NCBI GenBank assembly: GCA_030680605.1
Contig: JAUXUQ010000002.1
Span: 321,536-385,535 of the forward strand
Direction: 5' to 3'
Source of the DNA: Gammaproteobacteria bacterium
GTDB taxonomy: Bacteria; Pseudomonadota; Gammaproteobacteria; SURF-13
Length of the DNA: 64,000 bases
In this document: positions 1-64,000 of the stretch, piece after piece
Layout: each line of letters starts with the position of its first letter
Numbering within the stretch: the stretch's first letter is position 1
Program-made: the position numbers and the translations under genes
The notes under the pieces: model-generated
What the model was told of the DNA's origin: nothing
What the model saw: the letters and a program-made list of their open reading frames with translations, nothing else
Databases searched by the model: none

Positions 1-792
1 AGGGCAGCGAATGCTGCTGATCAGACCGTCATTGATCCAGCGCTGCAACATGCAGGCGGCAGCGGCCGGTACAGTGTCTTCATCCAGCCAGCGACACAAC
101 CCGTCGCATATTTCAGCGAAACTGTGGTCGGAGTAGGCGGCCTGCCAGGCCCAGGCTTCGTCAGTGGGCAGGGAGCGGAACCAGGTCTTGAGTTCCTGGC
201 GCCAGACCAGCCAGGTTACGGGTTGGCCGGCGCCCTGGGGCGGTGGTGGTGCAAGTTCCTGCTGGACAGCGTTCCATATCGCCGGTGCATTCCAGGTCAG
301 TTCCAGCCGCTGCACTGAGGGATGGATTGAAAAGCGCAGGTCACCCCAGTGTTCGGCCGTGAGTCCGGCGAGGTCATCCAGCCGGATAACTGACGTATCG
401 GCGGCATCGAAGGCCTCTGTCATGGCCCATTCGAATGCCGCCAGCTCCGCCAGCACCGGCTGCTGCTGGTAGAGGTCATGCGCACGGAGAAAGGCCGCCA
501 TGTGTTGGCCGAGGTAGCGCAGTGAAAAATGCTGCGACGGGTGCAACTGCACATAGGCGTGACAGAGGCTGTGAAACTGGTCATCACCCAGCAGGGTGTG
601 CAGCGCTTCAAAGTCCTGTTCCAGCGCTTCACTCAGGCGTGCACGATAGGCATAGGCGTAGATGTCGAGTCGCCGGGAGGCGGAACCCTTGGCGTCACTT
701 ACAACAGCAGTGGCAATAGTGTTTATATCCTGCGTGCGCAGGAGGAAGCCTTGAAAGGCGTCTTGCAGCTGGGGCAGTGCGTGTGGGGGCAT
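1..792 (-). CDS. HvfC/BufC-like DUF2063 protein (3' end beyond window)
   Basis: The minus-strand frame from the ATG at 792 stays open to the window edge, giving at least 264 residues, close to the usual family length. It begins MPPHALPQLQDAFQGFLL and continues with RRLDIYAYAYRARLSEAL and a later LAELAAFEWAMTEAFD stretch, which I recognise as the DUF2063 N-terminal domain. In this family HvfC/BufC is the partner of the DUF692 enzyme and helps it modify cysteines of the small precursor peptide. The start lies 2 bases beyond the stop of the DUF692 gene, so it is the third gene of the operon at 1941-1. The product should be cytoplasmic. The C-terminal residues are not visible. Family membership is fairly sure; the role comes from family knowledge. 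Confidence 0.8.
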   Translation of the reverse strand, partial: MPPHALPQLQDAFQGFLLRTQDINTIATAVVSDAKGSASRRLDIYAYAYRARLSEALEQDFEALHTLLGDDQFHSLCHAYVQLHPSQHFSLRYLGQHMAAFLRAHDLYQQQPVLAELAAFEWAMTEAFDAADTSVIRLDDLAGLTAEHWGDLRFSIHPSVQRLELTWNAPAIWNAVQQELAPPPPQGAGQPVTWLVWRQELKTWFRSLPTDEAWAWQAAYSDHSFAEICDGLCRWLDEDTVPAAAACMLQRWINDGLISSIRCP

Positions 793-794
793 GT

Positions 795-1649
795 TTAGGC
801 GGCCACCGGTTTTTCAGCCAGCACAGTGGTCGCCAGGGTCCGGGCGTGTGCCAGCTCAGCGATCAGTTCAGGCAGTTCCGGGATATTGTCATCACGCTCC
901 AGTAATGTGCTCACCGCACCGAAACGCCGCACGGCTTGGGCATACAAATCCCACACCGGGTCAATAACAGGCGCATCATGAGTGTCGATGATCATATCGC
1001 CATTCATGCTGTGTCCTGCCAGATGAAATTGTTGCAGGCGATCAATCGGGATGGCCTCCAGAAAGGTGAGCGGATCAAAGCCATGATTGCGTGCGCTGAC
1101 ATAGATATTGTTGATGTCGAGCAATAGCAGGCAGTCGGCCTGTTCACACACGGCGCGCAGGAACTCCCATTCGCTCATGGCGGAGTCGGTGTAGGTGAGG
1201 TAGCTGGAGACGTTTTCCAGCAAAATACGCTGGCCGAGGAAATCCTGTACTTGTTTGACGCGGGTGACGACGTGCTGCAGTGCTTCTTCGGTATAGGGCA
1301 GTGGCAGCAGGTCATGCATGTTCTTGTGTTGGACGCCGGTCCAGCACAGGTGATCCGATATCCAGTGGGGTTCGATACGTTGCGCCAGTGTCTTGAGCTG
1401 TCGCAGGTAGTTCTGGTCGAGTGGATCGCCGGAGCCTATGGAGAGCGAGACACCATGCATCACGACAGGATAGTGGGCGCGGATGCGATCCAGGTAATCC
1501 AGCGGTTTGCCACCCGCCACCATATAGTTTTCCGACAGCACCTCCAGCCAGTCGAGCGGCGGCAGATCACGGAGCAGCGCCTGGTAATGGGTGGTGCGCA
1601 GGCCGAGGCCGTAACCGAGCGCAGGGCGTGTGAGTGCAGTGGCTGGCAT
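795..1649 (-). CDS. DUF692 multinuclear iron oxidase (HvfB/BufB/MbnB-like)
   Basis: This 284-residue TIM-barrel protein is of the DUF692/MNIO type. Enzymes of this family use two or three iron ions to convert cysteines of a ribosomal precursor peptide into oxazolone-thioamide or thiooxazole groups that bind copper. Family motifs seen are [11 protein letters not shown] (H65), ISDHLCWTG (D99, H100), [10 protein letters not shown] (E145), [19 protein letters not shown] (D178, H189), [10 protein letters not shown] (H213), H224 and [14 protein letters not shown] (E251); these acidic and His residues are the likely metal ligands. An in-frame TTG at 1658 would add three residues and overlap the precursor gene. 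I prefer the ATG at 1649, one base past the precursor stop, which suggests translational coupling. Its gene sits between precursor and partner, the standard order. Confidence 0.88.
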
Positions 1650-1650
1650 A

Positions 1651-1941
1651 TCAGTCAACGGATAAGGGATCTGTTTCCTGTTGCTGCAATTTGAGTAGTG
1701 CGGTCTCGCAATCTGCCTTGCTCATGCGCAGAAAACCCTGGCCCTTGCAGTTGTTGCTGCCTTTGCAGTTGTTGGCACTGGCGCAGTCGCCCTGGCCTTT
1801 GCAGGAGTTAACGCCAGCGCAGCGTACCTTGCCCTTGCCAGCGGGCTGCATGTCAGCGACGGTGGCAGCGAAGCCGGGGTTGAGCAGCAATGCTGCTGCC
1901 GCGCCCGCCAGCAGCAGGCTTTTCGGGAGTGTGGTGGCCAT
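1651..1941 (-). CDS. Bufferin-type cysteine-rich RiPP precursor (HvfA/BufA2-like)
   Basis: A 96-residue exported precursor peptide. Residues 1-25 are a Sec-type signal ([20 protein letters not shown], likely cut after GFA). The mature part has cysteines at 41, 47, 53, 59, 65 and 78; the first five are exactly six residues apart in CKG/CAG-type repeats such as NSCKGQG and NNCKGSN. Peptides of this kind beside DUF692 enzymes are periplasmic copper-chelating bufferins, in which core cysteines are modified in the cytoplasm before export. The ATG at 1941 is chosen because TGGAG lies 8 bases upstream and the signal peptide begins there; the frame runs further upstream without a signal-like sequence. 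The precise subtype (DUF2282 or BufA2) is uncertain; the CKGQG-rich pattern favours BufA2. Confidence 0.82.
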
Positions 1942-1997
1942 GGTGTTTCTCCATTTCATGATGGGCGGAATCCGGTTGCTTGAAGCAGGTAGAATGT

Positions 1998-3428
1998 TTA
2001 TGCGCCGCGCAGCCGAAAGAGGCGCTTGATCCATTTTCTGGTGCGCGGTGTCAGCCCATCCTTAAGGCGCTGATCAGCCACGCGTCGGTTAATCTGGGCC
2101 AGTGTGGGGTATATGTGTATGACCTTGGACAAATCACTGGCCTTCATGTTCCGGGCAATTGCCAGCACATACTCATGAATCAGCTCCCCGGCACGGGGCC
2201 CGACCAGCGCAGCCCCGAGCAGACGCCCGTTCGGGCGTGTGATGATCTTGGCGCTGCCCTCGGTGGTGCCGTCGGCCTGGGCGCGATCAATGTCATGGAA
2301 GGGAAAGGTGTAGGCACGGTACGGGATGGCTTGCGCCTTGGCCTCATCTTCGGACAGGCCGACGCGTGCCAACTCGGGATCGGTGAAGGTGCACCAGGGA
2401 ATATTGCGTGTTTGCGTTTTAGCGGGCAGATGGAATAAGGCATTGCGGAGTACCACGCCGGCCTGATGTTCGGCCATATGGGTGAACTGATAGGGTCCGC
2501 CTATGTCACCGCAGGCGTAGATATGCTTGTTGGTGGTGCGCAGACGTTGATCGAGCAGCAGTCGCCCCTGCTCAAGCGTGACGTCTGCGCGCTCAAGGCC
2601 AAGATTTTCGAGATTGAGTCGGCGTCCGGTGGCGACCAGCAGGTGTGATGCCTCCAGCAGCGTTGTTGTGCCCGACGGCTGGGTAATGTGCAGGCGCACA
2701 CCGTTTACGCTGCGTTCTGCGCGCGTAGGTGTGCTGTCAAAGTGAAACTCTACGCCCTCCGTGCGTAATTTTTCAGTCACTATGTGGGCAAGGTCCGCAT
2801 CCTCTCTGGGCAGAATGCGCTCACCGCGCTGTACGACATGCACGTGACTGCCCAGACGTGCAAATGCCTGTGCCATCTCGATGCCAATCGGGCCGGCGCC
2901 GAGAATGATGATCTGTGGCACGGCCTCCTGCAGCGTGAATACGGTTTCATTGGTCAGATAGGGGATGCTGTCGATGCCTGGAATGGACGGTATTGCCGGG
3001 CGCGAGCCGGTGGCCAGTACGAAATTTCGTGCGCGCAAGATACGGCCATCCATCTCAAAGCTGTCTGGTGCAGTGAATTGTCCAGCACCGAAGATGACCT
3101 CGACGCCCAGCTGACGGAAGCGTTCAGGACTGTCGTTGGGTTCAATCGCACGGATGACGGTATTAACGCGCTGCATGACATCCGCCAGCTGTATGGGTTG
3201 CAGTGCGGCGTTGATGCCGAAGCGCGCGGCCTCGCGTGTGGTGTGTGCAACGTGGGCGCTGTGCAGCAAGGCCTTGCTGGGGACGCAGCCGTAATACAGG
3301 CAATCACCGCCCAAGCGGTGTTTTTCCACCAGTACTACTTTTGCGCCCAGGGTGGCAGCGCCTGCGGCGGCGACCAGACCGGCCGCGCCGCCACCGATGA
3401 TGCACAAGTCGTATTCTGTTCTTGCCAT
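1998..3428 (-). CDS. Mercuric-reductase-like FAD/NAD(P) disulfide oxidoreductase
   Basis: A 476-residue class I pyridine nucleotide-disulfide oxidoreductase. It has an N-terminal FAD-binding IIGGGAAG (residues 10-17), a redox-active disulfide in GGDCLYYGCVPSK (C43, C48), a second Rossmann motif ILGAGPIGIEMAQ for NAD(P)H, and a C-terminal dimerisation domain with HIYPTLAQIN (H438). It lacks the N-terminal heavy-metal domain and the C-terminal vicinal cysteine pair of true MerA, so mercury reduction should not be assumed. It is divergent from a VTT-domain gene at 3615; the two domains are known as a single fused protein in other bacteria, which suggests joint function. The substrate is unknown. 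The gene ends 56 bases before the bufferin precursor start, so it may be co-transcribed with hvfABC. Confidence 0.85.
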   Translation of the reverse strand: MARTEYDLCIIGGGAAGLVAAAGAATLGAKVVLVEKHRLGGDCLYYGCVPSKALLHSAHVAHTTREAARFGINAALQPIQLADVMQRVNTVIRAIEPNDSPERFRQLGVEVIFGAGQFTAPDSFEMDGRILRARNFVLATGSRPAIPSIPGIDSIPYLTNETVFTLQEAVPQIIILGAGPIGIEMAQAFARLGSHVHVVQRGERILPREDADLAHIVTEKLRTEGVEFHFDSTPTRAERSVNGVRLHITQPSGTTTLLEASHLLVATGRRLNLENLGLERADVTLEQGRLLLDQRLRTTNKHIYACGDIGGPYQFTHMAEHQAGVVLRNALFHLPAKTQTRNIPWCTFTDPELARVGLSEDEAKAQAIPYRAYTFPFHDIDRAQADGTTEGSAKIITRPNGRLLGAALVGPRAGELIHEYVLAIARNMKASDLSKVIHIYPTLAQINRRVADQRLKDGLTPRTRKWIKRLFRLRGA

Positions 3429-3522
3429 GAATCGCGTGCCCTGTAGTATGTGAGTGAGGGTGTGGACAACTTAAATTGATTCCCCTGGGCAAGCAAGCCC
3501 TTTACGGGCCTGAGTGCACGAT

Positions 3523-3552
3523 TTGTGACTGGCGTAAGATAAACTTTATACT
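3523..3552 (+). promoter_or_regulatory. Possible sigma-70 promoter for the VTT-pit-arsS-arsM run
   Basis: TTGTGA at 3523-3528 and TATACT at 3547-3552 are separated by 18 bases in the 186-bp divergent intergenic region. The -10 box matches the consensus at 5 of 6 positions and the -35 at 4 of 6. The start codon of the downstream VTT gene follows about 60 bases later. No operator was recognised; an arsenic or phosphate regulator site would be the thing to look for here. Confidence 0.4.
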
Positions 3553-3614
3553 TTCGTGACAAAACGGGGGGTGGCTGTACGCCACAATACAGGCTCAGGT
3601 AATGGGAGGCGAAC

Positions 3615-4349
3615 ATGGCGGATGAACAGCTGCAGGCAGTGACACAAAGGCTATGGGTCAAGCTGATCATCGTATTGCTGTTCGTGGGCGGATTTGTATT
3701 GTTCTTTGTTGCGGGTGGCAGTGAGTGGGTGAGCCTGGAGGCGCTGAAACAGAACCGTGATCAGTTGCTGACATTTACCGGGCAGCACTACTATGCGATG
3801 TTGTTCGGGGGTATGGTGGTCTATGCGGCGTCTACCGCATTGAGTGTGCCGGGCGCGACGGTGTTGTCGCTGGCTGCGGGCTTGCTGTTCGGACGCTGGG
3901 TAGGTGCAGGGGTGATCGTGATCGCGGCGACTACAGGCGCGACGCTGGTTTTTCTGGCGGCACGCTATTTGTTTGCAGAAGCAGCGCAACGGCGTGCGGG
4001 TGGTATGGCCAAGAAGCTTATTGCGGGCTTTCATGAGAATGCGTTTAACTATCTGCTGTTTCTGCGGTTGGTGCCCTTATTCCCATTCTGGTTGGTGAAT
4101 CTGGCGCCAGCATTTACGCCTGTCAAGACGCGTACTTATGTGGCGGCTACCGCGCTGGGCATTATCCCCGGCAGCTTTGTATTTGCCCATCTCGGCCAAT
4201 CGTTGGGGCGTATCGATTCGGCACAACAGCTTGTGTCATGGGAGATACTGAGTGCCTTTGCCCTGCTCGGGCTGTTTGCGCTGTTGCCGGTGCTGGTGAA
4301 AAAGCGGCGGCAACCGTCTCCCGTGGCCAATCATGTGAGTGACAGATGA
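3615..4349 (+). CDS. TVP38/TMEM64 (VTT/DedA superfamily) membrane protein
   Basis: A 244-residue inner-membrane protein with five to six hydrophobic segments. It has the VTT/SNARE-associated signature: STALSVPGATVLSLAAGLLFG, then GATLVFLAARYLF, then LLFLRLVPLFPFWLVNLAPAF with the conserved Arg-Leu-x-Pro. Members of the superfamily act in lipid scrambling or undecaprenyl-phosphate recycling, or are of unknown function. The ATG is supported by GGGAGG about 6 bases upstream. It is divergent from the flavoprotein at 1998-3428, with which it occurs fused elsewhere, and precedes the Pit transporter and arsenosugar genes. A second VTT protein lies at 41209-41940. The substrate is not deducible. Confidence 0.85.
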   Translation: MADEQLQAVTQRLWVKLIIVLLFVGGFVLFFVAGGSEWVSLEALKQNRDQLLTFTGQHYYAMLFGGMVVYAASTALSVPGATVLSLAAGLLFGRWVGAGVIVIAATTGATLVFLAARYLFAEAAQRRAGGMAKKLIAGFHENAFNYLLFLRLVPLFPFWLVNLAPAFTPVKTRTYVAATALGIIPGSFVFAHLGQSLGRIDSAQQLVSWEILSAFALLGLFALLPVLVKKRRQPSPVANHVSDR

Positions 4350-4365
4350 CAGCATGGAGGCTTCA

Positions 4366-5448
4366 GTGGCCACAAGCATCATAGTAATTTTTATTATTCT
4401 CGCCATGGCCTGGGCCAATGGCGCCAATGACGTCTCGAAAGGTGTGGCGACATTATCGGGCTCCGGTGTCTCCAGTGCAGCGCGTGCGCTGGCATGGGGC
4501 ACGTTTTGTACGCTGTTGGGCGGACTGGCGGCGGCGGTGTGGGGTGCGGCATTGATCAATGCCTTCAGCAGTGGATTTTTGGCCGCTGATTTTCCGGTGA
4601 CGCTGGGTTTTGTGGGCGGAGTCATGACAGGTGCTGCGGTTTGGGTATTGCTGGCCACGCGCATGGGTCTGCCGGTGTCTACGACGCATGCCTTGCTGGG
4701 TGGTATTGTCGGTGCCGTGCTGGTTCTGGGAGGCCCCGAGGGCCTGCGCACTGCGGCAGTGACCAACAAGGCCTTGTTGCCATTGCTGCTGAGTCCGTTG
4801 CTGGCCATCGGGTTGTGCTGGGGCCTGTTGCTGGTGGCGCGCTATGTCGAGAAAAAAGTGCCGTCCTGGAGGCCAGGGTGCTGTGAGCAGGCAGACTGGC
4901 AGCGTAATCCGTTTGTGTGTGCCGAACCTGCGACACCCGTTCCACCACCGCTCGCGCAACGCGTGCTGACCGTGCTGCACTGGTTTTCCAGTGGCGCAAC
5001 CAGTTTTGCCCGCGGCCTCAACGATGTGCCCAAGATCGCGGCTTTCCTGATACTGACCTTGGCACTCTCACCCGGTCTGGCCCTCAGTGCGGACAATGCC
5101 GTATGGCCGATCATGGCAGTTGCCGTGGTGATGGGTATGGGCGGCTGGTGGGGTGGTATGCGCGTATTGCATGTGCTGGCACACCGTGTTTCGCCGCTCG
5201 ACTCTACCCGTGGCCTGGCCGCCAATCTGGGGACGTCGCTGCTGGTGCTTAGCGCCACTCCGCTGGGCTTGCCGGTCTCGACAACGCATGTCAGTACCGG
5301 TGCACTGATGGGTGTGCGCTGGAGCGAAGATGCCAAGCCGGCACAGCACGATGCCTTAAAGCTGGTGTTGTATGGCTGGCTGGTAACATTTCCGCTGGCA
5401 GGCGGCATGGCGGCCTCGTGTGCGTGGCTGTTTCAGAGACTGGAGTAA
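4366..5448 (+). CDS. Pit-family inorganic phosphate transporter
   Basis: A roughly 360-residue polytopic inner-membrane protein of the PiT family, which imports phosphate (and arsenate) with a cation. The N-terminal and C-terminal halves carry the repeated signature: WANGANDVSKGVATL followed by GLPVSTTHALLGGIVGA, then ARGLNDVPKIAAFLIL followed by GLPVSTTHVSTGALMG. The frame is open from a GTG at 4339 and an ATG at 4354, but the only good ribosome site, GGAGG at 4356-4360, is 5 bases before the GTG at 4366, so I take that start. Its place between a VTT protein and ArsS makes arsenate uptake, or phosphate supply under arsenate stress, a plausible role; that part is inference. Confidence 0.87.
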   Translation: MATSIIVIFIILAMAWANGANDVSKGVATLSGSGVSSAARALAWGTFCTLLGGLAAAVWGAALINAFSSGFLAADFPVTLGFVGGVMTGAAVWVLLATRMGLPVSTTHALLGGIVGAVLVLGGPEGLRTAAVTNKALLPLLLSPLLAIGLCWGLLLVARYVEKKVPSWRPGCCEQADWQRNPFVCAEPATPVPPPLAQRVLTVLHWFSSGATSFARGLNDVPKIAAFLILTLALSPGLALSADNAVWPIMAVAVVMGMGGWWGGMRVLHVLAHRVSPLDSTRGLAANLGTSLLVLSATPLGLPVSTTHVSTGALMGVRWSEDAKPAQHDALKLVLYGWLVTFPLAGGMAASCAWLFQRLE

Positions 5449-5455
5449 GACGCTT

Positions 5456-6448
5456 ATGCATGCCACACTGCCCCTGCTGGAGACCACCCACTTCCCCGCC
5501 CTGCGGCGTGGTCAGCTACAAACACTGCAAGTGAACCTCGGCTATTTGTGTAATCAGCAGTGTGTGCACTGCCATGTCAATGCAGGCCCACGGCGCACGG
5601 AAATCATGCAGCGTGAAACGATTGACTGCATCATTGATTATTTGCGCGCGGCCATCGCCCGCCCGCAGGGGGTTGCTGTGCTGGATCTCACGGGGGGCGC
5701 GCCGGAGATGAATCCGCACTTCCGGTATCTGGTGCAGGCTGCGCGTGGCCTGGACGTGCATGTCATTGATCGTTGCAATCTCACCATTCTGGAGCAGCCG
5801 GGGTATGCCGACATGGCCGAGTTTCTGGCCGCGCAGCAGGTCGAGATTACGGCTTCATTGCCGTGTTATCTGGAGGACAACGTAGACGCACAGCGTGGCA
5901 AGGGCGTCTTCGAGACCAGCCTGCGGGTGCTGCGTAACCTGAATGCGCTGGGCTATGGCCATGAGGGCAGCGGGTTGGTGCTGAATCTGGTGTACAACCC
6001 CCAGGGGCCCGTTCTGCCGCCGCCCCAGCCGCCCTTGGAGCGGGATTACAAAAAGTATCTGGGCGAGCAGCACGGCGTAGTGTTTAACCAGTTGTATACA
6101 CTGGCCAATATGCCGATACAACGCTTTGGCAGCATGCTGATTTCCAAGGGTCAGTTCGAAGATTATATGCAGTTGTTGCGGGATGCTCATCAGGACAGTA
6201 ATCTTGAGACTGTCATGTGTCGCTCGCTGATCAGCGTCGACTGGCAGGGCTATGTGTACGATTGTGATTTCAACCAGATGCTCAATCTGCCACTGCACGT
6301 CAGTGGCCAGCCACGGGTACATCTATCCCAGTTGCAAGGCATCAATCTTGAGAACCGCCCGATCGTTGTGAAAGAACATTGTTATGGCTGTACGGCAGGG
6401 CAAGGCAGCAGCTGTGGTGGCGCATTACTTAAACAGGAACCCTCATGA
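5456..6448 (+). CDS. arsS: Arsenosugar biosynthesis radical SAM protein ArsS
   Basis: A 330-residue radical SAM enzyme. The 4Fe-4S motif is CNQQCVHCHVNAGP (C32, C36, C39), followed by LDLTGGAPEMNPHFRYLV, which is characteristic of the ArsS family, and a Cys-rich C-terminus (HCYGCTAGQGSSCGG). ArsS transfers a 5'-deoxyadenosyl group to dimethylarsenic to form the precursor of oxo-arsenosugars. The ATG at 5456 follows GGAG at 5442 and directly succeeds the Pit gene stop. It overlaps the next gene, arsM, by ATGA, and these two genes are the usual core of arsenosugar loci. Two glycosyltransferases of the same proposed pathway lie 25 kb away at 32477-33801. Confidence 0.9.
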   Translation: MHATLPLLETTHFPALRRGQLQTLQVNLGYLCNQQCVHCHVNAGPRRTEIMQRETIDCIIDYLRAAIARPQGVAVLDLTGGAPEMNPHFRYLVQAARGLDVHVIDRCNLTILEQPGYADMAEFLAAQQVEITASLPCYLEDNVDAQRGKGVFETSLRVLRNLNALGYGHEGSGLVLNLVYNPQGPVLPPPQPPLERDYKKYLGEQHGVVFNQLYTLANMPIQRFGSMLISKGQFEDYMQLLRDAHQDSNLETVMCRSLISVDWQGYVYDCDFNQMLNLPLHVSGQPRVHLSQLQGINLENRPIVVKEHCYGCTAGQGSSCGGALLKQEPS

Positions 6449-7566
6449 ACACGCACGTTGACAATGTATTGGAGCGTTACTCCGAAGGCGCGAAGGAAAG
6501 ACAGGCAACATTGTGCTGTCCGGTGAGCTATGACCCGGGTCTGCTGGCGCTGCTGCCACAGGAAATTATTGAGAAGGATTATGGTTGCGGTGACCCTTCG
6601 CGTTATGTGCGTGCAGGCGACGTGGTGCTGGATCTCGGCAGTGGCGGTGGCAAGGTGTGCTATATGGCGGCGCAGGTAGCAGGTCCGGGCGGGCGCGTAC
6701 TGGGTGTGGACATGAACGACGACATGCTGGCCCTGGCGCGCAAATATCAATCCGACATGGCTGCACAGCCGGGTATGGCGTCAGTGCAGTTTCTGAAGGG
6801 CAGGATTGAGGATCTGGCGCTGGATGTGGAGGCCATGGAGCGCCAGCTTGCCGGGGACCCAGTGAGTTCCGCAACAGAGTTTGCCGCGTTCACTGCCTGG
6901 CAGGAGACACAGCGCCGCGATCGCCCGTTGATTGCCGATGGTTCAGTCGATGTCGTAATTTCAAACTGTGTGCTCAACCTAGTGGACGATGCCCGGAAGC
7001 CGCAACTGGTGCGCGAAATATTCCGGGTGCTCAAGCCGGGCGGACGGTTGGCAATCTCGGATATCGTCAGCGATGAATTCGTGCCGGAAAATATGAAAAG
7101 CGATGCCGAGTTGTGGACAGGTTGTATCTCCGGCGCATTTCAGGAGCAGGAGTTTATCAACGCCTTCGTCGAGGCGGGGTTTCTTGCCGTGCAGTATGAC
7201 AAATGGGATGCCGCCCCGTGGCAGGTTGTTGATGGCATCGAATTCCGTTCCGTGACGCTTACCGCTGTGAAAGGCGCGGGTACGGCCTGTCTCGATTATG
7301 GGCACGCTGTGATTTACCGTGGGCCCTATGCCTCGGTCACCGATGATGAGGGCCACATCTACCTGCGCGGCGAGCGGATGGCGGTATGTGAGCGCACCTA
7401 CAGGCTGTTAACGGCAGAGGGGCCTTACCGGGAGCATTTTATCGGTATTGCACCACAGCTGGCGAGCGAACCCGTACCGTGGTGTGCGCCTGTCGGTACG
7501 CGCCGCCCGGTGGCCGCTACCAAGGAGGGGCGCCATACGCAGCCGTCGGCACAGGCTTGCTGCTGA
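6445..7566 (+). CDS. arsM: Arsenite S-adenosylmethionine methyltransferase ArsM-like
   Basis: A 373-residue class I methyltransferase. The SAM site VVLDLGSGGGKVCY is at residues 60-73 and the post-motif VDVVISNCVLNLV contains C175. Cysteines C24, C25, C48 (in DYGCGDPSRYV) and C175 fit the As(III)-binding thiols of ArsM enzymes. ArsM methylates arsenite stepwise to dimethyl species, the substrate of ArsS. The C-terminal third (from about residue 265) is an extension rich in Cys and Gly, ending QACC, as in ArsM partners of ArsS. The start overlaps arsS by 4 bases, so translation is probably coupled. The gene ends 19 bases before the convergent DUF3047 gene. Confidence 0.88.
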   Translation: MNTHVDNVLERYSEGAKERQATLCCPVSYDPGLLALLPQEIIEKDYGCGDPSRYVRAGDVVLDLGSGGGKVCYMAAQVAGPGGRVLGVDMNDDMLALARKYQSDMAAQPGMASVQFLKGRIEDLALDVEAMERQLAGDPVSSATEFAAFTAWQETQRRDRPLIADGSVDVVISNCVLNLVDDARKPQLVREIFRVLKPGGRLAISDIVSDEFVPENMKSDAELWTGCISGAFQEQEFINAFVEAGFLAVQYDKWDAAPWQVVDGIEFRSVTLTAVKGAGTACLDYGHAVIYRGPYASVTDDEGHIYLRGERMAVCERTYRLLTAEGPYREHFIGIAPQLASEPVPWCAPVGTRRPVAATKEGRHTQPSAQACC

Positions 7567-7585
7567 TGCAGGTTACAAGAGGTTG

Positions 7586-8338
7586 CTATTCGGGTGCGGC
7601 AAAGCTGATATCGCCGTAAAAGGCGGCGGTACTGGCGCCCGTATTATCGGTGTCGGTCATGATGGCAATGCCTGAAATCATGGGCGGTTCTTCGCCGAAG
7701 GCACGTTTGTAATCCTGGTAGATGTTGCGCTCCTCCGTGACCCATAGGCCGGACTGCTCATTGCCGCTTTGCACCACAATCATCTTCACGGAGTCGGTAT
7801 AACTGTTGTCGAGGATTGCCCCGACCGGACTCTTGTTGTCCCAGATGTAATTGATGGCGCCTATGGGAACATCGCCGTATAAAATTCGTGCAGCCTGATA
7901 TTTGAGTCTGCGACCCAGGCTGACCTTGTCAGGTTCGTAGGCAAAGGTGACGTAGATGCGTGCGGCGTAGTCGTCACCCTGTTTGGAAGTGACGTCACCG
8001 GCCTCAATCACATGTTCTATTTTCCAGCGCCAGCGCAGCAGAGGATATTTTGCGGGATCAATCTGAACGCTACGGGTGAGGCCCGAGGCCGCAGCTTCGC
8101 TCTGTGCCTCGACCACAGTTACACCGCCATCATTTACCAGCCGGTAGTGCGTATGGCGGTCGATTTTGGGAAATGTCAGGGGTTGCCACGGCTGGGGTAT
8201 GGCCCCGCCGGGGCTGGCGGCAGAGAATGCCCCGTCCGTCATGGGCTCGCCGCCCTGGGTAAGGCCTGCCGCGCCCAGCAGCAGCACCGACAGTATCAGC
8301 CCCCAGACGGGGTAGCGTGGGCTATGGCATGTGTGCAT
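7586..8338 (-). CDS. DUF3047 family exported protein
   Basis: About 250 residues. An N-terminal hydrophobic segment (VWGLILSVLLLGAAGLTQGG) looks like a signal peptide or anchor. The body matches the DUF3047 pattern: YPLLRWRWKIEHVIEAGD, then DDYAARIYVTFAYEP, then INYIWDNKSPVGAILDNSYT and a closing MTDTDNTGASTAAFYGDI. The function of the family is unknown; it looks like a beta-sandwich, perhaps ligand binding. The start at 8338 (MHTCHSPRYP) falls 7 bases after the stop of the TlpA-like gene, so the two form one operon. It is convergent with arsM. Its neighbours suggest, but do not show, a link with metalloid or envelope stress. Confidence 0.78.
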   Translation of the reverse strand: MHTCHSPRYPVWGLILSVLLLGAAGLTQGGEPMTDGAFSAASPGGAIPQPWQPLTFPKIDRHTHYRLVNDGGVTVVEAQSEAAASGLTRSVQIDPAKYPLLRWRWKIEHVIEAGDVTSKQGDDYAARIYVTFAYEPDKVSLGRRLKYQAARILYGDVPIGAINYIWDNKSPVGAILDNSYTDSVKMIVVQSGNEQSGLWVTEERNIYQDYKRAFGEEPPMISGIAIMTDTDNTGASTAAFYGDISFAAPE

Positions 8339-8345
8339 GAGGTAT

Positions 8346-8891
8346 CTAGCCAGCCCAGGGTTCGGCAAGCAACGCCCGAATCTGATGCTCCGTTTTATCA
8401 TAGTTGCCCTCACCGATATGGGTATAGCGCACCACGCCCTGCTTGTCGATCAGATAAAGCGTGGGCCAGAACCGGTTACGATAGCGTTTCCAGATGGCGA
8501 AATCGTTGTCGATGGCAATGGCATGGCGTATCTCATGTTCGTTGACATAGCGTGTGACATTCGCGATCTTTCCCTCATGCGCAAACTCGGGTGTGTGTAC
8601 CCCGATGATAACGGCACCCTGGGGCGCATACCGCTCATGCCATTGCTTGATGTAGGGTTCGACATTGCGGCAGTTGGAGCAGCCATAGGTCCAGAACTCC
8701 ACCAATACCACCTTGCCCCGCAGTTCTGCCAGGCGCAGGGGTTTGCTGTTGAGCCAGGTCGGGCTGTTGATTTCCGGTGCAGCCCACGCCTCCTGTGCAG
8801 GGGCGATAGTGGGTATTTGCAGCAGCAGGACATACGCCAGCGTGGTGAATACGCAGGCCGGTAATCGATGATAGCGCGGCAGCAGTGTCAT
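8346..8891 (-). CDS. TlpA/redoxin-type exported thioredoxin-like protein
   Basis: A 181-residue thiol-disulfide oxidoreductase. The N-terminus (MTLLPRYHRLPACVFTTLAY) plus following hydrophobic residues forms a signal or anchor ending near APAQEAWA, so the thioredoxin fold should be periplasmic. The active site is FWTYGCSNCRNVEPY (CxxC). FWPTLYLIDKQGVVRYTHIGEG has the conserved cis-Pro region. The ATG at 8891 is preferred over the upstream in-frame ATG because GAGGA lies just before it and the signal begins there. It is divergent from pgl. It could keep thiols of an exported protein reduced, for example cysteines of the nearby bufferin, but that is only a suggestion. Confidence 0.82.
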   Translation of the reverse strand: MTLLPRYHRLPACVFTTLAYVLLLQIPTIAPAQEAWAAPEINSPTWLNSKPLRLAELRGKVVLVEFWTYGCSNCRNVEPYIKQWHERYAPQGAVIIGVHTPEFAHEGKIANVTRYVNEHEIRHAIAIDNDFAIWKRYRNRFWPTLYLIDKQGVVRYTHIGEGNYDKTEHQIRALLAEPWAG

Positions 8892-8946
8892 AGAGTCCTC
8901 ACAGTAGTGGCAAGTCTTGATGTACTCTATACGCGATAGCACGCTA

Positions 8947-8952
8947 TATAAT
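8947..8952 (+). promoter_or_regulatory. Candidate -10 box of pgl
   Basis: A perfect TATAAT occurs 31 bases before the pgl start, in an AT-rich patch between the divergent TlpA-like gene and pgl. No good -35 hexamer is seen at 16-18 bases upstream. Confidence 0.35.
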
Positions 8953-8982
8953 CACAAAAATATAAAATCCCGGTCACATCTC

Positions 8983-9756
8983 ATGCCTGCACACACCCCC
9001 TGCGCTGATAGGCATGTTCCGATACACCTGTTTGCTGATCTTGATGCTCTGAGTGACGCGGCGGTCGGACGCATTGCAGAGATTGCGGCAGAGTCCATTG
9101 CCCAGCGTGGAGTATTCCATATTGCGCTGTCCGGTGGCGCCACGCCACGCCATCTGTATGAGCGGCTGGCGCGTGCGCCGTATGTACCCACCATTGACTG
9201 GTCACGGGTGCATGTCTATTTTGGGGATGAGCGCTGTGTGCCGCCCGATCATCCTGACAGTAATTTCCGCATGGCCAATACGGCGTTGCTGATGCATGTG
9301 CCGATTCCGCCAGCACAGATTCACCGCATCAGCGCCGATCTGGCCTATGTGCGGCAGTGCGCGGCGGCCTATGCGGCCGTGCTGGCATCCAGTCTGCCCG
9401 TATGCAACAACGTGCCACAGTTTGATCTGGTGCTGCTGGGTGTCGGGCCGGATGGACACATTGCCTCCCTGTTTCCCGCGACAGGCAGTGCGCTTTCCGA
9501 GCGGCGCCCAGTAACTGCTGTGTATGCTGACAGCATGCACGCCTGGCGTATCAGCATCACCTTGGCCGTGATCAACCAGGCGCGCCATATCCTGCTGTTG
9601 GCGGCAGGTTCGAACAAGGCAGAAATTCTGCAGCGTGTGTTGCGCGACGATCCGCCAGCTGTAGCACCGCTGCCGGTGCAGAGAATACAGTCGCAGGGCG
9701 AACTGGAATGGTATCTGGACCAAGCCGCGGCGGCGAGGATGCCGGCACCGCCATGA
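8983..9756 (+). CDS. pgl: 6-phosphogluconolactonase
   Basis: A 257-residue cytoplasmic enzyme of the SOL/DevB family. It hydrolyses 6-phosphogluconolactone to 6-phosphogluconate, which feeds the pentose-phosphate or Entner-Doudoroff route. Diagnostic motifs are HIALSGGATPRHLYERLA, VHVYFGDERCVPPDHPDSN and LVLLGVGPDGHIASLFP. The ATG at 8983 gives the normal family length; the frame is open further upstream, but that part has no family similarity. The stop overlaps the glucokinase start by ATGA. A zwf gene, the usual third member, is not in this window. Confidence 0.92.
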   Translation: MPAHTPCADRHVPIHLFADLDALSDAAVGRIAEIAAESIAQRGVFHIALSGGATPRHLYERLARAPYVPTIDWSRVHVYFGDERCVPPDHPDSNFRMANTALLMHVPIPPAQIHRISADLAYVRQCAAAYAAVLASSLPVCNNVPQFDLVLLGVGPDGHIASLFPATGSALSERRPVTAVYADSMHAWRISITLAVINQARHILLLAAGSNKAEILQRVLRDDPPAVAPLPVQRIQSQGELEWYLDQAAAARMPAPP

Positions 9757-10748
9757 AAGTGCTGGCAGGCGACATCGGCGGCACCAAGACCTGGTTGCAG
9801 GTGACGGAGTTTTCTGGCGCAACGTCCCGTACGCTGGCGGAGCAACGCTTTGTCAGTGCGGCCTATCCAGATCTGTTGCCCATGGTGCGTGAATTCCTGC
9901 TGAGTGCCGGTATCCCAGTGGTAGACGCCGCCTGTTTTGGTGTGGCTGGTCCGGTACAAGGCGATGTCGCCCGCCAGACCGTGCGCGTGACCAACTTGCC
10001 ATGGCAGCTTGATTCGACAGCACTGGCACAGGCGTCGGGGATTCCAAAGGTGAGTCTGATCAATGATTTTCAGGCGGCAGGTTACGGTATCGAGGCTCTG
10101 ACTGCAGCGGATGTTGCAGTGTTGCACCCGGGAGATCCGCAGCAGCATGCGCCGCGTCTGGTAGTGGGCGCGGGCACCGGGTTTGGCACGGCGCAGTTGA
10201 TCTGGCAACAGGATCATTACGCGGTGTTCCCGGCCGAGGCCGGTCATGCCGAGTTTGCCCCCAGTGATGCGCTGCAGGCAGAATTCTCGCAATATCTGAT
10301 GCAGCAGGGTGGCCGTGGATTTTACGATCGGGTGCTGTCAGGCAACGGCCTGGTAAACTGCTACGAATTTCTTGCCACCCGCCAGTCAGGCAATGTGTCT
10401 GCCACCCAGCAGCAAGCCATTCACGATGAGGAAGATGTGGCGGCAAGCATTACACGGAGGGCATTGGCGGAGGACGATCCGCTGGCCAGTGCGGCGCTGG
10501 ATTTCTTTATCACGCTGTACGGTGCGTGGACGGGCAGTCTGGCGCTGATTACGCAGCCACGTGGCGGGGTGTATGTCGCAGGCGGTATCGCCCCCAGAAT
10601 TATCGAGCGGATACGCACGGGAGGCTTTATGCAGGCCTTTCTCGACAAGGGGGTCATGACGCCGGTGGTTGCTGCCATGCCGGTGCAAGTCGTACTCAAT
10701 ACCAAAGTAGGTCTTATGGGCGCTACTCTGGCAGGTAGCCGACTGTGA
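9753..10748 (+). CDS. glk: Glucokinase
   Basis: A 331-residue glucokinase of the bacterial Glk family, which phosphorylates glucose with ATP. Visible motifs are the N-terminal phosphate loop LAGDIGGTKTWLQV, FGVAGPV, SLINDFQAAGYGIE with the catalytic Asp region, VVGAGTGFGTAQL, EAGHAEFAPSD and the C-terminal VYVAGGIAPRI. The ATG at 9753 overlaps the pgl stop by 4 bases, so the genes are probably translationally coupled, placing glucose phosphorylation and lactone hydrolysis in one operon. Confidence 0.92.
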   Translation: MKVLAGDIGGTKTWLQVTEFSGATSRTLAEQRFVSAAYPDLLPMVREFLLSAGIPVVDAACFGVAGPVQGDVARQTVRVTNLPWQLDSTALAQASGIPKVSLINDFQAAGYGIEALTAADVAVLHPGDPQQHAPRLVVGAGTGFGTAQLIWQQDHYAVFPAEAGHAEFAPSDALQAEFSQYLMQQGGRGFYDRVLSGNGLVNCYEFLATRQSGNVSATQQQAIHDEEDVAASITRRALAEDDPLASAALDFFITLYGAWTGSLALITQPRGGVYVAGGIAPRIIERIRTGGFMQAFLDKGVMTPVVAAMPVQVVLNTKVGLMGATLAGSRL

Positions 10749-10794
10749 TGCGGGCGGGCTTGCGCGCACCGGTGGATTGCGGTGAAATGCCATT

Positions 10795-11178
10795 ATGACA
10801 GAGGTGGCCCAACACAAAATCAGGGTTGATGTAGAGACAACCTACATCAGCGAACAGTCGATGCCTGAAAAGCAGCGGTTTGTGTTTGCCTATACCATCA
10901 CGATTCAGAATCTTGGCAGCATCGCTGCCAGGCTGTTGACCCGCCACTGGGTCATCACCGACGCCAACGGCAAGACGCAGGAGGTGCGGGGCGAGGGCGT
11001 GGTGGGCGAGCAACCTTACCTGCTGCCGGGCGAGGGCTTTCAATATACCAGCGGCACACTGCTTGAAACGTCCTTTGGCAGTATGCAGGGTAGCTATCAA
11101 ATGCTGGCCGATGACGGTACCCGATTCGACGCGGCCATTCCGCCGTTTACCCTGTCCGTACCCTATACCTTGCATTAG
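10795..11178 (+). CDS. apaG: ApaG (Co2+/Mg2+ efflux-associated) protein
   Basis: A 127-residue fibronectin-III-like protein. The family is recognised from RVDVETTYISEQSMPEKQRFVFAYTI, broken here after IRV, from LLTRHWVITDANGKTQEVRGEG with the GEGVVGEQP glycine motif, and from YTSGTLLETSFGSMQGSYQM. In E. coli apaG follows ksgA (rsmA) on the same strand; here it lies on the opposite strand from rsmA, separated by a methyltransferase gene. Its biochemical role is not settled. Length is typical of the family. Confidence 0.93.
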   Translation: MTEVAQHKIRVDVETTYISEQSMPEKQRFVFAYTITIQNLGSIAARLLTRHWVITDANGKTQEVRGEGVVGEQPYLLPGEGFQYTSGTLLETSFGSMQGSYQMLADDGTRFDAAIPPFTLSVPYTLH

Positions 11179-11209
11179 TATCTCTCGTCTCAGACACCAC
11201 CCTCTCGTC

Positions 11210-11818
11210 GTGCTGCGCTACGCTTATACCTTGCTGGCCCCGATATATGATTGGGTGGTTGCGGCGGCCAGCCAGAACTGGCGGCAGGACAGTCTGGCCG
11301 CACTGGCAGCGATGCCGACGGGTGTGCATGGCAAGCGAATACTGATTGCGGGCATTGGCAGTGGGCTGGATATTCCGTACCTGCCACAGGGTGGAAGTTA
11401 TGCGGGCCTGGACATCACTCCAGCGATGCTGAGGCGTGCGCGGGCACGTGCACAGCAGTGTGATAGACAGATTGAGCTGCAACAGGCAGACGTCATGGCC
11501 TTGCCTTATGCTGACGCATCATTCGATGCGGTTGTCATGCACCTGATTGTGGCCGTGGTACCGGATGCGGAGCGCGCATTAAGGGAGGCGGCACGCGTGC
11601 TCAAGCCGGGTGGCAGAATTTTCATTCTCGATAAATTTCTGCGCCCCGGACAGCGTGCCCCGCTGCGTCGCATGCTGAGCCCGCTGCTGGGCAGGATCGC
11701 AACACGTATGGATGTGGTATTTGAACAAGTGTTGGCTACAGTACCGTCACTGCAGGTTGTGTGTGATGTAGCGCTCAACGGTGGCTGGTTCCGACGCATA
11801 GAGCTGCAAAAAATATGA
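11210..11818 (+). CDS. Class I SAM-dependent methyltransferase (UbiE-like)
   Basis: About 202 residues. The SAM motif is KRILIAGIGSGLDIPYLP, with YAGLDITPAMLRRAR as the acidic loop, ALPYADASFDAVVMHLIV as motif II and RVLKPGGRIFILDKFLRPG as motif III. This resembles UbiE/phosphatidylethanolamine methyltransferase-like enzymes; the substrate is unknown. The frame is open far into apaG, but no ATG lies between the apaG stop and the first conserved residues, so I take the GTG at 11210 (VLRYAYTLLAPIYDWVV). No clear ribosome site is seen. It is convergent with rsmA, with only 7 bases between stops. Confidence 0.78.
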   Translation: MLRYAYTLLAPIYDWVVAAASQNWRQDSLAALAAMPTGVHGKRILIAGIGSGLDIPYLPQGGSYAGLDITPAMLRRARARAQQCDRQIELQQADVMALPYADASFDAVVMHLIVAVVPDAERALREAARVLKPGGRIFILDKFLRPGQRAPLRRMLSPLLGRIATRMDVVFEQVLATVPSLQVVCDVALNGGWFRRIELQKI

Positions 11819-11825
11819 CCGGGAC

Positions 11826-12635
11826 CTATACGGCCTCGCGCTGCTTTTCTGCAACGGCATTGCCGAGCCCGGCGAAGTCATGCAGGGTAAGCTGCTCGGC
11901 GCGCACGCCGGGATTAATGCCTAACGCCTGAATTTCGTCTGCGGTCAGCAATTCCTTCAGTGTGTTGCGCAGGGTCTTGCGCCGCTGGCCGAAGGCGGCG
12001 CGTACCACCTGCCCGAATATAGACTCGTCACTGACGGCGACCGGCGGTGTGGGATGGGGCACCATGCGGATGACGGCGGAGTCCACCTTTGGGGGCGGGG
12101 TAAACGCACCCGGTCCGACATGAAATAATTTCTGTACTGTGCAGCGGTACTGAATCATGACGGACAGGCGCCCATAGGTGCGCCCGCCTGGCGCGGCAAT
12201 CATGCGCTCCACTACTTCATGTTGCAACATGAAGTGCATGTCGCGGATGCAATGCGCCTGCGCCAGCAGGTGAAACAGCAGTGGTGTGGATATGTTGTAG
12301 GGCAGGTTGCCAATGATGCGCAGCCGTGAGTTGCCCTGCATCAGGCTGCAAAAATCAAAGCGCAAGGCATCCTGGTTATGAATGCGCAGATTTCCCATCT
12401 CCGCGCACGCATGTTGCAGTGGTGCGATCAGATCCCGGTCAAGCTCAATGACGTCCAGCGTGCCTACAGTGCGCAACAAGTCGTGGGTCAGTGCCCCGCG
12501 CCCGGGGCCTATCTCGACCAGCGCCTCACCTGGCTGAGGCTGCAGGGCAGAAATTATGCGCTGGATGACGGTACGGTCGTGCAGAAAGTGCTGGCCAAAG
12601 CGTTTGCGCGCAACCCCCGATCCCATGCTAGTCAT
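11826..12635 (-). CDS. rsmA: 16S rRNA dimethyladenosine transferase RsmA (KsgA)
   Basis: A 269-residue enzyme that dimethylates A1518 and A1519 in helix 45 of 16S rRNA. Motifs are [53 protein letters not shown] and [14 protein letters not shown]. The start at 12635 ([15 protein letters not shown]) overlaps the pdxA stop by 8 bases; an ATG three codons later is equally possible. A long in-frame extension upstream overlaps pdxA and has no family similarity. The order lptD-surA-pdxA-rsmA is the usual gammaproteobacterial one. Confidence 0.93.
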
Positions 12636-13620
12636 GACGGGCGTTGCGCGCTGCAAGTGCGAGGGCCGCCTGTATCGCTGCCAGCAGGCTGCCACTGTCG
12701 GCCTTGCCGCTGCCTGCGAGTTCCAGCGCCGTGCCATGATCGACTGAGGTGCGGATGATAGGTAGCCCCAGCGTAATGTTGACGGCGGAGCCAAAACCGA
12801 GATGTTTGAGTACCGGCAGGCCCTGGTCATGGTACATGGCCAGCACGGCGTCTGCAGGCGCCAGGGTGGCAGGTACAAACACGGTGTCTGCGGGCAGCGG
12901 TCCCCGCAAGTGCATGCCTTCGGCGCGCAGCCTGGCAATGACAGGCTCAATGACCTCAATCTCTTCATGCCCCAGGTGTCCGGCTTCACCGGCATGGGGG
13001 TTGAGGCCGCATACCAGAATATGCGGGTGCAGAATGCCAAAACGAGCCTTCAGGTCGTGATGCAGTACACGTAACACGGCTTCGAGGCGTGGCTGCGTAA
13101 GTGCCCGGCTGACCTCCCTCAGCGGCAGGTGGGTGGTAGCCAGTGCCACACGCAGCCCCGGTACCGCGAGCATCATTACTGGTTGTGGGCTCTGGGTCAG
13201 CTCGGCCAGAAATTCGGTGTGGCCGGCGAAAGAAATACCGGCATCGTTGATCAGGGCCTTGTGTACTGGTCCGGTGACTAATGCGTCAAATTCTCCCGCG
13301 AGGCAGGCTTGGACTGCATGATGCAATGTCTCCAGCACGTAGCCGGCATTGGCCGGATCGAGTTGCCCGCAGCGGACCGGCTTGGCCAGCGGGACAGACA
13401 TGACCTTGAGCGTGCCGGCTGTGTGCGGTTGCGCCGCTTGTGTTGGCGCGTAGACTTCGAGTCTGAGTGGGAGGCCGAGGGCTTGAGCGCGCGCGGTGAG
13501 CAAGACGGGATCCGCCACGGCAACCACCATGGCAGGGAAGTCCCGCTGCGCGATCTGGACACAGAGGTCGGGTCCAATGCCGGCGGGCTCACCGGGCGTG
13601 AGGGCAAGGCGGGGTATCAT
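12628..13620 (-). CDS. pdxA: 4-hydroxythreonine-4-phosphate dehydrogenase PdxA
   Basis: A 330-residue cytoplasmic dehydrogenase of pyridoxal-5'-phosphate synthesis. It begins [19 protein letters not shown] and has [44 protein letters not shown] and [16 protein letters not shown], which supply the metal-binding His residues and phosphate contacts of the family. It lies between surA and rsmA in one minus-strand operon; 108 bases without a visible gene separate it from the surA stop. Confidence 0.94.
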
Positions 13621-13728
13621 GTAACTCCGGTATGTACTCGGGGTGCTGCTGTAGTTGTCGGTAGTGACGCCAGAGCAGTCCTGCGTTTCGCTTCCGCATC
13701 AGGCTGGTTGGCGATGCGCTTGCTTGAT

Positions 13729-15027
13729 TTACAGATCCTCGGCCTTGTATTCAACATAGGCTTCGTCGCGCAGTCCACGTAGCCATATTTGGGTCTGTTC
13801 TTCGATCTTGCGCTGACGGATGGCTTCCCGCGCCTGGTTGCGCTGGAACTCCCGGGTGTTGTCGTGATCGCGACGCTCCATGACCTGCACAATATGCCAG
13901 CCGAAGGAGCTTTGGAAGGGCGCGCTGGTCTCGCCGGGTTTCAGGGCATTCATGGCTTCTTCAAAGCGAGGGTCAAAATCACCCGGATTGGCCCAACCTA
14001 ACGCCCCTCCATTGGTTGCGGTAGTCGCGTCATCCGAATTGGCACGCGCCAGATCGCCAAAGTCATCCCCACCCACAATGCGCTGGCGGAGCTGCTCCAG
14101 TCGATTTTGTGCATCCTGATCTGATGTAAGTTCGTTGGTGCGCAGCAGGATATGACGTGCCTGGGTCTGGCGCACCACATGCTGTGTCTCTCCACGCACC
14201 TCCAGCAGTTTCACGATATGAAACCCGCTGGCCGAGCGTATGAGGTTGCTGGTTTCGTCTGGCTTCAACTGTGGTACAACATCTGCAAACAGACTGGGTA
14301 GTTGTGCTGCGGTACGCCAGCCAAGGTCGCCGCCCTCTAACGCCTGCGGGTCGTCGGAACTGGCAATGGCCAGTTGGCCGAAGTCCTCGCCTGCACGCAA
14401 GCGATCCAGTACCAGCTGCGCACGAGTTTGTGCCGCTTTTACAGTTTCTGGAGAAGCAGCTTCCGGCAGGGCGATGAGAATCTGGCTCACGCGGTATTCA
14501 TTGCTGGCGCTGGCTGTCTGCTGTGCCCCGCGCGCCGCAATGTGGTCGTTGATTTCCTGGTCGGTGACGTTGATGCGGCTGTCCACCTGTCGTTGACGCA
14601 GGCGATTGATGATGATCTCGTGACGGATATTTTCCCGAAATACGGCAAAATCGAAACCATCACGCGTGAGTATGTTGCGAAACTCGCTGAGCGACAGATT
14701 GTTCTGTTTTGCTATGGTGTCAAGCGCGCGCGTAAGCGTGTCATCATCAACACGAATGCCGGTGCTTTCAGCAAGCTGCAGTTGCAGGCGACGGATGATA
14801 AGACGCTCCAGTACCTGTTTCTGCAGAACATCCTGTGGGGGAATATCGATATTCTTCTGCTGCAGCTGCTGTACGATGGTACGCAGTTCAGTGTTGAGCT
14901 CGCTCTGGGTGATGACGTTGTTGTTGACCACGACAAGAATTCTGTCCAGCGGGATAACGCGCTCAGCAGCCTGCAATGCGGGAAATGGGAGTAGCAGGGC
15001 GGCAAGAAAATAGTAATGTAGTTTCAT
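13729..15027 (-). CDS. surA: Periplasmic chaperone / peptidyl-prolyl isomerase SurA
   Basis: A 432-residue exported chaperone for outer-membrane proteins. Residues 1-20 (MKLHYYFLAALLLPFPALQA) are the signal peptide. The N-terminal SurA domain follows (LDRILVVVNNNVITQSELNT), then two parvulin domains, each with the paired SDDPQALEGGDLGW / SDDATTATNGGALGW and GFHIVKL / GWHIVQV motifs, and a C-terminal helix. The ATG at 15027 is chosen because the signal peptide begins there. The gene follows lptD by 13 bases, which makes sense because SurA assists LptD folding. Confidence 0.94.
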   Translation of the reverse strand: MKLHYYFLAALLLPFPALQAAERVIPLDRILVVVNNNVITQSELNTELRTIVQQLQQKNIDIPPQDVLQKQVLERLIIRRLQLQLAESTGIRVDDDTLTRALDTIAKQNNLSLSEFRNILTRDGFDFAVFRENIRHEIIINRLRQRQVDSRINVTDQEINDHIAARGAQQTASASNEYRVSQILIALPEAASPETVKAAQTRAQLVLDRLRAGEDFGQLAIASSDDPQALEGGDLGWRTAAQLPSLFADVVPQLKPDETSNLIRSASGFHIVKLLEVRGETQHVVRQTQARHILLRTNELTSDQDAQNRLEQLRQRIVGGDDFGDLARANSDDATTATNGGALGWANPGDFDPRFEEAMNALKPGETSAPFQSSFGWHIVQVMERRDHDNTREFQRNQAREAIRQRKIEEQTQIWLRGLRDEAYVEYKAEDL

Positions 15028-15040
15028 CGTGGCTATGTTG

Positions 15041-17287
15041 TCAGTGGGCGAAGGTGGAGGAATCCAGCAAGCCTTCCAGTCCCTTGCGGTATTCCTGGTC
15101 ACCAAAGCTGGTCAATCCTTTCAGTTCCAGTTGAAGGAACAATGCGGTATTGCTGTCGCCTGCGGTGTTGTTGATGAAGCGGCGTGTAGTGACGCGCACT
15201 CTCCAGCAGCAGGTGTCGTACTCAATGCCGGCGAGTGATTCGAGCGTGCGGCTGTCTGACAGTGAGTAGTTCCAGCGTGCCACGGCGTTCCAGTGACGTT
15301 GCTGGTTCCAGCTGATCGGCCAGACCGCAGAAACGTCGGTCTGTTCCAGTGACTCCTGCTGATAGCGGTAGGACAGGTTAATCAGGTGTTTATCATCCGA
15401 ACGGTAGCGCAGACCCAGGGTTCCCGTGCTGATCTCGCCCTGCTGCCGGTTCCAGAGCAGGTTGGCCGTTGCACTCCAGTTTTTGACAAATTCCCTGCTG
15501 CTGAGTTCAGCGACTATATCGGAGTTTGTCGTAGTCTCGGCGGGATCACTCGGGAGCAGGGTTACTCTGCGATCGCTGAAATAGTAAATTTGCCCCAAAC
15601 TTGCACGCAGTCTTTCCTGACCGCTGTCGGCATCCAGCAATCGTGAGCTGAGCGCAAGCGTAACCTGGTTGGCGTCGCCCACGCGGTCGGCGCCGCTGAA
15701 GCGGTTGGCCTGGAACAGGTTGGCGAAGGTGAAGCTGGTATCGCCACTGTCGAAAACCGGGATGTCGGACTGATCCTGATAGGGTACATATAGATAGTAC
15801 AGGCGTGGCTCGAGGGTTTGGGTGAATCGGCGTTCGTCAAAGGTCGCGTCGCGCTCGAAAAATACCCCGCTGTCGAAGCTGAAGAAGGGTAATGTCCGGC
15901 TTGTATCATACGATGTGCTGGGCGCCTTGTTGTTCAACAGGTACTGGGTATGTCGCAGACCGAACGTGGGCAGCAGGTACCCTGCATCAAATGCGTGGGG
16001 TAACGTTACCGTGGGTTGCAGGTCGATGCGCTGCGCTGTGAGACTGTCTGCCCGGTCGAAATGCACGTACTCGCCATTGAATGTGGTAGTCGTGCCCCAA
16101 GGTTGTTGCGGCAATATCGAGCCGAACAGCAGTTGCGGCAGACGCTGATAGGGGCGCTCGGCGGCCGGAATTGTTTCGTCGACCGTTTGATAGCCTTGTA
16201 GCCGCCCAGTCACGTTCCAGTCATCTGCCCGGTAGGTGGTTTCAGCGCGACGTTCAAGGTGCGTGGTGCTGGCGAGGCTCAGTGTGTCACCTAATTGCTC
16301 AAAGTAATTATCGTCCGACACATAGTTAAAGTTGACGTCGGCGCTCCAGCGCGGAGCGAAGCTACCGCTATGGCGATATCCAAGCAGTATGCGGTCGCGG
16401 TTCTGAAGGTTGTCATCCGGCAGGTAGCCCAGATCAAGCTGGCCGTGGCTTTGGGGGGTGAGGTAACGGAACTCCCCCAGCAGATGCAGACCGCGCTTGC
16501 TGATGCTCCGGGCCGTCAGGGTGGCATCGTACTTGGGTGCAATATTGAAATAGTAAGGAATGCGGATGTCGGTGCCGGTCTCAGTGGCGCTGCCGAAACT
16601 GGGTGCCAGAAAACCCGACTTGCGCCTGTCGTTCAGCGGGAAGCTGAGGTAGGGTGAATAGAATATCGGCAGGCCCTTGAACTCAATCCATACATTGCGC
16701 GCGGTGCCTACGCCCTCAGCCTGGTCGAGCCTGATGTCGGAGGAGTGCAGGTACCAGTCATCATTGCCGGTATTGCAGGTTGTGTAGAGGCCACCCTTGA
16801 TGCGTTGATGGTCGCGATTTTCAAAGACAACGCTGTCGGCACTGCCGCGACCATGCCTCTCGGGTAGCCAGAAATCAGTCACCGTGTTGATTTCGCCGGT
16901 GTCGTTGCCGAGATTGTAGTGGGCAGTATCGCCCAGCAGGCTCAGGCCGTTTTGCCGCAGGCGTATATTACCCGAGGCCTGCAGACTATCCTGGGTGCGG
17001 TTGTAGATGACGTTGTCGGCTGCCAGTTCCCGGCCAGAGCGGCGCACCAATACGTCTCCCCGGAAATTGAAGATTTCGTTTTGCAGTGCCTCGGAGGTGT
17101 CGGCATCCAGATAGGTGGCGTCGTCACCGGCCGGTGTAAGCGGCTCGCGCAAGTTGTGTGCCAACCCAGGCTCGCTGCACAGGTCAAAGTCTGCGCCGTT
17201 GCCTGCGTGCGTGGTTAGCGGCAGGCCTAGGAGCAGGCTGGCCAGTATGGGTAACTGGAGAAAGCGCGGTAGTAGCTTGCGCAACAC
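15041..17287 (-). CDS. lptD: LPS-assembly outer-membrane protein LptD
   Basis: About 748 residues. It forms the outer-membrane barrel that inserts lipopolysaccharide together with LptE. After a signal peptide (LQLPILASLLLGLPLTTHAG) it has the N-terminal LptA-like jellyroll (ALQNEIFNFRGDVLVRRSG, DNVIYNRTQDSLQASGNIR) and a C-terminal 26-strand barrel. Cys residues occur in FDLCSEPG, TTCNTGN and the C-terminal vicinal pair YDTCCWRVR, matching the two long-range disulfides known in E. coli LptD. No ATG is available near the signal peptide; the GTG at 17287 (or the TTG just after) gives a sensible start. It is divergent from amgK. Confidence 0.92.
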   Translation of the reverse strand: MLRKLLPRFLQLPILASLLLGLPLTTHAGNGADFDLCSEPGLAHNLREPLTPAGDDATYLDADTSEALQNEIFNFRGDVLVRRSGRELAADNVIYNRTQDSLQASGNIRLRQNGLSLLGDTAHYNLGNDTGEINTVTDFWLPERHGRGSADSVVFENRDHQRIKGGLYTTCNTGNDDWYLHSSDIRLDQAEGVGTARNVWIEFKGLPIFYSPYLSFPLNDRRKSGFLAPSFGSATETGTDIRIPYYFNIAPKYDATLTARSISKRGLHLLGEFRYLTPQSHGQLDLGYLPDDNLQNRDRILLGYRHSGSFAPRWSADVNFNYVSDDNYFEQLGDTLSLASTTHLERRAETTYRADDWNVTGRLQGYQTVDETIPAAERPYQRLPQLLFGSILPQQPWGTTTTFNGEYVHFDRADSLTAQRIDLQPTVTLPHAFDAGYLLPTFGLRHTQYLLNNKAPSTSYDTSRTLPFFSFDSGVFFERDATFDERRFTQTLEPRLYYLYVPYQDQSDIPVFDSGDTSFTFANLFQANRFSGADRVGDANQVTLALSSRLLDADSGQERLRASLGQIYYFSDRRVTLLPSDPAETTTNSDIVAELSSREFVKNWSATANLLWNRQQGEISTGTLGLRYRSDDKHLINLSYRYQQESLEQTDVSAVWPISWNQQRHWNAVARWNYSLSDSRTLESLAGIEYDTCCWRVRVTTRRFINNTAGDSNTALFLQLELKGLTSFGDQEYRKGLEGLLDSSTFAH

Positions 17288-17379
17288 AAGGCGACTCTTG
17301 TTGGTTATAGTATGACTTTGCCTAAAATCGCACAGAATGGCCCCTGGTTCAATCCTTATGTTCAATCCGCAATCCGCCC

Positions 17380-19040
<1,661 letters not shown>

Positions 19041-19263
19041 TTGCCGGCGTATGTCGCATCTGCTTGCTGTTAGCAGCGCATGGCTTCAGCCATGCTGCAC
19101 AGACCGCGCCAGTGGTGAACGCGTTGCGGGTGATGTAACCCGATGCAATCAGCATTGAATCACTCGCCATGCATTTTGCGGCGACATTCTCGACGCGCTG
19201 CACGTCGTGTGGAAGTGCCGCTGCGTTTTGCCGTTACGCCACAAGGGTATAGCAGGCGGCAGA

Positions 19264-20055
19264 TTATCTTGCGGTGGAGCTGGCCGCAGTGCTGGCCCGG
19301 TGACGCATTCGATACCACAGCAGCCCCAGCTTTTCACGCAGTGCCAGGCTAGAGGCCTGCAGGGCGATGGCGCTGGGCAGCCAATGGAGCAAGGCGCCGT
19401 GGCTGCGCGTAGTTGCAAACATCGCAGGGGCTGGCGTTATGGCCAATCCGGCCTGCCTGAAAATGTCTGCGGCGCGTGGCATGTGCCAGGCGTGGGTGAC
19501 AAGATACACGTGATGAATACCTTTCTCATCCAGCAAGGCCTGGGTAAAAAAGGCATTTTCTGCCGTAGTGCGACCCTGGGCCTCGACCCACACATCCGTG
19601 ATGTGAAAATCATTGGCCAGTGACTGTTGCATTAAGGCCGCTTCTGGGAGGGCTTCGCCCAGGGGGGAGCCGCCGGAGACCACCAGCGGCAGGTTGGTGA
19701 GCCTGTGCAGGTGTGCAGCGTAGCGCAGACGCTCCAGCCCGCCGGCCGAGACGGTATCGCCGCCATATTCGGGTGCGCCCGGATAGCGTCCGGCACCCAG
19801 CACGACAATGGCCTGCGCCGGGCTGCCCTTTGTATCCTGCGGCTGCAATGCCGGATAGGCTTCCAGTGAGCGCAGCAGCTTATCTGCGGTGACCGGCAGG
19901 CTCAGTGTATACAAGGCCAGCAGCGCCAGTCCGATCACAGTGGCCGCACTGTGCCAATGGTGACGTATCAACAGCAGTCCGATGACTAACAGCAGAACCA
20001 CGCCACCGGGTGGGAGTATCAGGCTCTCAATGCTGCGGGTGATCAGTATCTCCAT
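19264..20055 (-). CDS. YdcF/ElyC-type DUF218 membrane protein
   Basis: A 263-residue inner-membrane protein. Two hydrophobic segments at residues 12-30 and 38-55 are followed by a DUF218 domain with AIVVLGAGRYPGAPEYGGD, LPLVVSGGSPLGE, WVEAQGRTTAENAFF and HVYLVTHAWHMPRAADIFR. ElyC in E. coli affects undecaprenyl-phosphate-dependent envelope steps and YdcF binds SAM; the exact role here is unknown. It is divergent from prfB with 59 bases between the starts. Confidence 0.85.
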   Translation of the reverse strand: MEILITRSIESLILPPGGVVLLLVIGLLLIRHHWHSAATVIGLALLALYTLSLPVTADKLLRSLEAYPALQPQDTKGSPAQAIVVLGAGRYPGAPEYGGDTVSAGGLERLRYAAHLHRLTNLPLVVSGGSPLGEALPEAALMQQSLANDFHITDVWVEAQGRTTAENAFFTQALLDEKGIHHVYLVTHAWHMPRAADIFRQAGLAITPAPAMFATTRSHGALLHWLPSAIALQASSLALREKLGLLWYRMRHRASTAASSTAR

Positions 20056-20114
20056 ACGACCCCACTGCGTGTGTTAAAATCAGCCGCATTGTGGCAGATA
20101 ACCCAGACAAGGTC

Positions 20115-21213
20115 ATGCTTGAGCTTAACCCCGTTTTTACCCGTATCAAGGAACTGCAAGGGCGCTACCAGACCCTGAGGGGGTATCTTTGACTTCGACC
20201 ACAAACGCGAACGCCTGATCGAGGTCGAACGCGAGCTGGGCGACCCTGCCGTGTGGAGCAAGGCCGAGCGCGCGCAGGAGCTGGGCCGCGAACGTGCGCA
20301 GTTGAGTCAGGTGGTGGGTGTGTTGTCCTCACTGGGCAGCAGCCTGTCCGAGGCGCGCGGCTTGCTGGAGATGGCGGAAGAAGAAAATGATGCGGCTACG
20401 GTCGATGCCGTCATCAGCGATCTTGATAAATCAGAGCGGCAACTGGCGCGACTCGAGTTCCGCCGCATGTTCTCCCACCCGATGGATCCCAACAACGCCT
20501 TTCTTGATATTCAGGCTGGCTCCGGGGGCACCGAGGCGCAGGACTGGGCCAATATGTTGTTGCGCATGTACCTGCGCTGGGCCGAGCAGCGCGGCTTTGC
20601 TACCGAAGTGATCGACTTGGCGCCGGGCGAGGTGGCTGGTATCAAGGGCGCCAGCGTCAGGGTCGAGGGCGAATACGCCTATGGCTGGCTGCGCACCGAA
20701 ACCGGCGTGCACCGGCTGGTACGCAAGTCACCGTTCGATTCGGGTAACCGCCGTCATACCTCATTTGCGTCGGTATTTGTGACGCCGGAGGTGGATGACA
20801 GCATTGAGATTGACATCAATCCTGCCGACCTCAAGGTCGATACCTACCGTGCCAGCGGTGCAGGCGGTCAACATGTGAACCGCACTGAATCCGCCATACG
20901 CATCACGCACCTGCCGACCAACACTGTGGTACAGTGCCAGAGTGATCGCTCCCAGCACAAAAACCGCGCAACTGCGATGAGCCAGCTGAAGGCAAAGTTG
21001 TATGAGCTCGAAATGCAGAAGCGCAATATGGAAAAGCAGGTGCTGGAAGACTCCAAGTCAGACATCGGATGGGGTAGCCAGATACGTTCCTATGTGCTGG
21101 ATCAGTCGCGCATCAAGGATCTGCGCACGGGGATAGAGAAGGCCAATACCCAAGCCGTGCTGGACGGTGATCTGGACGACTTTATTGAGGCCAGCCTGAA
21201 GCAGAAGTTGTAA
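20115..21213 (+). CDS. prfB: Peptide chain release factor 2 (programmed +1 frameshift)
   Basis: RF2, 365 residues after frameshifting, releases peptides at UGA and UAA. Translation starts at ATG 20115, reads 25 codons, meets an in-frame TGA at 20190-20192 and must shift +1 so that decoding resumes with GAC at 20191; the coding segments are 20115-20189 and 20191-21213. The stop-recognition tripeptide SPF lies in [16 protein letters not shown] and the peptidyl-transferase motif GGQ (residues 250-252, same numbering as E. coli) in [12 protein letters not shown]. The full length equals that of the E. coli protein. lysS follows 96 bases later, as in E. coli. Confidence 0.96.
20178..20192 (+). promoter_or_regulatory. 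RF2 autoregulatory +1 frameshift site
   Basis: AGGGGG at 20178-20183 acts as an internal Shine-Dalgarno three bases before the slippery CTT (20187-20189) and the TGA stop (20190-20192), followed by C. This is the classical arrangement: low RF2 leaves the UGA unread and favours the shift from CTT to TTT, so RF2 controls its own synthesis. Confidence 0.96.
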
Positions 21214-21238
21214 AATCCAGGGAAAGATACAAGGCAAA

Positions 21239-21300
21239 AGATACAAGAGAAACAGTACAGGTGCTTTTGCCCTCAAGCTTGTACCTTTTCTCTTGCATCT
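21239..21300. repeat. Imperfect inverted repeat between prfB and lysS
   Basis: Arms at 21239-21258 and 21281-21300 match in 17 of 20 positions when one is reverse-complemented, with a 22-base loop. No T-run follows, so it is not an ordinary terminator. It ends 9 bases before the lysS start and replaces any visible Shine-Dalgarno sequence there. Confidence 0.7.
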
Positions 21301-21309
21301 GTCTTTAAT

Positions 21310-22818
21310 ATGAGCGACGAAACTAACAACATTGCTTCAGATGAAAATGCGCAGATCGCGCAGCGGCGCGCCAAGCTGGTGGTGTTGCGTGCGCAAGGCA
21401 ACCCCTTTCCCAACAACTTTCGGCGCGACAGTCTTGCCGCCGGAGTGCATGAAAAGTATGGTGCGCTCGACAATGCCGCGCTGGAGGGTGAGCCGGTACG
21501 GGTAAAAGTGGCCGGACGCATGATGGCCAAGCGCGTCATGGGCAAGGCCAGCTTTGCCGAGATACAGGATATGTCGGGACGTATCCAGTTGTTTGTGCAG
21601 CGTGATGCCATTTCCGCCGAGCGCTACGAAGAAGACTTCAAGAAGTGGGATATCGGCGACATCCTCGGCGCTGAGGGAACGTTATTCAAGACCAAGACCG
21701 GCGAGCTGTCGGTGCGTGTGGAGGGCATCTGTCTTCTTACCAAGGCGCTGCGCCCGCTACCGGAAAAATTCCACGGCTTGGTGGATCACGAAATACGTTA
21801 CCGTCAGCGCTATCTTGATCTGATCATGAATGAGGAGGTGCGCAAGGTTTTTGTGATGCGCACGCGCATCATTAATTTCATGCGGGGGTTTCTCGCTGAA
21901 CACAATTTTCTCGAAGTAGAAACGCCGATGATGCATGTGATACCGGGCGGTGCGACGGCACGTCCGTTCAAGACCCACCACAACGCGCTCGGTATGGACA
22001 TGTTTCTGCGTGTCGCGCCTGAGCTTTACCTGAAGCGTCTGGTGGTGGGTGGTTTCGAGCGCGTGTTCGAGATCAACCGCAGCTTCCGCAATGAGGGGTT
22101 GTCCACGCGTCACAACCCGGAATTCACTATGCTGGAATTCTATCAGGCCTATGCGGATCACAATGACCTTATGGATCTCACGGAGGTCATGTTGCGCAAG
22201 CTGCTGCATGATGTGCTGGGCACGATGAGCATTACCTGCCAGGGGCAGGGTTTCGATTTCAGCAAGCCATTTGCGCGCCGCACGGTGAAAGATGCCATTC
22301 TGCATTACAACCCCCACTTGCGTGAGGCAGACCTGGATTCGCTTGAGGCCTCACGCCTGGTGGCCACGACACTGCATATTCCGCTCAAGGACAATTACGG
22401 GCTGGGTAAGGTGCAACTTGAAATCTTTGAAAAAACCGTGGAGCATCACTTGCAGAACCCCACCTTCATCACCGCATTCCCGACCGAAGTGTCGCCGCTG
22501 GCGCGTTGCAATACCGCAGACCCGTTTGTGACCGACCGTTTCGAGCTGTTTATAGGCGGGCGTGAGATCGCCAATGGCTTTTCCGAGTTGAATGACGCAG
22601 AAGACCAGGCCGAACGCTTTCGCAAACAAGTGGCGGAGAAAGACGCGGGTGACGACGAGGCCATGCACTACGATGCCGATTACATCCGCGCGCTCGAATA
22701 CGGCATGCCACCCACGGCGGGGGAGGGTATTGGTATCGACCGCTTGGTGATGCTGCTCACCGACTCGCTTTCCATCCGCGATGTGCTGTTGTTTCCGCAC
22801 ATGCGCCCGGAGGCATGA
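21310..22818 (+). CDS. lysS: Lysyl-tRNA synthetase, class II
   Basis: A 502-residue class II synthetase. The N-terminal OB fold ([20 protein letters not shown]) binds the anticodon. The catalytic domain shows motif 1 around [20 protein letters not shown], motif 2 as [20 protein letters not shown] and motif 3 as [16 protein letters not shown] near the C-terminus. The start [20 protein letters not shown] fits the family, but no ribosome site is seen before it; an inverted repeat occupies that place. Confidence 0.96.
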
Positions 22819-22821
22819 TCG

Positions 22822-23658
22822 TCAGGACGTCAGCAGCCGCTGTACCTCCTGCACGTCTTCTGCGGTCTCTTCCATCGTTACAATGCTTACCTCCGGGCTG
22901 AGGCCCAACTTGGCAAGTGCGGGGATGTGTTCCCAGTCGGCATTGCTGTGAGGATGCGTGCTGTTAATATAGCTTTGCAGGTTTGCCACTAGTACCACGT
23001 CGGTATAATCGGCTTCGGGTGCCTTATCGCGGTCAGTATCTTCATGTTCGGCAACTACCGAGACTAGCTCGGACGGGAAATTCCATGCCTGCAGTATCGC
23101 CTTGCCTACCTGCGTGTGCAGGTGGACAATAATCCGGTCAAGCGCTTCCTTGTCGGCCATCAGTTCAGGTACTTTTTCTGCGCGAGCGAGTATGGGCAGT
23201 GCACCAATATCGTGTATCAGACCTCCCAACATGGCCTCGTCGGGTTTGAGTTTGGTGAAGTGCGTCGCGAGCACGTGGCTAATGGCCGCTACCTGGGTGC
23301 TATGCTGCCACAACACAGTGAGGCGTGCCTTCAGTAGCGGTGTGCGCGCCTGATGCAGTTGCTCCATGACCAGCCCGGTTACCAGATTACGTACCAGTAC
23401 ATTACCCAGGCGCGCTATGGCAGTTTGCAGATTGTCTACCACGGTGCGCCCACGTAGCAGCGGGCTGTTCGCTACATGAATTAGGCGCACCGACAGCGCC
23501 ACGTCTGTGGCGACAACCTTGGCAATCTGCGCGGCAGTGGCATTGGGGTCATCTATCACTTTTCGCACCTTGAGCGCGACCTCCGGGAGGGTCGGCAGAA
23601 TGAGCCGGTTGTGGTAGATATCGTCTAGCAACTCGGACAGGAATTTTTCTTCTAACAT
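22822..23658 (-). CDS. HDOD domain signalling protein
   Basis: A 278-residue protein made mostly of one HDOD domain. It starts LPTLPEVALKVRKVIDDPNA and continues IAKVVATDVALSVRLIHVANS and AIARLGNVLVRNLVTGLVM. It keeps LGGLIHDIGALPIL, the degenerate HD-like segment. HDOD proteins act in cyclic-di-GMP or stress signalling without known catalytic activity. GAGGAG lies about 10 bases before the ATG. It is convergent with lysS, with 3 bases between stops. No partner domain is attached, so the pathway cannot be told. Confidence 0.85.
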   Translation of the reverse strand: MLEEKFLSELLDDIYHNRLILPTLPEVALKVRKVIDDPNATAAQIAKVVATDVALSVRLIHVANSPLLRGRTVVDNLQTAIARLGNVLVRNLVTGLVMEQLHQARTPLLKARLTVLWQHSTQVAAISHVLATHFTKLKPDEAMLGGLIHDIGALPILARAEKVPELMADKEALDRIIVHLHTQVGKAILQAWNFPSELVSVVAEHEDTDRDKAPEADYTDVVLVANLQSYINSTHPHSNADWEHIPALAKLGLSPEVSIVTMEETAEDVQEVQRLLTS

Positions 23659-23715
23659 AATGACCTATCTCCTCGTTGTGGATTAACAATACGGCTGCGT
23701 CTTCCTGAAGAGTGC

Positions 23716-24726
23716 TTACTCCGGTAGCAAATAAGGCAACTGCATAATGTGCAGCAATGGTCCATCCGCGCCATCAAGGCGGACGCGCTGACAGACGGTA
23801 TCGGTTGTGGGTAGCACGGCGAGCAACTCCGTGTCCCCCTCTGGTCCGATGACGGCGGTAATGACATGGCCGATTTTATCGCCGCTGTCAATGGCGTATA
23901 GCGCGCTGCCCGGTACAGGGGGGGTATTGCCAGACGCACGGGCGTAGTGCATGCGTCTCTTTACCGCGCCCAGATGGTGGCTGCGAGCGACGATCTCCTG
24001 GCCTGGATAGCAGCCCTTGGTAAAGCTTAGCGCATCTATGAGATCAAGGTTGATCATCTGTGGCACGAACATGTCCTGCGTGGCGCCATGTATGGCGGGT
24101 AGCCCGGCGCGGATGTCGAGCAGTGACCAGGTGTCGGCACTGGCCGCTGTAGCCGTAGTGGCACATTGGTGTCGCAGGTCTCGTGTGGCGGCAGCAGTGG
24201 CGATGATGACAAAGCGGGGTTGGGTGCCGGGTAAGGCGAGCACGCTGACGGCCGCGTTTGCCAGTTGTGTACTGGCCACGCCGTTGGCCTTTGCAGGAAG
24301 GGAGATATCCAGCCAATGTGCCAGCAGCGCTGGCGCATCGGCACCAGCGATTCCGGTTTGCAGCAGCACGTCACTGGCGTCGGTGAGGGTTACCCGTGAC
24401 CGCAGAACATACATGCGCAGGCGGTCGAGTGTGGCTTCCAGATGATCACGTGGCAGTTGCAGATAATAGGTGGTTGAGCGCAGATATACACGCACCAACG
24501 CCAGCACACGGCCCCTGGCATTACACCAGGCGTTGAGCTGACTGCGTGTCTCGGTCACAGCATCAATGTCGTTGCTCAACTGGCCCTGCAAGAAGCGGGC
24601 GGCATCCACTCCCTCCACCGCAATCAATCCGAGGTGTGTGAGGTCGACATACACCGTGTGTTCCGGCATGGCACGATGCGTATGTGCGTGGTCGACAGGA
24701 AATTCGTCATTTTCGAGAGCTGTCAT
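23716..24726 (-). CDS. ygfZ: Folate-binding YgfZ (iron-sulfur cluster maintenance)
   Basis: A 336-residue protein related to the glycine-cleavage T-protein. It has LTHLGLIAVEGVDAARFLQG at the N-terminus and the diagnostic FTKGCYPGQEIVARSHHLG (KGCYxGQE) at about residue 235. YgfZ uses tetrahydrofolate and supports assembly or repair of Fe-S enzymes such as MiaB. An in-frame ATG 19 codons later (24669) would leave 71 bases for the divergent ygfX promoter, so the start is uncertain. Confidence 0.88.
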   Translation of the reverse strand: MTALENDEFPVDHAHTHRAMPEHTVYVDLTHLGLIAVEGVDAARFLQGQLSNDIDAVTETRSQLNAWCNARGRVLALVRVYLRSTTYYLQLPRDHLEATLDRLRMYVLRSRVTLTDASDVLLQTGIAGADAPALLAHWLDISLPAKANGVASTQLANAAVSVLALPGTQPRFVIIATAAATRDLRHQCATTATAASADTWSLLDIRAGLPAIHGATQDMFVPQMINLDLIDALSFTKGCYPGQEIVARSHHLGAVKRRMHYARASGNTPPVPGSALYAIDSGDKIGHVITAVIGPEGDTELLAVLPTTDTVCQRVRLDGADGPLLHIMQLPYLLPE

Positions 24727-24740
24727 ATTATCATTCTGGC

Positions 24741-25202
24741 ATGAAACCTATGGCCCCTGCATCTGCTGCGCTCAGGTTCACATTGCGTCCGTCGCGTCGC
24801 TTGGTGATACTGCTGATGCTGGCCCATGCCGGTGCACTGGTACTGGTACTCATGTTGCCGCTGCCTTGGCCAGCCATGCTGGTGCTGTGGCTGGCGACGC
24901 TCGTCAGCTTGGGATGGAGCATCAGCATTGCGTTTTTGAGACGGAGCGCAATCGTGGAGTTGATTCATGAGGTAGAGGGGGAATGGGCGTTACGCGATGC
25001 CGCAGGCAATGCCATGATGGGGCGCCTGCTGCCGGGTAGCTACCTGCACCCACAACTGGTGGTGCTGAATTTTGCCCGCAATGGAGAACGTTGGCGTCGA
25101 CGCCGGGTGGTGATACTGGCCGATATGCTCGATGCCGACAGCTTCAGGCGCTTGCGTGTGTGGCTGCTCGCCGCGTCGCATAGCCCTCTGGCACCAGAAT
25201 AG
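24741..25202 (+). CDS. YgfX/CptA-like membrane protein
   Basis: A 153-residue protein with a basic N-terminus, two close hydrophobic segments (about residues 20-37 and 42-62: [20 protein letters not shown], then [20 protein letters not shown]) and a soluble tail containing [16 protein letters not shown] and [24 protein letters not shown]. That is the YgfX pattern. In enterobacteria ygfX follows sdhE and was reported as a toxin acting on FtsZ and MreB. Here sdhE is not present upstream; ygfZ is only 14 bases away on the other strand. Its 3' end overlaps nadB by 59 bases on the opposite strand. Confidence 0.75.
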
Positions 25203-26787
25203 TGCTGGCGGGTGGATGAGTCTGGTCAGACTCGGGGTGAGACAGTGTGTAGTGCAGGCCACGACTCTCCTTGCGCGCCAGTGCTGAGCGGATGATGAGG
25301 TCGGCCACCAGCGTAAGGTTACGCAACTCGATCAGGTCATTGCTGACCCGGAAGTTGGCATAGTACTCGGATATTTCACGGGTCAGCAGATCGACCCGGC
25401 GTTGCGCGCGTTGCAGGCGCTTGGTGGTGCGCACAATGCCGACATAATCCCACATGAAGCGGCGTAACTCCTCCCAGTTGTGCGCTACTACCACTTCTTC
25501 GTCGGAGTCTGTGACACGGCTTTCATCCCAGGGTGGGAGATCGTCCGGCAGAGGCGCATGGGCCAGCTGTTGCAGGATGTGTTCGCTGGCTGCCGCAGCA
25601 AATACGATGCACTCCAGCAGCGAGTTGCTGGCCATGCGGTTGGCGCCATGCAGGCCGGTGTGGGCAGTTTCGCCGATGGCGTAGAGACCGGCGATATCGC
25701 TCTGTCCCGCCTGATCCGTGACAACACCGCCACAGGTATAGTGCGCGGCAGGCACCACCGGTACCGGCCCTTTGGTCATGTCGAAGCCAAACTCCAGGCA
25801 GCGTGCATACACTGTCGGGAAGTGTGAACGGACGAAGTCTGCAGGCTGGTGGCTGATGTCGAGGTAGACGCATGGTGCGCCAAGGCGTTTCATCTCGTGG
25901 TCGATGGCGCGTGCCACGATGTCGCGCGGTGCGAGCTCAGCGCGCGGGTCGAACTGTGTCATGAAGGGGGTGCCATCCGGCAGCAACAGCCGCCCGCCTT
26001 CGCCACGCACTGCCTCGGTGATCAGGAACGACTTGGCCTTGGGGTGGTAGAGGCAGGTGGGGTGAAACTGCACGAACTCCATATTGGCGACACGGCACCC
26101 GGCGCGCCAAGCCATGGCAATGCCGTCGCCAGTGGCCACATCCGGGTTGCTGGTATAGAGATAGACCTTGCCTACGCCGCCGGTCGCGAGTACCACAAAG
26201 CGTGCGCGGAACGTTTCCACCTGGTCACTTCCGCGATTGAGCACATAGGCCCCCAGGCAGCGCTGGCGAGTGCGTCCCAGCTTGGCGGCCGTGATCAGGT
26301 CGACGGCGATGTGTTGCTCAAACAGGGAAATATTGGGGTGTTGGCGTACCAGTTGTTCCAGTGTAGATGCCACGGCGCGTCCGGTGGCATCGGCGGCATG
26401 GATGATGCGGCGGTGACTGTGACCACCTTCGCGGGTGAGATGGTAATCATGTGTGCCGTCGACCAGTGTCTCGCGGGTGAAGGCCACACCCTGATCAACC
26501 AGCCACTGGATGCAGGACCTGCCGCGCTCTACCGTGAAGCGGACTATATCAGGGTCGCACAGCCCCACGCCTGTACTCAGGGTGTCTTCGATGTGCGAGG
26601 CGATGGAGTCGCGCTTGTCGAGCACGGCCGAAATGCCGCCTTGTGCGTAGTAGGTGGCACCCTCCGTCAGCGGACCTTTGGTGACGATATGGACGCGTGC
26701 GTGAGGTGCCAGACGCAAAGCTAGACTGAGTCCAGCTATACCGCTGCCGATGATGAGAACGTCTGCGCTGTGTGTGTGATCGGTCAT
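25144..26787 (-). CDS. nadB: L-aspartate oxidase NadB
   Basis: A 547-residue flavoenzyme that oxidises aspartate to iminoaspartate, the first step of de novo NAD synthesis. It shows the FAD motif [86 protein letters not shown] and [19 protein letters not shown]. The long C-terminal helical domain is present. nadA and nadC are not nearby. The gene is divergent from rpoE, the usual arrangement in gammaproteobacteria. Confidence 0.95.
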
Positions 26788-26885
26788 GGTCGTTGGCGCA
26801 CAGGCATTTTCAGGTCATAATTCGCGACGTCATGCGGAAATAGGGCGTGGCGCATAGTGTAATCCATAACGCTGTCGCGGCTTAC

Positions 26886-26913
26886 GAACTATATATGAAC
26901 AATGGGGTCTATT
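26886..26913 (+). promoter_or_regulatory. Putative sigma-E autoregulatory promoter of rpoE
   Basis: GAACTA at 26886-26891 and TCTATT at 26908-26913, 16 bases apart, resemble the sigma-E consensus (GGAACTT, 16-17 bases, TCnnA). It lies about 47 bases before the rpoE start, where autoregulated rpoE promoters usually are. Confidence 0.5.
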
Positions 26914-26959
26914 GAAATGGCAAGGGAGTGCCGCGCAGCCAAGCAAGGGGAAGGCCCGG

Positions 26960-27538
26960 ATGGGCGAGCATACTATTGATCGGGAGCTGATTGAGCGCGT
27001 TCAGAGAGGAGACAAGGGGGCATTTGATATCCTGGTGCTGAAGTACCAGCACAAGATCGTGCGCCAGGTGTCGCGTTACGTCCGTGACCTCAGTGAGGCG
27101 CAGGATGTGGCGCAGGAGGTGTTTCTGAAGGCGTATCGCGCATTGCCGGGTTTTCGCGGGGAGAGTGCATTCTATACTTGGCTCTACCGCATCGCTGATA
27201 ACACGGCCAAGAATTATCTGATGGCCCAGAAACGCAGACCCTCCGGGAGCGGTATCGAGCTGGAGGATGCGGAGCAGGCTGGGTTGGAGTCGGCATTGGT
27301 TGTAGTAGCCACTCCCGAGAACCTGTTATTGCGGGACGAGATTGAAAAGACAGTGTTCAGCGCCATTGAGCAGTTGCCAGAAGAGCTGCGTACTGCGATC
27401 ACCCTGCGCGAGCTGGAGGGTCTGAGTTATGAAGATATTGCACAGGCCATGGGCTGCCCGGTAGGCACCGTACGCTCCCGGATCTTTCGGGCGCGCGAGG
27501 CGATAGACAGCAAACTGAAACCCTTATTGAGCCATTGA
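26960..27538 (+). CDS. rpoE: RNA polymerase sigma factor RpoE (AlgU)
   Basis: A 192-residue group 4 (ECF) sigma factor. Region 2 includes ERVQRGDKGAFDILVLKYQH and DVAQEVFLKAYRALPGFRGE; region 4 includes LPEELRTAITLRELEGLSYE and GCPVGTVRSRIFRARE. The sequence is close to AlgU/RpoE, which directs the response to misfolded outer-membrane proteins. The ATG at 26960 gives the normal N-terminus (MGEHTIDRELIERVQ). It is followed by its anti-sigma factor and regulators in a single run with rseA, rseB and rseC. Confidence 0.95.
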   Translation: MGEHTIDRELIERVQRGDKGAFDILVLKYQHKIVRQVSRYVRDLSEAQDVAQEVFLKAYRALPGFRGESAFYTWLYRIADNTAKNYLMAQKRRPSGSGIELEDAEQAGLESALVVVATPENLLLRDEIEKTVFSAIEQLPEELRTAITLRELEGLSYEDIAQAMGCPVGTVRSRIFRAREAIDSKLKPLLSH

Positions 27539-27556
27539 AATGGCGAAAGGTAGGTC

Positions 27557-28108
27557 ATGACAACGGATAGAGCAGAACAGATATCGGCGTTGGTAGATGG
27601 CGAGCTGCATGGCTCTGACATGAAGAGAGTTTTGGACGAACTTGAGTGCGACGCCGGACTAAAAGGCTGCTGGGGGCGGTACCACCTCATCAGCGATGTC
27701 TTGCACAACCATGCTGTTCAACTCAACCGCAGCCGGAACGACAGTATCATGCCCCTGTCAGACAAGACACATAGTATGCGTGGCTGGCACTCCCGGCGGA
27801 TAATCAAACCGCTCGCAGGCTTCGCCCTCGCCGCATCAGTCGCCGCCCTGGCCATTTTCAGTGTACAAACATTTGTATTTATCTCCCCCGGTACCGATAC
27901 CTCCCAACTCGCAGCCTGGTCACCACCCTCAATAGCCGCCTCGCCCGTGGGTACCCCGCTGCAGGGCGCGCGCTGGGAGTCAGCCCAGCCGGCATTTGAA
28001 TCACGGCTCAATCACTATCTGACCAATCACAATGAATACTCTACGTCCGCCGGCCTGCAAGGTATGCTGCCCCACGCGCGGATCGTGGCGTATGACGCGG
28101 ACAAGTGA
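27557..28108 (+). CDS. rseA: Anti-sigma-E factor RseA (MucA)
   Basis: A 183-residue single-pass membrane protein. The cytoplasmic N-terminal domain (EQISALVDGELHGSD, then LKGCWGRYHLISDVLHN) binds sigma-E. One transmembrane segment follows at about residues 84-107 (PLAGFALAASVAALAIFSVQ), then a periplasmic tail that would contact RseB. Stress proteases cut it to free sigma-E. The stop overlaps the rseB start by GTGA. Confidence 0.92.
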   Translation: MTTDRAEQISALVDGELHGSDMKRVLDELECDAGLKGCWGRYHLISDVLHNHAVQLNRSRNDSIMPLSDKTHSMRGWHSRRIIKPLAGFALAASVAALAIFSVQTFVFISPGTDTSQLAAWSPPSIAASPVGTPLQGARWESAQPAFESRLNHYLTNHNEYSTSAGLQGMLPHARIVAYDADK

Positions 28109-29100
28109 TCGTGTTGCTGATGCGTCAACTGGCCAGGACTTGTAGCGCGGGCCTGTTATTACTGATGCCGTTGAGCCCGCTCTGGGCAGCAGATGGCGCG
28201 AAAGAGGCGCGCACACTGCTGGAGAAAATGGTGCAGGCGACCCGCACCCTGAATTACGACGGCACCTTTGTTTACATGCACGAAGGGCGTCTTATGACGC
28301 TGCGTATCCTGCATGGTGCGGACGTCAAGGGCGAACGCGAGCGCCTGATTTCCCTGAGCGGTACCGCGCGTGAAGTGATGCGCGGTGAACATGGGAACGT
28401 CTGCATCCTGTCTGATAACCGCAATGTGGTGGGCAATGCCCACGCGCGCAGACCTTTCAATGGCGCACTCACCATGGACGTTGATCGGCTTGCCAGCTAT
28501 TACGATTTTACGCTTACGGGTGAAGATCGCATTGCCAATCGGTCTGCTTATATGGTTGCCGTAATACCTAAAGACCAATACCGCTATGGTTACCGCCTTG
28601 GCGTGGATAGTGCCACAGGCCTGTTGCTAAAGTCAGATCTTGTAAACGAACGCGGCAAACTGGTCGAGCAGATTCTGTTTACCAGTCTCGGCATCAGTGA
28701 CACTCCGCCCGCTGAGTTACAGGAACCCTGTGATGTTGAGCACGCTGGCTGGCATAGTGACGCACACAAGAAGGCGCCTCACCTGACTGTCGACGTGGGC
28801 TGGAGTGTTGCGCAGTTGCCAGAAGGTTTTACGCTTGCCGAGCATGAGAAGCAGATTATGCCGGGCAGACCCATGCCGGTGGAGCACTTGGTATTCAGTG
28901 ATGGGCTGGCGCTGGTTTCTGTGTTTATAGAAAAGCTGGCGGACTCAGACAGTTTTTCAGGTGTTACCCATCGTGGCGCAGTCAATGCCTACGGTACGGT
29001 AGTGGACAACCATCAGATTACCGTTGTGGGTGAAGTACCACGTACCACCGTACAGTTGATTGGCGAGTCAATCAGGTATGTGCCAGTGGCGCAGCCATGA
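28105..29100 (+). CDS. rseB: Sigma-E regulatory protein RseB (MucB)
   Basis: A 331-residue periplasmic protein that protects RseA from cleavage and senses lipid or LPS signals. A signal peptide (SAGLLLLMPLSPLWAADG) is followed by the LolA-like N-terminal domain (LLEKMVQATRTLNYDGTFVY, YRLGVDSATGLLLKSDL) and the C-terminal MucB domain (GWSVAQLPEGFTLAEHEKQI, HLVFSDGLALVSVFIE). The GTG at 28105 overlaps rseA by 4 bases; an ATG at 28120 is an alternative. It overlaps rseC by ATGA. Confidence 0.93.
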   Translation: MIVLLMRQLARTCSAGLLLLMPLSPLWAADGAKEARTLLEKMVQATRTLNYDGTFVYMHEGRLMTLRILHGADVKGERERLISLSGTAREVMRGEHGNVCILSDNRNVVGNAHARRPFNGALTMDVDRLASYYDFTLTGEDRIANRSAYMVAVIPKDQYRYGYRLGVDSATGLLLKSDLVNERGKLVEQILFTSLGISDTPPAELQEPCDVEHAGWHSDAHKKAPHLTVDVGWSVAQLPEGFTLAEHEKQIMPGRPMPVEHLVFSDGLALVSVFIEKLADSDSFSGVTHRGAVNAYGTVVDNHQITVVGEVPRTTVQLIGESIRYVPVAQP

Positions 29101-29552
29101 TGGAGGAGCAGGCACGTGTGGTCGCCCTGCAGCCCGGATTTGTCTGGGTGGAGACCGAACGCAAATCAACCTGTGGGGCCTGCTCATTGAGCAAGGGCTG
29201 CGGCAGTGCCGTACTGGCCAGGCTACTGGGATCGCGCCGCACACGGATCAAGGCCATGAATACCCTGCCTGTGACAGTAGGCGATGAAGTGGTACTGGGG
29301 CTGGCAGAGGATGCCTTGATCAGGGGCTCGCTGGTACTGTATGCGTTGCCGCTGCTGGCACTGTTGCTGGGCGCATTCGCGGGCGAGTATATAAGCGCCC
29401 TGCTGCGCTTAGAGCAGGATGAAACATGGATTGTACTGCCCGCACTTGCAGGCCTGGCTGCGGGGCTTGCTGGCGTCAGGGTCTTCGCCCGGCGCATCGG
29501 AGATGATGTGCGCTATCAGCCGGTAGTACTGCGCCGCACAGGGTCACAGTAA
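29097..29552 (+). CDS. rseC: SoxR-reducing / sigma-E operon protein RseC
   Basis: A 151-residue inner-membrane protein. The N-terminal Cys cluster (KSTCGACSLSKGCGS) is followed by two transmembrane segments (VLYALPLLALLLGAFAGEYI, then WIVLPALAGLAAGLAGVRVF). RseC/MucC homologues influence sigma-E and, as part of a Rsx/RseC complex, reduction of SoxR. It is the fourth gene of the rpoE operon, and 83 bases without a visible gene separate it from the MucD protease. Confidence 0.9.
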   Translation: MMEEQARVVALQPGFVWVETERKSTCGACSLSKGCGSAVLARLLGSRRTRIKAMNTLPVTVGDEVVLGLAEDALIRGSLVLYALPLLALLLGAFAGEYISALLRLEQDETWIVLPALAGLAAGLAGVRVFARRIGDDVRYQPVVLRRTGSQ

Positions 29553-29635
29553 CGCTGGTATAGCCTCCGGGCTGCCTGACCTCACAGCCCCCTTTACGGA
29601 TACCCATAGATTACATCCTGGTTGCTGGAGATATC

Positions 29636-31069
29636 ATGAAACACTTTTTCGCTGTCAGACACATTGCCGTATGCTCGCTCCTTTATGCCGCCCTGTTGAT
29701 CGTCCCGTTCGGTGCTGTACAGGCGCGCGACCTGCCTGATTTCACCGTCTTGGTGGAAAGGAACAGCCCGGCGGTGGTAAACATCAGTACAACACAAAAG
29801 ATACAGCACCCACGCGGCAAGATGCCGCCGCGCATGGAAAATCCCTTCCCAGATTCACCGCAGTTTGATGATTTCTTCCGCCATTTCTTTGGGGATGGCG
29901 ATGGTGGCGGCCCGGAAGCATTCAACTCCCAGTCGCTGGGCTCGGGCTTTATTATCTCGCCGCAGGGCTATGTGCTGACCAATAATCATGTGATCAAGAA
30001 TGCTGATAAGATCGTGGTGAAGCTGAGCGACAGGCGTGAGCTCACGGCCGAGGTAGTGGGTACCGATGAGCGTAGCGACATCGCGTTGCTCAAGATCGAG
30101 GCAGACAACCTGCCGGTAGTCAAGATCGGTGATTCCGATAACCTGAAGGTAGGTGAGTGGGTGTTTGCCATCGGCTCCCCATTCGGATTTGATCACTCTG
30201 CTACTGCCGGAATTATCAGCGCCGTCGGGCGTAATTTGCCGTCTGAAAGCTACGTGCCCTTTATCCAGACTGATGTGGCAATCAACCCTGGTAACTCAGG
30301 TGGTCCGCTGTTCAACCTGGATGGCGAGGTCATAGGCATCAATTCGCAAATCTTCAGCCGCACCGGAGGCTTCATGGGGCTGTCTTTCGCCATTCCCATG
30401 GACGTGGCGATGGAGGTGACAGAGCAGCTCAAGTCCAAGGGCCAGGTTACCCGGGGCTGGCTCGGTGTCATCATCCAGGATGTTACGCAGGAGCTCGCCG
30501 AGTCGTTTGGCATGAGCAAGCCGCAGGGCGCGTTGGTGGCGAAAGTGTTGCCGGGTGGGCCGGCAGAGAAGGCAGGTGTGCAGGTTGGTGACATCGTGCT
30601 GGAGTTCAGTGGTAAGGTGGTGGAAGAGTCCTCCAATTTGCCTCGCCTGGTGGGGCGTAGCAGGGTGGGCGAATCTGCCGATACCAAGGTGTTGCGCAAC
30701 GGCAAGCAGGTCATGCTCAAGATCAAGGTGGGTGAGCTGCCACAGGAAGAAGATCTCAAGCTGGGTATGCGCGAGCCAAAATCCATCACTGACAACAAGC
30801 TAGGTATGGTGGTTGTTGAGATGAGCCCCGAGCAACGCAAACAGCTTGAAATCAAAGGTGGCGTACTGGTGCAGCAGGTGGATGATGGTCCCGCGCTCAA
30901 GGGTGGTGTACGTCGTGGGGATGTAATCCTGCGGATCAACAGTGAAACTGTGGCAGATGCCGCAAGCTTTAATAAAATTGTGCGCGCATTGCCGGAGGGC
31001 AAGGCGGTACGTGTGCTGGTGCAGCGTAATAAAAGTACGCTATGGCTGGCATTGAAGATAGAGAAGTAA
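29636..31069 (+). CDS. mucD: Periplasmic Do-like serine protease (MucD/DegP)
   Basis: A 477-residue HtrA protease and chaperone. The signal peptide ends near VQA-RD (residues 1-30). The catalytic triad is H118 (LTNNHVIKNA), D148 (ERSDIALLKI) and S221 (INPGNSGGPLFN). Two PDZ domains follow, roughly at residues 255-345 and 385-470 (GWLGVIIQDVTQELAESFG; VLVQQVDDGPALKGGVRRGD). GGAG is well placed before the ATG. Its position after rseC is that of mucD in Pseudomonas, where it degrades misfolded envelope proteins and limits sigma-E activation. Confidence 0.94.
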   Translation: MKHFFAVRHIAVCSLLYAALLIVPFGAVQARDLPDFTVLVERNSPAVVNISTTQKIQHPRGKMPPRMENPFPDSPQFDDFFRHFFGDGDGGGPEAFNSQSLGSGFIISPQGYVLTNNHVIKNADKIVVKLSDRRELTAEVVGTDERSDIALLKIEADNLPVVKIGDSDNLKVGEWVFAIGSPFGFDHSATAGIISAVGRNLPSESYVPFIQTDVAINPGNSGGPLFNLDGEVIGINSQIFSRTGGFMGLSFAIPMDVAMEVTEQLKSKGQVTRGWLGVIIQDVTQELAESFGMSKPQGALVAKVLPGGPAEKAGVQVGDIVLEFSGKVVEESSNLPRLVGRSRVGESADTKVLRNGKQVMLKIKVGELPQEEDLKLGMREPKSITDNKLGMVVVEMSPEQRKQLEIKGGVLVQQVDDGPALKGGVRRGDVILRINSETVADAASFNKIVRALPEGKAVRVLVQRNKSTLWLALKIEK

Positions 31070-31080
31070 GCGTCCCACTG

Positions 31081-31938
31081 CTACTGGTTTTGGATATTGC
31101 CCAGCACTTCCCCCATCTGTACCGGTGTCCCGGCGCCGAGTCCGGGGCGCCAAACAGCATTGTCAGCGCCGAACAGAACGATCACGGTTGAGCCCATGTT
31201 GAAGCGTCCCATCTCCGCGCCACGCGCGAGGTGAATGTCCTTGTAATTCCACTGTTGTATGGCTTTACCGAACGGCGGCGTTACGGCTCCCGACCACACG
31301 GTTTCAATGCTGGCGACAAACAGCGCACCCACCAACACCAGCGCCATCGGCCCGGCGTCGGTGTCGAAGATCGCAATGACACGCTCGTTACGCGCAAATA
31401 AATCCGGGACGACAGACGTAGTGCGTGTGTTTACGCTAAACAATCGACCGGGGACATAGGTCATCTCGCGTAGTTTCCCACTGAGTGGCATGTGTATGCG
31501 GTGGTAGTCTTTGGGTGAGAGGTAGAGCGTGGCGAATTGTCCGTTATGAAACGGTGCGGCGCGTATGTCGGAACCGCCCAGTAAATCCCGCAGCCCGAAC
31601 GTGTGTCCCTTGGCCTGGAAAATACGCCCGCCCTCAATGCTGCCGATCTGGCTCACCACGCCGTCTACCGGGCAGGCGATATCGTCCGCACCGTTTGCGA
31701 CAGGGCGTGCATCCGGCCTTAGTGCGCGGGTAAAGAAGCTGTTGAAGTCAGCGTAGGCCAATGGGTCAGGCTGCGCGGCGATGCTCATGTCCACGCCGTA
31801 ACGCCGGACGAACCAGCGAATCTGCCACTCTTTCCATGCCCGCAGGCGTGCGCGTGTAAGAAAGTGCATGAGTTTCGACAGCGGGTGCTGTGGTGCCAGG
31901 TATTGCGGCAGGGTTTTGATGAAATCACTCAGGGTCAT
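31081..31938 (-). CDS. psd: Phosphatidylserine decarboxylase proenzyme
   Basis: A 285-residue proenzyme that makes phosphatidylethanolamine. Features are FNSFFTRALRPDARPVA, DGVVSQIGSI, YLSPKDYHRIHMPLSGKL and the self-cleavage site FNMGSTVIVLF, where cleavage before Ser yields the pyruvoyl group; the common LGST is MGST here, a known variant. It acts at the inner membrane. It is the last gene of the run from 33801 down (glycosyltransferases, mogA, psd), and ends 11 bases from the convergent mucD. Confidence 0.94.
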   Translation of the reverse strand: MTLSDFIKTLPQYLAPQHPLSKLMHFLTRARLRAWKEWQIRWFVRRYGVDMSIAAQPDPLAYADFNSFFTRALRPDARPVANGADDIACPVDGVVSQIGSIEGGRIFQAKGHTFGLRDLLGGSDIRAAPFHNGQFATLYLSPKDYHRIHMPLSGKLREMTYVPGRLFSVNTRTTSVVPDLFARNERVIAIFDTDAGPMALVLVGALFVASIETVWSGAVTPPFGKAIQQWNYKDIHLARGAEMGRFNMGSTVIVLFGADNAVWRPGLGAGTPVQMGEVLGNIQNQ

Positions 31939-31943
31939 GGGCG

Positions 31944-32480
31944 TTATTTCTTGGGGCGGAAGGCGGTGAGCACGTCGGGGCGGGTCTCCAGATACGGCCC
32001 GCCAATCAAGTCAATGCAGTAAGGTACGGCGGGGAATACGGCGTGCAGACAGTCATCGATGGCGGCTGGCTTGCCGGGCAAATTGATAATGAGGCTCTTG
32101 CCGCGGATGCCTGCGATCTGGCGTGAGAGTATGGCGGTCGGCACGACCTTGAGCGACACGGCACGCATCTGCTCGCCGAAGCCATCAAGAATCTTGTCGC
32201 ACACGGCTGCCGTGGCCTCGGGTGTGATGTCGCGCGGCGCAGGGCCGGTGCCGCCGGTGGTGACGACAAGGCAGCAACCCTGGGTATCACATAAATCCTT
32301 CAGTGTTCCTTCGACGACGTCCTGTTCATCGGGAATAATGCAGGCATAGGCCTGCCACGGCGTAGCGATAATTTTTTCCAGCGCAGCGCGGATGGCGGGA
32401 CCGCTACGATCGGCATAAATACCGGTGCTGGCACGATCTGAGACGGTGATGATGCCTATCCGTGCAGGTGTGGTAGTCAT
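31944..32480 (-). CDS. mogA: Molybdopterin adenylyltransferase (MogA/MoaB family)
   Basis: A 178-residue protein of the MPT-binding fold. It has IGIITVSDRASTGIYADRSG at the N-terminus, VVTTGGTGPAPRDITPEAT as the substrate loop and SLIINLPGKPAAIDDCL near the end. It adenylates molybdopterin before molybdenum insertion. The order and length suit MogA better than MoaB, though the two are hard to separate by eye. The ATG at 32480 overlaps the upstream glycosyltransferase stop by 4 bases. psd follows after 5 bases. Confidence 0.88.
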   Translation of the reverse strand: MTTTPARIGIITVSDRASTGIYADRSGPAIRAALEKIIATPWQAYACIIPDEQDVVEGTLKDLCDTQGCCLVVTTGGTGPAPRDITPEATAAVCDKILDGFGEQMRAVSLKVVPTAILSRQIAGIRGKSLIINLPGKPAAIDDCLHAVFPAVPYCIDLIGGPYLETRPDVLTAFRPKK

Positions 32481-33115
32481 TCAGGGCTAATCTCAAGCAA
32501 CAGTTTCTGCATAAAAGGATGGGCGAGATCCTCGGGCCTGTCCACATCCCAGTGCGGCGCCAGTTCAGTAACACGCCATTGTAACTGCTGGAGACGCTCA
32601 CGTGTAAGGACAAGTACATTCGCTGTGCCCCAGGGGATATTGTCGAACAATGCGGGCGGAGCCTGTTTGAGCCCGAGCAGGACATAGCCGCCGTCCTGCG
32701 CCGGGCCAAGCACGGCGTTATAGCCGTCGCGCAGAGCGGACAGCGTGGTGGTGATGTCGTGTGCGGTGAGCAGGGGGCAGTCGCTGCCAATAATCACGGC
32801 CCGTCGGTACTCCTGCAAGGCGGCATCGAAGGCATGCACCATGCGCGCGCCGAGATCGCTGCCTTGCTGTGTGTGTAGCGTGACAGCGAAATTGCGCTGA
32901 CATTCGGCAAAGAACGGATGCGTTGTGTCCGGGGCGCACCAAAGCTGTACCGGGCAGATGTCGGCGTATACCACTGTGGTGAGTGTGTGGCGTACCAGTT
33001 GGGCATGCAAATCAGTAGCAGCGGCTGTACCGAGGGCCGGAATCAGGCGAGTCTTTACCTCACCCGCAATCGGTGCCTTGGCAAACACCAGAATGACGGC
33101 CTCAGGGAATTGCAT
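32477..33115 (-). CDS. TIGR04282-type glycosyltransferase (arsenosugar-associated)
   Basis: A 212-residue protein resembling nucleotidyl/glycosyl transferases of the DUF2064 group. The N-terminus AVILVFAKAPIAGEVKTRLI is typical. YRRAVIIGSDCPLLTAHDIT and AVLGPAQDGGYVLLGLKQAP are the nucleotide and metal loops. Models of this type are named for arsenosugar biosynthesis from co-occurrence with arsS; the activity has not been shown to my knowledge. The ATG at 33115 is 5 bases after the stop of the companion glycosyltransferase. In-frame sequence upstream overlaps that gene and is not family-like. Confidence 0.82.
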   Translation of the reverse strand: MQFPEAVILVFAKAPIAGEVKTRLIPALGTAAATDLHAQLVRHTLTTVVYADICPVQLWCAPDTTHPFFAECQRNFAVTLHTQQGSDLGARMVHAFDAALQEYRRAVIIGSDCPLLTAHDITTTLSALRDGYNAVLGPAQDGGYVLLGLKQAPPALFDNIPWGTANVLVLTRERLQQLQWRVTELAPHWDVDRPEDLAHPFMQKLLLEISPE

Positions 33116-33120
33116 GTGGA

Positions 33121-33801
33121 TTATGCGCGGTACTGTTTGGCGAGCCGGGCCGGATCTGCCCCCAGCCAATAGGCAAGACGCAGCCGCCACATGAGCAGCA
33201 CGGTGCGTATCAACCCTTGTTGTTCCCAGCGCCGGCTGGAGGTGGTCACGCGGGTACGCAGACACCGTGGGCGATCCAGTTTTTTCAGGGCGCGCGAGAG
33301 GGCAATATCCTCCATCAGCGGGATAGCGGGAAAACCTCCGACCTGCTGAAATGCGTCACGGCGGACGAAAATAGCCTGATCACCGGTCGCGATGCCGCTG
33401 AGGCGCGAGCGCCAGTTCATCAGCCACTCGATGATACGCAGTCCGATGCGGGTGCCGGAGAGGCGCACGTCAAATCGCCCCCAGCGGTGTGTTCGCAAGG
33501 CCTCAAGCAGCAAGCGGTCTGCATCGGGCGGCAGTTGCGTGTCGGCATGCAGGAAGAGCAGTATTTGACCGTGCGCCGCCTGGGCCCCGGTATTCATTTG
33601 CAGGGCGCGCCCGCAGTGGCTGTGCGTTGTCTGATCTACCCACGGTTCGGCCAGCAGGACGGTAGTATCGGTGCTGCCGCCATCCGCCAGAATGACTTCA
33701 TGCCCACGGCGGCGCAGCGGTTGCAGTGGCTGTAACGTCGCAACAATGCCACCGGCTTCGTTGAGCGTGGGTACGATAATGCTGAGGCGTATGTCGCTCA
33801 T
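33121..33801 (-). CDS. TIGR04283-type glycosyltransferase (arsenosugar-associated)
   Basis: A 226-residue GT-A, family 2-like glycosyltransferase. It has LSIIVPTLNEAGGIVATLQP, HEVILADGGSTDTTVLLAE, GQILLFLHADTQLPPDADRL (the DxD-type site is HAD), GDQAIFVRRDAFQQVGGFP and the membrane-proximal IPLMEDIALSRALKKL. Families of this type co-occur with arsS and are named for arsenosugar biosynthesis. The ATG at 33801 gives the family start. The open frame continues upstream across tRNA-Ala, where it encodes tRNA-antisense peptide and is not part of the gene. Confidence 0.83.
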   Translation of the reverse strand: MSDIRLSIIVPTLNEAGGIVATLQPLQPLRRRGHEVILADGGSTDTTVLLAEPWVDQTTHSHCGRALQMNTGAQAAHGQILLFLHADTQLPPDADRLLLEALRTHRWGRFDVRLSGTRIGLRIIEWLMNWRSRLSGIATGDQAIFVRRDAFQQVGGFPAIPLMEDIALSRALKKLDRPRCLRTRVTTSSRRWEQQGLIRTVLLMWRLRLAYWLGADPARLAKQYRA

Positions 33802-33894
33802 GGGTTTAGGGTACTTGAAGATTTCAGCGCATACCAGGAAATGGTGCACGATGGAATAGCCGGGTGGGCAATGGTACAATGCGCACGTTTCAAT

Positions 33895-33970
33895 GGGGCG
33901 GTAGCTCAGCTGGGAGAGCGCTGCGTTCGCAATGCAGAGGTCGGGAGTTCGATCCTCCTCCGCTCCACCA
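33895..33970 (+). tRNA. tRNA-Ala (anticodon CGC)
   Basis: A complete 76-base cloverleaf. The acceptor GGGGCGG pairs with CCGCTCC (one G-T) and is followed by encoded ACCA. The D arm is GCTCAGCTGGGAGAGC. The anticodon stem CTGCG/TGCAG holds loop TTCGCAA, so the anticodon is CGC, reading GCG. The T arm is CGGGAGTTCGATCCTCC. It is oriented away from the preceding glycosyltransferase. Confidence 0.96.
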
Positions 33971-34217
33971 TTCCGCGCCCGATTATCGAGGCGCACCCGT
34001 GCCACTTCGGAACGGTTATGCATGCAAATACGGATGGCGCAGATATACTTCCAGGCGGGGGAAACAAACAGGCCTCGGTAGTGCCGTGAATCTACGCTCC
34101 GGTCAGCTTGGTGAAACGGTAGTGCCTTATGATTCTGTCACCTCAGCGCTGACCTCTCCCGCCTGCGAGAGAGAGGGGAATGTGGTTTCGCTTCACGAGT
34201 TTCACGGTAAGGAAGGC
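33971..34217. other. Intergenic sequence after tRNA-Ala
   Basis: The 247 bases between tRNA-Ala and the pyrophosphatase have no convincing gene or terminator and no copy of the tRNA 3' end. In-frame sequence upstream of the pyrophosphatase ATG is open here but does not look like protein of that family. Confidence 0.5.
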
Positions 34218-35183
34218 ATGGAGAAATCCACTTACGTGATCGGTCATCGGAGCCCCGATGCTGATAGCATCTGCTCTGCGATTGCCTACGCGCATCTTAG
34301 GAACTGCCTCGGGCACTTGGCGGTACGGCCTGCGCGTGCGGGCGAGATCGACGCGGAGACGGCGTTCGTATTGAGATATTTCGACGTACCCGTACCGGAG
34401 CTCGTTATCGATGCAGCCGGGCTCGATCTCATCCTTGTGGATCACAACGAGACGGGTCAGGCGCTCCCGAACATCGAGCGGGCCAACATTCTAGAGATAT
34501 GGGAGCACCACCGCATCGGAGACCTTCGATTGCCGAAGCCCATCGTGTTCCACTGCGAGCCCGTGGGTGCGACGGCGACCCTCATCGGAGAACAGTATTT
34601 CGCTCACGGCGTCATGCCGACGCGGGCGATGGCGGGTGTCATGATCGCCGCGATCCTCTCGGATACCGTATTATTCCGCTCGCCGACGACGAGCGATAAG
34701 GATCATGCGATGGCCTCACGCCTGCAACCGTTCGCGGGCATCGAGCTGCACTCGTTCGGCCAGCAACTGCGCCAGATCAAGACCACCGCCGTCGAGGGCA
34801 AGAGTCCCGTCAAAATTGTCAGAGACGACTTCAAGGAGTTTCAGTTCGGTGGCCATCGTGTCGGGATCGCACAGGTGGAGGTGTTGCGCCCCGGTGCGTT
34901 TGCAGGCCGGATACAAGACATCCTGAGTGAGATGCACGCCGTGCGCGAGACGCAGGGACTAGCACAGGTGATACTGATGATCACTGACGTGGAGGCGGAA
35001 GCGAGTGACCTTTGGGTCGTCGGCGACCGCGTCGATCTGTTCGAGCAGGCATTTGGCACTGCCGAGGACGGTATGATCCACCTGCCCGGCTGCATGTCGA
35101 GAAAGAAGCAGGTTGTTCCGCGTCTCGAGGCGGTGTTCGCTGCCGAGGAGGAGTTGCACCAGCAGCATACGAATCCGCGCTGA
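34218..35183 (+). CDS. ppaC: Manganese-dependent (family II) inorganic pyrophosphatase
   Basis: A 321-residue DHH/DHHA2 phosphoesterase that hydrolyses pyrophosphate. The metal ligands are in VIGHRSPDADSI (H10, D14, D16), LILVDHNE (D75, H76) and AAILSDTVLFRSPTTSDKD. The C-terminal DHHA2 domain ends with the substrate-binding SRKKQVVPRLEAVF. The ATG at 34218 follows AAGGAAGG. Family II enzymes are mostly known from Firmicutes and delta-proteobacteria and only some gammaproteobacteria, so transfer is possible. It stands alone on the plus strand, facing the operon at 35281-41940. Confidence 0.9.
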   Translation: MEKSTYVIGHRSPDADSICSAIAYAHLRNCLGHLAVRPARAGEIDAETAFVLRYFDVPVPELVIDAAGLDLILVDHNETGQALPNIERANILEIWEHHRIGDLRLPKPIVFHCEPVGATATLIGEQYFAHGVMPTRAMAGVMIAAILSDTVLFRSPTTSDKDHAMASRLQPFAGIELHSFGQQLRQIKTTAVEGKSPVKIVRDDFKEFQFGGHRVGIAQVEVLRPGAFAGRIQDILSEMHAVRETQGLAQVILMITDVEAEASDLWVVGDRVDLFEQAFGTAEDGMIHLPGCMSRKKQVVPRLEAVFAAEEELHQQHTNPR

Positions 35184-35280
35184 CTCTGTACAGGAGTGTC
35201 CGAAGCGCAAAGGATCGATGCGGGTTGTTCGTGACGATCGACAATCCTGTCGTGCTGCGCGAGATGCTTGTGCACTTCGT

Positions 35281-37686
35281 TTACAAGGATGTAGTGCGAT
35301 TGATCTTGATTTCGACGATCAGTGGCAGATGGTCGGAGGCTACGCGCGCCAGCTCCGAGTCCGGGACCTCGATGTCGGTCACCTCGAAGCCGGCGTCCAC
35401 GAACACGTGATCAATGCGGGCGGCAGGGAAACGTCCAAAAAACGTGCCCCTGGGGCGGTGGCGCTTAAGCTCGATCTGCGCGTCGTTGAGTCGGTTGCGA
35501 AAACGACGGCATACCTTTGATGTCGGCAGCGCATTGAAATCGCCGCACAAGATCACTGGCCCGCGGCACTCCGTATGCGCCAGCCATTCCGGGCCCAGCA
35601 GCACCTCGACCTGCGCCTTGCGTTCGCGCGGCAGCAGACCCAGGTGAGTGTTCAGCACCTGGATTTCCGTCCCGTGTACATCAATCGCCACCCACAACGC
35701 CCCGCGCGGTTCAAGAAAGAACTGGCCGGGCAGCCCCGGCAGCGCACCCGCCTTGACCAGGCGCATGGGTAGATGGGTCAGAATGGCATCGCCGTAGCGC
35801 TCCTCCTCGAGATGCAGCGCCGGGTGGAAGTGAAAATCCATCTCCAGGCAGCGTGCGATCAGGTGGGCCTGGTCAGCGCCCTCGGTGCGCGCCCGCCCCA
35901 CGTCCAGCTCCTGCAAGGCCACGATGTCCGGCGCGTAGTGGGCAATCACGCGCGCGATACGCTCGGGCGCGAGTTTGCCATCCATGCCGATGCAACTGTG
36001 GACATTGTAGGTCATGACGCGCAGGGTCTGCGCGGTGTCCCGCCTCGGCGCCTTCGGGGACTTGATCTCGCTCCGGCCGAGGAATTGCAACGCCGCACGG
36101 CGCAGATCGGAGGGCCTGAGATAATCACGCCCGTTCGAGGCTAGCGGGATGTCCCGCGGCAGCAACGCAAAGGCGTTGGTCTCACCGGGTCCCGCCCCGC
36201 CGTGGGCGCCATTCTCGATGGCGAAGCTGTAAGCTTGGCTCCCCGCACGCCAGCCGCAGGCGATGAAATCACCGGCGTCGGGATGGTGGCACAGGGCGAT
36301 GAGGTCTTGCGTTGCCTCATCGAGAAACGGATGGCCGGTTCCAAGGATCTCGGCAGCATCCTCCGGCAGGGCGAATTCCCCGGCGTCGCTCCAGGCGCGG
36401 GCGCGCCCCGAACCGTTCTTGATCAGCACCAGCGGCGCCTTGGCCTGTTCCACCAGCGCGCGGGCAAGCTGAGCGCGCTCCGCCGCCGCCAATTCCCGCT
36501 CATAATAAATCATCGCCACCGGCCCCAGCGGCGCCACGGTCAACTGCGGAATTTCCGGTTCTTCCTCCCGGCTGGCGTGCACCGGCAACAACCGCTGGAT
36601 GCGCTTGCCGCCGAGTTGCCGCACCCGTTGCAACTGCATCCCCCATTGCCCGCTGGACCGGTAGCGGATCGGCTCGCCTTGGTGACGGGCGAAGACGTCG
36701 GCTACGGCCTCGGCGAAGCTCCGGCCATGTGCCTTGTCATAGGGTTGCGTGCGCTCCTGTCCGTGATCGGAGTAGACCCAGACATCATAGTGACGGCGGG
36801 CTGAACGGTGCGCCGCGCGCCAGATGCGGGCGATGGCGTCATCAATCCCCTTCAGGGTCCAGTGGGCGAAGCGTGAGGACGGCCCGCGCCGGTGGGCCTG
36901 TTCGTCATAGCCGAGAAAATTCAAATGGATGACCGGCAGCCCGCGCGCCACATCCATCTTCGCCCCGATGGTGGCGAGCTCGCGCAGCAGGATGGCGATC
37001 ACCACCCGGGTCGGGACAAATTTCAGCTCCTTGAGAATATCCTGGCCGGCGATCAGTCCGCGCACGAAGTCATGCAGCGCGAGCGCCAGTTCCAGCACCA
37101 GGAGCACGGCGACGCGCAGGAAACTGTAGGCGTTGCTGAAAATGAGAAAAGCCACCACCAGCGGGTTGGCCGCGCGCAGGGCCGGCCCCCAGCCGGTGGC
37201 GGCCGGGCAGAAGTGAGCTTCCGCCGCGCCGCCGGTGTAGTTGTCAACGTAGCAACTCCCGCCCTGGAGCAACGGCTCGCCGCCGTTGGTTTCAAGCTCG
37301 CGCTCGACGCGCGCGGCGGCCGCCGGTTCGAACATGCGCACCAAGCGTCCCGAGGCGCGCTCCATGAAGTTGAAGCCCGGCACGGCGCCCTTGACGCCGT
37401 AAAACAGCTCGCCCTGAAAGGCGGCCGTCGTGGCAGGCACGCCTGCGTACTGGCGGTGCAGCCGGTAGTGTTCGCGCTTGATGAGCCGGTGCAGAAAAGG
37501 CATCTCGCCCCGTTCCAGCGCGCGCTCGAGCTCGCGCTGCGAAAGTCCGTCGATCTGCAGCATGACCAGGCCGGGGGCGGTCTCGGTGCCCCTCGACAGC
37601 GGCAGCCGCAGCAGGCGCGCCAGCCATTCACTGCGGCTGAACCCGCGGCGCAAGCGCCGCACAAAGGCCTCGATACGGCCGATCAC
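35281..37686 (-). CDS. Alkaline-phosphatase-fold / EEP phosphodiesterase fusion
   Basis: An 801-residue two-domain protein. The N-terminal part (to about 545) has the metal sites of the alkaline phosphatase superfamily: LVMLQIDGLSQRELERAL, a nucleophile region YAGVPATTAAFQGELF, HLNFLGYDEQAHRRGP, DVWVYSDHGQERTQPY and ENGAHGGAGPGETNAF. A hydrophobic stretch at about residues 172-210 could anchor it in the membrane. The C-terminal part (555-801) is an endonuclease/exonuclease/phosphatase domain: MTYNVHSCIGMDG, ALQELDVGR (E593), VLNTHLGLLPRER (H681), ILCGDFNALPTS (D716, N718), RIDHVFVD and ASDHLPLIVEI (D785, H786). Both halves could cleave phosphodiesters; the substrate is unknown, and a lipid head group is plausible. 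GTG start overlapping the glycosyltransferase stop. Confidence 0.82.
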   Translation of the reverse strand: MIGRIEAFVRRLRRGFSRSEWLARLLRLPLSRGTETAPGLVMLQIDGLSQRELERALERGEMPFLHRLIKREHYRLHRQYAGVPATTAAFQGELFYGVKGAVPGFNFMERASGRLVRMFEPAAAARVERELETNGGEPLLQGGSCYVDNYTGGAAEAHFCPAATGWGPALRAANPLVVAFLIFSNAYSFLRVAVLLVLELALALHDFVRGLIAGQDILKELKFVPTRVVIAILLRELATIGAKMDVARGLPVIHLNFLGYDEQAHRRGPSSRFAHWTLKGIDDAIARIWRAAHRSARRHYDVWVYSDHGQERTQPYDKAHGRSFAEAVADVFARHQGEPIRYRSSGQWGMQLQRVRQLGGKRIQRLLPVHASREEEPEIPQLTVAPLGPVAMIYYERELAAAERAQLARALVEQAKAPLVLIKNGSGRARAWSDAGEFALPEDAAEILGTGHPFLDEATQDLIALCHHPDAGDFIACGWRAGSQAYSFAIENGAHGGAGPGETNAFALLPRDIPLASNGRDYLRPSDLRRAALQFLGRSEIKSPKAPRRDTAQTLRVMTYNVHSCIGMDGKLAPERIARVIAHYAPDIVALQELDVGRARTEGADQAHLIARCLEMDFHFHPALHLEEERYGDAILTHLPMRLVKAGALPGLPGQFFLEPRGALWVAIDVHGTEIQVLNTHLGLLPRERKAQVEVLLGPEWLAHTECRGPVILCGDFNALPTSKVCRRFRNRLNDAQIELKRHRPRGTFFGRFPAARIDHVFVDAGFEVTDIEVPDSELARVASDHLPLIVEIKINRTTSL

Positions 37687-38972
37687 TTAAGGCCCTGATC
37701 CTGCGCTTCCGGCCCGCCGAATGCGGCGACGGCGGCGCCCGCCAACCCCTTGAGGATGGCCCATTCGGCCTCGATGAGATGCAGCACGTGTTCCCACTGC
37801 GCGTCTTCTTCCGTGCGCTCGACCAGGACCCGCGCGCGCAATGCCTCGTAGCAGCCCAGGGCCGTGGCCGCCGAGCGCGGCATGGAGAAGTCTTCGGCGG
37901 TCGCAACGGCGCTCTGCTTGAGTTGCCGGCGTCCTTCCTCGGGCAGTTGCGCGACCCATTGCAGCGCCACGCGGAAGGCTTCGATGCTTTCCTCATGGAG
38001 CAGCCGTCCATTGTGCCTGTCCTTGACCACTTCCCGCACGCCGGGTGCATCCAGACCCACCACCGGCATGCCCGCAGCCATGGCTTCGGTCAGCACCATG
38101 CCCTGGGTCTCGCTCCTGGAGGCGAAGGCGAAGACGTCCATGGCGTGGTAGGCAGCGGCCAATTGCGCAGGATCGAGGATACCCGCCACGTGCAGGCGCG
38201 CGCTCAGGCCCACGCGCTCGAATATCGCCCGGATGTCCGCCTCCGACGGACCCTTGCCCACCAGCAGGAAATGGGCGCGGGGCTCCGTCTTGAGAAAGGC
38301 GGCCACCGCCTCGGCCAGAAACACCAGATTCTTCTCCGGCGCCAGCCGCCCCAGGTGTCCCACCACGAAGACGTCATCGGGAATGCCCATCCTCCTGCGG
38401 AAGCCCGCTGCATCCCCTTGCGCGAAACGCTCCAGGTTCACGCCGGTGGGCACCACCGCGATGGGCGCCTCGACCCCGCGCTCGCGCAGCAAGGTAGCAA
38501 TGCTTTCGCTGGGGGCGAACACCTGGTCGCACAGGTTGGCGTAGCGGGTGGCCAGCTCGATCACGAAGCGCCGCAAGGCCGGCGAGTCGCCCGGCACGTA
38601 GTGGGTGTACTGCTCGTACAGGGTGTGATGGGTGAAGACCAGCGGCAACTCGCGGTAGCGTGCCACGCGCAGCGCCGTCATACCGAGGAGATAAGGATGA
38701 TGGGAATGCACAATGTCGGGCCGGAAGGCATCAAGGGCCTCGGTGAGCAGGCCCGATACCGGCAGCACGGCGGAGAAGTCGCTGCCGTTGAAGTTCTGGA
38801 TGGCCGGGATGCGCACCACATCGGCTTCGTCCCGCGGCATGTCGTCGAACGCCGGCGCCACCACCAGTACGCGGTGGCCGCAGCGCCGGTACTCGGCGGT
38901 GAAAGCCTCCACCGAGCGCGCCACCCCGCCCACGTGCGGCGTGTAGGTATTGGTCAGCATGACAATATTCAT
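37683..38972 (-). CDS. GT4 glycosyltransferase, diacylglycerol-glucosyltransferase-like
   Basis: A 429-residue GT-B, family 4 enzyme. The N-terminus is MNIVMLTNTYTPHVGGVARS; DIVHSHHPYLLGMTALRVAR follows, then VFTHHTLYEQYTHYVP at residues 112-127, which resembles the motif of bacterial 1,2-diacylglycerol 3-glucosyltransferases. The C-terminal half has VVGHLGRLAPEKNLVFLAEA, FLLVGKGPSEADIR and the nucleotide-sugar site SRSETQGMVLTEAMAAGMP (E-x7-E). A long C-terminal tail (from about residue 365) is extra. The ATG at 38972 overlaps the upstream gene by ATGA. Glycosylation of a lipid is my inference; sucrose- or trehalose-type acceptors are not excluded. Confidence 0.8.
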   Translation of the reverse strand: MNIVMLTNTYTPHVGGVARSVEAFTAEYRRCGHRVLVVAPAFDDMPRDEADVVRIPAIQNFNGSDFSAVLPVSGLLTEALDAFRPDIVHSHHPYLLGMTALRVARYRELPLVFTHHTLYEQYTHYVPGDSPALRRFVIELATRYANLCDQVFAPSESIATLLRERGVEAPIAVVPTGVNLERFAQGDAAGFRRRMGIPDDVFVVGHLGRLAPEKNLVFLAEAVAAFLKTEPRAHFLLVGKGPSEADIRAIFERVGLSARLHVAGILDPAQLAAAYHAMDVFAFASRSETQGMVLTEAMAAGMPVVGLDAPGVREVVKDRHNGRLLHEESIEAFRVALQWVAQLPEEGRRQLKQSAVATAEDFSMPRSAATALGCYEALRARVLVERTEEDAQWEHVLHLIEAEWAILKGLAGAAVAAFGGPEAQDQGLK

Positions 38973-41221
38973 ATCTTTTCCTGCACCAGCTCCACGGATG
39001 CCGCGCCCGGCTGGGCGGCGACGGGCCGGAAGCCGGGCAGACGCACCTCGATGGCCGGCGCCGCGCCATGCCAGGCGCCGTGCCAGGCGACGGTCACGCG
39101 CCCGGTGTCTGCATTGCGCTCGACGCTGATCGAGACCGGGCCGAAGGCCGTCGGCGCGGGGCCGAACGTCAGCAGCGCCGCGCCCGCGAGCCAGCGCGCC
39201 GGCACGCCCTGGCACAGGATCAGACTTTCATCCTCCTCACGCACGAAACAATGGCGCAGCATCAGCACCCACTCCGCCGCCGCCCACACATGCTGGCCGT
39301 CACCCATGCAGCCGCCGCGGGTGCGCGGGTGTATCGCCTCGGGCCACTGGCCGGTGGGCGAGGCCAGCGCCGCGACCGCGTCCATCAGCGCCAGGTAGCG
39401 GGGGTCGCCTGCGCGCAGCAGCACCTGAGCCAGGTGCAGGGTCAGGTAAGGGTTGATGCCGGAGTGAATCATGTCCTGGAAAAACCCGCCCTCAACCAGG
39501 CAGTGCTCCAGCAGGAACTCGACCGTATCGAGCAGGCGCGAGTCATCCGGCGCACAGAGTTGCGCCGGGTAGCCCACGGCCAGCGAGCCGATGGCCCCGG
39601 CATCCAGCCTGCGGTAGGGCGAGGCCGGCATGGCGGGCCGGCCGAGGCGCTTGGCTACCCCGGCGAGACTGCGTTCGACGGCCTGCTGAAATTCCCCGGC
39701 GGCATGCGTAAACTCCGCGCGCAAGGCCTCCTCGTCCGTGAGGCCGCACAGCGCCGCCGCCGAATGCAGTCCGGCGATGCTCCAGAAATCGTCCCAGTAA
39801 TAATAGTCATTGGGGCCGAGGTGCTCGGCGGAAAAGCCCGCCGGCAACAGACCGGCGTGGGGGCTGACTGGCTCATCCGGCAGACGCTTGCGCAGAATCC
39901 AGTGCGCGCCCTGCACGATGGCCTCCCGCCACGCCGGTTTGGGTGCGCGACCGGTGAGTTCGCAGTAGCGGCGCATGATCCACAGCGCCTCGCCGTTGGC
40001 GTCCCACTCCCCCTCCTGGGAATGAAAATAGCCGCGCGCGGTCTGGCGCGACGGAAAGCGATCCAGCGCGCGCTCGGCACGCCCGCTTAAACCGGCGCAC
40101 AACAGGCCATGAATGATGAACGCGGCATCGCGGAACCAGAACCGCTTGTAGGTATACGGGCCGGGATACACGTCATCGGGCGAGTGCAGAATCAGCGTGC
40201 GCAATGCCGCATCGTACAGGCACTGAAAATGCGCATCGGGAACAGATAGTTGGCAGTGACCGCGCAGGCTTTCCTCCCAGGTAGTCTCGGCAACCTGCGC
40301 AGTCTTGTGGGCATCCCCCAGCGGCACGCTGACCCCGATGGTGCGCGGCTGGCCGGGTTCCAGCCTGAACAGCGCCGCCGCCGTGGACATGCCCACCTCG
40401 CACGCGCCGCGCTGCTGATCCTCAAGATCCTGCAGATGGATGTATACATCGCCGGCCCGGTAGTCCGAGACATGATGCCGTTCCGCCGGGGCGTCGAACT
40501 CGACGGCGCGCTGGCCCTCGATGTTCCAGGCACTGCGTTCGGGTGACAGGGCCACATCATGGATGAAGCTGATCCCTTCCGGGTTATAGGGCCGCAGCGC
40601 CAGCACCAGCCAGCCCGCGCTGTCCGCCTTGGCAGTCAGTGCCAGCCGGCAGACCGGCTGACCGGATGCCAATTCGACCGAAGCGCGGCTGGTCAGCTCA
40701 AGCCCCATCTCGCGGCTTGTCGTGATGACGACCACCCCGTCGCGCAGGTCGAGGCGCTGCTCGGCATTGGTGCGCGAGGGCAACAACCAGCGCCCGTCGT
40801 CGGTCTTGATCCAGCCTTCCAGCGACCAGCCGTCGAACAGCGGCGTGAGCAAACCGCGCGGGTCAACAATGGGCAGCTCCGGGCAATCGGGCCAGCCGAC
40901 GGCGGTCCAGTTGCGGTGGGTGAGATTGACATGGGTGATGGAAAACGCGCGCGGGATGAAGGCGTCGTCGCCGGGGTCGAACTGGCGTTCGACCCAGTAG
41001 GGCCACACCCAGTCCAGGTTGTGCTGAATCACCCGGCTGTTGATAAGGCCACGGGCGTGGAACACCACTCCGGCACGCAGCAGTTCCACCGGCTCGCCTA
41101 CCTCGGACGGCTGGGCGAAGCGGTGCAGACGCGAGAGCACGCTCATCGGGTCGAGGAAGCCGTGGGCGCGCGCCAATCGGCGAATCAAAAATCGCCACGG
41201 CAGCCATTTCAGCCACGGCAT
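38969..41221 (-). CDS. Six-hairpin glycosidase-like / glycogen-debranching-type protein
   Basis: A 750-residue protein. The N-terminal ~300 residues form beta-rich sequence (SREMGLELTSRASVELASG, GDVYIHLQDLEDQQRGACEV). An alpha/alpha toroid follows, of the amylo-1,6-glucosidase or six-hairpin glycosidase kind: GPYTYKRFWFRDAAFIIHGL, YFHSQEGEWDANGEALWIMR, YYYWDDFWSIAGLHSAAAL, GGFFQDMIHSGINPYLTLHL and TGQWPEAIHPRTRGGCMGDG. Acidic residues in FRDA, WDANGEA and WPEA are candidate catalytic groups. No signal peptide is seen. AGGAG precedes the ATG, which overlaps the VTT gene by 13 bases. The sugar substrate is not deducible. Confidence 0.75.
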   Translation of the reverse strand: MPWLKWLPWRFLIRRLARAHGFLDPMSVLSRLHRFAQPSEVGEPVELLRAGVVFHARGLINSRVIQHNLDWVWPYWVERQFDPGDDAFIPRAFSITHVNLTHRNWTAVGWPDCPELPIVDPRGLLTPLFDGWSLEGWIKTDDGRWLLPSRTNAEQRLDLRDGVVVITTSREMGLELTSRASVELASGQPVCRLALTAKADSAGWLVLALRPYNPEGISFIHDVALSPERSAWNIEGQRAVEFDAPAERHHVSDYRAGDVYIHLQDLEDQQRGACEVGMSTAAALFRLEPGQPRTIGVSVPLGDAHKTAQVAETTWEESLRGHCQLSVPDAHFQCLYDAALRTLILHSPDDVYPGPYTYKRFWFRDAAFIIHGLLCAGLSGRAERALDRFPSRQTARGYFHSQEGEWDANGEALWIMRRYCELTGRAPKPAWREAIVQGAHWILRKRLPDEPVSPHAGLLPAGFSAEHLGPNDYYYWDDFWSIAGLHSAAALCGLTDEEALRAEFTHAAGEFQQAVERSLAGVAKRLGRPAMPASPYRRLDAGAIGSLAVGYPAQLCAPDDSRLLDTVEFLLEHCLVEGGFFQDMIHSGINPYLTLHLAQVLLRAGDPRYLALMDAVAALASPTGQWPEAIHPRTRGGCMGDGQHVWAAAEWVLMLRHCFVREEDESLILCQGVPARWLAGAALLTFGPAPTAFGPVSISVERNADTGRVTVAWHGAWHGAAPAIEVRLPGFRPVAAQPGAASVELVQEKI

Positions 41222-41940
41222 GAGCTGTCTCCTGTTTCCTCTTGCGCTGTGTATTTTGCCAAGGCCCGGCGTGCCAGACGGCTAATATAGATCAACAGGG
41301 CGATGGTCACGAGAAAACCGGCGCCGTAGAGAGTCCATTGCAGCGGCGTGCGTTCCGCGCTGCGTGCGCCCAGGGTGGCGATGTCGGCGGCGATCGAGCC
41401 GAGATATACATTGTGCAGCGAGAACGGGATGATACCGGCGAAGGTCCCGAAGGTAAAACCGCGCAGCGAAAAGCGCGTCAGCCCGAAGAAGTAATTGGAG
41501 AGCTTGAAGGGAAAGAACGGCACCAGCCGGGTGAGCAGGATGATCTTCCAGCCCTGCGGCGTCAGTTCCTCGCTCACCAGTTGCAGCCTGGCGTGCATCA
41601 GGATAAACCCCGTGGCACGCTCACCGAACAGGTGCCGCGCAATCAGGAAGGCGAGCGTCGCGCCCAGGGTGGTGCCGAGCACCACGTACACCGTACCTTC
41701 CACCACGCCGAACACGAACCCGGCCCCGGTGGTGAACAGCACCCCCGGCAGCAGCAGTACCACCACCAGCGCCATGATGAGAATAAACAGCAGCGGCGCC
41801 CACGCGCCCTGCGCGTCCAGCCATGCCAGCAACTGGAGCACCTGCTGATGGGTGTCGAAATAAATCAGCGCACCGACGACAGCGGCCACAAACAGGACGC
41901 TGACGGCGATGCTCCAGACTGGCGATGCTCCCCGGATCAT
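41209..41940 (-). CDS. VTT-domain (TVP38/DedA superfamily) membrane protein
   Basis: A 243-residue inner-membrane protein with an N-terminal transmembrane helix (WSIAVSVLFVAAVVGALIYF) and a VTT core: LVVVLLLPGVLFTTGAGFVF, TLGATLAFLIARHLFGERAT, then IILLTRLVPFFPFKLSNYFF and GTFAGIIPFSLHNVYLGS. The Arg-Leu-x-Pro and GxxxG features of scramblase-like members are present. It is the first gene of the four-gene run down to 35281, so lipid or polyprenyl-phosphate movement linked to the glycosyltransferase is a reasonable guess. It is a paralogue of the protein at 3615-4349. Confidence 0.83.
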   Translation of the reverse strand: MIRGASPVWSIAVSVLFVAAVVGALIYFDTHQQVLQLLAWLDAQGAWAPLLFILIMALVVVLLLPGVLFTTGAGFVFGVVEGTVYVVLGTTLGATLAFLIARHLFGERATGFILMHARLQLVSEELTPQGWKIILLTRLVPFFPFKLSNYFFGLTRFSLRGFTFGTFAGIIPFSLHNVYLGSIAADIATLGARSAERTPLQWTLYGAGFLVTIALLIYISRLARRALAKYTAQEETGDSSCRG

Positions 41941-42053
41941 GGTATTCCTCAGTCTAATACCTCATGCCTGCTGTAACTGGTTGGCCAACTCCCTGAGTTA
42001 GTTGACGGTTTTGGCATACGGCCAGGTGCAGGGTGCGGATTATGGTTGCCGGA

Positions 42054-42728
42054 CTAACGATACGTACCTGGAATCACTACACGCCTCTCAATAATGCGTG
42101 CAGCTACTACGATTATTGAAACCAGCGCGAGATAGATTAAAGCCGCAAACAAGTAGGCCTTGAAAAACTGAAAGTTGGTTGAGGCGAGCTCTTGAATTCT
42201 GGCAAAAAACTCGGTGTACTGGACAAGAAATGCTACAGAGCTATCTTTCAGGTTGCGAATGACTTGATTGGTTAACGCAGGTATCGATAGTCGCAATACT
42301 TGCGGCAAGGTAATCAACCCGAATATCTGGCGGGGATTAAAGCCCTGCGCTCTTGCGGCCTCGAGCTCGCTGGCATCGAGGCCATGAAATGCTGTGGTGA
42401 GATAAGCTGCATTATAGGCGGCGATATTGAGTGAAAACCCAATAATTGCCACCACAAAAGGAGACATGGTTACCCCCCACTGTGGCAAGCCATAGTACAT
42501 CAGGAACAGCAGTACAATCAGTGGAATTCCAATGAAAAATGAGACATATCCATTGATTAAATGGCGGATAAGGGGGTTTTTGCTCAACGTGAAATAGAAG
42601 ACCACAATGCCAAGTAACAGGCCGGTAACGCTAACAATGCCCGTAAGTGCTAGAGTCTTGCCCAGGCCGGCAAGAATCAGCGGCATTTGCTCTAGCAGGT
42701 CATTCTGAAATGCAGCCCATCCATCCAT
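42054..42728 (-). CDS. Polar amino-acid ABC transporter permease
   Basis: A 224-residue inner-membrane permease of the HisM/HisQ family. It has about five hydrophobic helices, GYVSFFIGIPLIVLLFLMYY, and the EAA loop LEAARAQGFNPRQIFGLITL that contacts the ATPase. It belongs to an import system with a second permease (43494), an ATPase (42740) and a lipoprotein binding protein (44162), all on the minus strand. Base composition is clearly more AT-rich than both flanks. The transported amino acid is not deducible. Confidence 0.87.
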   Translation of the reverse strand: MDGWAAFQNDLLEQMPLILAGLGKTLALTGIVSVTGLLLGIVVFYFTLSKNPLIRHLINGYVSFFIGIPLIVLLFLMYYGLPQWGVTMSPFVVAIIGFSLNIAAYNAAYLTTAFHGLDASELEAARAQGFNPRQIFGLITLPQVLRLSIPALTNQVIRNLKDSSVAFLVQYTEFFARIQELASTNFQFFKAYLFAALIYLALVSIIVVAARIIERRVVIPGTYR

Positions 42729-42739
42729 TGGGTTATGAC

Positions 42740-43462
42740 CTAGAGACCAAAAAACTCGCGAATTTGTGCGTCGGGATGTTCGTTGGAAAGATGTTCAATG
42801 GTCTCCTCGGATCTAATAATACCCCTGTCAAGAAATGAAACGCGGCTGGAAATATGGCGCGCAAGCTGGAGGTCGTGAGTCACACACAGCATGGTTACGC
42901 CTTCACTGTTAAGTTTGTTAATCAGATCTCCAACCTCACGCAGCATGATTGGATCAAGTGCTGAGGTGGGCTCATCGAGCACAACTACGGCTGGATCCAT
43001 TGCCAGGGCCCTTGCCAGAGCAGCACGCTGTTTCTGCCCACCTGATATTTGCGCAGGATATTTATCGCGATGAGAATGCATGTCCAGGCGATCCAGCTCG
43101 AATAGTGCCTTGCATTCGGCGTCGGCTCGAGACATGCCGCGAAGCTTACGCAACCCAAGTGTGACATTGTCAAGTACTGTGAGATGGCGATAGAGCGCAA
43201 ACTGCTGAAAGACAAAGCCAATGTTTTGCCGCAGCATGCGGACATCAACACCAGGCTGAGTAATTTCTTCGCCGCGAAAATGTATCGTGCCAGATGTCGG
43301 GTCAACCAGCCGATTCAGGCAACGCAGTAAAGTGGATTTGCCGCAGCCCGATGGCCCCATGATTACCTTCACGTCACCTTCGCATACGTCAAGGTTAACG
43401 CCAGACAGTACTGGTTGACTACCAAACACTTTTACCAGATTGCGAATTTCAATCAACGCCAT
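42740..43462 (-). CDS. Polar amino-acid ABC transporter ATPase
   Basis: A 240-residue ABC ATPase. Walker A is MGPSGCGKSTLLRCLNRLVD, the Q-loop is NIGFVFQQFALYRHLTVLDN, the signature is QISGGQKQRAALARALAMD and Walker B is VVVLDEPTSALDP followed by TMLCVTHDLQLARHI. This matches GlnQ/HisP-type importers. A GTG at 43477 is in frame, but the ATG at 43462 (MALIEIRNLVKVFG) is the usual family start. It energises import through the two flanking permeases. Confidence 0.9.
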   Translation of the reverse strand: MALIEIRNLVKVFGSQPVLSGVNLDVCEGDVKVIMGPSGCGKSTLLRCLNRLVDPTSGTIHFRGEEITQPGVDVRMLRQNIGFVFQQFALYRHLTVLDNVTLGLRKLRGMSRADAECKALFELDRLDMHSHRDKYPAQISGGQKQRAALARALAMDPAVVVLDEPTSALDPIMLREVGDLINKLNSEGVTMLCVTHDLQLARHISSRVSFLDRGIIRSEETIEHLSNEHPDAQIREFFGL

Positions 43463-43493
43463 GCGAGGATTGTCCACTTGGATTCAAGGCGGC

Positions 43494-44147
43494 TCATTTC
43501 AACGCCATGCCTGGAACGCGGTAACGTCTCGCAATGAATTGAACACCAGCGAGAAAAATACGGTAGATGGCAAAGTACAGTAATCCCACCGCAAGATAAA
43601 CTTCAACACCTCTCAAGGTGGTTGCCGCCAGGGTCATAGCCTGTTTGGTAATCTCGGGCACTCCGACCGTATAGGCAAACGGAGAGTACTTCAGTACCGT
43701 GGTAAATTCATTGACCATACCCGGTACTGAGAAGCGCAGCATTTGCGGCAGCTCGATATAGACCAGTACCTGCAGTCGACTCATTCCCATAGCCTCAGCC
43801 GCAAGAATTTCTGAGGCATCAATTGAGTCCAGCGCCCCCCTGAAGACCTCAGCGAGATATGCTCCAGCTATCAACCCCAAACTGAGCATCATGGCCAATA
43901 ACGGCGGAACCTTCAGGCCAATACCAGGCAAGCCAAAATACACCATGAAAAGCAGCACCAACACTGGAATGCCACGGAACAGATATGTAAAGACATCAAG
44001 AAGTGGCGCCAGTCCAAACCAATTCAGCCTGCGTAAACCGGCAACTGTCAACCCCACAGCCATCCCAGTGGCACAGCATGCCAGCGTGACTATGACGGTG
44101 TAACCAGCCCCTTGCGCCAACTGCAGGACGATTTCCGTGAGGCTCAT
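43494..44147 (-). CDS. Polar amino-acid ABC transporter permease
   Basis: A 217-residue permease of the HisM/HisQ family with LFRGIPVLVLLFMVYFGLPG and the EAA loop LAAEAMGMSRLQVLVYIELP. A hydrophobic C-terminal segment AVGLLYFAIYRIFLAGVQFI completes the fold. An in-frame ATG at 44174 would overlap the binding-protein gene; the ATG at 44147 (MSLTEIVLQLAQGAG) gives the standard N-terminus. It probably heterodimerises with the permease at 42054-42728. Confidence 0.86.
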   Translation of the reverse strand: MSLTEIVLQLAQGAGYTVIVTLACCATGMAVGLTVAGLRRLNWFGLAPLLDVFTYLFRGIPVLVLLFMVYFGLPGIGLKVPPLLAMMLSLGLIAGAYLAEVFRGALDSIDASEILAAEAMGMSRLQVLVYIELPQMLRFSVPGMVNEFTTVLKYSPFAYTVGVPEITKQAMTLAATTLRGVEVYLAVGLLYFAIYRIFLAGVQFIARRYRVPGMALK

Positions 44148-44161
44148 GAAAGCTGTGCCAC

Positions 44162-44953
<792 letters not shown>

Positions 44954-45118
44954 TCAATTATAAAAACCGGGCTGTAACTGAACTTTATTATGGCTGGTAT
45001 TTAATTTCTGCGGGAAATCAGTTTTTGTTTCGTTGTGCCCTTGTCGAGTTAATCGAATTCCGTAAGGCGCGGTTACTGGCGGTGATAATGATGCTGTGGT
45101 TTCGGTATCAATGAAAAT

Positions 45119-46006
45119 TCAGCGGCAGGCAACCAGTACGTCGCATCGCGCCTGGGCCAGCACGTGCTTGGTCACGCTGCCGAGCAGGAGTTCCTCGATC
45201 ATTCCGGCGCCATGCTTGCCGAGCACGATGAGATCGGCGCCCACTTCTTCTTCGTGCTCCAGAATACGGGGCGCGGCGTCACCGTGTACCACGACGGAGT
45301 ACCAGTTGTCAGCAGGGGTCAGGGTATCGGCCGCAGTTTGATGGAGGCGGGTGAGCGCTTGCTGGCGGATCGTGACGCGATGGTGCTGGATCACTGTTTC
45401 CTCCACGCTCGCAAAGCGCATCTGGCCCTCGAAGGGCACCTCGTAGGCGTGCAGCAGGATGAGTTCGGCCTGCGGAGCGACCGCCTGCGCCAGACGGATG
45501 GCGCCCTGCGACCAGGGCGAGAAATCCACCGGCACCAGCACGCTGCGATAAGCTTCGTGAGGTCGCTGCTTTACTGCAAGGATGGGGCGCAGGGTCTTGC
45601 GCAACAAGCGCTCGGCGTTTGCCCCCAGCAGCCAGTGACGCATGAAGCCTGCCCCGTGCGCCCCCAGAATCAGGAGACTCGCATCCAGGAGATTCGCCTG
45701 CGCGGTGATGCTTTCCAGCACCGCCCCTTCCACCAGATGCTGTCCAGCGCTCAGACCCAGGGGTTCACCGACATCGGCGGCCAGTTGTGCCAGCGCCTCG
45801 CGCGCCTGCGTCCGCAGACGTTCCTGCAGCGCAGCGCCGCCCTCGCCGAACAGCCGTTGCAATTCATGGAGCGCGCTGCTTTCCAGTACGTGCAGGAGTT
45901 CAAGCCGGGCGCCGGTCTCGCGGGCCAGCAGGGCCGCCCGCAGCGCGGCGTGGCGCGATGGCGCGGAAAGGTCGGTGGCGGCAAGCAGGGTGTGCAGGCG
46001 GCTCAT
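45119..46006 (-). CDS. Tandem UspA-domain universal stress protein
   Basis: A 295-residue cytoplasmic protein with two UspA domains (about 1-148 and 152-295). Each ends in the ATP-binding pattern: GAHGAGFMRHWLLGANAERL and GKHGAGMIEELLLGSVTKHV. Each begins with the typical strand, HTLLAATDLSAPSRHAALRA and SVLVPVDFSPWSQGAIRLAQ. Tandem Usp proteins accompany ion transporters and may sense nucleotide. GGAGG lies 7 bases before the ATG, which overlaps the Kef-type antiporter stop by ATGA, so the two are coupled. Confidence 0.9.
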   Translation of the reverse strand: MSRLHTLLAATDLSAPSRHAALRAALLARETGARLELLHVLESSALHELQRLFGEGGAALQERLRTQAREALAQLAADVGEPLGLSAGQHLVEGAVLESITAQANLLDASLLILGAHGAGFMRHWLLGANAERLLRKTLRPILAVKQRPHEAYRSVLVPVDFSPWSQGAIRLAQAVAPQAELILLHAYEVPFEGQMRFASVEETVIQHHRVTIRQQALTRLHQTAADTLTPADNWYSVVVHGDAAPRILEHEEEVGADLIVLGKHGAGMIEELLLGSVTKHVLAQARCDVLVACR

Positions 46007-47661
46007 GGGGTGACCTCCGGTGGGCTGAGTGTGTCGGTGATCATCCGTGCGGTGTGCTCGGCAGCATCGAGGAAGGGGTTGATGACCTGGGCTACGCCGG
46101 CAGCGTGCAGCGCATGGCCATGGATTTCATCACGCACCACGCCAGCGATGCAGCCGGCCACCCCCAGCGCCTTCAGCGCGTGCAGCAGGGCCCGGTTGGT
46201 GTCCCAGCTCGGCAGGGTGGTGACGATCCACGCCGCTGCCGCCAGGGGCAGTGTCTCCACAAACGCCGCGTCCTCGCCGTCGCCAAAACGCACGGAAAAG
46301 CCGCGCTGGCGCAGTCGCCGCACGGTTTCGGGGTCGAAATCAACACCCATGGCTGCCACGCCGTGTTGCGTGAGCCGGGCGAGCAGATGCTCGCCGTAAC
46401 GCCCGAGGCCGAAAACGATAACACGCGGCGGCGCTTCGGATTGCGGCTGGCGCTCGACGGCCAGCTCGCGGTGCGGGCGGCGGCGTTCGAAGACGTTGAG
46501 CCACGGGCCGAGACGTTCATAGAGCGGCTGGGAATAGAGGATCAGGTACGTCGACAGGGCGATGGTGACTACGCCCACCAGTGTTGTCAGCCCCAGCGCA
46601 TCCATGCCCACATGCCCGAGCGAGATGCCCATGGCGATAAAGATGATGGAAAACTCGCTGATCTGCGCCACCGTCAGCCCGGCCAGGAAGCCGGTGCGCT
46701 TGCGGTAGCCCATGTAGCCCATGATGGCCATGACGATGAGCGGATTGCCGACCAGCACGAACAGCGCCAGCACCACCGCTGGCCATAGTTCGCCGCCGAG
46801 GGTGGTAAAGTCCAGTTTGGTGCCCAGGTCGATGAAAAAAAACAGCAGCATGAAGTCGCGGATGCCGGTGAGCCGTGCACCCACGGCATCACGGAAATGG
46901 GTTGAGGCCAGCGAGAACCCCGCCAGAAAAGCGCCGGCCTCCTTGGAAAACCCGGCCCATTCGCCCAGCGCGGCCAACGCCGTGCCCCAGGCGATGGCGA
47001 AGATGAGCAGGAGTTCCTGCGAGCGCGCCATCAGGCGGGTGAGCGGCGGCAGTATATAGCGCATCAGCGCATAGAGCAGTAGCGCAGCCGCCAGCACACG
47101 CGCGCCGATGGACAGGGCCGCTGTAAACCATGTGGCTTCGGATTCCCCGCCGGCCCGCAGTGCACTCATCGCCATCATCGCCAGCACCACGGCGATGTCC
47201 TGCACGATCAGGAAGCCCACCGCGATGCGCCCATGCAGGGAATCCAGCTCCCGCTTGTCGGAGAGCAGCTTGATGATGATGATGGTGCTGGAGAAGGTGA
47301 GCGCCACCGCCACGTAAAGTGCCGTGAGCCAGTCGCGGCCCAGCGCCAGCACCAGCACGAAGCCGACGGAAATGGTGAAGGCCAGCTGCCCCAGTCCGGT
47401 GGCGAGTGCCACCGGACCGATGTTGCGCACGTGCTGCAGATCGAGCTTGAGCCCCACCAGGAACAACAATATGGCCACGCCGATCTGGGCCAGCAGATTG
47501 ATCTGATCGTGGGCCTGCACCAGTTCCAGCCCGGCCGGACCCACGCCGATACCCACCACGATGTAGGCGATCAGCACCGGCTGGCGCAGCCGCACCGCCA
47601 GCGCGCCGGCGATGGCGGCGATAAGGAGTAGCAGGGCCATCTCGGCAAAGGGTTCGTGCAT
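46003..47661 (-). CDS. Kef/YbaL-type cation:proton antiporter with TrkA-N domain
   Basis: A 552-residue CPA2 antiporter. The N-terminal ~385 residues contain about 12 transmembrane helices: LIAYIVVGIGVGPAGLEL, SSTIIIIKLLSDKRELDSLH, IVQDIAVVLAMMAMSAL and GWGTA-like turns before KEAGAFLAGFSLAS. The C-terminal Rossmann domain (about 410-530) is VIVFGLGRYGEHLLARLTQH with VDFDPETVRRLRQRGFSVRF, the nucleotide-gating TrkA-N module. Probably K+/H+ or Na+/H+ exchange at the inner membrane. It is followed by the coupled UspA gene and preceded by a P-type ATPase gene 41 bases upstream. Confidence 0.9.
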   Translation of the reverse strand: MHEPFAEMALLLLIAAIAGALAVRLRQPVLIAYIVVGIGVGPAGLELVQAHDQINLLAQIGVAILLFLVGLKLDLQHVRNIGPVALATGLGQLAFTISVGFVLVLALGRDWLTALYVAVALTFSSTIIIIKLLSDKRELDSLHGRIAVGFLIVQDIAVVLAMMAMSALRAGGESEATWFTAALSIGARVLAAALLLYALMRYILPPLTRLMARSQELLLIFAIAWGTALAALGEWAGFSKEAGAFLAGFSLASTHFRDAVGARLTGIRDFMLLFFFIDLGTKLDFTTLGGELWPAVVLALFVLVGNPLIVMAIMGYMGYRKRTGFLAGLTVAQISEFSIIFIAMGISLGHVGMDALGLTTLVGVVTIALSTYLILYSQPLYERLGPWLNVFERRRPHRELAVERQPQSEAPPRVIVFGLGRYGEHLLARLTQHGVAAMGVDFDPETVRRLRQRGFSVRFGDGEDAAFVETLPLAAAAWIVTTLPSWDTNRALLHALKALGVAGCIAGVVRDEIHGHALHAAGVAQVINPFLDAAEHTARMITDTLSPPEVTP

Positions 47662-47702
47662 GGTCAGAGTGTACTTGAGCAGCGAGACTCACATGTATTC
47701 AT

Positions 47703-50414
47703 TCACATGTGCTCAACACGCAAGCGCCGCAGCACGGCCTTTTCCGCTTCAACCGCGAGGAACTTGCCCAGTCCCAGCGCCAGGATGATCAGCCAGGACG
47801 TGGTGTCCAGTGCTGCGGTGTGGAACACCTGCTGCATCGGCGGCGTGTAGGTGAACAGGAGCTGGAACGCGATCAACAGCACGCTCATCCAGAAGGCCAC
47901 CGGGTTGGCGGTGAGGATGTCCCGGGTGAAGGCCGTGGCGGTGAAGTGGCGCACATTGAACAGATATACCAGTTCGCCGACCACCAGCATGTTTACCGCT
48001 GCCGTGCGTGCCACCTCCAGGCTGCTGCCGCGTGCCAGTTCCCATTCGAACACGGTGAAGGTCACCGCGATCATCAGCAGGCTCACATAGGCGATACGTG
48101 CTGCCAGCAGACGTGTGATCAAGGGTTCCGAGGGGCGGCGCGGCGGACGGCGCATGACGCCCGGCTCGCCTGGCTCGAAGGCCAGCGCCAGCGCCAGTGT
48201 CACCGCCGTGACCATGTTCACCCACAGAATCTGGCCCGCGGTGACCGGCAGCGCCAGACCGGCGAACACCGCCAGCAGGATCACGCCCGCCTGCCCGCCG
48301 TTGGTGGGCAGGATGAAGAGCAGCGATTTCTTGATATTGTCGAACACCACGCGGCCCTCGCGCACGGCGCGCGCGATGGTGGCGAAATTGTCATCGGTGA
48401 GCACCAGATCGGCGGCCTCGCGCGCGGCATCGGTGCCCTTGTGTCCCATGGCCACGCCGATGTCGGCGGCCTTGAGCGCCGGGGCATCGTTGACGCCGTC
48501 ACCGGTCATGGCGACCAGTTCGCCCTGGGCTTGCAGGGCGGCCACCAGACGCAGCTTGTGCTCAGGGCTGGCGCGGGCGAACACGTCGGTCTCGAGGGCG
48601 CAGCGCCGCAGCGCCGCGTCGTCCAGCGCCGCCACGGCATCGCCGGCGAGCGCTCGATCCGCGTTCAGGCCCAGTTGCCGGCCGATGGCCGCTGCGGTGA
48701 CGGCGTGATCACCGGTAATCATCTTCACGCGCAGCCCGGCGCGCTGGCATTCAGCCACTGCTGCGATGGCTTCCTCGCGCGGCGGATCGATGAGGCCGGT
48801 CAGCCCCAGCAAGGTGAAGCGCCGGGTGATATCGGCCATCGACAGCGCCGTGGTGCCGGCAGGCATATCGCAGTATGCCAACGCCAGCACACGCTGTCCG
48901 GCGGCGGCGGCGTCTTCCATGCGCGCTTCCCAGGCGGCGCGATCGAGCGGCTGGCCGCTGCCGTCCTGAAGACACAAATCGAGTACGCGCTCGGGCGCTC
49001 CTTTGAGCAGCACGAAGGTGTGACCCGCATGGTCGTGATGCAGCGTGGCCATGAATCGGTGCTCCGACTCGAAAGGAATCTCGTCGACCCGTGGCGTGGC
49101 GGCGGAAGCTGCCAGGGGCTCCAGCCCGGCCTTGCGGGCCAGCGTCAGCAGAGCCCCTTCGGTGGGATCGCCCACCAGATGCCAGCCGCTTTCCGCCACG
49201 TGCTTGAGGTGCGCGTCGTTGCACAGCAGGGCGCAGCGCGCCAGCCCTTGTAATGCGTCATCCTGCGCGGCGTCCGTGGCCAGGCCATCGGAGTGAAAGC
49301 CGCCTTCGGGTGCATAGCCGGTGCCGCTCACTTCCAGGGTGCGGGTGGGTAGCATGACCCGCACGGCGGTCATCTCGTTCCTGGTCAGGGTGCCGGTCTT
49401 GTCCGAACAGATTACTGTGACCGAGCCGAGGGTTTCGACGGCCGGCAGACGTCGCACGATGGCGTGGTTGTGGGCCATGACCCGGGTGCCGATGGCCAGC
49501 ACGATGGTGACGATCGCCGGCAAGCCCTCCGGGATGGCCGCCACCGCCAGCCCCACCACCGCCAGAAAGATTTCCAGCAGTGGCATCTCACGCACGAAAT
49601 GCCCATAGAGAAACGTAAGCAACCCCACTGCCAGAATGAACAGCGTGATCTGGCGGGCGAACTGGTCGAGGCGGCGGGTGAGCGGCGTGGCCAGCGTCCG
49701 CACCTCGCCGACCAGCGTACCGATACGGCCGATCTCGGTCGCCTGCCCGGTGCCAACCACCAGGCCATGGGCCTGGCCAAAACTGGTCACCGTGCCGGAG
49801 TAGGCCATGCAGGCGCGATCCCCGATAGACGAATCGTTGGCGACCGGTTCCGTACTCTTGTCTACCGGTACTGATTCACCGGTGAGTGCGGCCTCGTTGA
49901 CACGCAGGTTTTTCACGCGCACCAGGCGCAGGTCGGCTGGCACCCGGACGCCGGATTCCAGCAGCACGATATCGCCCGGCACCAGCAGGGCGGCGTCGAT
50001 CTGGTGCCGCTCACCCTCGCGCAGCACCGTGGCGTGGCGGGCGAGCATGGCGCCTACTGCTTCCAGCGCCTTTTCCGCCTTGCCTTCCTGAACAAAACCG
50101 ATGACGGCGTTAATGAGTACCACGCCGAAAATCACGCCCGCATCGACATAGTCTTTGAGCGCGAAGGTGATGGTGCCGGCAACCAGCAGTACATAGATCA
50201 AGGGGTTGTGGAACTGCAAAACAAAACGCAGCCAGGGTCCGCGTCGCTTTGGCGCAGGCAGGCTGTTGTGGCCGTATTGGGCGAGCCGCCGGGCGGCCTC
50301 CTGCCAGCCGAGACCGGTGCTGGCTTGGGTAGACAGGGCCAACAGGGCCTCGGCCAAGGGCTGGGAGTGCCAGACAGGTGCATGCGCGGGCGCTGGGGGC
50401 TGCACTGGGGTCAT
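47703..50414 (-). CDS. Type II cation-transporting P-type ATPase
   Basis: A 903-residue P-type ATPase. It has an N-terminal cation-ATPase domain (GWQEAARRLAQYGHNSLPAP), the actuator TGES in NEAALTGESVPVDKS, the transmembrane ion site VAAIPEGLPAIVTIVLAIG, the phosphorylated Asp in CSDKTGTLTRNE (D338) and the hinge MTGDGVNDAPALKAADIGVA. A C-terminal cation-ATPase domain with four helices ends the protein. PEGLP indicates a type II pump of the Ca2+ or Na+ kind; the ion is not certain. GGAG precedes the ATG. No heavy-metal CPC motif is present. Confidence 0.9.
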   Translation of the reverse strand: MTPVQPPAPAHAPVWHSQPLAEALLALSTQASTGLGWQEAARRLAQYGHNSLPAPKRRGPWLRFVLQFHNPLIYVLLVAGTITFALKDYVDAGVIFGVVLINAVIGFVQEGKAEKALEAVGAMLARHATVLREGERHQIDAALLVPGDIVLLESGVRVPADLRLVRVKNLRVNEAALTGESVPVDKSTEPVANDSSIGDRACMAYSGTVTSFGQAHGLVVGTGQATEIGRIGTLVGEVRTLATPLTRRLDQFARQITLFILAVGLLTFLYGHFVREMPLLEIFLAVVGLAVAAIPEGLPAIVTIVLAIGTRVMAHNHAIVRRLPAVETLGSVTVICSDKTGTLTRNEMTAVRVMLPTRTLEVSGTGYAPEGGFHSDGLATDAAQDDALQGLARCALLCNDAHLKHVAESGWHLVGDPTEGALLTLARKAGLEPLAASAATPRVDEIPFESEHRFMATLHHDHAGHTFVLLKGAPERVLDLCLQDGSGQPLDRAAWEARMEDAAAAGQRVLALAYCDMPAGTTALSMADITRRFTLLGLTGLIDPPREEAIAAVAECQRAGLRVKMITGDHAVTAAAIGRQLGLNADRALAGDAVAALDDAALRRCALETDVFARASPEHKLRLVAALQAQGELVAMTGDGVNDAPALKAADIGVAMGHKGTDAAREAADLVLTDDNFATIARAVREGRVVFDNIKKSLLFILPTNGGQAGVILLAVFAGLALPVTAGQILWVNMVTAVTLALALAFEPGEPGVMRRPPRRPSEPLITRLLAARIAYVSLLMIAVTFTVFEWELARGSSLEVARTAAVNMLVVGELVYLFNVRHFTATAFTRDILTANPVAFWMSVLLIAFQLLFTYTPPMQQVFHTAALDTTSWLIILALGLGKFLAVEAEKAVLRRLRVEHM

Positions 50415-50687
50415 TTCAGAAACTCCGCTGCACAGTAATCAGGCCCGTACGGCGATCAGGCCAGCCGTGCCGCCATGATGATCGGTTATGTTCAGACCAT
50501 GACAGATATAGGCAAAATCATCAAGCGTGTAATACCGAATGCGGGCCTGTCGGCCAGGCCATCTGGAGATTGCGGCAGCGTAGCTGGCCGGGAGGCTGGG
50601 CCGCGACTGCGATTACTTGCTAGAATAGATTACCCGCCGACATGAAGCCGGGTTCCAGCGGCCGAGCCCGGCCATTCACCCGTCACC
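50415..50687. other. Intergenic sequence before tRNA-Arg
   Basis: The 273 bases between the P-type ATPase start and tRNA-Arg contain no convincing gene. An AT-rich patch near 50620-50633 may hold the tRNA promoter, but no clean -35/-10 pair was found. No direct repeat of the tRNA 3' end is seen here. Confidence 0.4.
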
Positions 50688-50761
50688 GCCCCGGTAGCTC
50701 AGCTGGATAGAGCATCCCCCTCCTAAGGGGAAGGTCAGACGTTCAAATCGTCTCCGGGGCA
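50688..50761 (+). tRNA. tRNA-Arg (anticodon CCT)
   Basis: The acceptor GCCCCGG pairs perfectly with CCGGGGC. The D arm is GCTCAGCTGGATAGAGC. The anticodon stem TCCCC/GGGGA holds loop CTCCTAA, so the anticodon is CCT, reading AGG. The T arm is AGACGTTCAAATCGTCT. The discriminator A is at 50761; CCA is not encoded. The DUF938 gene starts 11 bases after it. Confidence 0.95.
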
Positions 50762-50772
50762 CTTTACTTGAC

Positions 50773-51366
50773 ATGAAACCCTATTCGCCATCGTGTGACG
50801 AGAACAGGCAGCCCATTCTTGCCGTGTTGCGCGAGGTGTTCACCGCGGCAGGTCATGTGCTGGAAATCGGCAGCGGTACCGGGCAGCACGCGGTGTTTTT
50901 CGCAGACCGGTTGCCGCATCTTGTCTGGCAGGCGAGCGATAGGGCAGAGCATCTGGCCGGGATGCGCCTGTGGCTGGAGGAAGCGGCGCTGCACAACACA
51001 CCGGTGCCGCTGGAACTCGATGTGGCGAGTGCGCACTGGCCCGCCATGGAAACGGATGCCGTTTTCAGCGCCAACACGGCGCACATCATGGCATGGCCGC
51101 AGGTGGAGCGGATGTTCGCGGGCATCGGCACGATCTTGAAACCGGGTGGAGTGTTCGCTTTGTACGGCCCGTTCAACTACAACGGTAATTATACCAGCGA
51201 GAGCAATACGCGCTTCGATCAGTGGCTCAAGGCACGTGATCCGTTAAGCGGTGTGCGTGATTTTGAGATGCTGAATATGCTGGCGCAAAGGCAGAGGCTG
51301 CAACTGTTCAGGGATTACCCAATGCCGGCAAACAACCGTACCCTGGTGTGGCGCAAGGAGGGTTGA
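50773..51366 (+). CDS. DUF938 SAM-dependent methyltransferase
   Basis: A 197-residue protein of the DUF938 family. It begins MKPYSPSCDENRQPILAVLR and has VLEIGSGTGQHAVFFADRLP as the SAM motif, TDAVFSANTAHIMAWPQVER, GGVFALYGPFNYNGNYTSES and a final NRTLVWRKEG. The substrate is unknown. The gene begins right after tRNA-Arg, and its stop is immediately adjacent to the stop of the convergent metR (51366/51367). Confidence 0.88.
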   Translation: MKPYSPSCDENRQPILAVLREVFTAAGHVLEIGSGTGQHAVFFADRLPHLVWQASDRAEHLAGMRLWLEEAALHNTPVPLELDVASAHWPAMETDAVFSANTAHIMAWPQVERMFAGIGTILKPGGVFALYGPFNYNGNYTSESNTRFDQWLKARDPLSGVRDFEMLNMLAQRQRLQLFRDYPMPANNRTLVWRKEG

Positions 51367-52281
51367 TCACCGCGCCTGTTGTATGCCGTTCAGCGTGCGA
51401 AACGAGACCTCGCGTGCTGTATCAATGAAGCCCTGCATATAAGGCATGCTCTTTTGCCCGCTACGCAGGGCACAGTACAACGTACCCCACAAGCCCTGGC
51501 GGCCCAAGGGTCGGGCCGCCACATAGTGGTGTTTGAGGTAGTCTGCCGCTACCCAGTTCGGCAGAGCCGCCACGCCACGGCCGCTGGCGACGAGTTGCAC
51601 CATCATCAGTGTGAGTTCGGTAGTACGTTGTGCGGCAGGTTTGATGCCGGCTGGATGCAGGAAGCGTTTGAAAATATCGAGCCGCTGCCGTGGCACGGGA
51701 TAGGTAATGAGAGTCTCGCCCGCCAGGTCACTTGGCCTGATCCATGCGCGGCTAATCAGGGGGTGGTCGGGTGCCATCACCAGCAGGGCCTGGTAGTGGA
51801 ACAGGGGGGTAAAGCTGACGCCGGTGGTTTTCTTGACGTCGGATGTGATCACGAGATCCACATCTCCCCGCGCGAGTGCAGGCAGGGAATCGAAGTTGAA
51901 GCCGGCGGAAAGGTCGATTTCAACCGCCGGCCATTGTTCGCGGAAGGCATTGATGCCGGGCATCAGCCACTCGAAGCAACTGTGGCACTCGATGGCGATG
52001 TTGAGCCGGCCCGTATTGCCATGGGTGAGGGCAGTAATGTCATGCTCGGCCTGGCGGACTTCGCCCAGTACCCGGCTGGCCAGATGCAACAGACGTTCGC
52101 CGGCAGGGGTAAACCTGAGTGGGCGGCTTTTACGCAGGAAGATAGGGCCGTAATGGGTTTCCATGACCTTGAGCTGATGCGACAGGGCCGACGGGGTGAG
52201 GTGCAGGCGCTCGGCGGTGACAGACAGCGTGCCACACTCGTTGAGCAGTACAAGGGCACGCAGGTGTCGCAATTCCAGCAT
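51367..52281 (-). CDS. metR: LysR-type regulator MetR
   Basis: A 304-residue LysR-family regulator. The winged helix is LRHLRALVLLNECGTLSVTA followed by HLTPSALSHQLKVMETHYG; the effector domain contains IAIECHSCFEWLMPGINAF, characteristic of MetR, then DLVITSDVKKTTGVSF and LVASGRGVAALPNWVAADY. MetR uses homocysteine as co-effector to activate metE and other methionine genes. The ATG at 52281 (MLELRHL) matches the E. coli start; an ATG 12 bases upstream is possible. It is divergent from metE. Confidence 0.92.
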   Translation of the reverse strand: MLELRHLRALVLLNECGTLSVTAERLHLTPSALSHQLKVMETHYGPIFLRKSRPLRFTPAGERLLHLASRVLGEVRQAEHDITALTHGNTGRLNIAIECHSCFEWLMPGINAFREQWPAVEIDLSAGFNFDSLPALARGDVDLVITSDVKKTTGVSFTPLFHYQALLVMAPDHPLISRAWIRPSDLAGETLITYPVPRQRLDIFKRFLHPAGIKPAAQRTTELTLMMVQLVASGRGVAALPNWVAADYLKHHYVAARPLGRQGLWGTLYCALRSGQKSMPYMQGFIDTAREVSFRTLNGIQQAR

Positions 52282-52314
52282 GGCACTTATCATAAATTAT
52301 TTTCAATGTTGATT

Positions 52315-52327
52315 TGAGAATATTTAA
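52315..52327. promoter_or_regulatory. Candidate MetR operator in the metR-metE gap
   Basis: TGAG-AATAT-TTAA matches the MetR consensus TGAA-N5-TTCA at 6 of 8 fixed positions and lies in the AT-rich 120-bp gap between metR and metE. A second, reversed half-site pattern TTCA-N4-TGAA lies at about 52333-52344. Divergent regulation by MetR is expected from the gene order. Confidence 0.4.
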
Positions 52328-52401
52328 ATTTATTCATATGTGAAGTAGCGCTACACTAGCGTTATCCAAATAGGCAGGTTAGAGAATTCAAGGAGCAGTC
52401 A

Positions 52402-54750
52402 ATGAGTATTGCGCACAACCTGGGGTTTCCCCGTATCGGCGCCCGGCGCGAGATGAAGCGTGCCGTGGAGAGTTATTGGAAGGGCGACCTGGATGAGACC
52501 GGCCTGCGGGCGACAGGTCGCGAACTGCGCGCGCGGCATTGGCGGTTACAGGTCGATGCCGGGCTGGATCTGGTGCCGGTGGGAGATTTCACCTGGTATG
52601 ACCATGTGCTCGACATGTCGGTACTGCTGGGCGTGGTGCCGCAGCGTTTCGGCGACGTACATGGAAGTACTAGTGTCGCGGGAGGCAGGATGCCGGGAGC
52701 GACCGCGGTGACAGGCGAGGTGGACCTCAAGACCTATTTTCGCATGGCGCGCGGCCGCGCACCGGGTGACAAGGCCGGCAGTGCCGACACCTACGCCTGT
52801 GAAATGACCAAGTGGTTTGACACCAATTACCATTATATTGTCCCTGAATTCAGCGCCGACCAGGCGTTTCGCCTGGCCTCCAGCAAGCTGTTTGACGAAC
52901 TGGCCGAGGCCAAGGCGCAGGGCCTATGCGCCAAGCCCGTGCTGGTGGGCCCACTGACCTATCTCTGGCTGGGCAAGACCAGGGGCGCGGCGTTTGACAA
53001 GCTTGCCCTGCTAGACAAGTTGCTGCCGGTCTATGGCGAGATTCTCGCCCGCCTTAAATCCGAGGGAGTGGAGTGGGTGCAGATTGACGAGCCGATTCTG
53101 GTGCTTGATCTGCCGCAAGAGTGGAAAGATGCCTTTGGCGTGGCCTACCAGCAGCTTCAGGGGAGTGGGGTCAAGTTGCTGCTGGCGACATACTTCGGTG
53201 CGCTGGCCGACAATACCGGTGTTGCCTGTGGCTTGCCGGTGGACGGACTGCATATTGATCTGGTGCGTGCTCCGCAGCAGCTTGGCGCGGTGTTAAATCA
53301 GCTCCCTGACTCCAAGATACTGTCACTCGGTGTGGTAGACGGGCGCAACATCTGGCGCACGGACATTGAAAAGGTGCTGGTCATGCTGGAGGGCGTGAAG
53401 GAGCGCTTGGGCGATCGGCTGTGGATTGCGCCGTCATGCTCGCTGCTGCACACCCCGGTGGATCTGGCGCTGGAAACCAAGCTGGATGAGGAGTTCAAGT
53501 CATGGCTGGCCTACGCTACCCAGAAAGTCGCCGAGGTGGTGGCCGTGCGTGATGGCGTTGATCACGGGCGCTCAGGCATAGGTACGCTGCTGGACGCGAG
53601 CCGGGCTGCCGTGCAATCACGTGCCACCTCCAAGCGTATTCACCGGCCTGCGGTGAAGGAGCGCGTTGCGGAGCTCGCCACGAATGCAGACCAGCGCCAT
53701 GCAGTCTACGCTGAGCGTGCGCGTCAGCAACGCGAAAAGCTGAAGTTGCCGCTGCTGCCGACCACGACCATCGGTTCATTTCCGCAGACCCAGGCAATTC
53801 GCATCGCGCGCCGTGACTTCAAGGCCGGGCGTATCGGTGAAGCCGAGTATAACGAACGCATGCGGCAGGAGATCGCGCTTGCGGTGCGCAAGCAGGAGGA
53901 GATCGGGCTTGACGTTTTGGTGCATGGCGAGGCCGAGCGTAATGACATGGTGGAGTATTTCGGCGAATTGCTCGACGGCTATGCCTTCAGCGAAAACGGC
54001 TGGGTGCAGAGCTACGGCTCGCGTTGCGTGAAACCGCCCATCATCTTCGGTGACGTGTCGCGCCCGCAGCCCATGACGGTGGAATGGACGACCTACGCGC
54101 AGTCGCTGACCGCGAAACCGATGAAGGGCATGCTGTCCGGGCCCATCACCATGCTGCAATGGTCATTCGTGCGTGACGACCAGCCGCGCAGTGCGACAGC
54201 ATTGCAAATCGCCTTTGCCCTGCGCGACGAAGTGCTGGATCTGGAAAAGGCCGGCATCAAGGTGGTGCAGATCGACGAACCCGCGCTGCGCGAAGGCTTG
54301 CCCTTGCGCCATGCCGACTGGGCGGAGTACCTGCGCTGGGCCGCGCACGCATTTCGCGTGACGGCGGGTGCGGTGCGGGACGACACGCAGATCCATACCC
54401 ATATGTGCTATGCGGAATTCAATGACATCATCGACTCCATTGCCGCGCTGGATGCCGACGTGATCACCATCGAAACCTCGCGCTCCGATATGGAACTGCT
54501 CGATGCCTTTGTGAATTTCTCTTATCCCAACGAGATCGGCCCCGGTGTGTACGATATCCACTCGCCACGCGTGCCGACCAGTGACGAGATCGTGCGGCTG
54601 ATGGAAAAGGCCGCCAGGGTAGTGCCGGCAGACCGCTTGTGGATCAACCCCGACTGCGGCCTGAAGACCCGCGACTGGCCGGAAGTGGAGACGGCGCTGG
54701 CCAACATGGTGTCGGCCGCGAAGACCCTGCGCGACCGTTTGGCAGGATAG
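52402..54750 (+). CDS. metE: Cobalamin-independent methionine synthase MetE
   Basis: A 782-residue cytoplasmic zinc enzyme. It transfers the methyl group of 5-methyltetrahydropteroyl-triglutamate to homocysteine. The N-terminal barrel starts [20 protein letters not shown]; the C-terminal catalytic barrel has [38 protein letters not shown], and zinc ligands H667 and C669 ([10 protein letters not shown]), E691 (TIETSRSD) and C752 ([11 protein letters not shown]). AAGGAG precedes the ATG. Because this enzyme needs no B12, MetR control is expected. Confidence 0.96.
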
Positions 54751-54783
54751 CCAAACGGCACCGCCGTCAGGCGGCCCGTAGGG

Positions 54784-54822
54784 TGATGCACAGGGAAGAG
54801 CGAAGCGAAGGGTACTGCATCA
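54784..54822. repeat. Small inverted repeat downstream of metE
   Basis: Seven-base arms TGATGCA (54784-54790) and TGCATCA (54816-54822) enclose a purine-rich loop (AGAGCGAAGCGAAGGG). It resembles short dispersed intergenic elements of proteobacteria; only one copy is in this window. Confidence 0.4.
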
Positions 54823-54862
54823 TGAGCGGTTGCAACACTGACAGCGAGGAAGCAGGTAGTAT

Positions 54863-54933
54863 GTAGGTCGGCTCAAGCCGTCAGGCGGAGCCGACAGGGT
54901 CGTGTCGGATCCGCTACGCTTGATTCGACCTAC
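54863..54933. repeat. Inverted-repeat element downstream of metE
   Basis: Outer arms GTAGGTCG (54863-54870) and CGACCTAC (54926-54933) enclose further paired segments (GTCGGCT with AGCCGAC). The 12-base GCCGTCAGGCGG occurs inside it and again at about 54764, just after metE. The pattern resembles dispersed GTAGGTCGG-type intergenic repeats of proteobacteria. Confidence 0.55.
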
Positions 54934-54960
54934 GGCTGCTGAGGTTTTTTATGCTCTTCA

Positions 54961-54994
54961 GGCCGTGCCGCCAAGGCGCGGCCTTTTTGTTTTT
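54961..54994 (+). terminator. Rho-independent terminator of metE
   Basis: A 9-bp stem (GGCCGTGCC with GGCGCGGCC, one T-G) and a 5-base loop at 54961-54983 are followed by TTTTTGTTTTT. It is placed between metE and the convergent HAD gene and points in the metE direction. Confidence 0.85.
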
Positions 54995-55003
54995 GCAGGC
55001 CAG

Positions 55004-55657
55004 CTAACGCAGGCTGATAGCAGGCCAGCCGTTTGCCCGCGCATGCGCGGCGAGTTGCGCGTCGGGGTCTACCGCAGTGGGGTAGGTTACGCGTTCCAGC
55101 AGCGGGATGTCGTTGTGCGAGTCGCTGTAAAACCAGCTTTCCTCCAGCGTGAGGCTGTGTTCGCGCAGCCACGCTTCAAGCCGGGTCACCTTGCCCTCAC
55201 GGAAGCACGGCACGCCTGCCACTGCGCCGGTATAGCGGCCCTGTTTCAGTTCGGGCTCGGTTGCAAGCAGGGTGTCCACGCCGAGCCGCGCGGCTATGGG
55301 GCCGGTGATGAAGCTGTTGGTGGCCGTGATGATCAGCAGGGTGTGCTTCTGGCGGCGGTGATGCTCGATCAGCGCGCATGCCCCGGGCAGAATGACGGGC
55401 TCAATTTTCTCGTGCATGAACTGCTCGCGCCAGCGCTGCAGCGTCGCCATGTCGTGCGTTGCGAGGGGGTGCAGCTGAAATGCAAGAAAGTCCAGGATGT
55501 CGAGCGTACCGGCCTGATACTCCCGGTAGTAGCGCAGGTTTTCCCGCTGGTAGTGCTCGGCATCGACAATGCCGTGTTCCACCAGAAACTCTCCCCACAG
55601 GTAGTCGCTGTCGCCTGCGAGCAAGGTATTGTCCAGATCAAAGATGGCGAGACCCAA
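55004..55657 (-). CDS. HAD-superfamily (IB, SerB-like) phosphatase
   Basis: A 217-residue HAD phosphohydrolase. Motif I is [20 protein letters not shown], motif II is [20 protein letters not shown] and motif III is [19 protein letters not shown]; a helical IB cap lies between. Proteins like this near rppH and ptsP in pseudomonads are annotated as histidinol-phosphatase-like, but the substrate is unproven. An ATG at 55684 is in frame, but AAAGGAGG (ending at 55665) lies 7 bases before the TTG at 55657, and the family sequence begins there, so I take TTG as the start. Confidence 0.87.
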
Positions 55658-55805
55658 AACACTTCCTCCTTTAGTTGCGGCCATGCTACACGATATGGTT
55701 GCCGTGCGCAGGCGCCGTCGGAAAAATGCGCTGAACCCTTTTGCTAAATGTGCTATTTATGGAACAATGCAAATTGGACACGTTTTTGGTGATGCCATGC
55801 AAGCT

Positions 55806-56312
55806 ATGGATTCGGATGGCTATCGGCCCAACGTCGGGATCATTCTGACCAACCACGAGAGCAGGCTGCTGTGGGCGCGGCGTATCGGCCAGAACGCCTG
55901 GCAATTCCCGCAGGGCGGCATCCATCATGACGAAACGCCCGAGCAGGCCATGTATCGCGAGCTTGAGGAAGAGGTCGGGCTTGGCGTAGACGATGTACGC
56001 ATCATCGGCAACACGCGCGGCTGGCTGCGCTACGATCTGCCGTCTCATCTTGTGCGGCGTGAGCGTACTCCGCTCTACATAGGCCAGAAACAGATATGGT
56101 TCATGTTGCGCCTGCTGACGGAAGATACACGGGTGCGCCTCGATTTGACCCGCAAGCCGGAATTTGACCACTGGCGCTGGGTGGATTACTGGGCGCCTTT
56201 GACGGAAGTGATACAGTTCAAGCGCGAAGTCTATACCCAGGCGCTGCGCGAACTGGAACCGCTTTTACTGCAGGAGCCCAACACCCTCCAACCCGTCTCC
56301 ACGCAACGGTAG
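55806..56312 (+). CDS. rppH: RNA 5'-pyrophosphohydrolase RppH (NudH)
   Basis: A 168-residue Nudix hydrolase that converts 5'-triphosphate mRNA ends to monophosphate and triggers RNase E decay. The start [19 protein letters not shown] is the RppH N-terminus, and the Nudix box is [20 protein letters not shown] followed by VGL. KRE near the end is conserved. The ATG at 55806 is chosen from family length; the open frame upstream has no family similarity. It is followed by ptsP after 4 bases, a typical pairing. Confidence 0.94.
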
Positions 56313-56316
56313 CGCC

Positions 56317-58602
56317 ATGCTCGAAACCCTGCGGCGCATCGTACAGGAAGTCAATGCGGCGAAGAATCTGGAGCAGGCGCTGTCCATCATCGTCACCCGT
56401 GTAAAGCAGGCCATGGGCGCGGACGTCTGCTCGGTGTACCTCACCGATTTCCACCGCAAGGAACATGTCCTGATGGCCAGCGACGGCCTTAACCCCGAAG
56501 CGGTGGGCGCGGTACGGCTTGCGCTTGAGGAAGGTCTGATCGGCGTGGTGAGCGCGCGGGAAGAACCGCTCAATCTCGACAATGCCCCCGACCATCCGCG
56601 TTACCGCTTTATCGCCGAAACCGGCGAAGAGCGCTACCACGGTTTTCTGGGCGTGCCGATCATCCATCATCGCCGGGTGCTGGGCGTGCTGGTAGTGCGC
56701 CAGCATGCGGCGCGCAAATTCGACGAAAACGAAGTCACCTTGCTCGTGACCATCGCGGCGCAGCTTGCGGGCGGCATCGCGCATGCCGAGGCGAGTGGCG
56801 GCATCAACGGTCTTGAGGGGCGGCATCCGGGCATACACCAGATAGAAGGCCTCCCCGGTGCGCCCGGAATTGCAGTCGGACGTGCCCTGGTGATTTACCC
56901 CCCCGCCGATCTGGACGCGATACCTGACCGCAAGGTAGAGGATATTGCAGCAGAGGTTGCCGTGTTTCGCAGTGCGGTCGCCCGGGTGGTTGCCGACATT
57001 GAGGCGCTCAGCGTAAGGCTGCGCGCAACGCTGCCGACGGAGGATCTTGCGCTGTTCGAGGTCTATCTGCACATGCTCGCGGGTGAAAGCCTGGTGGGCA
57101 AGACCGTCGATCGCATTGAGCATGGTAATTGGGCCGCCGGTGCGTTGCGCGACACTATCAACGAGCATGTGCGCGCCTTTAATGCGATGGGGGATGTCTA
57201 CCTGAGCGAGCGTGCCAGCGATGTGCGCGATCTTGGGTTGCGCATCCTCGGCTATCTGCAAAGTGGTATGCAGGAGCCGCGCGAGTACCCGGAGCGCACG
57301 GTTATCGTAAGCGAAGAAGTTTCCGCCGCCATGATTGCAGAAGTGCCACATTCGCAGCTTGCGGGTGTGGTGTCTGTGCGCGGCTCGCGTTCGTCGCACG
57401 TGGCGATTCTGGCGCATGCCCTGGGTGTGCCGGCGGTGATGGGTGCGCGTGATCTTGCAGTCAGCCGTATAGACGGCCGTGAGATCGTAGTCGATGGCCA
57501 CCATGGCCGGGTATACCTTGATCCGCCGCCGGCGCTGCGAGATGAATTTCTGCGGCTTGAGGTTGAGGAGTCGCAGCTTGCCGTTGAGCTGGCGGAATTG
57601 CGTGATTTGCCGGCTGAAACACTCGACGGCCACCACATACCGCTGTACATGAACACCGGCCTGTTGGCAGACGCCAACGCACCTGTATACGGCGGTGTTG
57701 CCGAGGGTGTGGGTCTCTACCGCACCGAGTATCCGTTCATGATGCGGGAACGTTTTCCGGGTGAGGAGGAGCAACGCCTCATATACCGCCGGGTGCTGGA
57801 GTCATTTGCGCCGCGCCCCGTTATCCTGCGCACACTCGATGTAGGCGGCGACAAGGCGCTGCCGTATTTTCCGATCGAGGAAGACAACCCCTTCCTGGGC
57901 TGGCGGGGCATCCGCATATCGCTGGATCATCCCGAAATATTTCTGGTGCAGTTGCGTGCCATGCTGCGTGCCAGCCAGGGCCTGAACAACCTTCATCTGC
58001 TGCTGCCCATGGTAAGCACGCTGGCCGAAGTGGATGATGCGCTGACCCTGATCAGGCGCGCCCATGCGGAGCTGGTCGAGGGTGGTGCAGACATCGCCTT
58101 CCCCAAAATCGGCGTCATGATAGAAGTTCCGTCTGCGGTATATGAAACCGAGCGCATTGCGGCCCGGGTGGACTTTATTTCCGTAGGCAGCAACGACCTG
58201 ACGCAATACCTGCTGGCCGTGGACCGCAATAATGCCCGCGTGGCCGGCCTGTATGATGAGCTGCACCCGTCGGTGCTGCGTGCCCTGATGCAGATAACGC
58301 AAGGCGCGCACCGCCATAACCGGCGCGTAAGCGTGTGCGGTGAAATGGCAGGCGATCCGGCGGCGGCCCTGCTGCTGATCGGCATGGGCATGGACAGCCT
58401 GAGCATGAGCGAGGCCAGCCTGCTGCGCATCAAATGGGTGGTGCGGAACACCACGCGCGCGGCCGCGCGACAGGTACTGGAACAAGTGCTCGAAATGGAG
58501 AGCGCCTCCGGCATTCGCACGCATATCCACAATGTGCTGGGGCAGATGGGCATGCGGGTGCTGGCGGGCTCCGTACCGGATTACCGCCACACTGAGCCGT
58601 AG
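56317..58602 (+). CDS. ptsP: Nitrogen-PTS enzyme I (EI-Ntr)
   Basis: A 761-residue phosphotransferase. An N-terminal GAF domain (about 1-165: LEQALSIIVTRVKQAMGADV) precedes the HPr-binding domain, the phosphohistidine swivel (H361 in RGSRSSHVAILAHALGVPAV) and the PEP-binding barrel (YRTEYPFMMRERFPGEEEQ, LDVGGDKALPYFPIEEDNPF, FISVGSNDLTQYLLAVDRNN, CGEMAGDPAAALLLIGMGMD). It starts the phosphorelay to NPr and EIIA-Ntr, which links nitrogen state to K+ and envelope control. Genes for NPr and EIIA are not in this window. Confidence 0.95.
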   Translation: MLETLRRIVQEVNAAKNLEQALSIIVTRVKQAMGADVCSVYLTDFHRKEHVLMASDGLNPEAVGAVRLALEEGLIGVVSAREEPLNLDNAPDHPRYRFIAETGEERYHGFLGVPIIHHRRVLGVLVVRQHAARKFDENEVTLLVTIAAQLAGGIAHAEASGGINGLEGRHPGIHQIEGLPGAPGIAVGRALVIYPPADLDAIPDRKVEDIAAEVAVFRSAVARVVADIEALSVRLRATLPTEDLALFEVYLHMLAGESLVGKTVDRIEHGNWAAGALRDTINEHVRAFNAMGDVYLSERASDVRDLGLRILGYLQSGMQEPREYPERTVIVSEEVSAAMIAEVPHSQLAGVVSVRGSRSSHVAILAHALGVPAVMGARDLAVSRIDGREIVVDGHHGRVYLDPPPALRDEFLRLEVEESQLAVELAELRDLPAETLDGHHIPLYMNTGLLADANAPVYGGVAEGVGLYRTEYPFMMRERFPGEEEQRLIYRRVLESFAPRPVILRTLDVGGDKALPYFPIEEDNPFLGWRGIRISLDHPEIFLVQLRAMLRASQGLNNLHLLLPMVSTLAEVDDALTLIRRAHAELVEGGADIAFPKIGVMIEVPSAVYETERIAARVDFISVGSNDLTQYLLAVDRNNARVAGLYDELHPSVLRALMQITQGAHRHNRRVSVCGEMAGDPAAALLLIGMGMDSLSMSEASLLRIKWVVRNTTRAAARQVLEQVLEMESASGIRTHIHNVLGQMGMRVLAGSVPDYRHTEP

Positions 58603-58635
58603 CATGCAGCGCCCGGTGGCCATCGAGGAGGATAA

Positions 58636-58869
58636 TTGGACCGTAGCGAACGTTTCTACAAAATCGAGCAAATGCTCCAGGAACACCCCGTCGTTCCGGT
58701 GCAAAAGTTTCTCAAGTCGCTCGGTGTCAGTCTCGCCACCTTCAAGCGCGACCTCGAATACCTGCGCGAGCGTTTGTACGCACCTATTGTGTGGGATAGG
58801 GCAAGACACGGTTATCGTTTCACTGATGCCGATCCCCATGCCCCGCGTCACGAACTGCCGGGGCTGTAG
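58636..58869 (+). pseudogene. Truncated WYL-type transcriptional regulator (HTH only)
   Basis: A 77-residue open frame with a TTG start 5 bases after GAGGAGG. ERFYKIEQMLQEHPVVPVQK, then SLGVSLATFKRDLEYLRERL and APIVWDRARHGYRF form the DeoR/HTH_11-like DNA-binding domain of WYL regulators. Full relatives run on for about 230 residues with a WYL ligand domain, starting right after the ELPGL found here. A TAG follows immediately and the next bases do not encode the expected continuation in any frame I tried, so the gene is probably cut off. The remaining HTH could still be made. Confidence 0.65.
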
Positions 58870-58879
58870 TGCGACAAGG

Positions 58880-58943
58880 GGTCACGTCTTGACATAACGC
58901 TTTCCCCGCCGGCAACCGTGATGTCAAGGCGTGATCTTTTTTT
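58880..58943 (+). terminator. Long hairpin with T-tract after the truncated regulator
   Basis: A 16-bp stem (arms 58880-58895 and 58921-58936, all paired in RNA with two G-U) encloses a 25-base loop and is followed by seven T. It works as a Rho-independent terminator on the plus strand. The arm core GTCTTGACAT resembles sequence seen at the ends of REP-associated transposase units, so it may be part of the mobile-element scar. Confidence 0.65.
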
Positions 58944-58997
58944 GCGCATGCCACAAAGCGCTGGTCGGCATCGTCAGATGAGAAAGTCACGGATGCT

Positions 58998-59297
58998 TTG
59001 GCAGCCATCGCATCACATGAGGCTGGGCACACGTTGTATTACACTAAAAACTTGGGCAGCACCGGGCATGCAGATTTACGCCGTGCGTTATACATGCCGG
59101 GCCTGGTCGCCAGGCGGCACAATCCGGTGCTCAAAGTATTCGGGGATCGGCTGAGTCTAACGGGGTTGGCTCCCAAGGCCGTGGTAGGAGCGGTAATGCG
59201 TAAGCTGGCGCACCTCATTTATGGTGTGATTAAATCGTGTAGGCCGTTTGATGCGACTGTGGCTATGCCGAGGGTTGCTTTTCAAGACGGTATCTGA
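58998..59297 (+). pseudogene. IS110-family transposase C-terminal fragment
   Basis: About 99 residues, from which ADLRRALYMPGLVARRHNP, GLAPKAVVGAVMRKLAHLIY and the ending FDATVAMPRVAFQDGI are typical of the C-terminus of IS110-like transposases. The N-terminal DEDD catalytic domain is missing; the frame is closed by a stop at 58932 upstream, and the sequence there is the hairpin at 58880-58943. It cannot be an active transposase. It is followed by two direct repeats and a toxin-antitoxin pair. Confidence 0.72.
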
Positions 59298-59335
59298 CCC
59301 CACTACTGCCACTACTGTGCTGACCCCACTACTGC
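59294..59335. repeat. Pair of 16-bp direct repeats after the IS110 fragment
   Basis: CTGACCCCACTACTGC occurs at 59294-59309 and again at 59320-59335. It directly follows the transposase-fragment stop and may be part of the end of the degraded element. The 95 bases from here to the antitoxin start hold no gene. Confidence 0.7.
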
Positions 59336-59430
59336 ACTCTCAATTGAGCGGGCGCGGATTGAAGCGATTTGCATTCAAAACTGGCTCAGGCGATACTGTA
59401 TTGCATCTGTAATGCAGAAAGGAGTGAAGG

Positions 59431-59718
59431 ATGAAAACCGTGACTAAAACATCCACTATTCCGCCGCTGCGGGTGAACGAGGAGGTGCGCGCTGCTGCCG
59501 AGGCGGCACTGATGGAAGGAGAGACGCTTTCCGGTTTTGTGCTGGAGGCGATTCAATTCAATATCCAGCGGCGGACAATGCAACAGGAATTTGTCGCGCG
59601 AGGGCTGGCGGCGCGGGATGGGGCGCGCCGGACAGGCAGGTATGTTTCGGCAGACGAGGTGCTGGCGGGGCTCGATAAAACACTGGCGCGTTCGCGCAAG
59701 GCGGCTGCACGCAAGTGA
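59431..59718 (+). CDS. Antitoxin, YlcI/YnfO-like, of a type II TA pair
   Basis: A 95-residue protein. STIPPLRVNEEVRAAAEAAL and MEGETLSGFVLEAIQFNIQR look like a short ribbon-helix-helix N-terminal domain; the tail (GLAARDGARRTGRYVSADEV) would wrap the toxin. AAGGAG is a few bases before the ATG. It overlaps the toxin gene by 4 bases (GTGA), the usual antitoxin-first order. The pair is expected to autoregulate. Confidence 0.75.
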   Translation: MKTVTKTSTIPPLRVNEEVRAAAEAALMEGETLSGFVLEAIQFNIQRRTMQQEFVARGLAARDGARRTGRYVSADEVLAGLDKTLARSRKAAARK

Positions 59719-60014
59719 GTTACACGGTTCGGTTTGCGCCTGCTGCCGCGAAGGACTTGCAACGTTTGTTCGATTTTCTCGCGGAGCGGGATGTGAAAGC
59801 CGCCAGGCGCGCCCGCTCGGCCATTGCCAAGGGCATCGAATTCTTGCGCACTTTTCCATTCAGTTGCCGCAAGGTATCGCCGGAGCATCCCCTGTTGCGT
59901 GAGTTGATTATCAGCTTTGGTGCAAATGGCTATGTCGCGTTGTTTGAAATTGAGGACAGCCAGACTGTGACTGTGCTGGCCATACGTCATCAGCGCGAAG
60001 AAGATTTCTTTTAA
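59715..60014 (+). CDS. RelE/ParE-family toxin
   Basis: A 99-residue protein of the RelE/ParE fold. VRFAPAAAKDLQRLFDFLAE is the N-terminal strand-helix, LRTFPFSCRKVSPEHPLLRE and GYVALFEIEDSQTVTVLAIR are the core strands and HQREEDFF ends the protein. ParE-like toxins poison gyrase and RelE-like toxins cut mRNA; the Arg-His C-terminal region does not settle which. It starts with GTG inside the antitoxin stop. No promoter of its own is seen. Confidence 0.82.
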   Translation: MSYTVRFAPAAAKDLQRLFDFLAERDVKAARRARSAIAKGIEFLRTFPFSCRKVSPEHPLLRELIISFGANGYVALFEIEDSQTVTVLAIRHQREEDFF

Positions 60015-60074
60015 ACTTCCCATGGCCAATCTCCTGCCACCGCTTAAATTCATCGCCATCAAGGAAAGGCTCCC

Positions 60075-60112
60075 CATCTATTCATCCCCACGCGCGTGGG
60101 GATGAATAGATG
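60075..60112. repeat. Perfect 38-bp palindrome with type I-E CRISPR-like core
   Basis: Arms of 19 bases at 60075-60093 and 60094-60112 are exact reverse complements with no loop. The core CCCCACGCGCGTGGGGATGA is identical to part of the common type I-E CRISPR repeat. Only one copy is present, with no cas gene or spacer array around. No T-run follows on either strand, so it is not a normal terminator. Confidence 0.9.
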
Positions 60113-60164
60113 TCTCGATATGCGATAATAAAAAATTTCCCAGTTCAGTGACGCCAGACAAGCT

Positions 60165-60998
60165 TTGAACTACCGCCATAATTACCACGCAGGCAACGCC
60201 GCCGATGTGTTCAAGCATGTCGTGCTGACGCTGGTGTTGCGTGCGCTGCACAAAAAAGACACGCCGTTTTTCGTGTTGGATACGCATGCCGGTAGCGGCG
60301 CCTATACGCTGGAAAGACCGGGCGAGTTTGAGGCTGGGATCGGCGTGGTTTGGGCAGAGCGGGAACAGTGGCCGGTCTTGACCGGTTATTTCACGGTTGT
60401 CGAAAAAATAAATGGCCAGGGCGGCATCAAATACTATCCGGGTTCACCGTTTATTATTCGGGAATATCTGCGCCCGCAGGATAGGGCTGTCTTTATGGAG
60501 CAGCAGCCGGGTGAATACCTGAATCTCAAGACGAACTTTTCGGGCGCGAGCAATATCGGAGTGCATCACGCAGATGCATGGAGTGCGCTCAAGGCTTTTG
60601 TGCCGCCCAGGGAGAACAGGGGGGTGGTGTTGATTGATCCGCCTTTTGAAACAGCGAATGAATTCGATAATGTGGTCGCGGCGCTCAGGCACGGGGCCAG
60701 ACATTGGCGTAACGGTATTTATCTGGCATGGTATCCCGTCAAGTCACGCACGGTGGCAAATAAACTATATCAAGCACTGCGCATGCTTGATATAGAGGCC
60801 CAGGCGCTGGAATTCATGTTGCATCCCGATGACGTGGAGAACCGTCTGAACGGCAGCGGGATGGTTTTGGTCAACGCACCCTGGGGCGTTATGGATGCGC
60901 TGCGTGAAATTCTGCCGCCATTGGCCGAGCGGCTGGCAGGTGCAGAGGGGAGGCCGGAGGTGCGAGATATTGACCTGCGCGGGGATTATGCTGCGTAA
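60165..60998 (+). CDS. rlmJ: 23S rRNA (adenine-2030-N6)-methyltransferase RlmJ
   Basis: A 277-residue methyltransferase that modifies A2030 of 23S rRNA. The N-terminus NYRHNYHAGNAADVFKHVVL is diagnostic; FVLDTHAGSGAYTLERPGEF is the SAM region and GVVLIDPPFETANEFDNVV the catalytic DPPF. The start is a TTG at 60165, equivalent to the E. coli start; no in-frame ATG or GTG is nearby. Its 3' end overlaps the epimerase gene by 13 bases on the opposite strand. Confidence 0.93.
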   Translation: MNYRHNYHAGNAADVFKHVVLTLVLRALHKKDTPFFVLDTHAGSGAYTLERPGEFEAGIGVVWAEREQWPVLTGYFTVVEKINGQGGIKYYPGSPFIIREYLRPQDRAVFMEQQPGEYLNLKTNFSGASNIGVHHADAWSALKAFVPPRENRGVVLIDPPFETANEFDNVVAALRHGARHWRNGIYLAWYPVKSRTVANKLYQALRMLDIEAQALEFMLHPDDVENRLNGSGMVLVNAPWGVMDALREILPPLAERLAGAEGRPEVRDIDLRGDYAA

Positions 60999-61993
60999 TA
61001 CGTTTTATACCACTCCACAAAGCGTGCGATGCCGGTCTCGATGGAGGTCGCGGCCTTGTAGCCGACATCGCGCATCAAGTCATCGACATCTGCATAGGTG
61101 GCCGGCACGTCACCTGCCTGTAGCGGCAGCAGGTTGAGCGTGGCCTTTTTGCCCAGATTTTTCTCCAGCACCTCAATGAAGTGCATCAGCGCCACCGGCT
61201 GGTTGTGTCCGATGTTGTACAAGCGGTAGGGCGCAGCGCTGGTGGCCGGGTCTGGCGCGTCGGCATTCCACGCCGGATTGGCAGTGGGGATTTTGTCCAG
61301 TGTGCGCACCACGCCTTCAACGGCGTCGTCGATATAGGTGAAGTCGCGCTGATGCTTGCCTTGGTTGAAGACGTCGATGGGTTCGCCGGCGAGAATTCTG
61401 CGAGTAAAAATAAACAGAGCCATGTCAGGTCTGCCCCACGGGCCGTAGACAGTGAAAAAGCGCAATCCGGTGGCAGGGAGATGATAGAGGTGGCTGTAGC
61501 TGTGCGCCATCAACTCGTTGGCCTTCTTGGTGGCGCCATACAGGCTCAGCGGATGATCGACATTGTCGTGCACCGAAAACGGCATGCGGGTGTTGGAGCC
61601 GTACACTGAGCTGCTGGAGGCGTATACCAGATGTTCCACGCCATGGTGGCGGCAGCCTTCCAGAATATTCAGGGTGCCTGCCAGATTGGAATCCACATAG
61701 GCGTGTGGATTCTGCAGGGAGTAGCGCACGCCTGCCTGTGCGGCGAGATGTACCACGCGTTGCGGCCGGTGCTGCTCAAACGTGCGTGTGATTGCGGTAC
61801 GATCCTGCAGGTCGGCGAGGACGTGGGTGTAGCGCGGGTGCTGCTCAAAGCGCGCGAGGCGGGCGCGTTTCAGGGCAACATCGTAGTAGTCGTTGAGGTT
61901 ATCTGCGCCGATCACCTCGTCACCACGTTCAAGCAGTCTCAGGGTGAGGGCGGCGCCAATAAAGCCGGCCGTGCCGGTGACCAGTATCTTCAT
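60986..61993 (-). CDS. UDP-glucuronate 4-epimerase-like NAD-dependent epimerase
   Basis: A 335-residue extended short-chain dehydrogenase. The NAD motif is [20 protein letters not shown], the Ser/Tyr/Lys triad is [11 protein letters not shown] and [20 protein letters not shown], and [20 protein letters not shown] is typical of UDP-glucuronate or UDP-galacturonate 4-epimerases of the LpsL/WbnF type. It is coupled by ATGA to ugd, which supplies UDP-glucuronate, so UDP-galacturonate is the likely product for LPS or capsule. A long in-frame extension upstream lies in ugd and is not part of the gene. Confidence 0.88.
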
Positions 61994-63333
61994 GCGCTGA
62001 CTGCGTGGTGGGAGCCGCGCCCGATACCGTAATAATGGATGCCCGCCGCCTGCATTTGTGCGGGGTCGTACAGGTTGCGGCCATCGAAAATCACCGGCTG
62101 GGTGAGCGTGGCCTTGAGGTCTGCAAAATCCGGGCTGCGGAATTCGCGCCACTCAGTGACGATCACCAGTGCGTCCGCACCTTGCAGTGCCGCTTCCGCG
62201 CTGTCGCACAGCACAAAATCCGGTCGTTCGCCATAAATGCGCCGCGCCTCCTGCATGGCCACCGGGTCGAAGGCCTGCACCCGCGCACCCTGGCTCCATA
62301 ATTGCTCTATCAGTGCGCGGCTCGGCGCATCGCGCATGTCGTCGGTGTTGGGTTTGAAGGCGAGGCCCCAGAGTGCAAAGGTCTTGTCTTTTAGGTCACC
62401 TTTGAAGTGATTGCTGATTTTTCCAAACAGTACCCGTTTTTGCTGCCGGTTGACTGCCTCCACGGCATGCAGCAGATGCGGTTCGTGGCCCGCCTGTTTC
62501 GCCGTCTGTTCCAGCGCCTGTACGTCCTTGGGAAAGCACGAGCCGCCGTAACCGCAGCCGGGGTAGATGAAGTGGTAGCCGATACGCGGATCCGAGCCGA
62601 TGCCGAGACGCACCTGCTCGATGTCTGCGCCCACACGTTCGGCGATATTGGCGAGCTCGTTCATGAAGCTGATCTTGGTGGCAAGCATGGCGTTGGCGGC
62701 ATACTTGGTCAACTCTGCCGAACGTACGTCCATGACCATGACGCGTTCGTGGTTGCGGTTGAAGGGTGCGTACAGCGTGCGTAAGCTGTCGGCGGCACGG
62801 GCATTATCAGCGCCGATGATGATGCGGTCGGGCTTCATGAAGTCTTCAATTGCCGCGCCTTCCTTGAGAAACTCGGGGTTTGAAACCACATCGAACTCGA
62901 TGCGTATGCCACGCTGCTGGAGTTGTGCCTGGATCTCCGTGCGCACCAGGTCGGCAGTGCCCACCGGTACGGTGGACTTGTCGACAATGATGCGGGACTC
63001 GTTCATGTGCTGGCCGATACTGCGGGCGACTGCAAGTACGTGACGCAGATCGGCCGAGCCGTCCTCGTCAGGCGGCGTGCCCACGGCGATGAATTGCAGC
63101 AGTCCGTGCGTGACGGTGGCCTGGGCGTCGACAGTAAAACTAAGGCGTCCGGCCCGTATATTTTTATGTGCCAGACTCTCCAGCCCGAGCTCGTAGATGG
63201 GTAGCACCCCTTGCTGCAAGGCTGCAATCTTGCGCTCGTCGGTGTCCATGCAGAGGACGTCATTGCCTGCCTCTGCCAGACAGGCAGCACTGACGAGGCC
63301 GACATAGCCGCAACCGTAGATGCTGATGTTCAT
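61990..63333 (-). CDS. ugd: UDP-glucose 6-dehydrogenase
   Basis: A 447-residue enzyme that oxidises UDP-glucose to UDP-glucuronate with two NAD+. The N-terminal NAD fold is [20 protein letters not shown], followed by [32 protein letters not shown] and [20 protein letters not shown]. The catalytic thiol is C266 in [33 protein letters not shown] marks the C-terminal domain. The ATG at 63333 is chosen from family length. It is the first gene of the two-gene operon with the epimerase. Confidence 0.94.
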
Positions 63334-63521
63334 TGTGGCTGGATTCCTGGGTAGCTGACGTTTTGTAGCGCAAGGCCGCGCCAACCTTAGCAAGTTGCGC
63401 TGGTTTTGTCGCTGCTTTTGTACCCGCTGTGGCGCGTGCCGTGCTGGCACTCTGTCGGCAGGTTTTACCTTAAGTGCCTGTTCATATTATGAAACACAAG
63501 GCGGGTAAGCCGCCATAGCTG

Positions 63522-63550
63522 TTGACACAGCGCTGTATATTAAGCACAAT
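63522..63550 (+). promoter_or_regulatory. Sigma-70 promoter of the tRNA-Tyr-Gly-Thr cluster
   Basis: A consensus TTGACA at 63522-63527 is followed by 17 bases and CACAAT at 63545-63550 (4 of 6). The tRNA-Tyr starts 18 bases after the -10 box. The 188 bases upstream, back to the ugd start, show no gene. Confidence 0.7.
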
Positions 63551-63567
63551 GTCGGGCTTACGTTTGC

Positions 63568-63652
63568 GGAGGGGTTCCCGAGCGGTCAAAGGGATCAGAC
63601 TGTAAATCTGACGGCTCTGCCTTCGGAGGTTCGAATCCTCCCCCCTCCACCA
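63568..63652 (+). tRNA. tRNA-Tyr (anticodon GTA)
   Basis: An 85-base class II tRNA with a long variable arm. The acceptor GGAGGGG pairs with CCCCTCC and is followed by encoded ACCA. The anticodon arm is CAGACTGTAAATCTG with anticodon GTA. The T arm is GGAGGTTCGAATCCTCC. Confidence 0.97.
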
Positions 63653-63773
63653 AGACCGGGGGCCACTATACAGTGCGTAAGGTCGGCGAGGTGGGGAGGA
63701 GTATTACCTTAACCTGGAAGAGCGGGCGTTAAGGATGGCGGGTACCCGTTGTCTGCCCGATAAGTGCTACTAG

Positions 63774-63847
63774 GCGGGTGTAGTTCAATGGTAGAACTTC
63801 AGCCTTCCAAGCTGATAGCGTGGGTTCGATTCCCATCACCCGCTCCA
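63774..63847 (+). tRNA. tRNA-Gly (anticodon TCC)
   Basis: The acceptor GCGGGTG pairs with CACCCGC and is followed by TCCA. The short D arm is GTTCAATGGTAGAAC. The anticodon loop CTTCCAA gives anticodon TCC. The T arm is TGGGTTCGATTCCCA. It belongs to the same cluster as tRNA-Tyr. Confidence 0.97.
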
Positions 63848-63856
63848 GTCAGAGGC

Positions 63857-63925
63857 AGTGGCGAGTTGGTAGTGGCAAGTGGCGAGGGTGGTGAATGGCG
63901 GCTGTTATGGGTTTGACTCGCCACT
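63857..63925. repeat. Inverted repeat in the tRNA-Gly/tRNA-Thr spacer
   Basis: AGTGGCGAGT (63857-63866) and ACTCGCCACT (63916-63925) are perfect 10-base inverted arms; AGTGGCGAG recurs at 63878-63886. It may act as a processing or pausing hairpin in the tRNA precursor. Confidence 0.5.
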
Positions 63926-63944
63926 AGCGACTGGCTACTGATTT

Positions 63945-64000
<56 letters not shown>

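Follow-up and report, generated by a model that had tools for sequence, protein, structure and literature searches.

A conserved, apparently undescribed four-gene cassette with a GH15-like glycosidase and a GT4 glycosyltransferase, and its possible role in membrane glycolipid turnover

Four overlapping genes of a Gammaproteobacteria bacterium form a cassette that is real, widely shared and apparently undescribed. In this order, they encode a VTT-domain membrane protein, a glycosidase of six-hairpin fold, a GT4 glycosyltransferase, and a fusion of an alkaline-phosphatase-superfamily (ALP) phosphodiesterase with an EEP phosphoesterase; a literature search for this four-gene combination found no description of it. 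Our preferred reading, to which we assign a probability of roughly 0.4, is that the cassette serves both to build and to turn over a glycolipid, alpha-glucosyl or closely related, on the cytoplasmic side of the inner membrane.

The window, by which we mean the whole stretch of DNA analysed, is 64,000 nucleotides long. An earlier note made from its sequence had placed the four genes on the minus strand in this order, with overlaps of 13, 4 and 4 bases, and this layout proved exact in coordinates, strand and order (Table 1): the VTT and glycosidase genes share positions 41209-41221, the glycosidase and GT4 genes 38969-38972, and the GT4 and phosphodiesterase genes 37683-37686. The GT4 gene starts with ATG at 38972 and the phosphodiesterase gene with GTG at 37686; a longer mechanical GT4 reading frame reaching 39215 is an upstream extension and not the gene start. 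An amino-acid ABC transporter is encoded upstream on this strand, and its permease gene (42054-42728) ends 113 bases ahead of the VTT gene; a convergent gene for a DHH-type pyrophosphatase lies downstream. The gap behind the permease gene is the sole non-coding room for a promoter of the cassette's own, and a scan of it found neither a consensus promoter nor a Pho box. Promoter- and terminator-like matches inside the cassette genes were rejected as chance occurrences in GC-rich coding sequence, and a search for tandem repeats in the cassette region returned none. Elsewhere in the window, overlapping arsenosugar genes on the plus strand (3615-7566) encode a VTT protein, a Pit-type transporter, ArsS (TIGR04167) and ArsM as one unit, and arsenosugar glycosyltransferases of families TIGR04282 and TIGR04283 are encoded on the minus strand at 32477-33930, 25 kb from that unit.

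Table 1. Positions of the cassette genes and the upstream gap in the window
Feature	Position	Strand	Length and basis
VTT-domain membrane protein, first gene of the cassette	41209..41940	-	243 aa; PF09335
GH15-like six-hairpin glycosidase	38969..41221	-	750 aa; structure model, without Pfam/NCBIfam family
GT4 glycosyltransferase, Agt/MGS-like	37683..38972	-	429 aa; Pfam, motif, tree
ALP-superfamily phosphodiesterase + EEP phosphoesterase fusion	35281..37686	-	801 aa; PF01663 + PF03372
Gap between ABC permease gene and cassette	41941..42053	-	113 bases

A scan of contigs representing one genome per species with the glycosidase gave at least 535 related stretches, of which the closest 80 were kept and analysed by tblastn with all four proteins and by clustering of open reading frames; as these loci were picked by glycosidase similarity, settings without a glycosidase are under-sampled. 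The VTT-glycosidase-GT4-phosphodiesterase order is found on one strand at 40 of the 80 loci, and the complete set in this order is present at 38 of the 66 loci that have enough flank on both sides, with median gaps between matches of 0, 10 and 62 bases. Only one of the 80 (L014) has another full gene order, the phosphodiesterase fusion having moved to the front. The cassette occurs in classes that include Gamma- and Betaproteobacteria, Hydrogenophilia, Desulfobacteria, Desulfuromonadia and Desulfobulbia, with 50-87% identity to the window proteins across these groups; isolated MAG contigs assigned to Halobacteria or Myxococcia are also present and may be mis-binned. Rheinheimera pacifica is one culturable host with all four genes. 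The earlier note had proposed looking for the four families in the same order in other genomes, and had named a restriction to close relatives as a result that would refute its proposal; the order is kept far beyond close relatives. The genes flanking the cassette vary between groups and no neighbour cluster beyond the four recurs, so that the four genes are a self-contained unit. The pairwise divergences of the four proteins are correlated (Pearson 0.78-0.86), and none of the three enzymes varies in its catalytic residues. The glycosidase is present in only 5 of 299 sampled genomes of the phylum; thus the cassette is scattered, not universal.

Parts of the cassette are missing or rearranged at some loci. 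Marinobacter and Saccharospirillum have the VTT and glycosidase genes only, and their genomes have no phosphodiesterase match at E ≤ 1e-20; at the same threshold, the genomes of loci L007, L025, L042 and L058 have the glycosidase and GT4 and lack a phosphodiesterase match. At three loci (L066, L068 and L070) the EEP half has a gene of its own ahead of the VTT gene, still adjoining the cassette. These loss patterns indicate that the VTT protein and the glycosidase are the most durable pair and that the phosphodiesterase is an optional part.

Of the four parts, the glycosidase, which has no name in the family libraries, is of greatest interest. It has no family match in Pfam or NCBIfam, and the Pfam GH15 model (PF00723) gave no match to the window protein and weak matches below its cut-off to 4 of 48 orthologues (best E 0.019). 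The six-hairpin fold that had been proposed from the sequence is borne out by an AlphaFold2 model (me8a7a2efdae3; mean pLDDT 79, pTM 0.85), for which VIA gave dextran dextrinase (Z 32.7 over 530 residues), a bacterial glucoamylase (Z 29.8 over 525) and a glucodextranase (Z 29.7 over 529), and the assignment can be refined to a GH15-like protein. A profile alignment to dextran dextrinase, which is weak alone (E 0.1), puts W362, R364 and D365 on W540, R542 and D543, and D477 on E671 (the chain numbering of dextran dextrinase is offset by 19). In that enzyme, E671 is the acid catalyst, and the glucose unit is bound through O4/O6 and its ring face by W540, R542 and D543 (PMC12446779). At the aligned acid position the window protein has Asp477, where GH15 has Glu, and E628, which is invariant among orthologues, is from its position the probable catalytic base. 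Together, these five residues would form a GH15-like, glucose-type pocket, and we read the protein as a predicted exo-acting alpha-glucosidase or transglucosidase. A signal peptide is not evident, and the first helix, at the N-terminus, is rich in W, K and R, which suggests that the protein is cytoplasmic and membrane-bound; residues 28-80, though conserved, have low confidence in the model. Our literature search brought up no cytoplasmic glycosidase of this type with known activity on glycolipids.

The third protein belongs to GT4 by its Pfam domains (Glyco_transf_4, E 1e-36; Glycos_transf_1, E 3e-32) and its EX7E motif, in which E288 and E296 are invariant. Its best NCBIfam models are lipid transferases, all scoring under their curated cut-offs: the alpha-monoglucosyl-DAG synthase (MGS) model NF049988 gave 136.7 bits against a cut-off of 400, and the GlcNAc-PG synthase model 123 bits. 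A motif of the window protein, THHTLYEQYTHYVPG, is similar in form in PlcP-linked GT4s, and the form HT-x-x-E-x-Y was seen in all GT4 relatives examined apart from the second GT4 of locus L146, which is more distant. Outside the cassette, a PlcP-like phosphoesterase gene adjoins or lies near GT4 relatives at five loci (L146, L147, L148, L150 and L153), a DAG kinase gene adjoins them at L149 and at L148, which thus has both, and a VTT gene adjoins three (including L144), two of which are phosphoesterase fusions. At L146 (3815-7021), the PlcP-like gene stands between two GT4 genes whose products share 35% and 28% identity with the window GT4. GT4s paired with PlcP yield glucosyl- or glucuronosyl-DAG (PMC4796936, PMC8528852, PMC8231724). 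The PlcP-like, DAG kinase and VTT genes that adjoin its relatives favour a lipid acceptor for the window GT4 and are the best, though indirect, evidence for one. The GT4 tree has three clades, i.e. the cassette GT4s, those linked to PlcP or DAG kinase, and the fusions, although the outgroup branch is long.

In the fusions, GT4 is joined to a calcineurin-type phosphoesterase region that in L117 is unrecognised by Pfam. They have an N-terminal membrane helix, come from Marinobacter-like genomes (L115:5046-8338, L117:4024-6934 and L151:5610-8542) and adjoin VTT or LPG_synthase_TM genes; possibly they are another lipid-glycosylation unit. The idea that the Marinobacter fusion substitutes for the missing GT4 and phosphodiesterase is weakened, as the fusion is also present in a congener without the glycosidase gene (G123) and in another family (G103).

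The first protein is a member of the VTT/DedA superfamily (PF09335: 85.4 bits against a cut-off of 33.9, E 5.8e-24) with hydrophobic stretches, and its orthologues are 50-84% identical. The window's own genome has a further VTT protein (G000:C2:30784-31155), within a 692-residue open frame. VTT/DedA proteins include C55-P flippases (PMC12893004), which lends something to a reading in which GT4 would load glucose onto polyprenyl phosphate, the VTT protein would be an undecaprenyl-phosphate flippase, and the glycosidase and phosphoesterases would trim or recycle the carrier for envelope-glycan modification; the survival of the VTT protein and the glycosidase as the tightest pair in Marinobacter would fit such recycling of lipid-linked sugar. 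We nevertheless consider this unlikely, given that the VTT protein falls far under the cut-off of the UptA undecaprenyl-phosphate transporter model NF052604 (23.4 of 250 bits), that the neighbourhood offers no recurring cluster beyond the four genes, and that the GT4 relatives accompany PlcP-like and DAG kinase genes.

Less probable again is a soluble alpha-glucoside (an osmolyte or glucan) made and broken by the GT4 and the GH15-like enzyme, with the VTT protein and the phosphodiesterase otherwise employed on the same transcript. GH15 enzymes do act on soluble glucans, and the GT4 family is broad, including glycogen-type and thiol glycosyltransferases, but the VTT-glycosidase pair that survives alone ties the glycosidase to a membrane protein, and the neighbours of the GT4 relatives are of lipid type.

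Both halves of the fourth protein are assigned by Pfam and by conserved residues. The ALP half (about residues 36-540) matches PF01663 (41.1 bits against a cut-off of 23, E 2e-10) and has the invariant ligands D45, T86, D260, H264, D306, H307 and H494 of an NPP-type phosphodiesterase; the EEP half (about 550-796) matches PF03372 (83.8 bits against 24.5, E 2e-23), with N560, E592, H680, D715, N717, D784 and H785 invariant. In the model (m09d6fa6ea8f1), the ALP part is NPP-like (ENPP5, Z 21.8 over 327 residues) and the EEP part resembles 4ruw (Z 30.8) and neutral sphingomyelinase (Z 25.1); the Foldseek PDB list is filled by the EEP half, and the ALP half is visible in VIA only. A hydrophobic helical insertion at about 166-247 would suit membrane contact. 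Other proteobacteria have stand-alone relatives of the EEP half (L119:4586-6825 and L121:2542-4056; E down to 1e-101), and the nearest of them adjoin phospholipase-D-type genes.

The earlier note had assigned the four genes to envelope glycolipid remodelling, and a glycolipid role remains the best reading of this conserved unit. It is favoured by the conserved order amid varying flanks, the correlated divergence, the glycosidase pocket, the lipid-type neighbours and models of GT4, the likeness of EEP to sphingomyelinases, and the split EEP gene that stays beside the cassette. From these observations we infer the substrates, directions and locations of all the reactions. GT4 would glycosylate a membrane lipid, most likely diacylglycerol, with a nucleotide sugar as donor; the ALP/EEP protein may hydrolyse lipid head-group phosphodiesters, supplying the acceptor or clearing the pathway; the GH15-like enzyme could remove or transfer terminal alpha-glucose, making glycosylation adjustable or reversible; and the VTT protein may move the lipid between leaflets. 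The phosphodiesterase is absent from several genomes with the glycosidase and GT4, and Marinobacter has the VTT protein and glycosidase only, so the full scheme is not needed everywhere. Doubtful, in our judgement, is a reversible lipid-glycosylation cycle inside the cell, in which a dedicated cytoplasmic alpha-glucosidase of a new GH15-like family would strip the sugar from a glycolipid made by its operon partner, GT4, alongside a scramblase and an ALP/EEP lipid phosphodiesterase with two active halves.

The phosphate-saving part of the earlier proposal is not supported. A scan for the Pho-box consensus upstream of 54 VTT genes gave a mean best score of 9.07, against 8.80 for shuffled sequences, i.e. 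nothing above chance. Of the cassette genomes tested, about half also have a PlcP-like gene, which rules out mutual exclusion of the two, and the L061 genome holds both the cassette and a PlcP-GT4 pair; the cassette is thus not a simple PlcP/Agt stand-in. Relatedness of GT4 to PlcP-linked GT4s and the lack of a PlcP-like match in the window's own genome at E ≤ 1e-15 notwithstanding, a system in which ALP/EEP replaces PlcP and GT4 acts as Agt, exchanging phospholipids for glycolipids in phosphate starvation, is improbable on these grounds and would leave the glucosidase unexplained.

Knowledge of bacterial glycolipid synthesis in lipid remodelling comes mainly from the PlcP/Agt pair, and we know of no described bacterial enzyme for the regulated removal of lipid sugars. 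By adding a glucosidase and a VTT protein, a conserved cassette would be a sign of such removal. It would also assign a role to a glycosidase family left unnamed by Pfam and NCBIfam, and it places a VTT/DedA protein in a concrete lipid setting.

Each known system that we compared shares part of this arrangement. The E. coli ybhP-clsB-ybhN operon likewise encodes an EEP protein (YbhP) with a lipid enzyme and a multi-pass membrane protein (YbhN); it has no GT4, glycosidase or ALP domain, and has cardiolipin synthase instead. This operon is named in PMC9241728. The GH15 glucoamylases, glucodextranases and dextran dextrinase share with the window glycosidase an N-terminal beta domain, an (alpha/alpha)6 barrel and, by alignment, the W, R and D of subsite -1, together with the probable positions of the acid (D477) and the base (E628), whereas the window protein is 12-18% identical to them, goes unrecognised by the Pfam GH15 model, has Asp in place of the Glu acid and no apparent signal peptide, and has its own conserved N-terminal ~100 residues. 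The Marinobacter-type metallophosphatase-GT4 fusion also joins a phosphoesterase to a related GT4 beside a membrane protein of lipid-flipping type (LPG_synthase_TM or VTT), but its phosphoesterase is of another class, its GT4 falls in a separate clade, and it occurs with or without the glycosidase gene. Finally, the PlcP/Agt system (PMC4796936, PMC8528852) similarly has a phosphoesterase gene with a GT4 of DAG-glycosyltransferase type, and GT4s beside PlcP-like genes are 28-36% identical to the window GT4. The earlier note had held that this set is different from PlcP/Agt. The cassette differs in that no Pho box was found for it, its GT4 lies in a separate clade, the phosphoesterase gene adjoining GT4 encodes an ALP/EEP fusion where PlcP is of calcineurin type, and a GH15-like glycosidase and a VTT protein are added.
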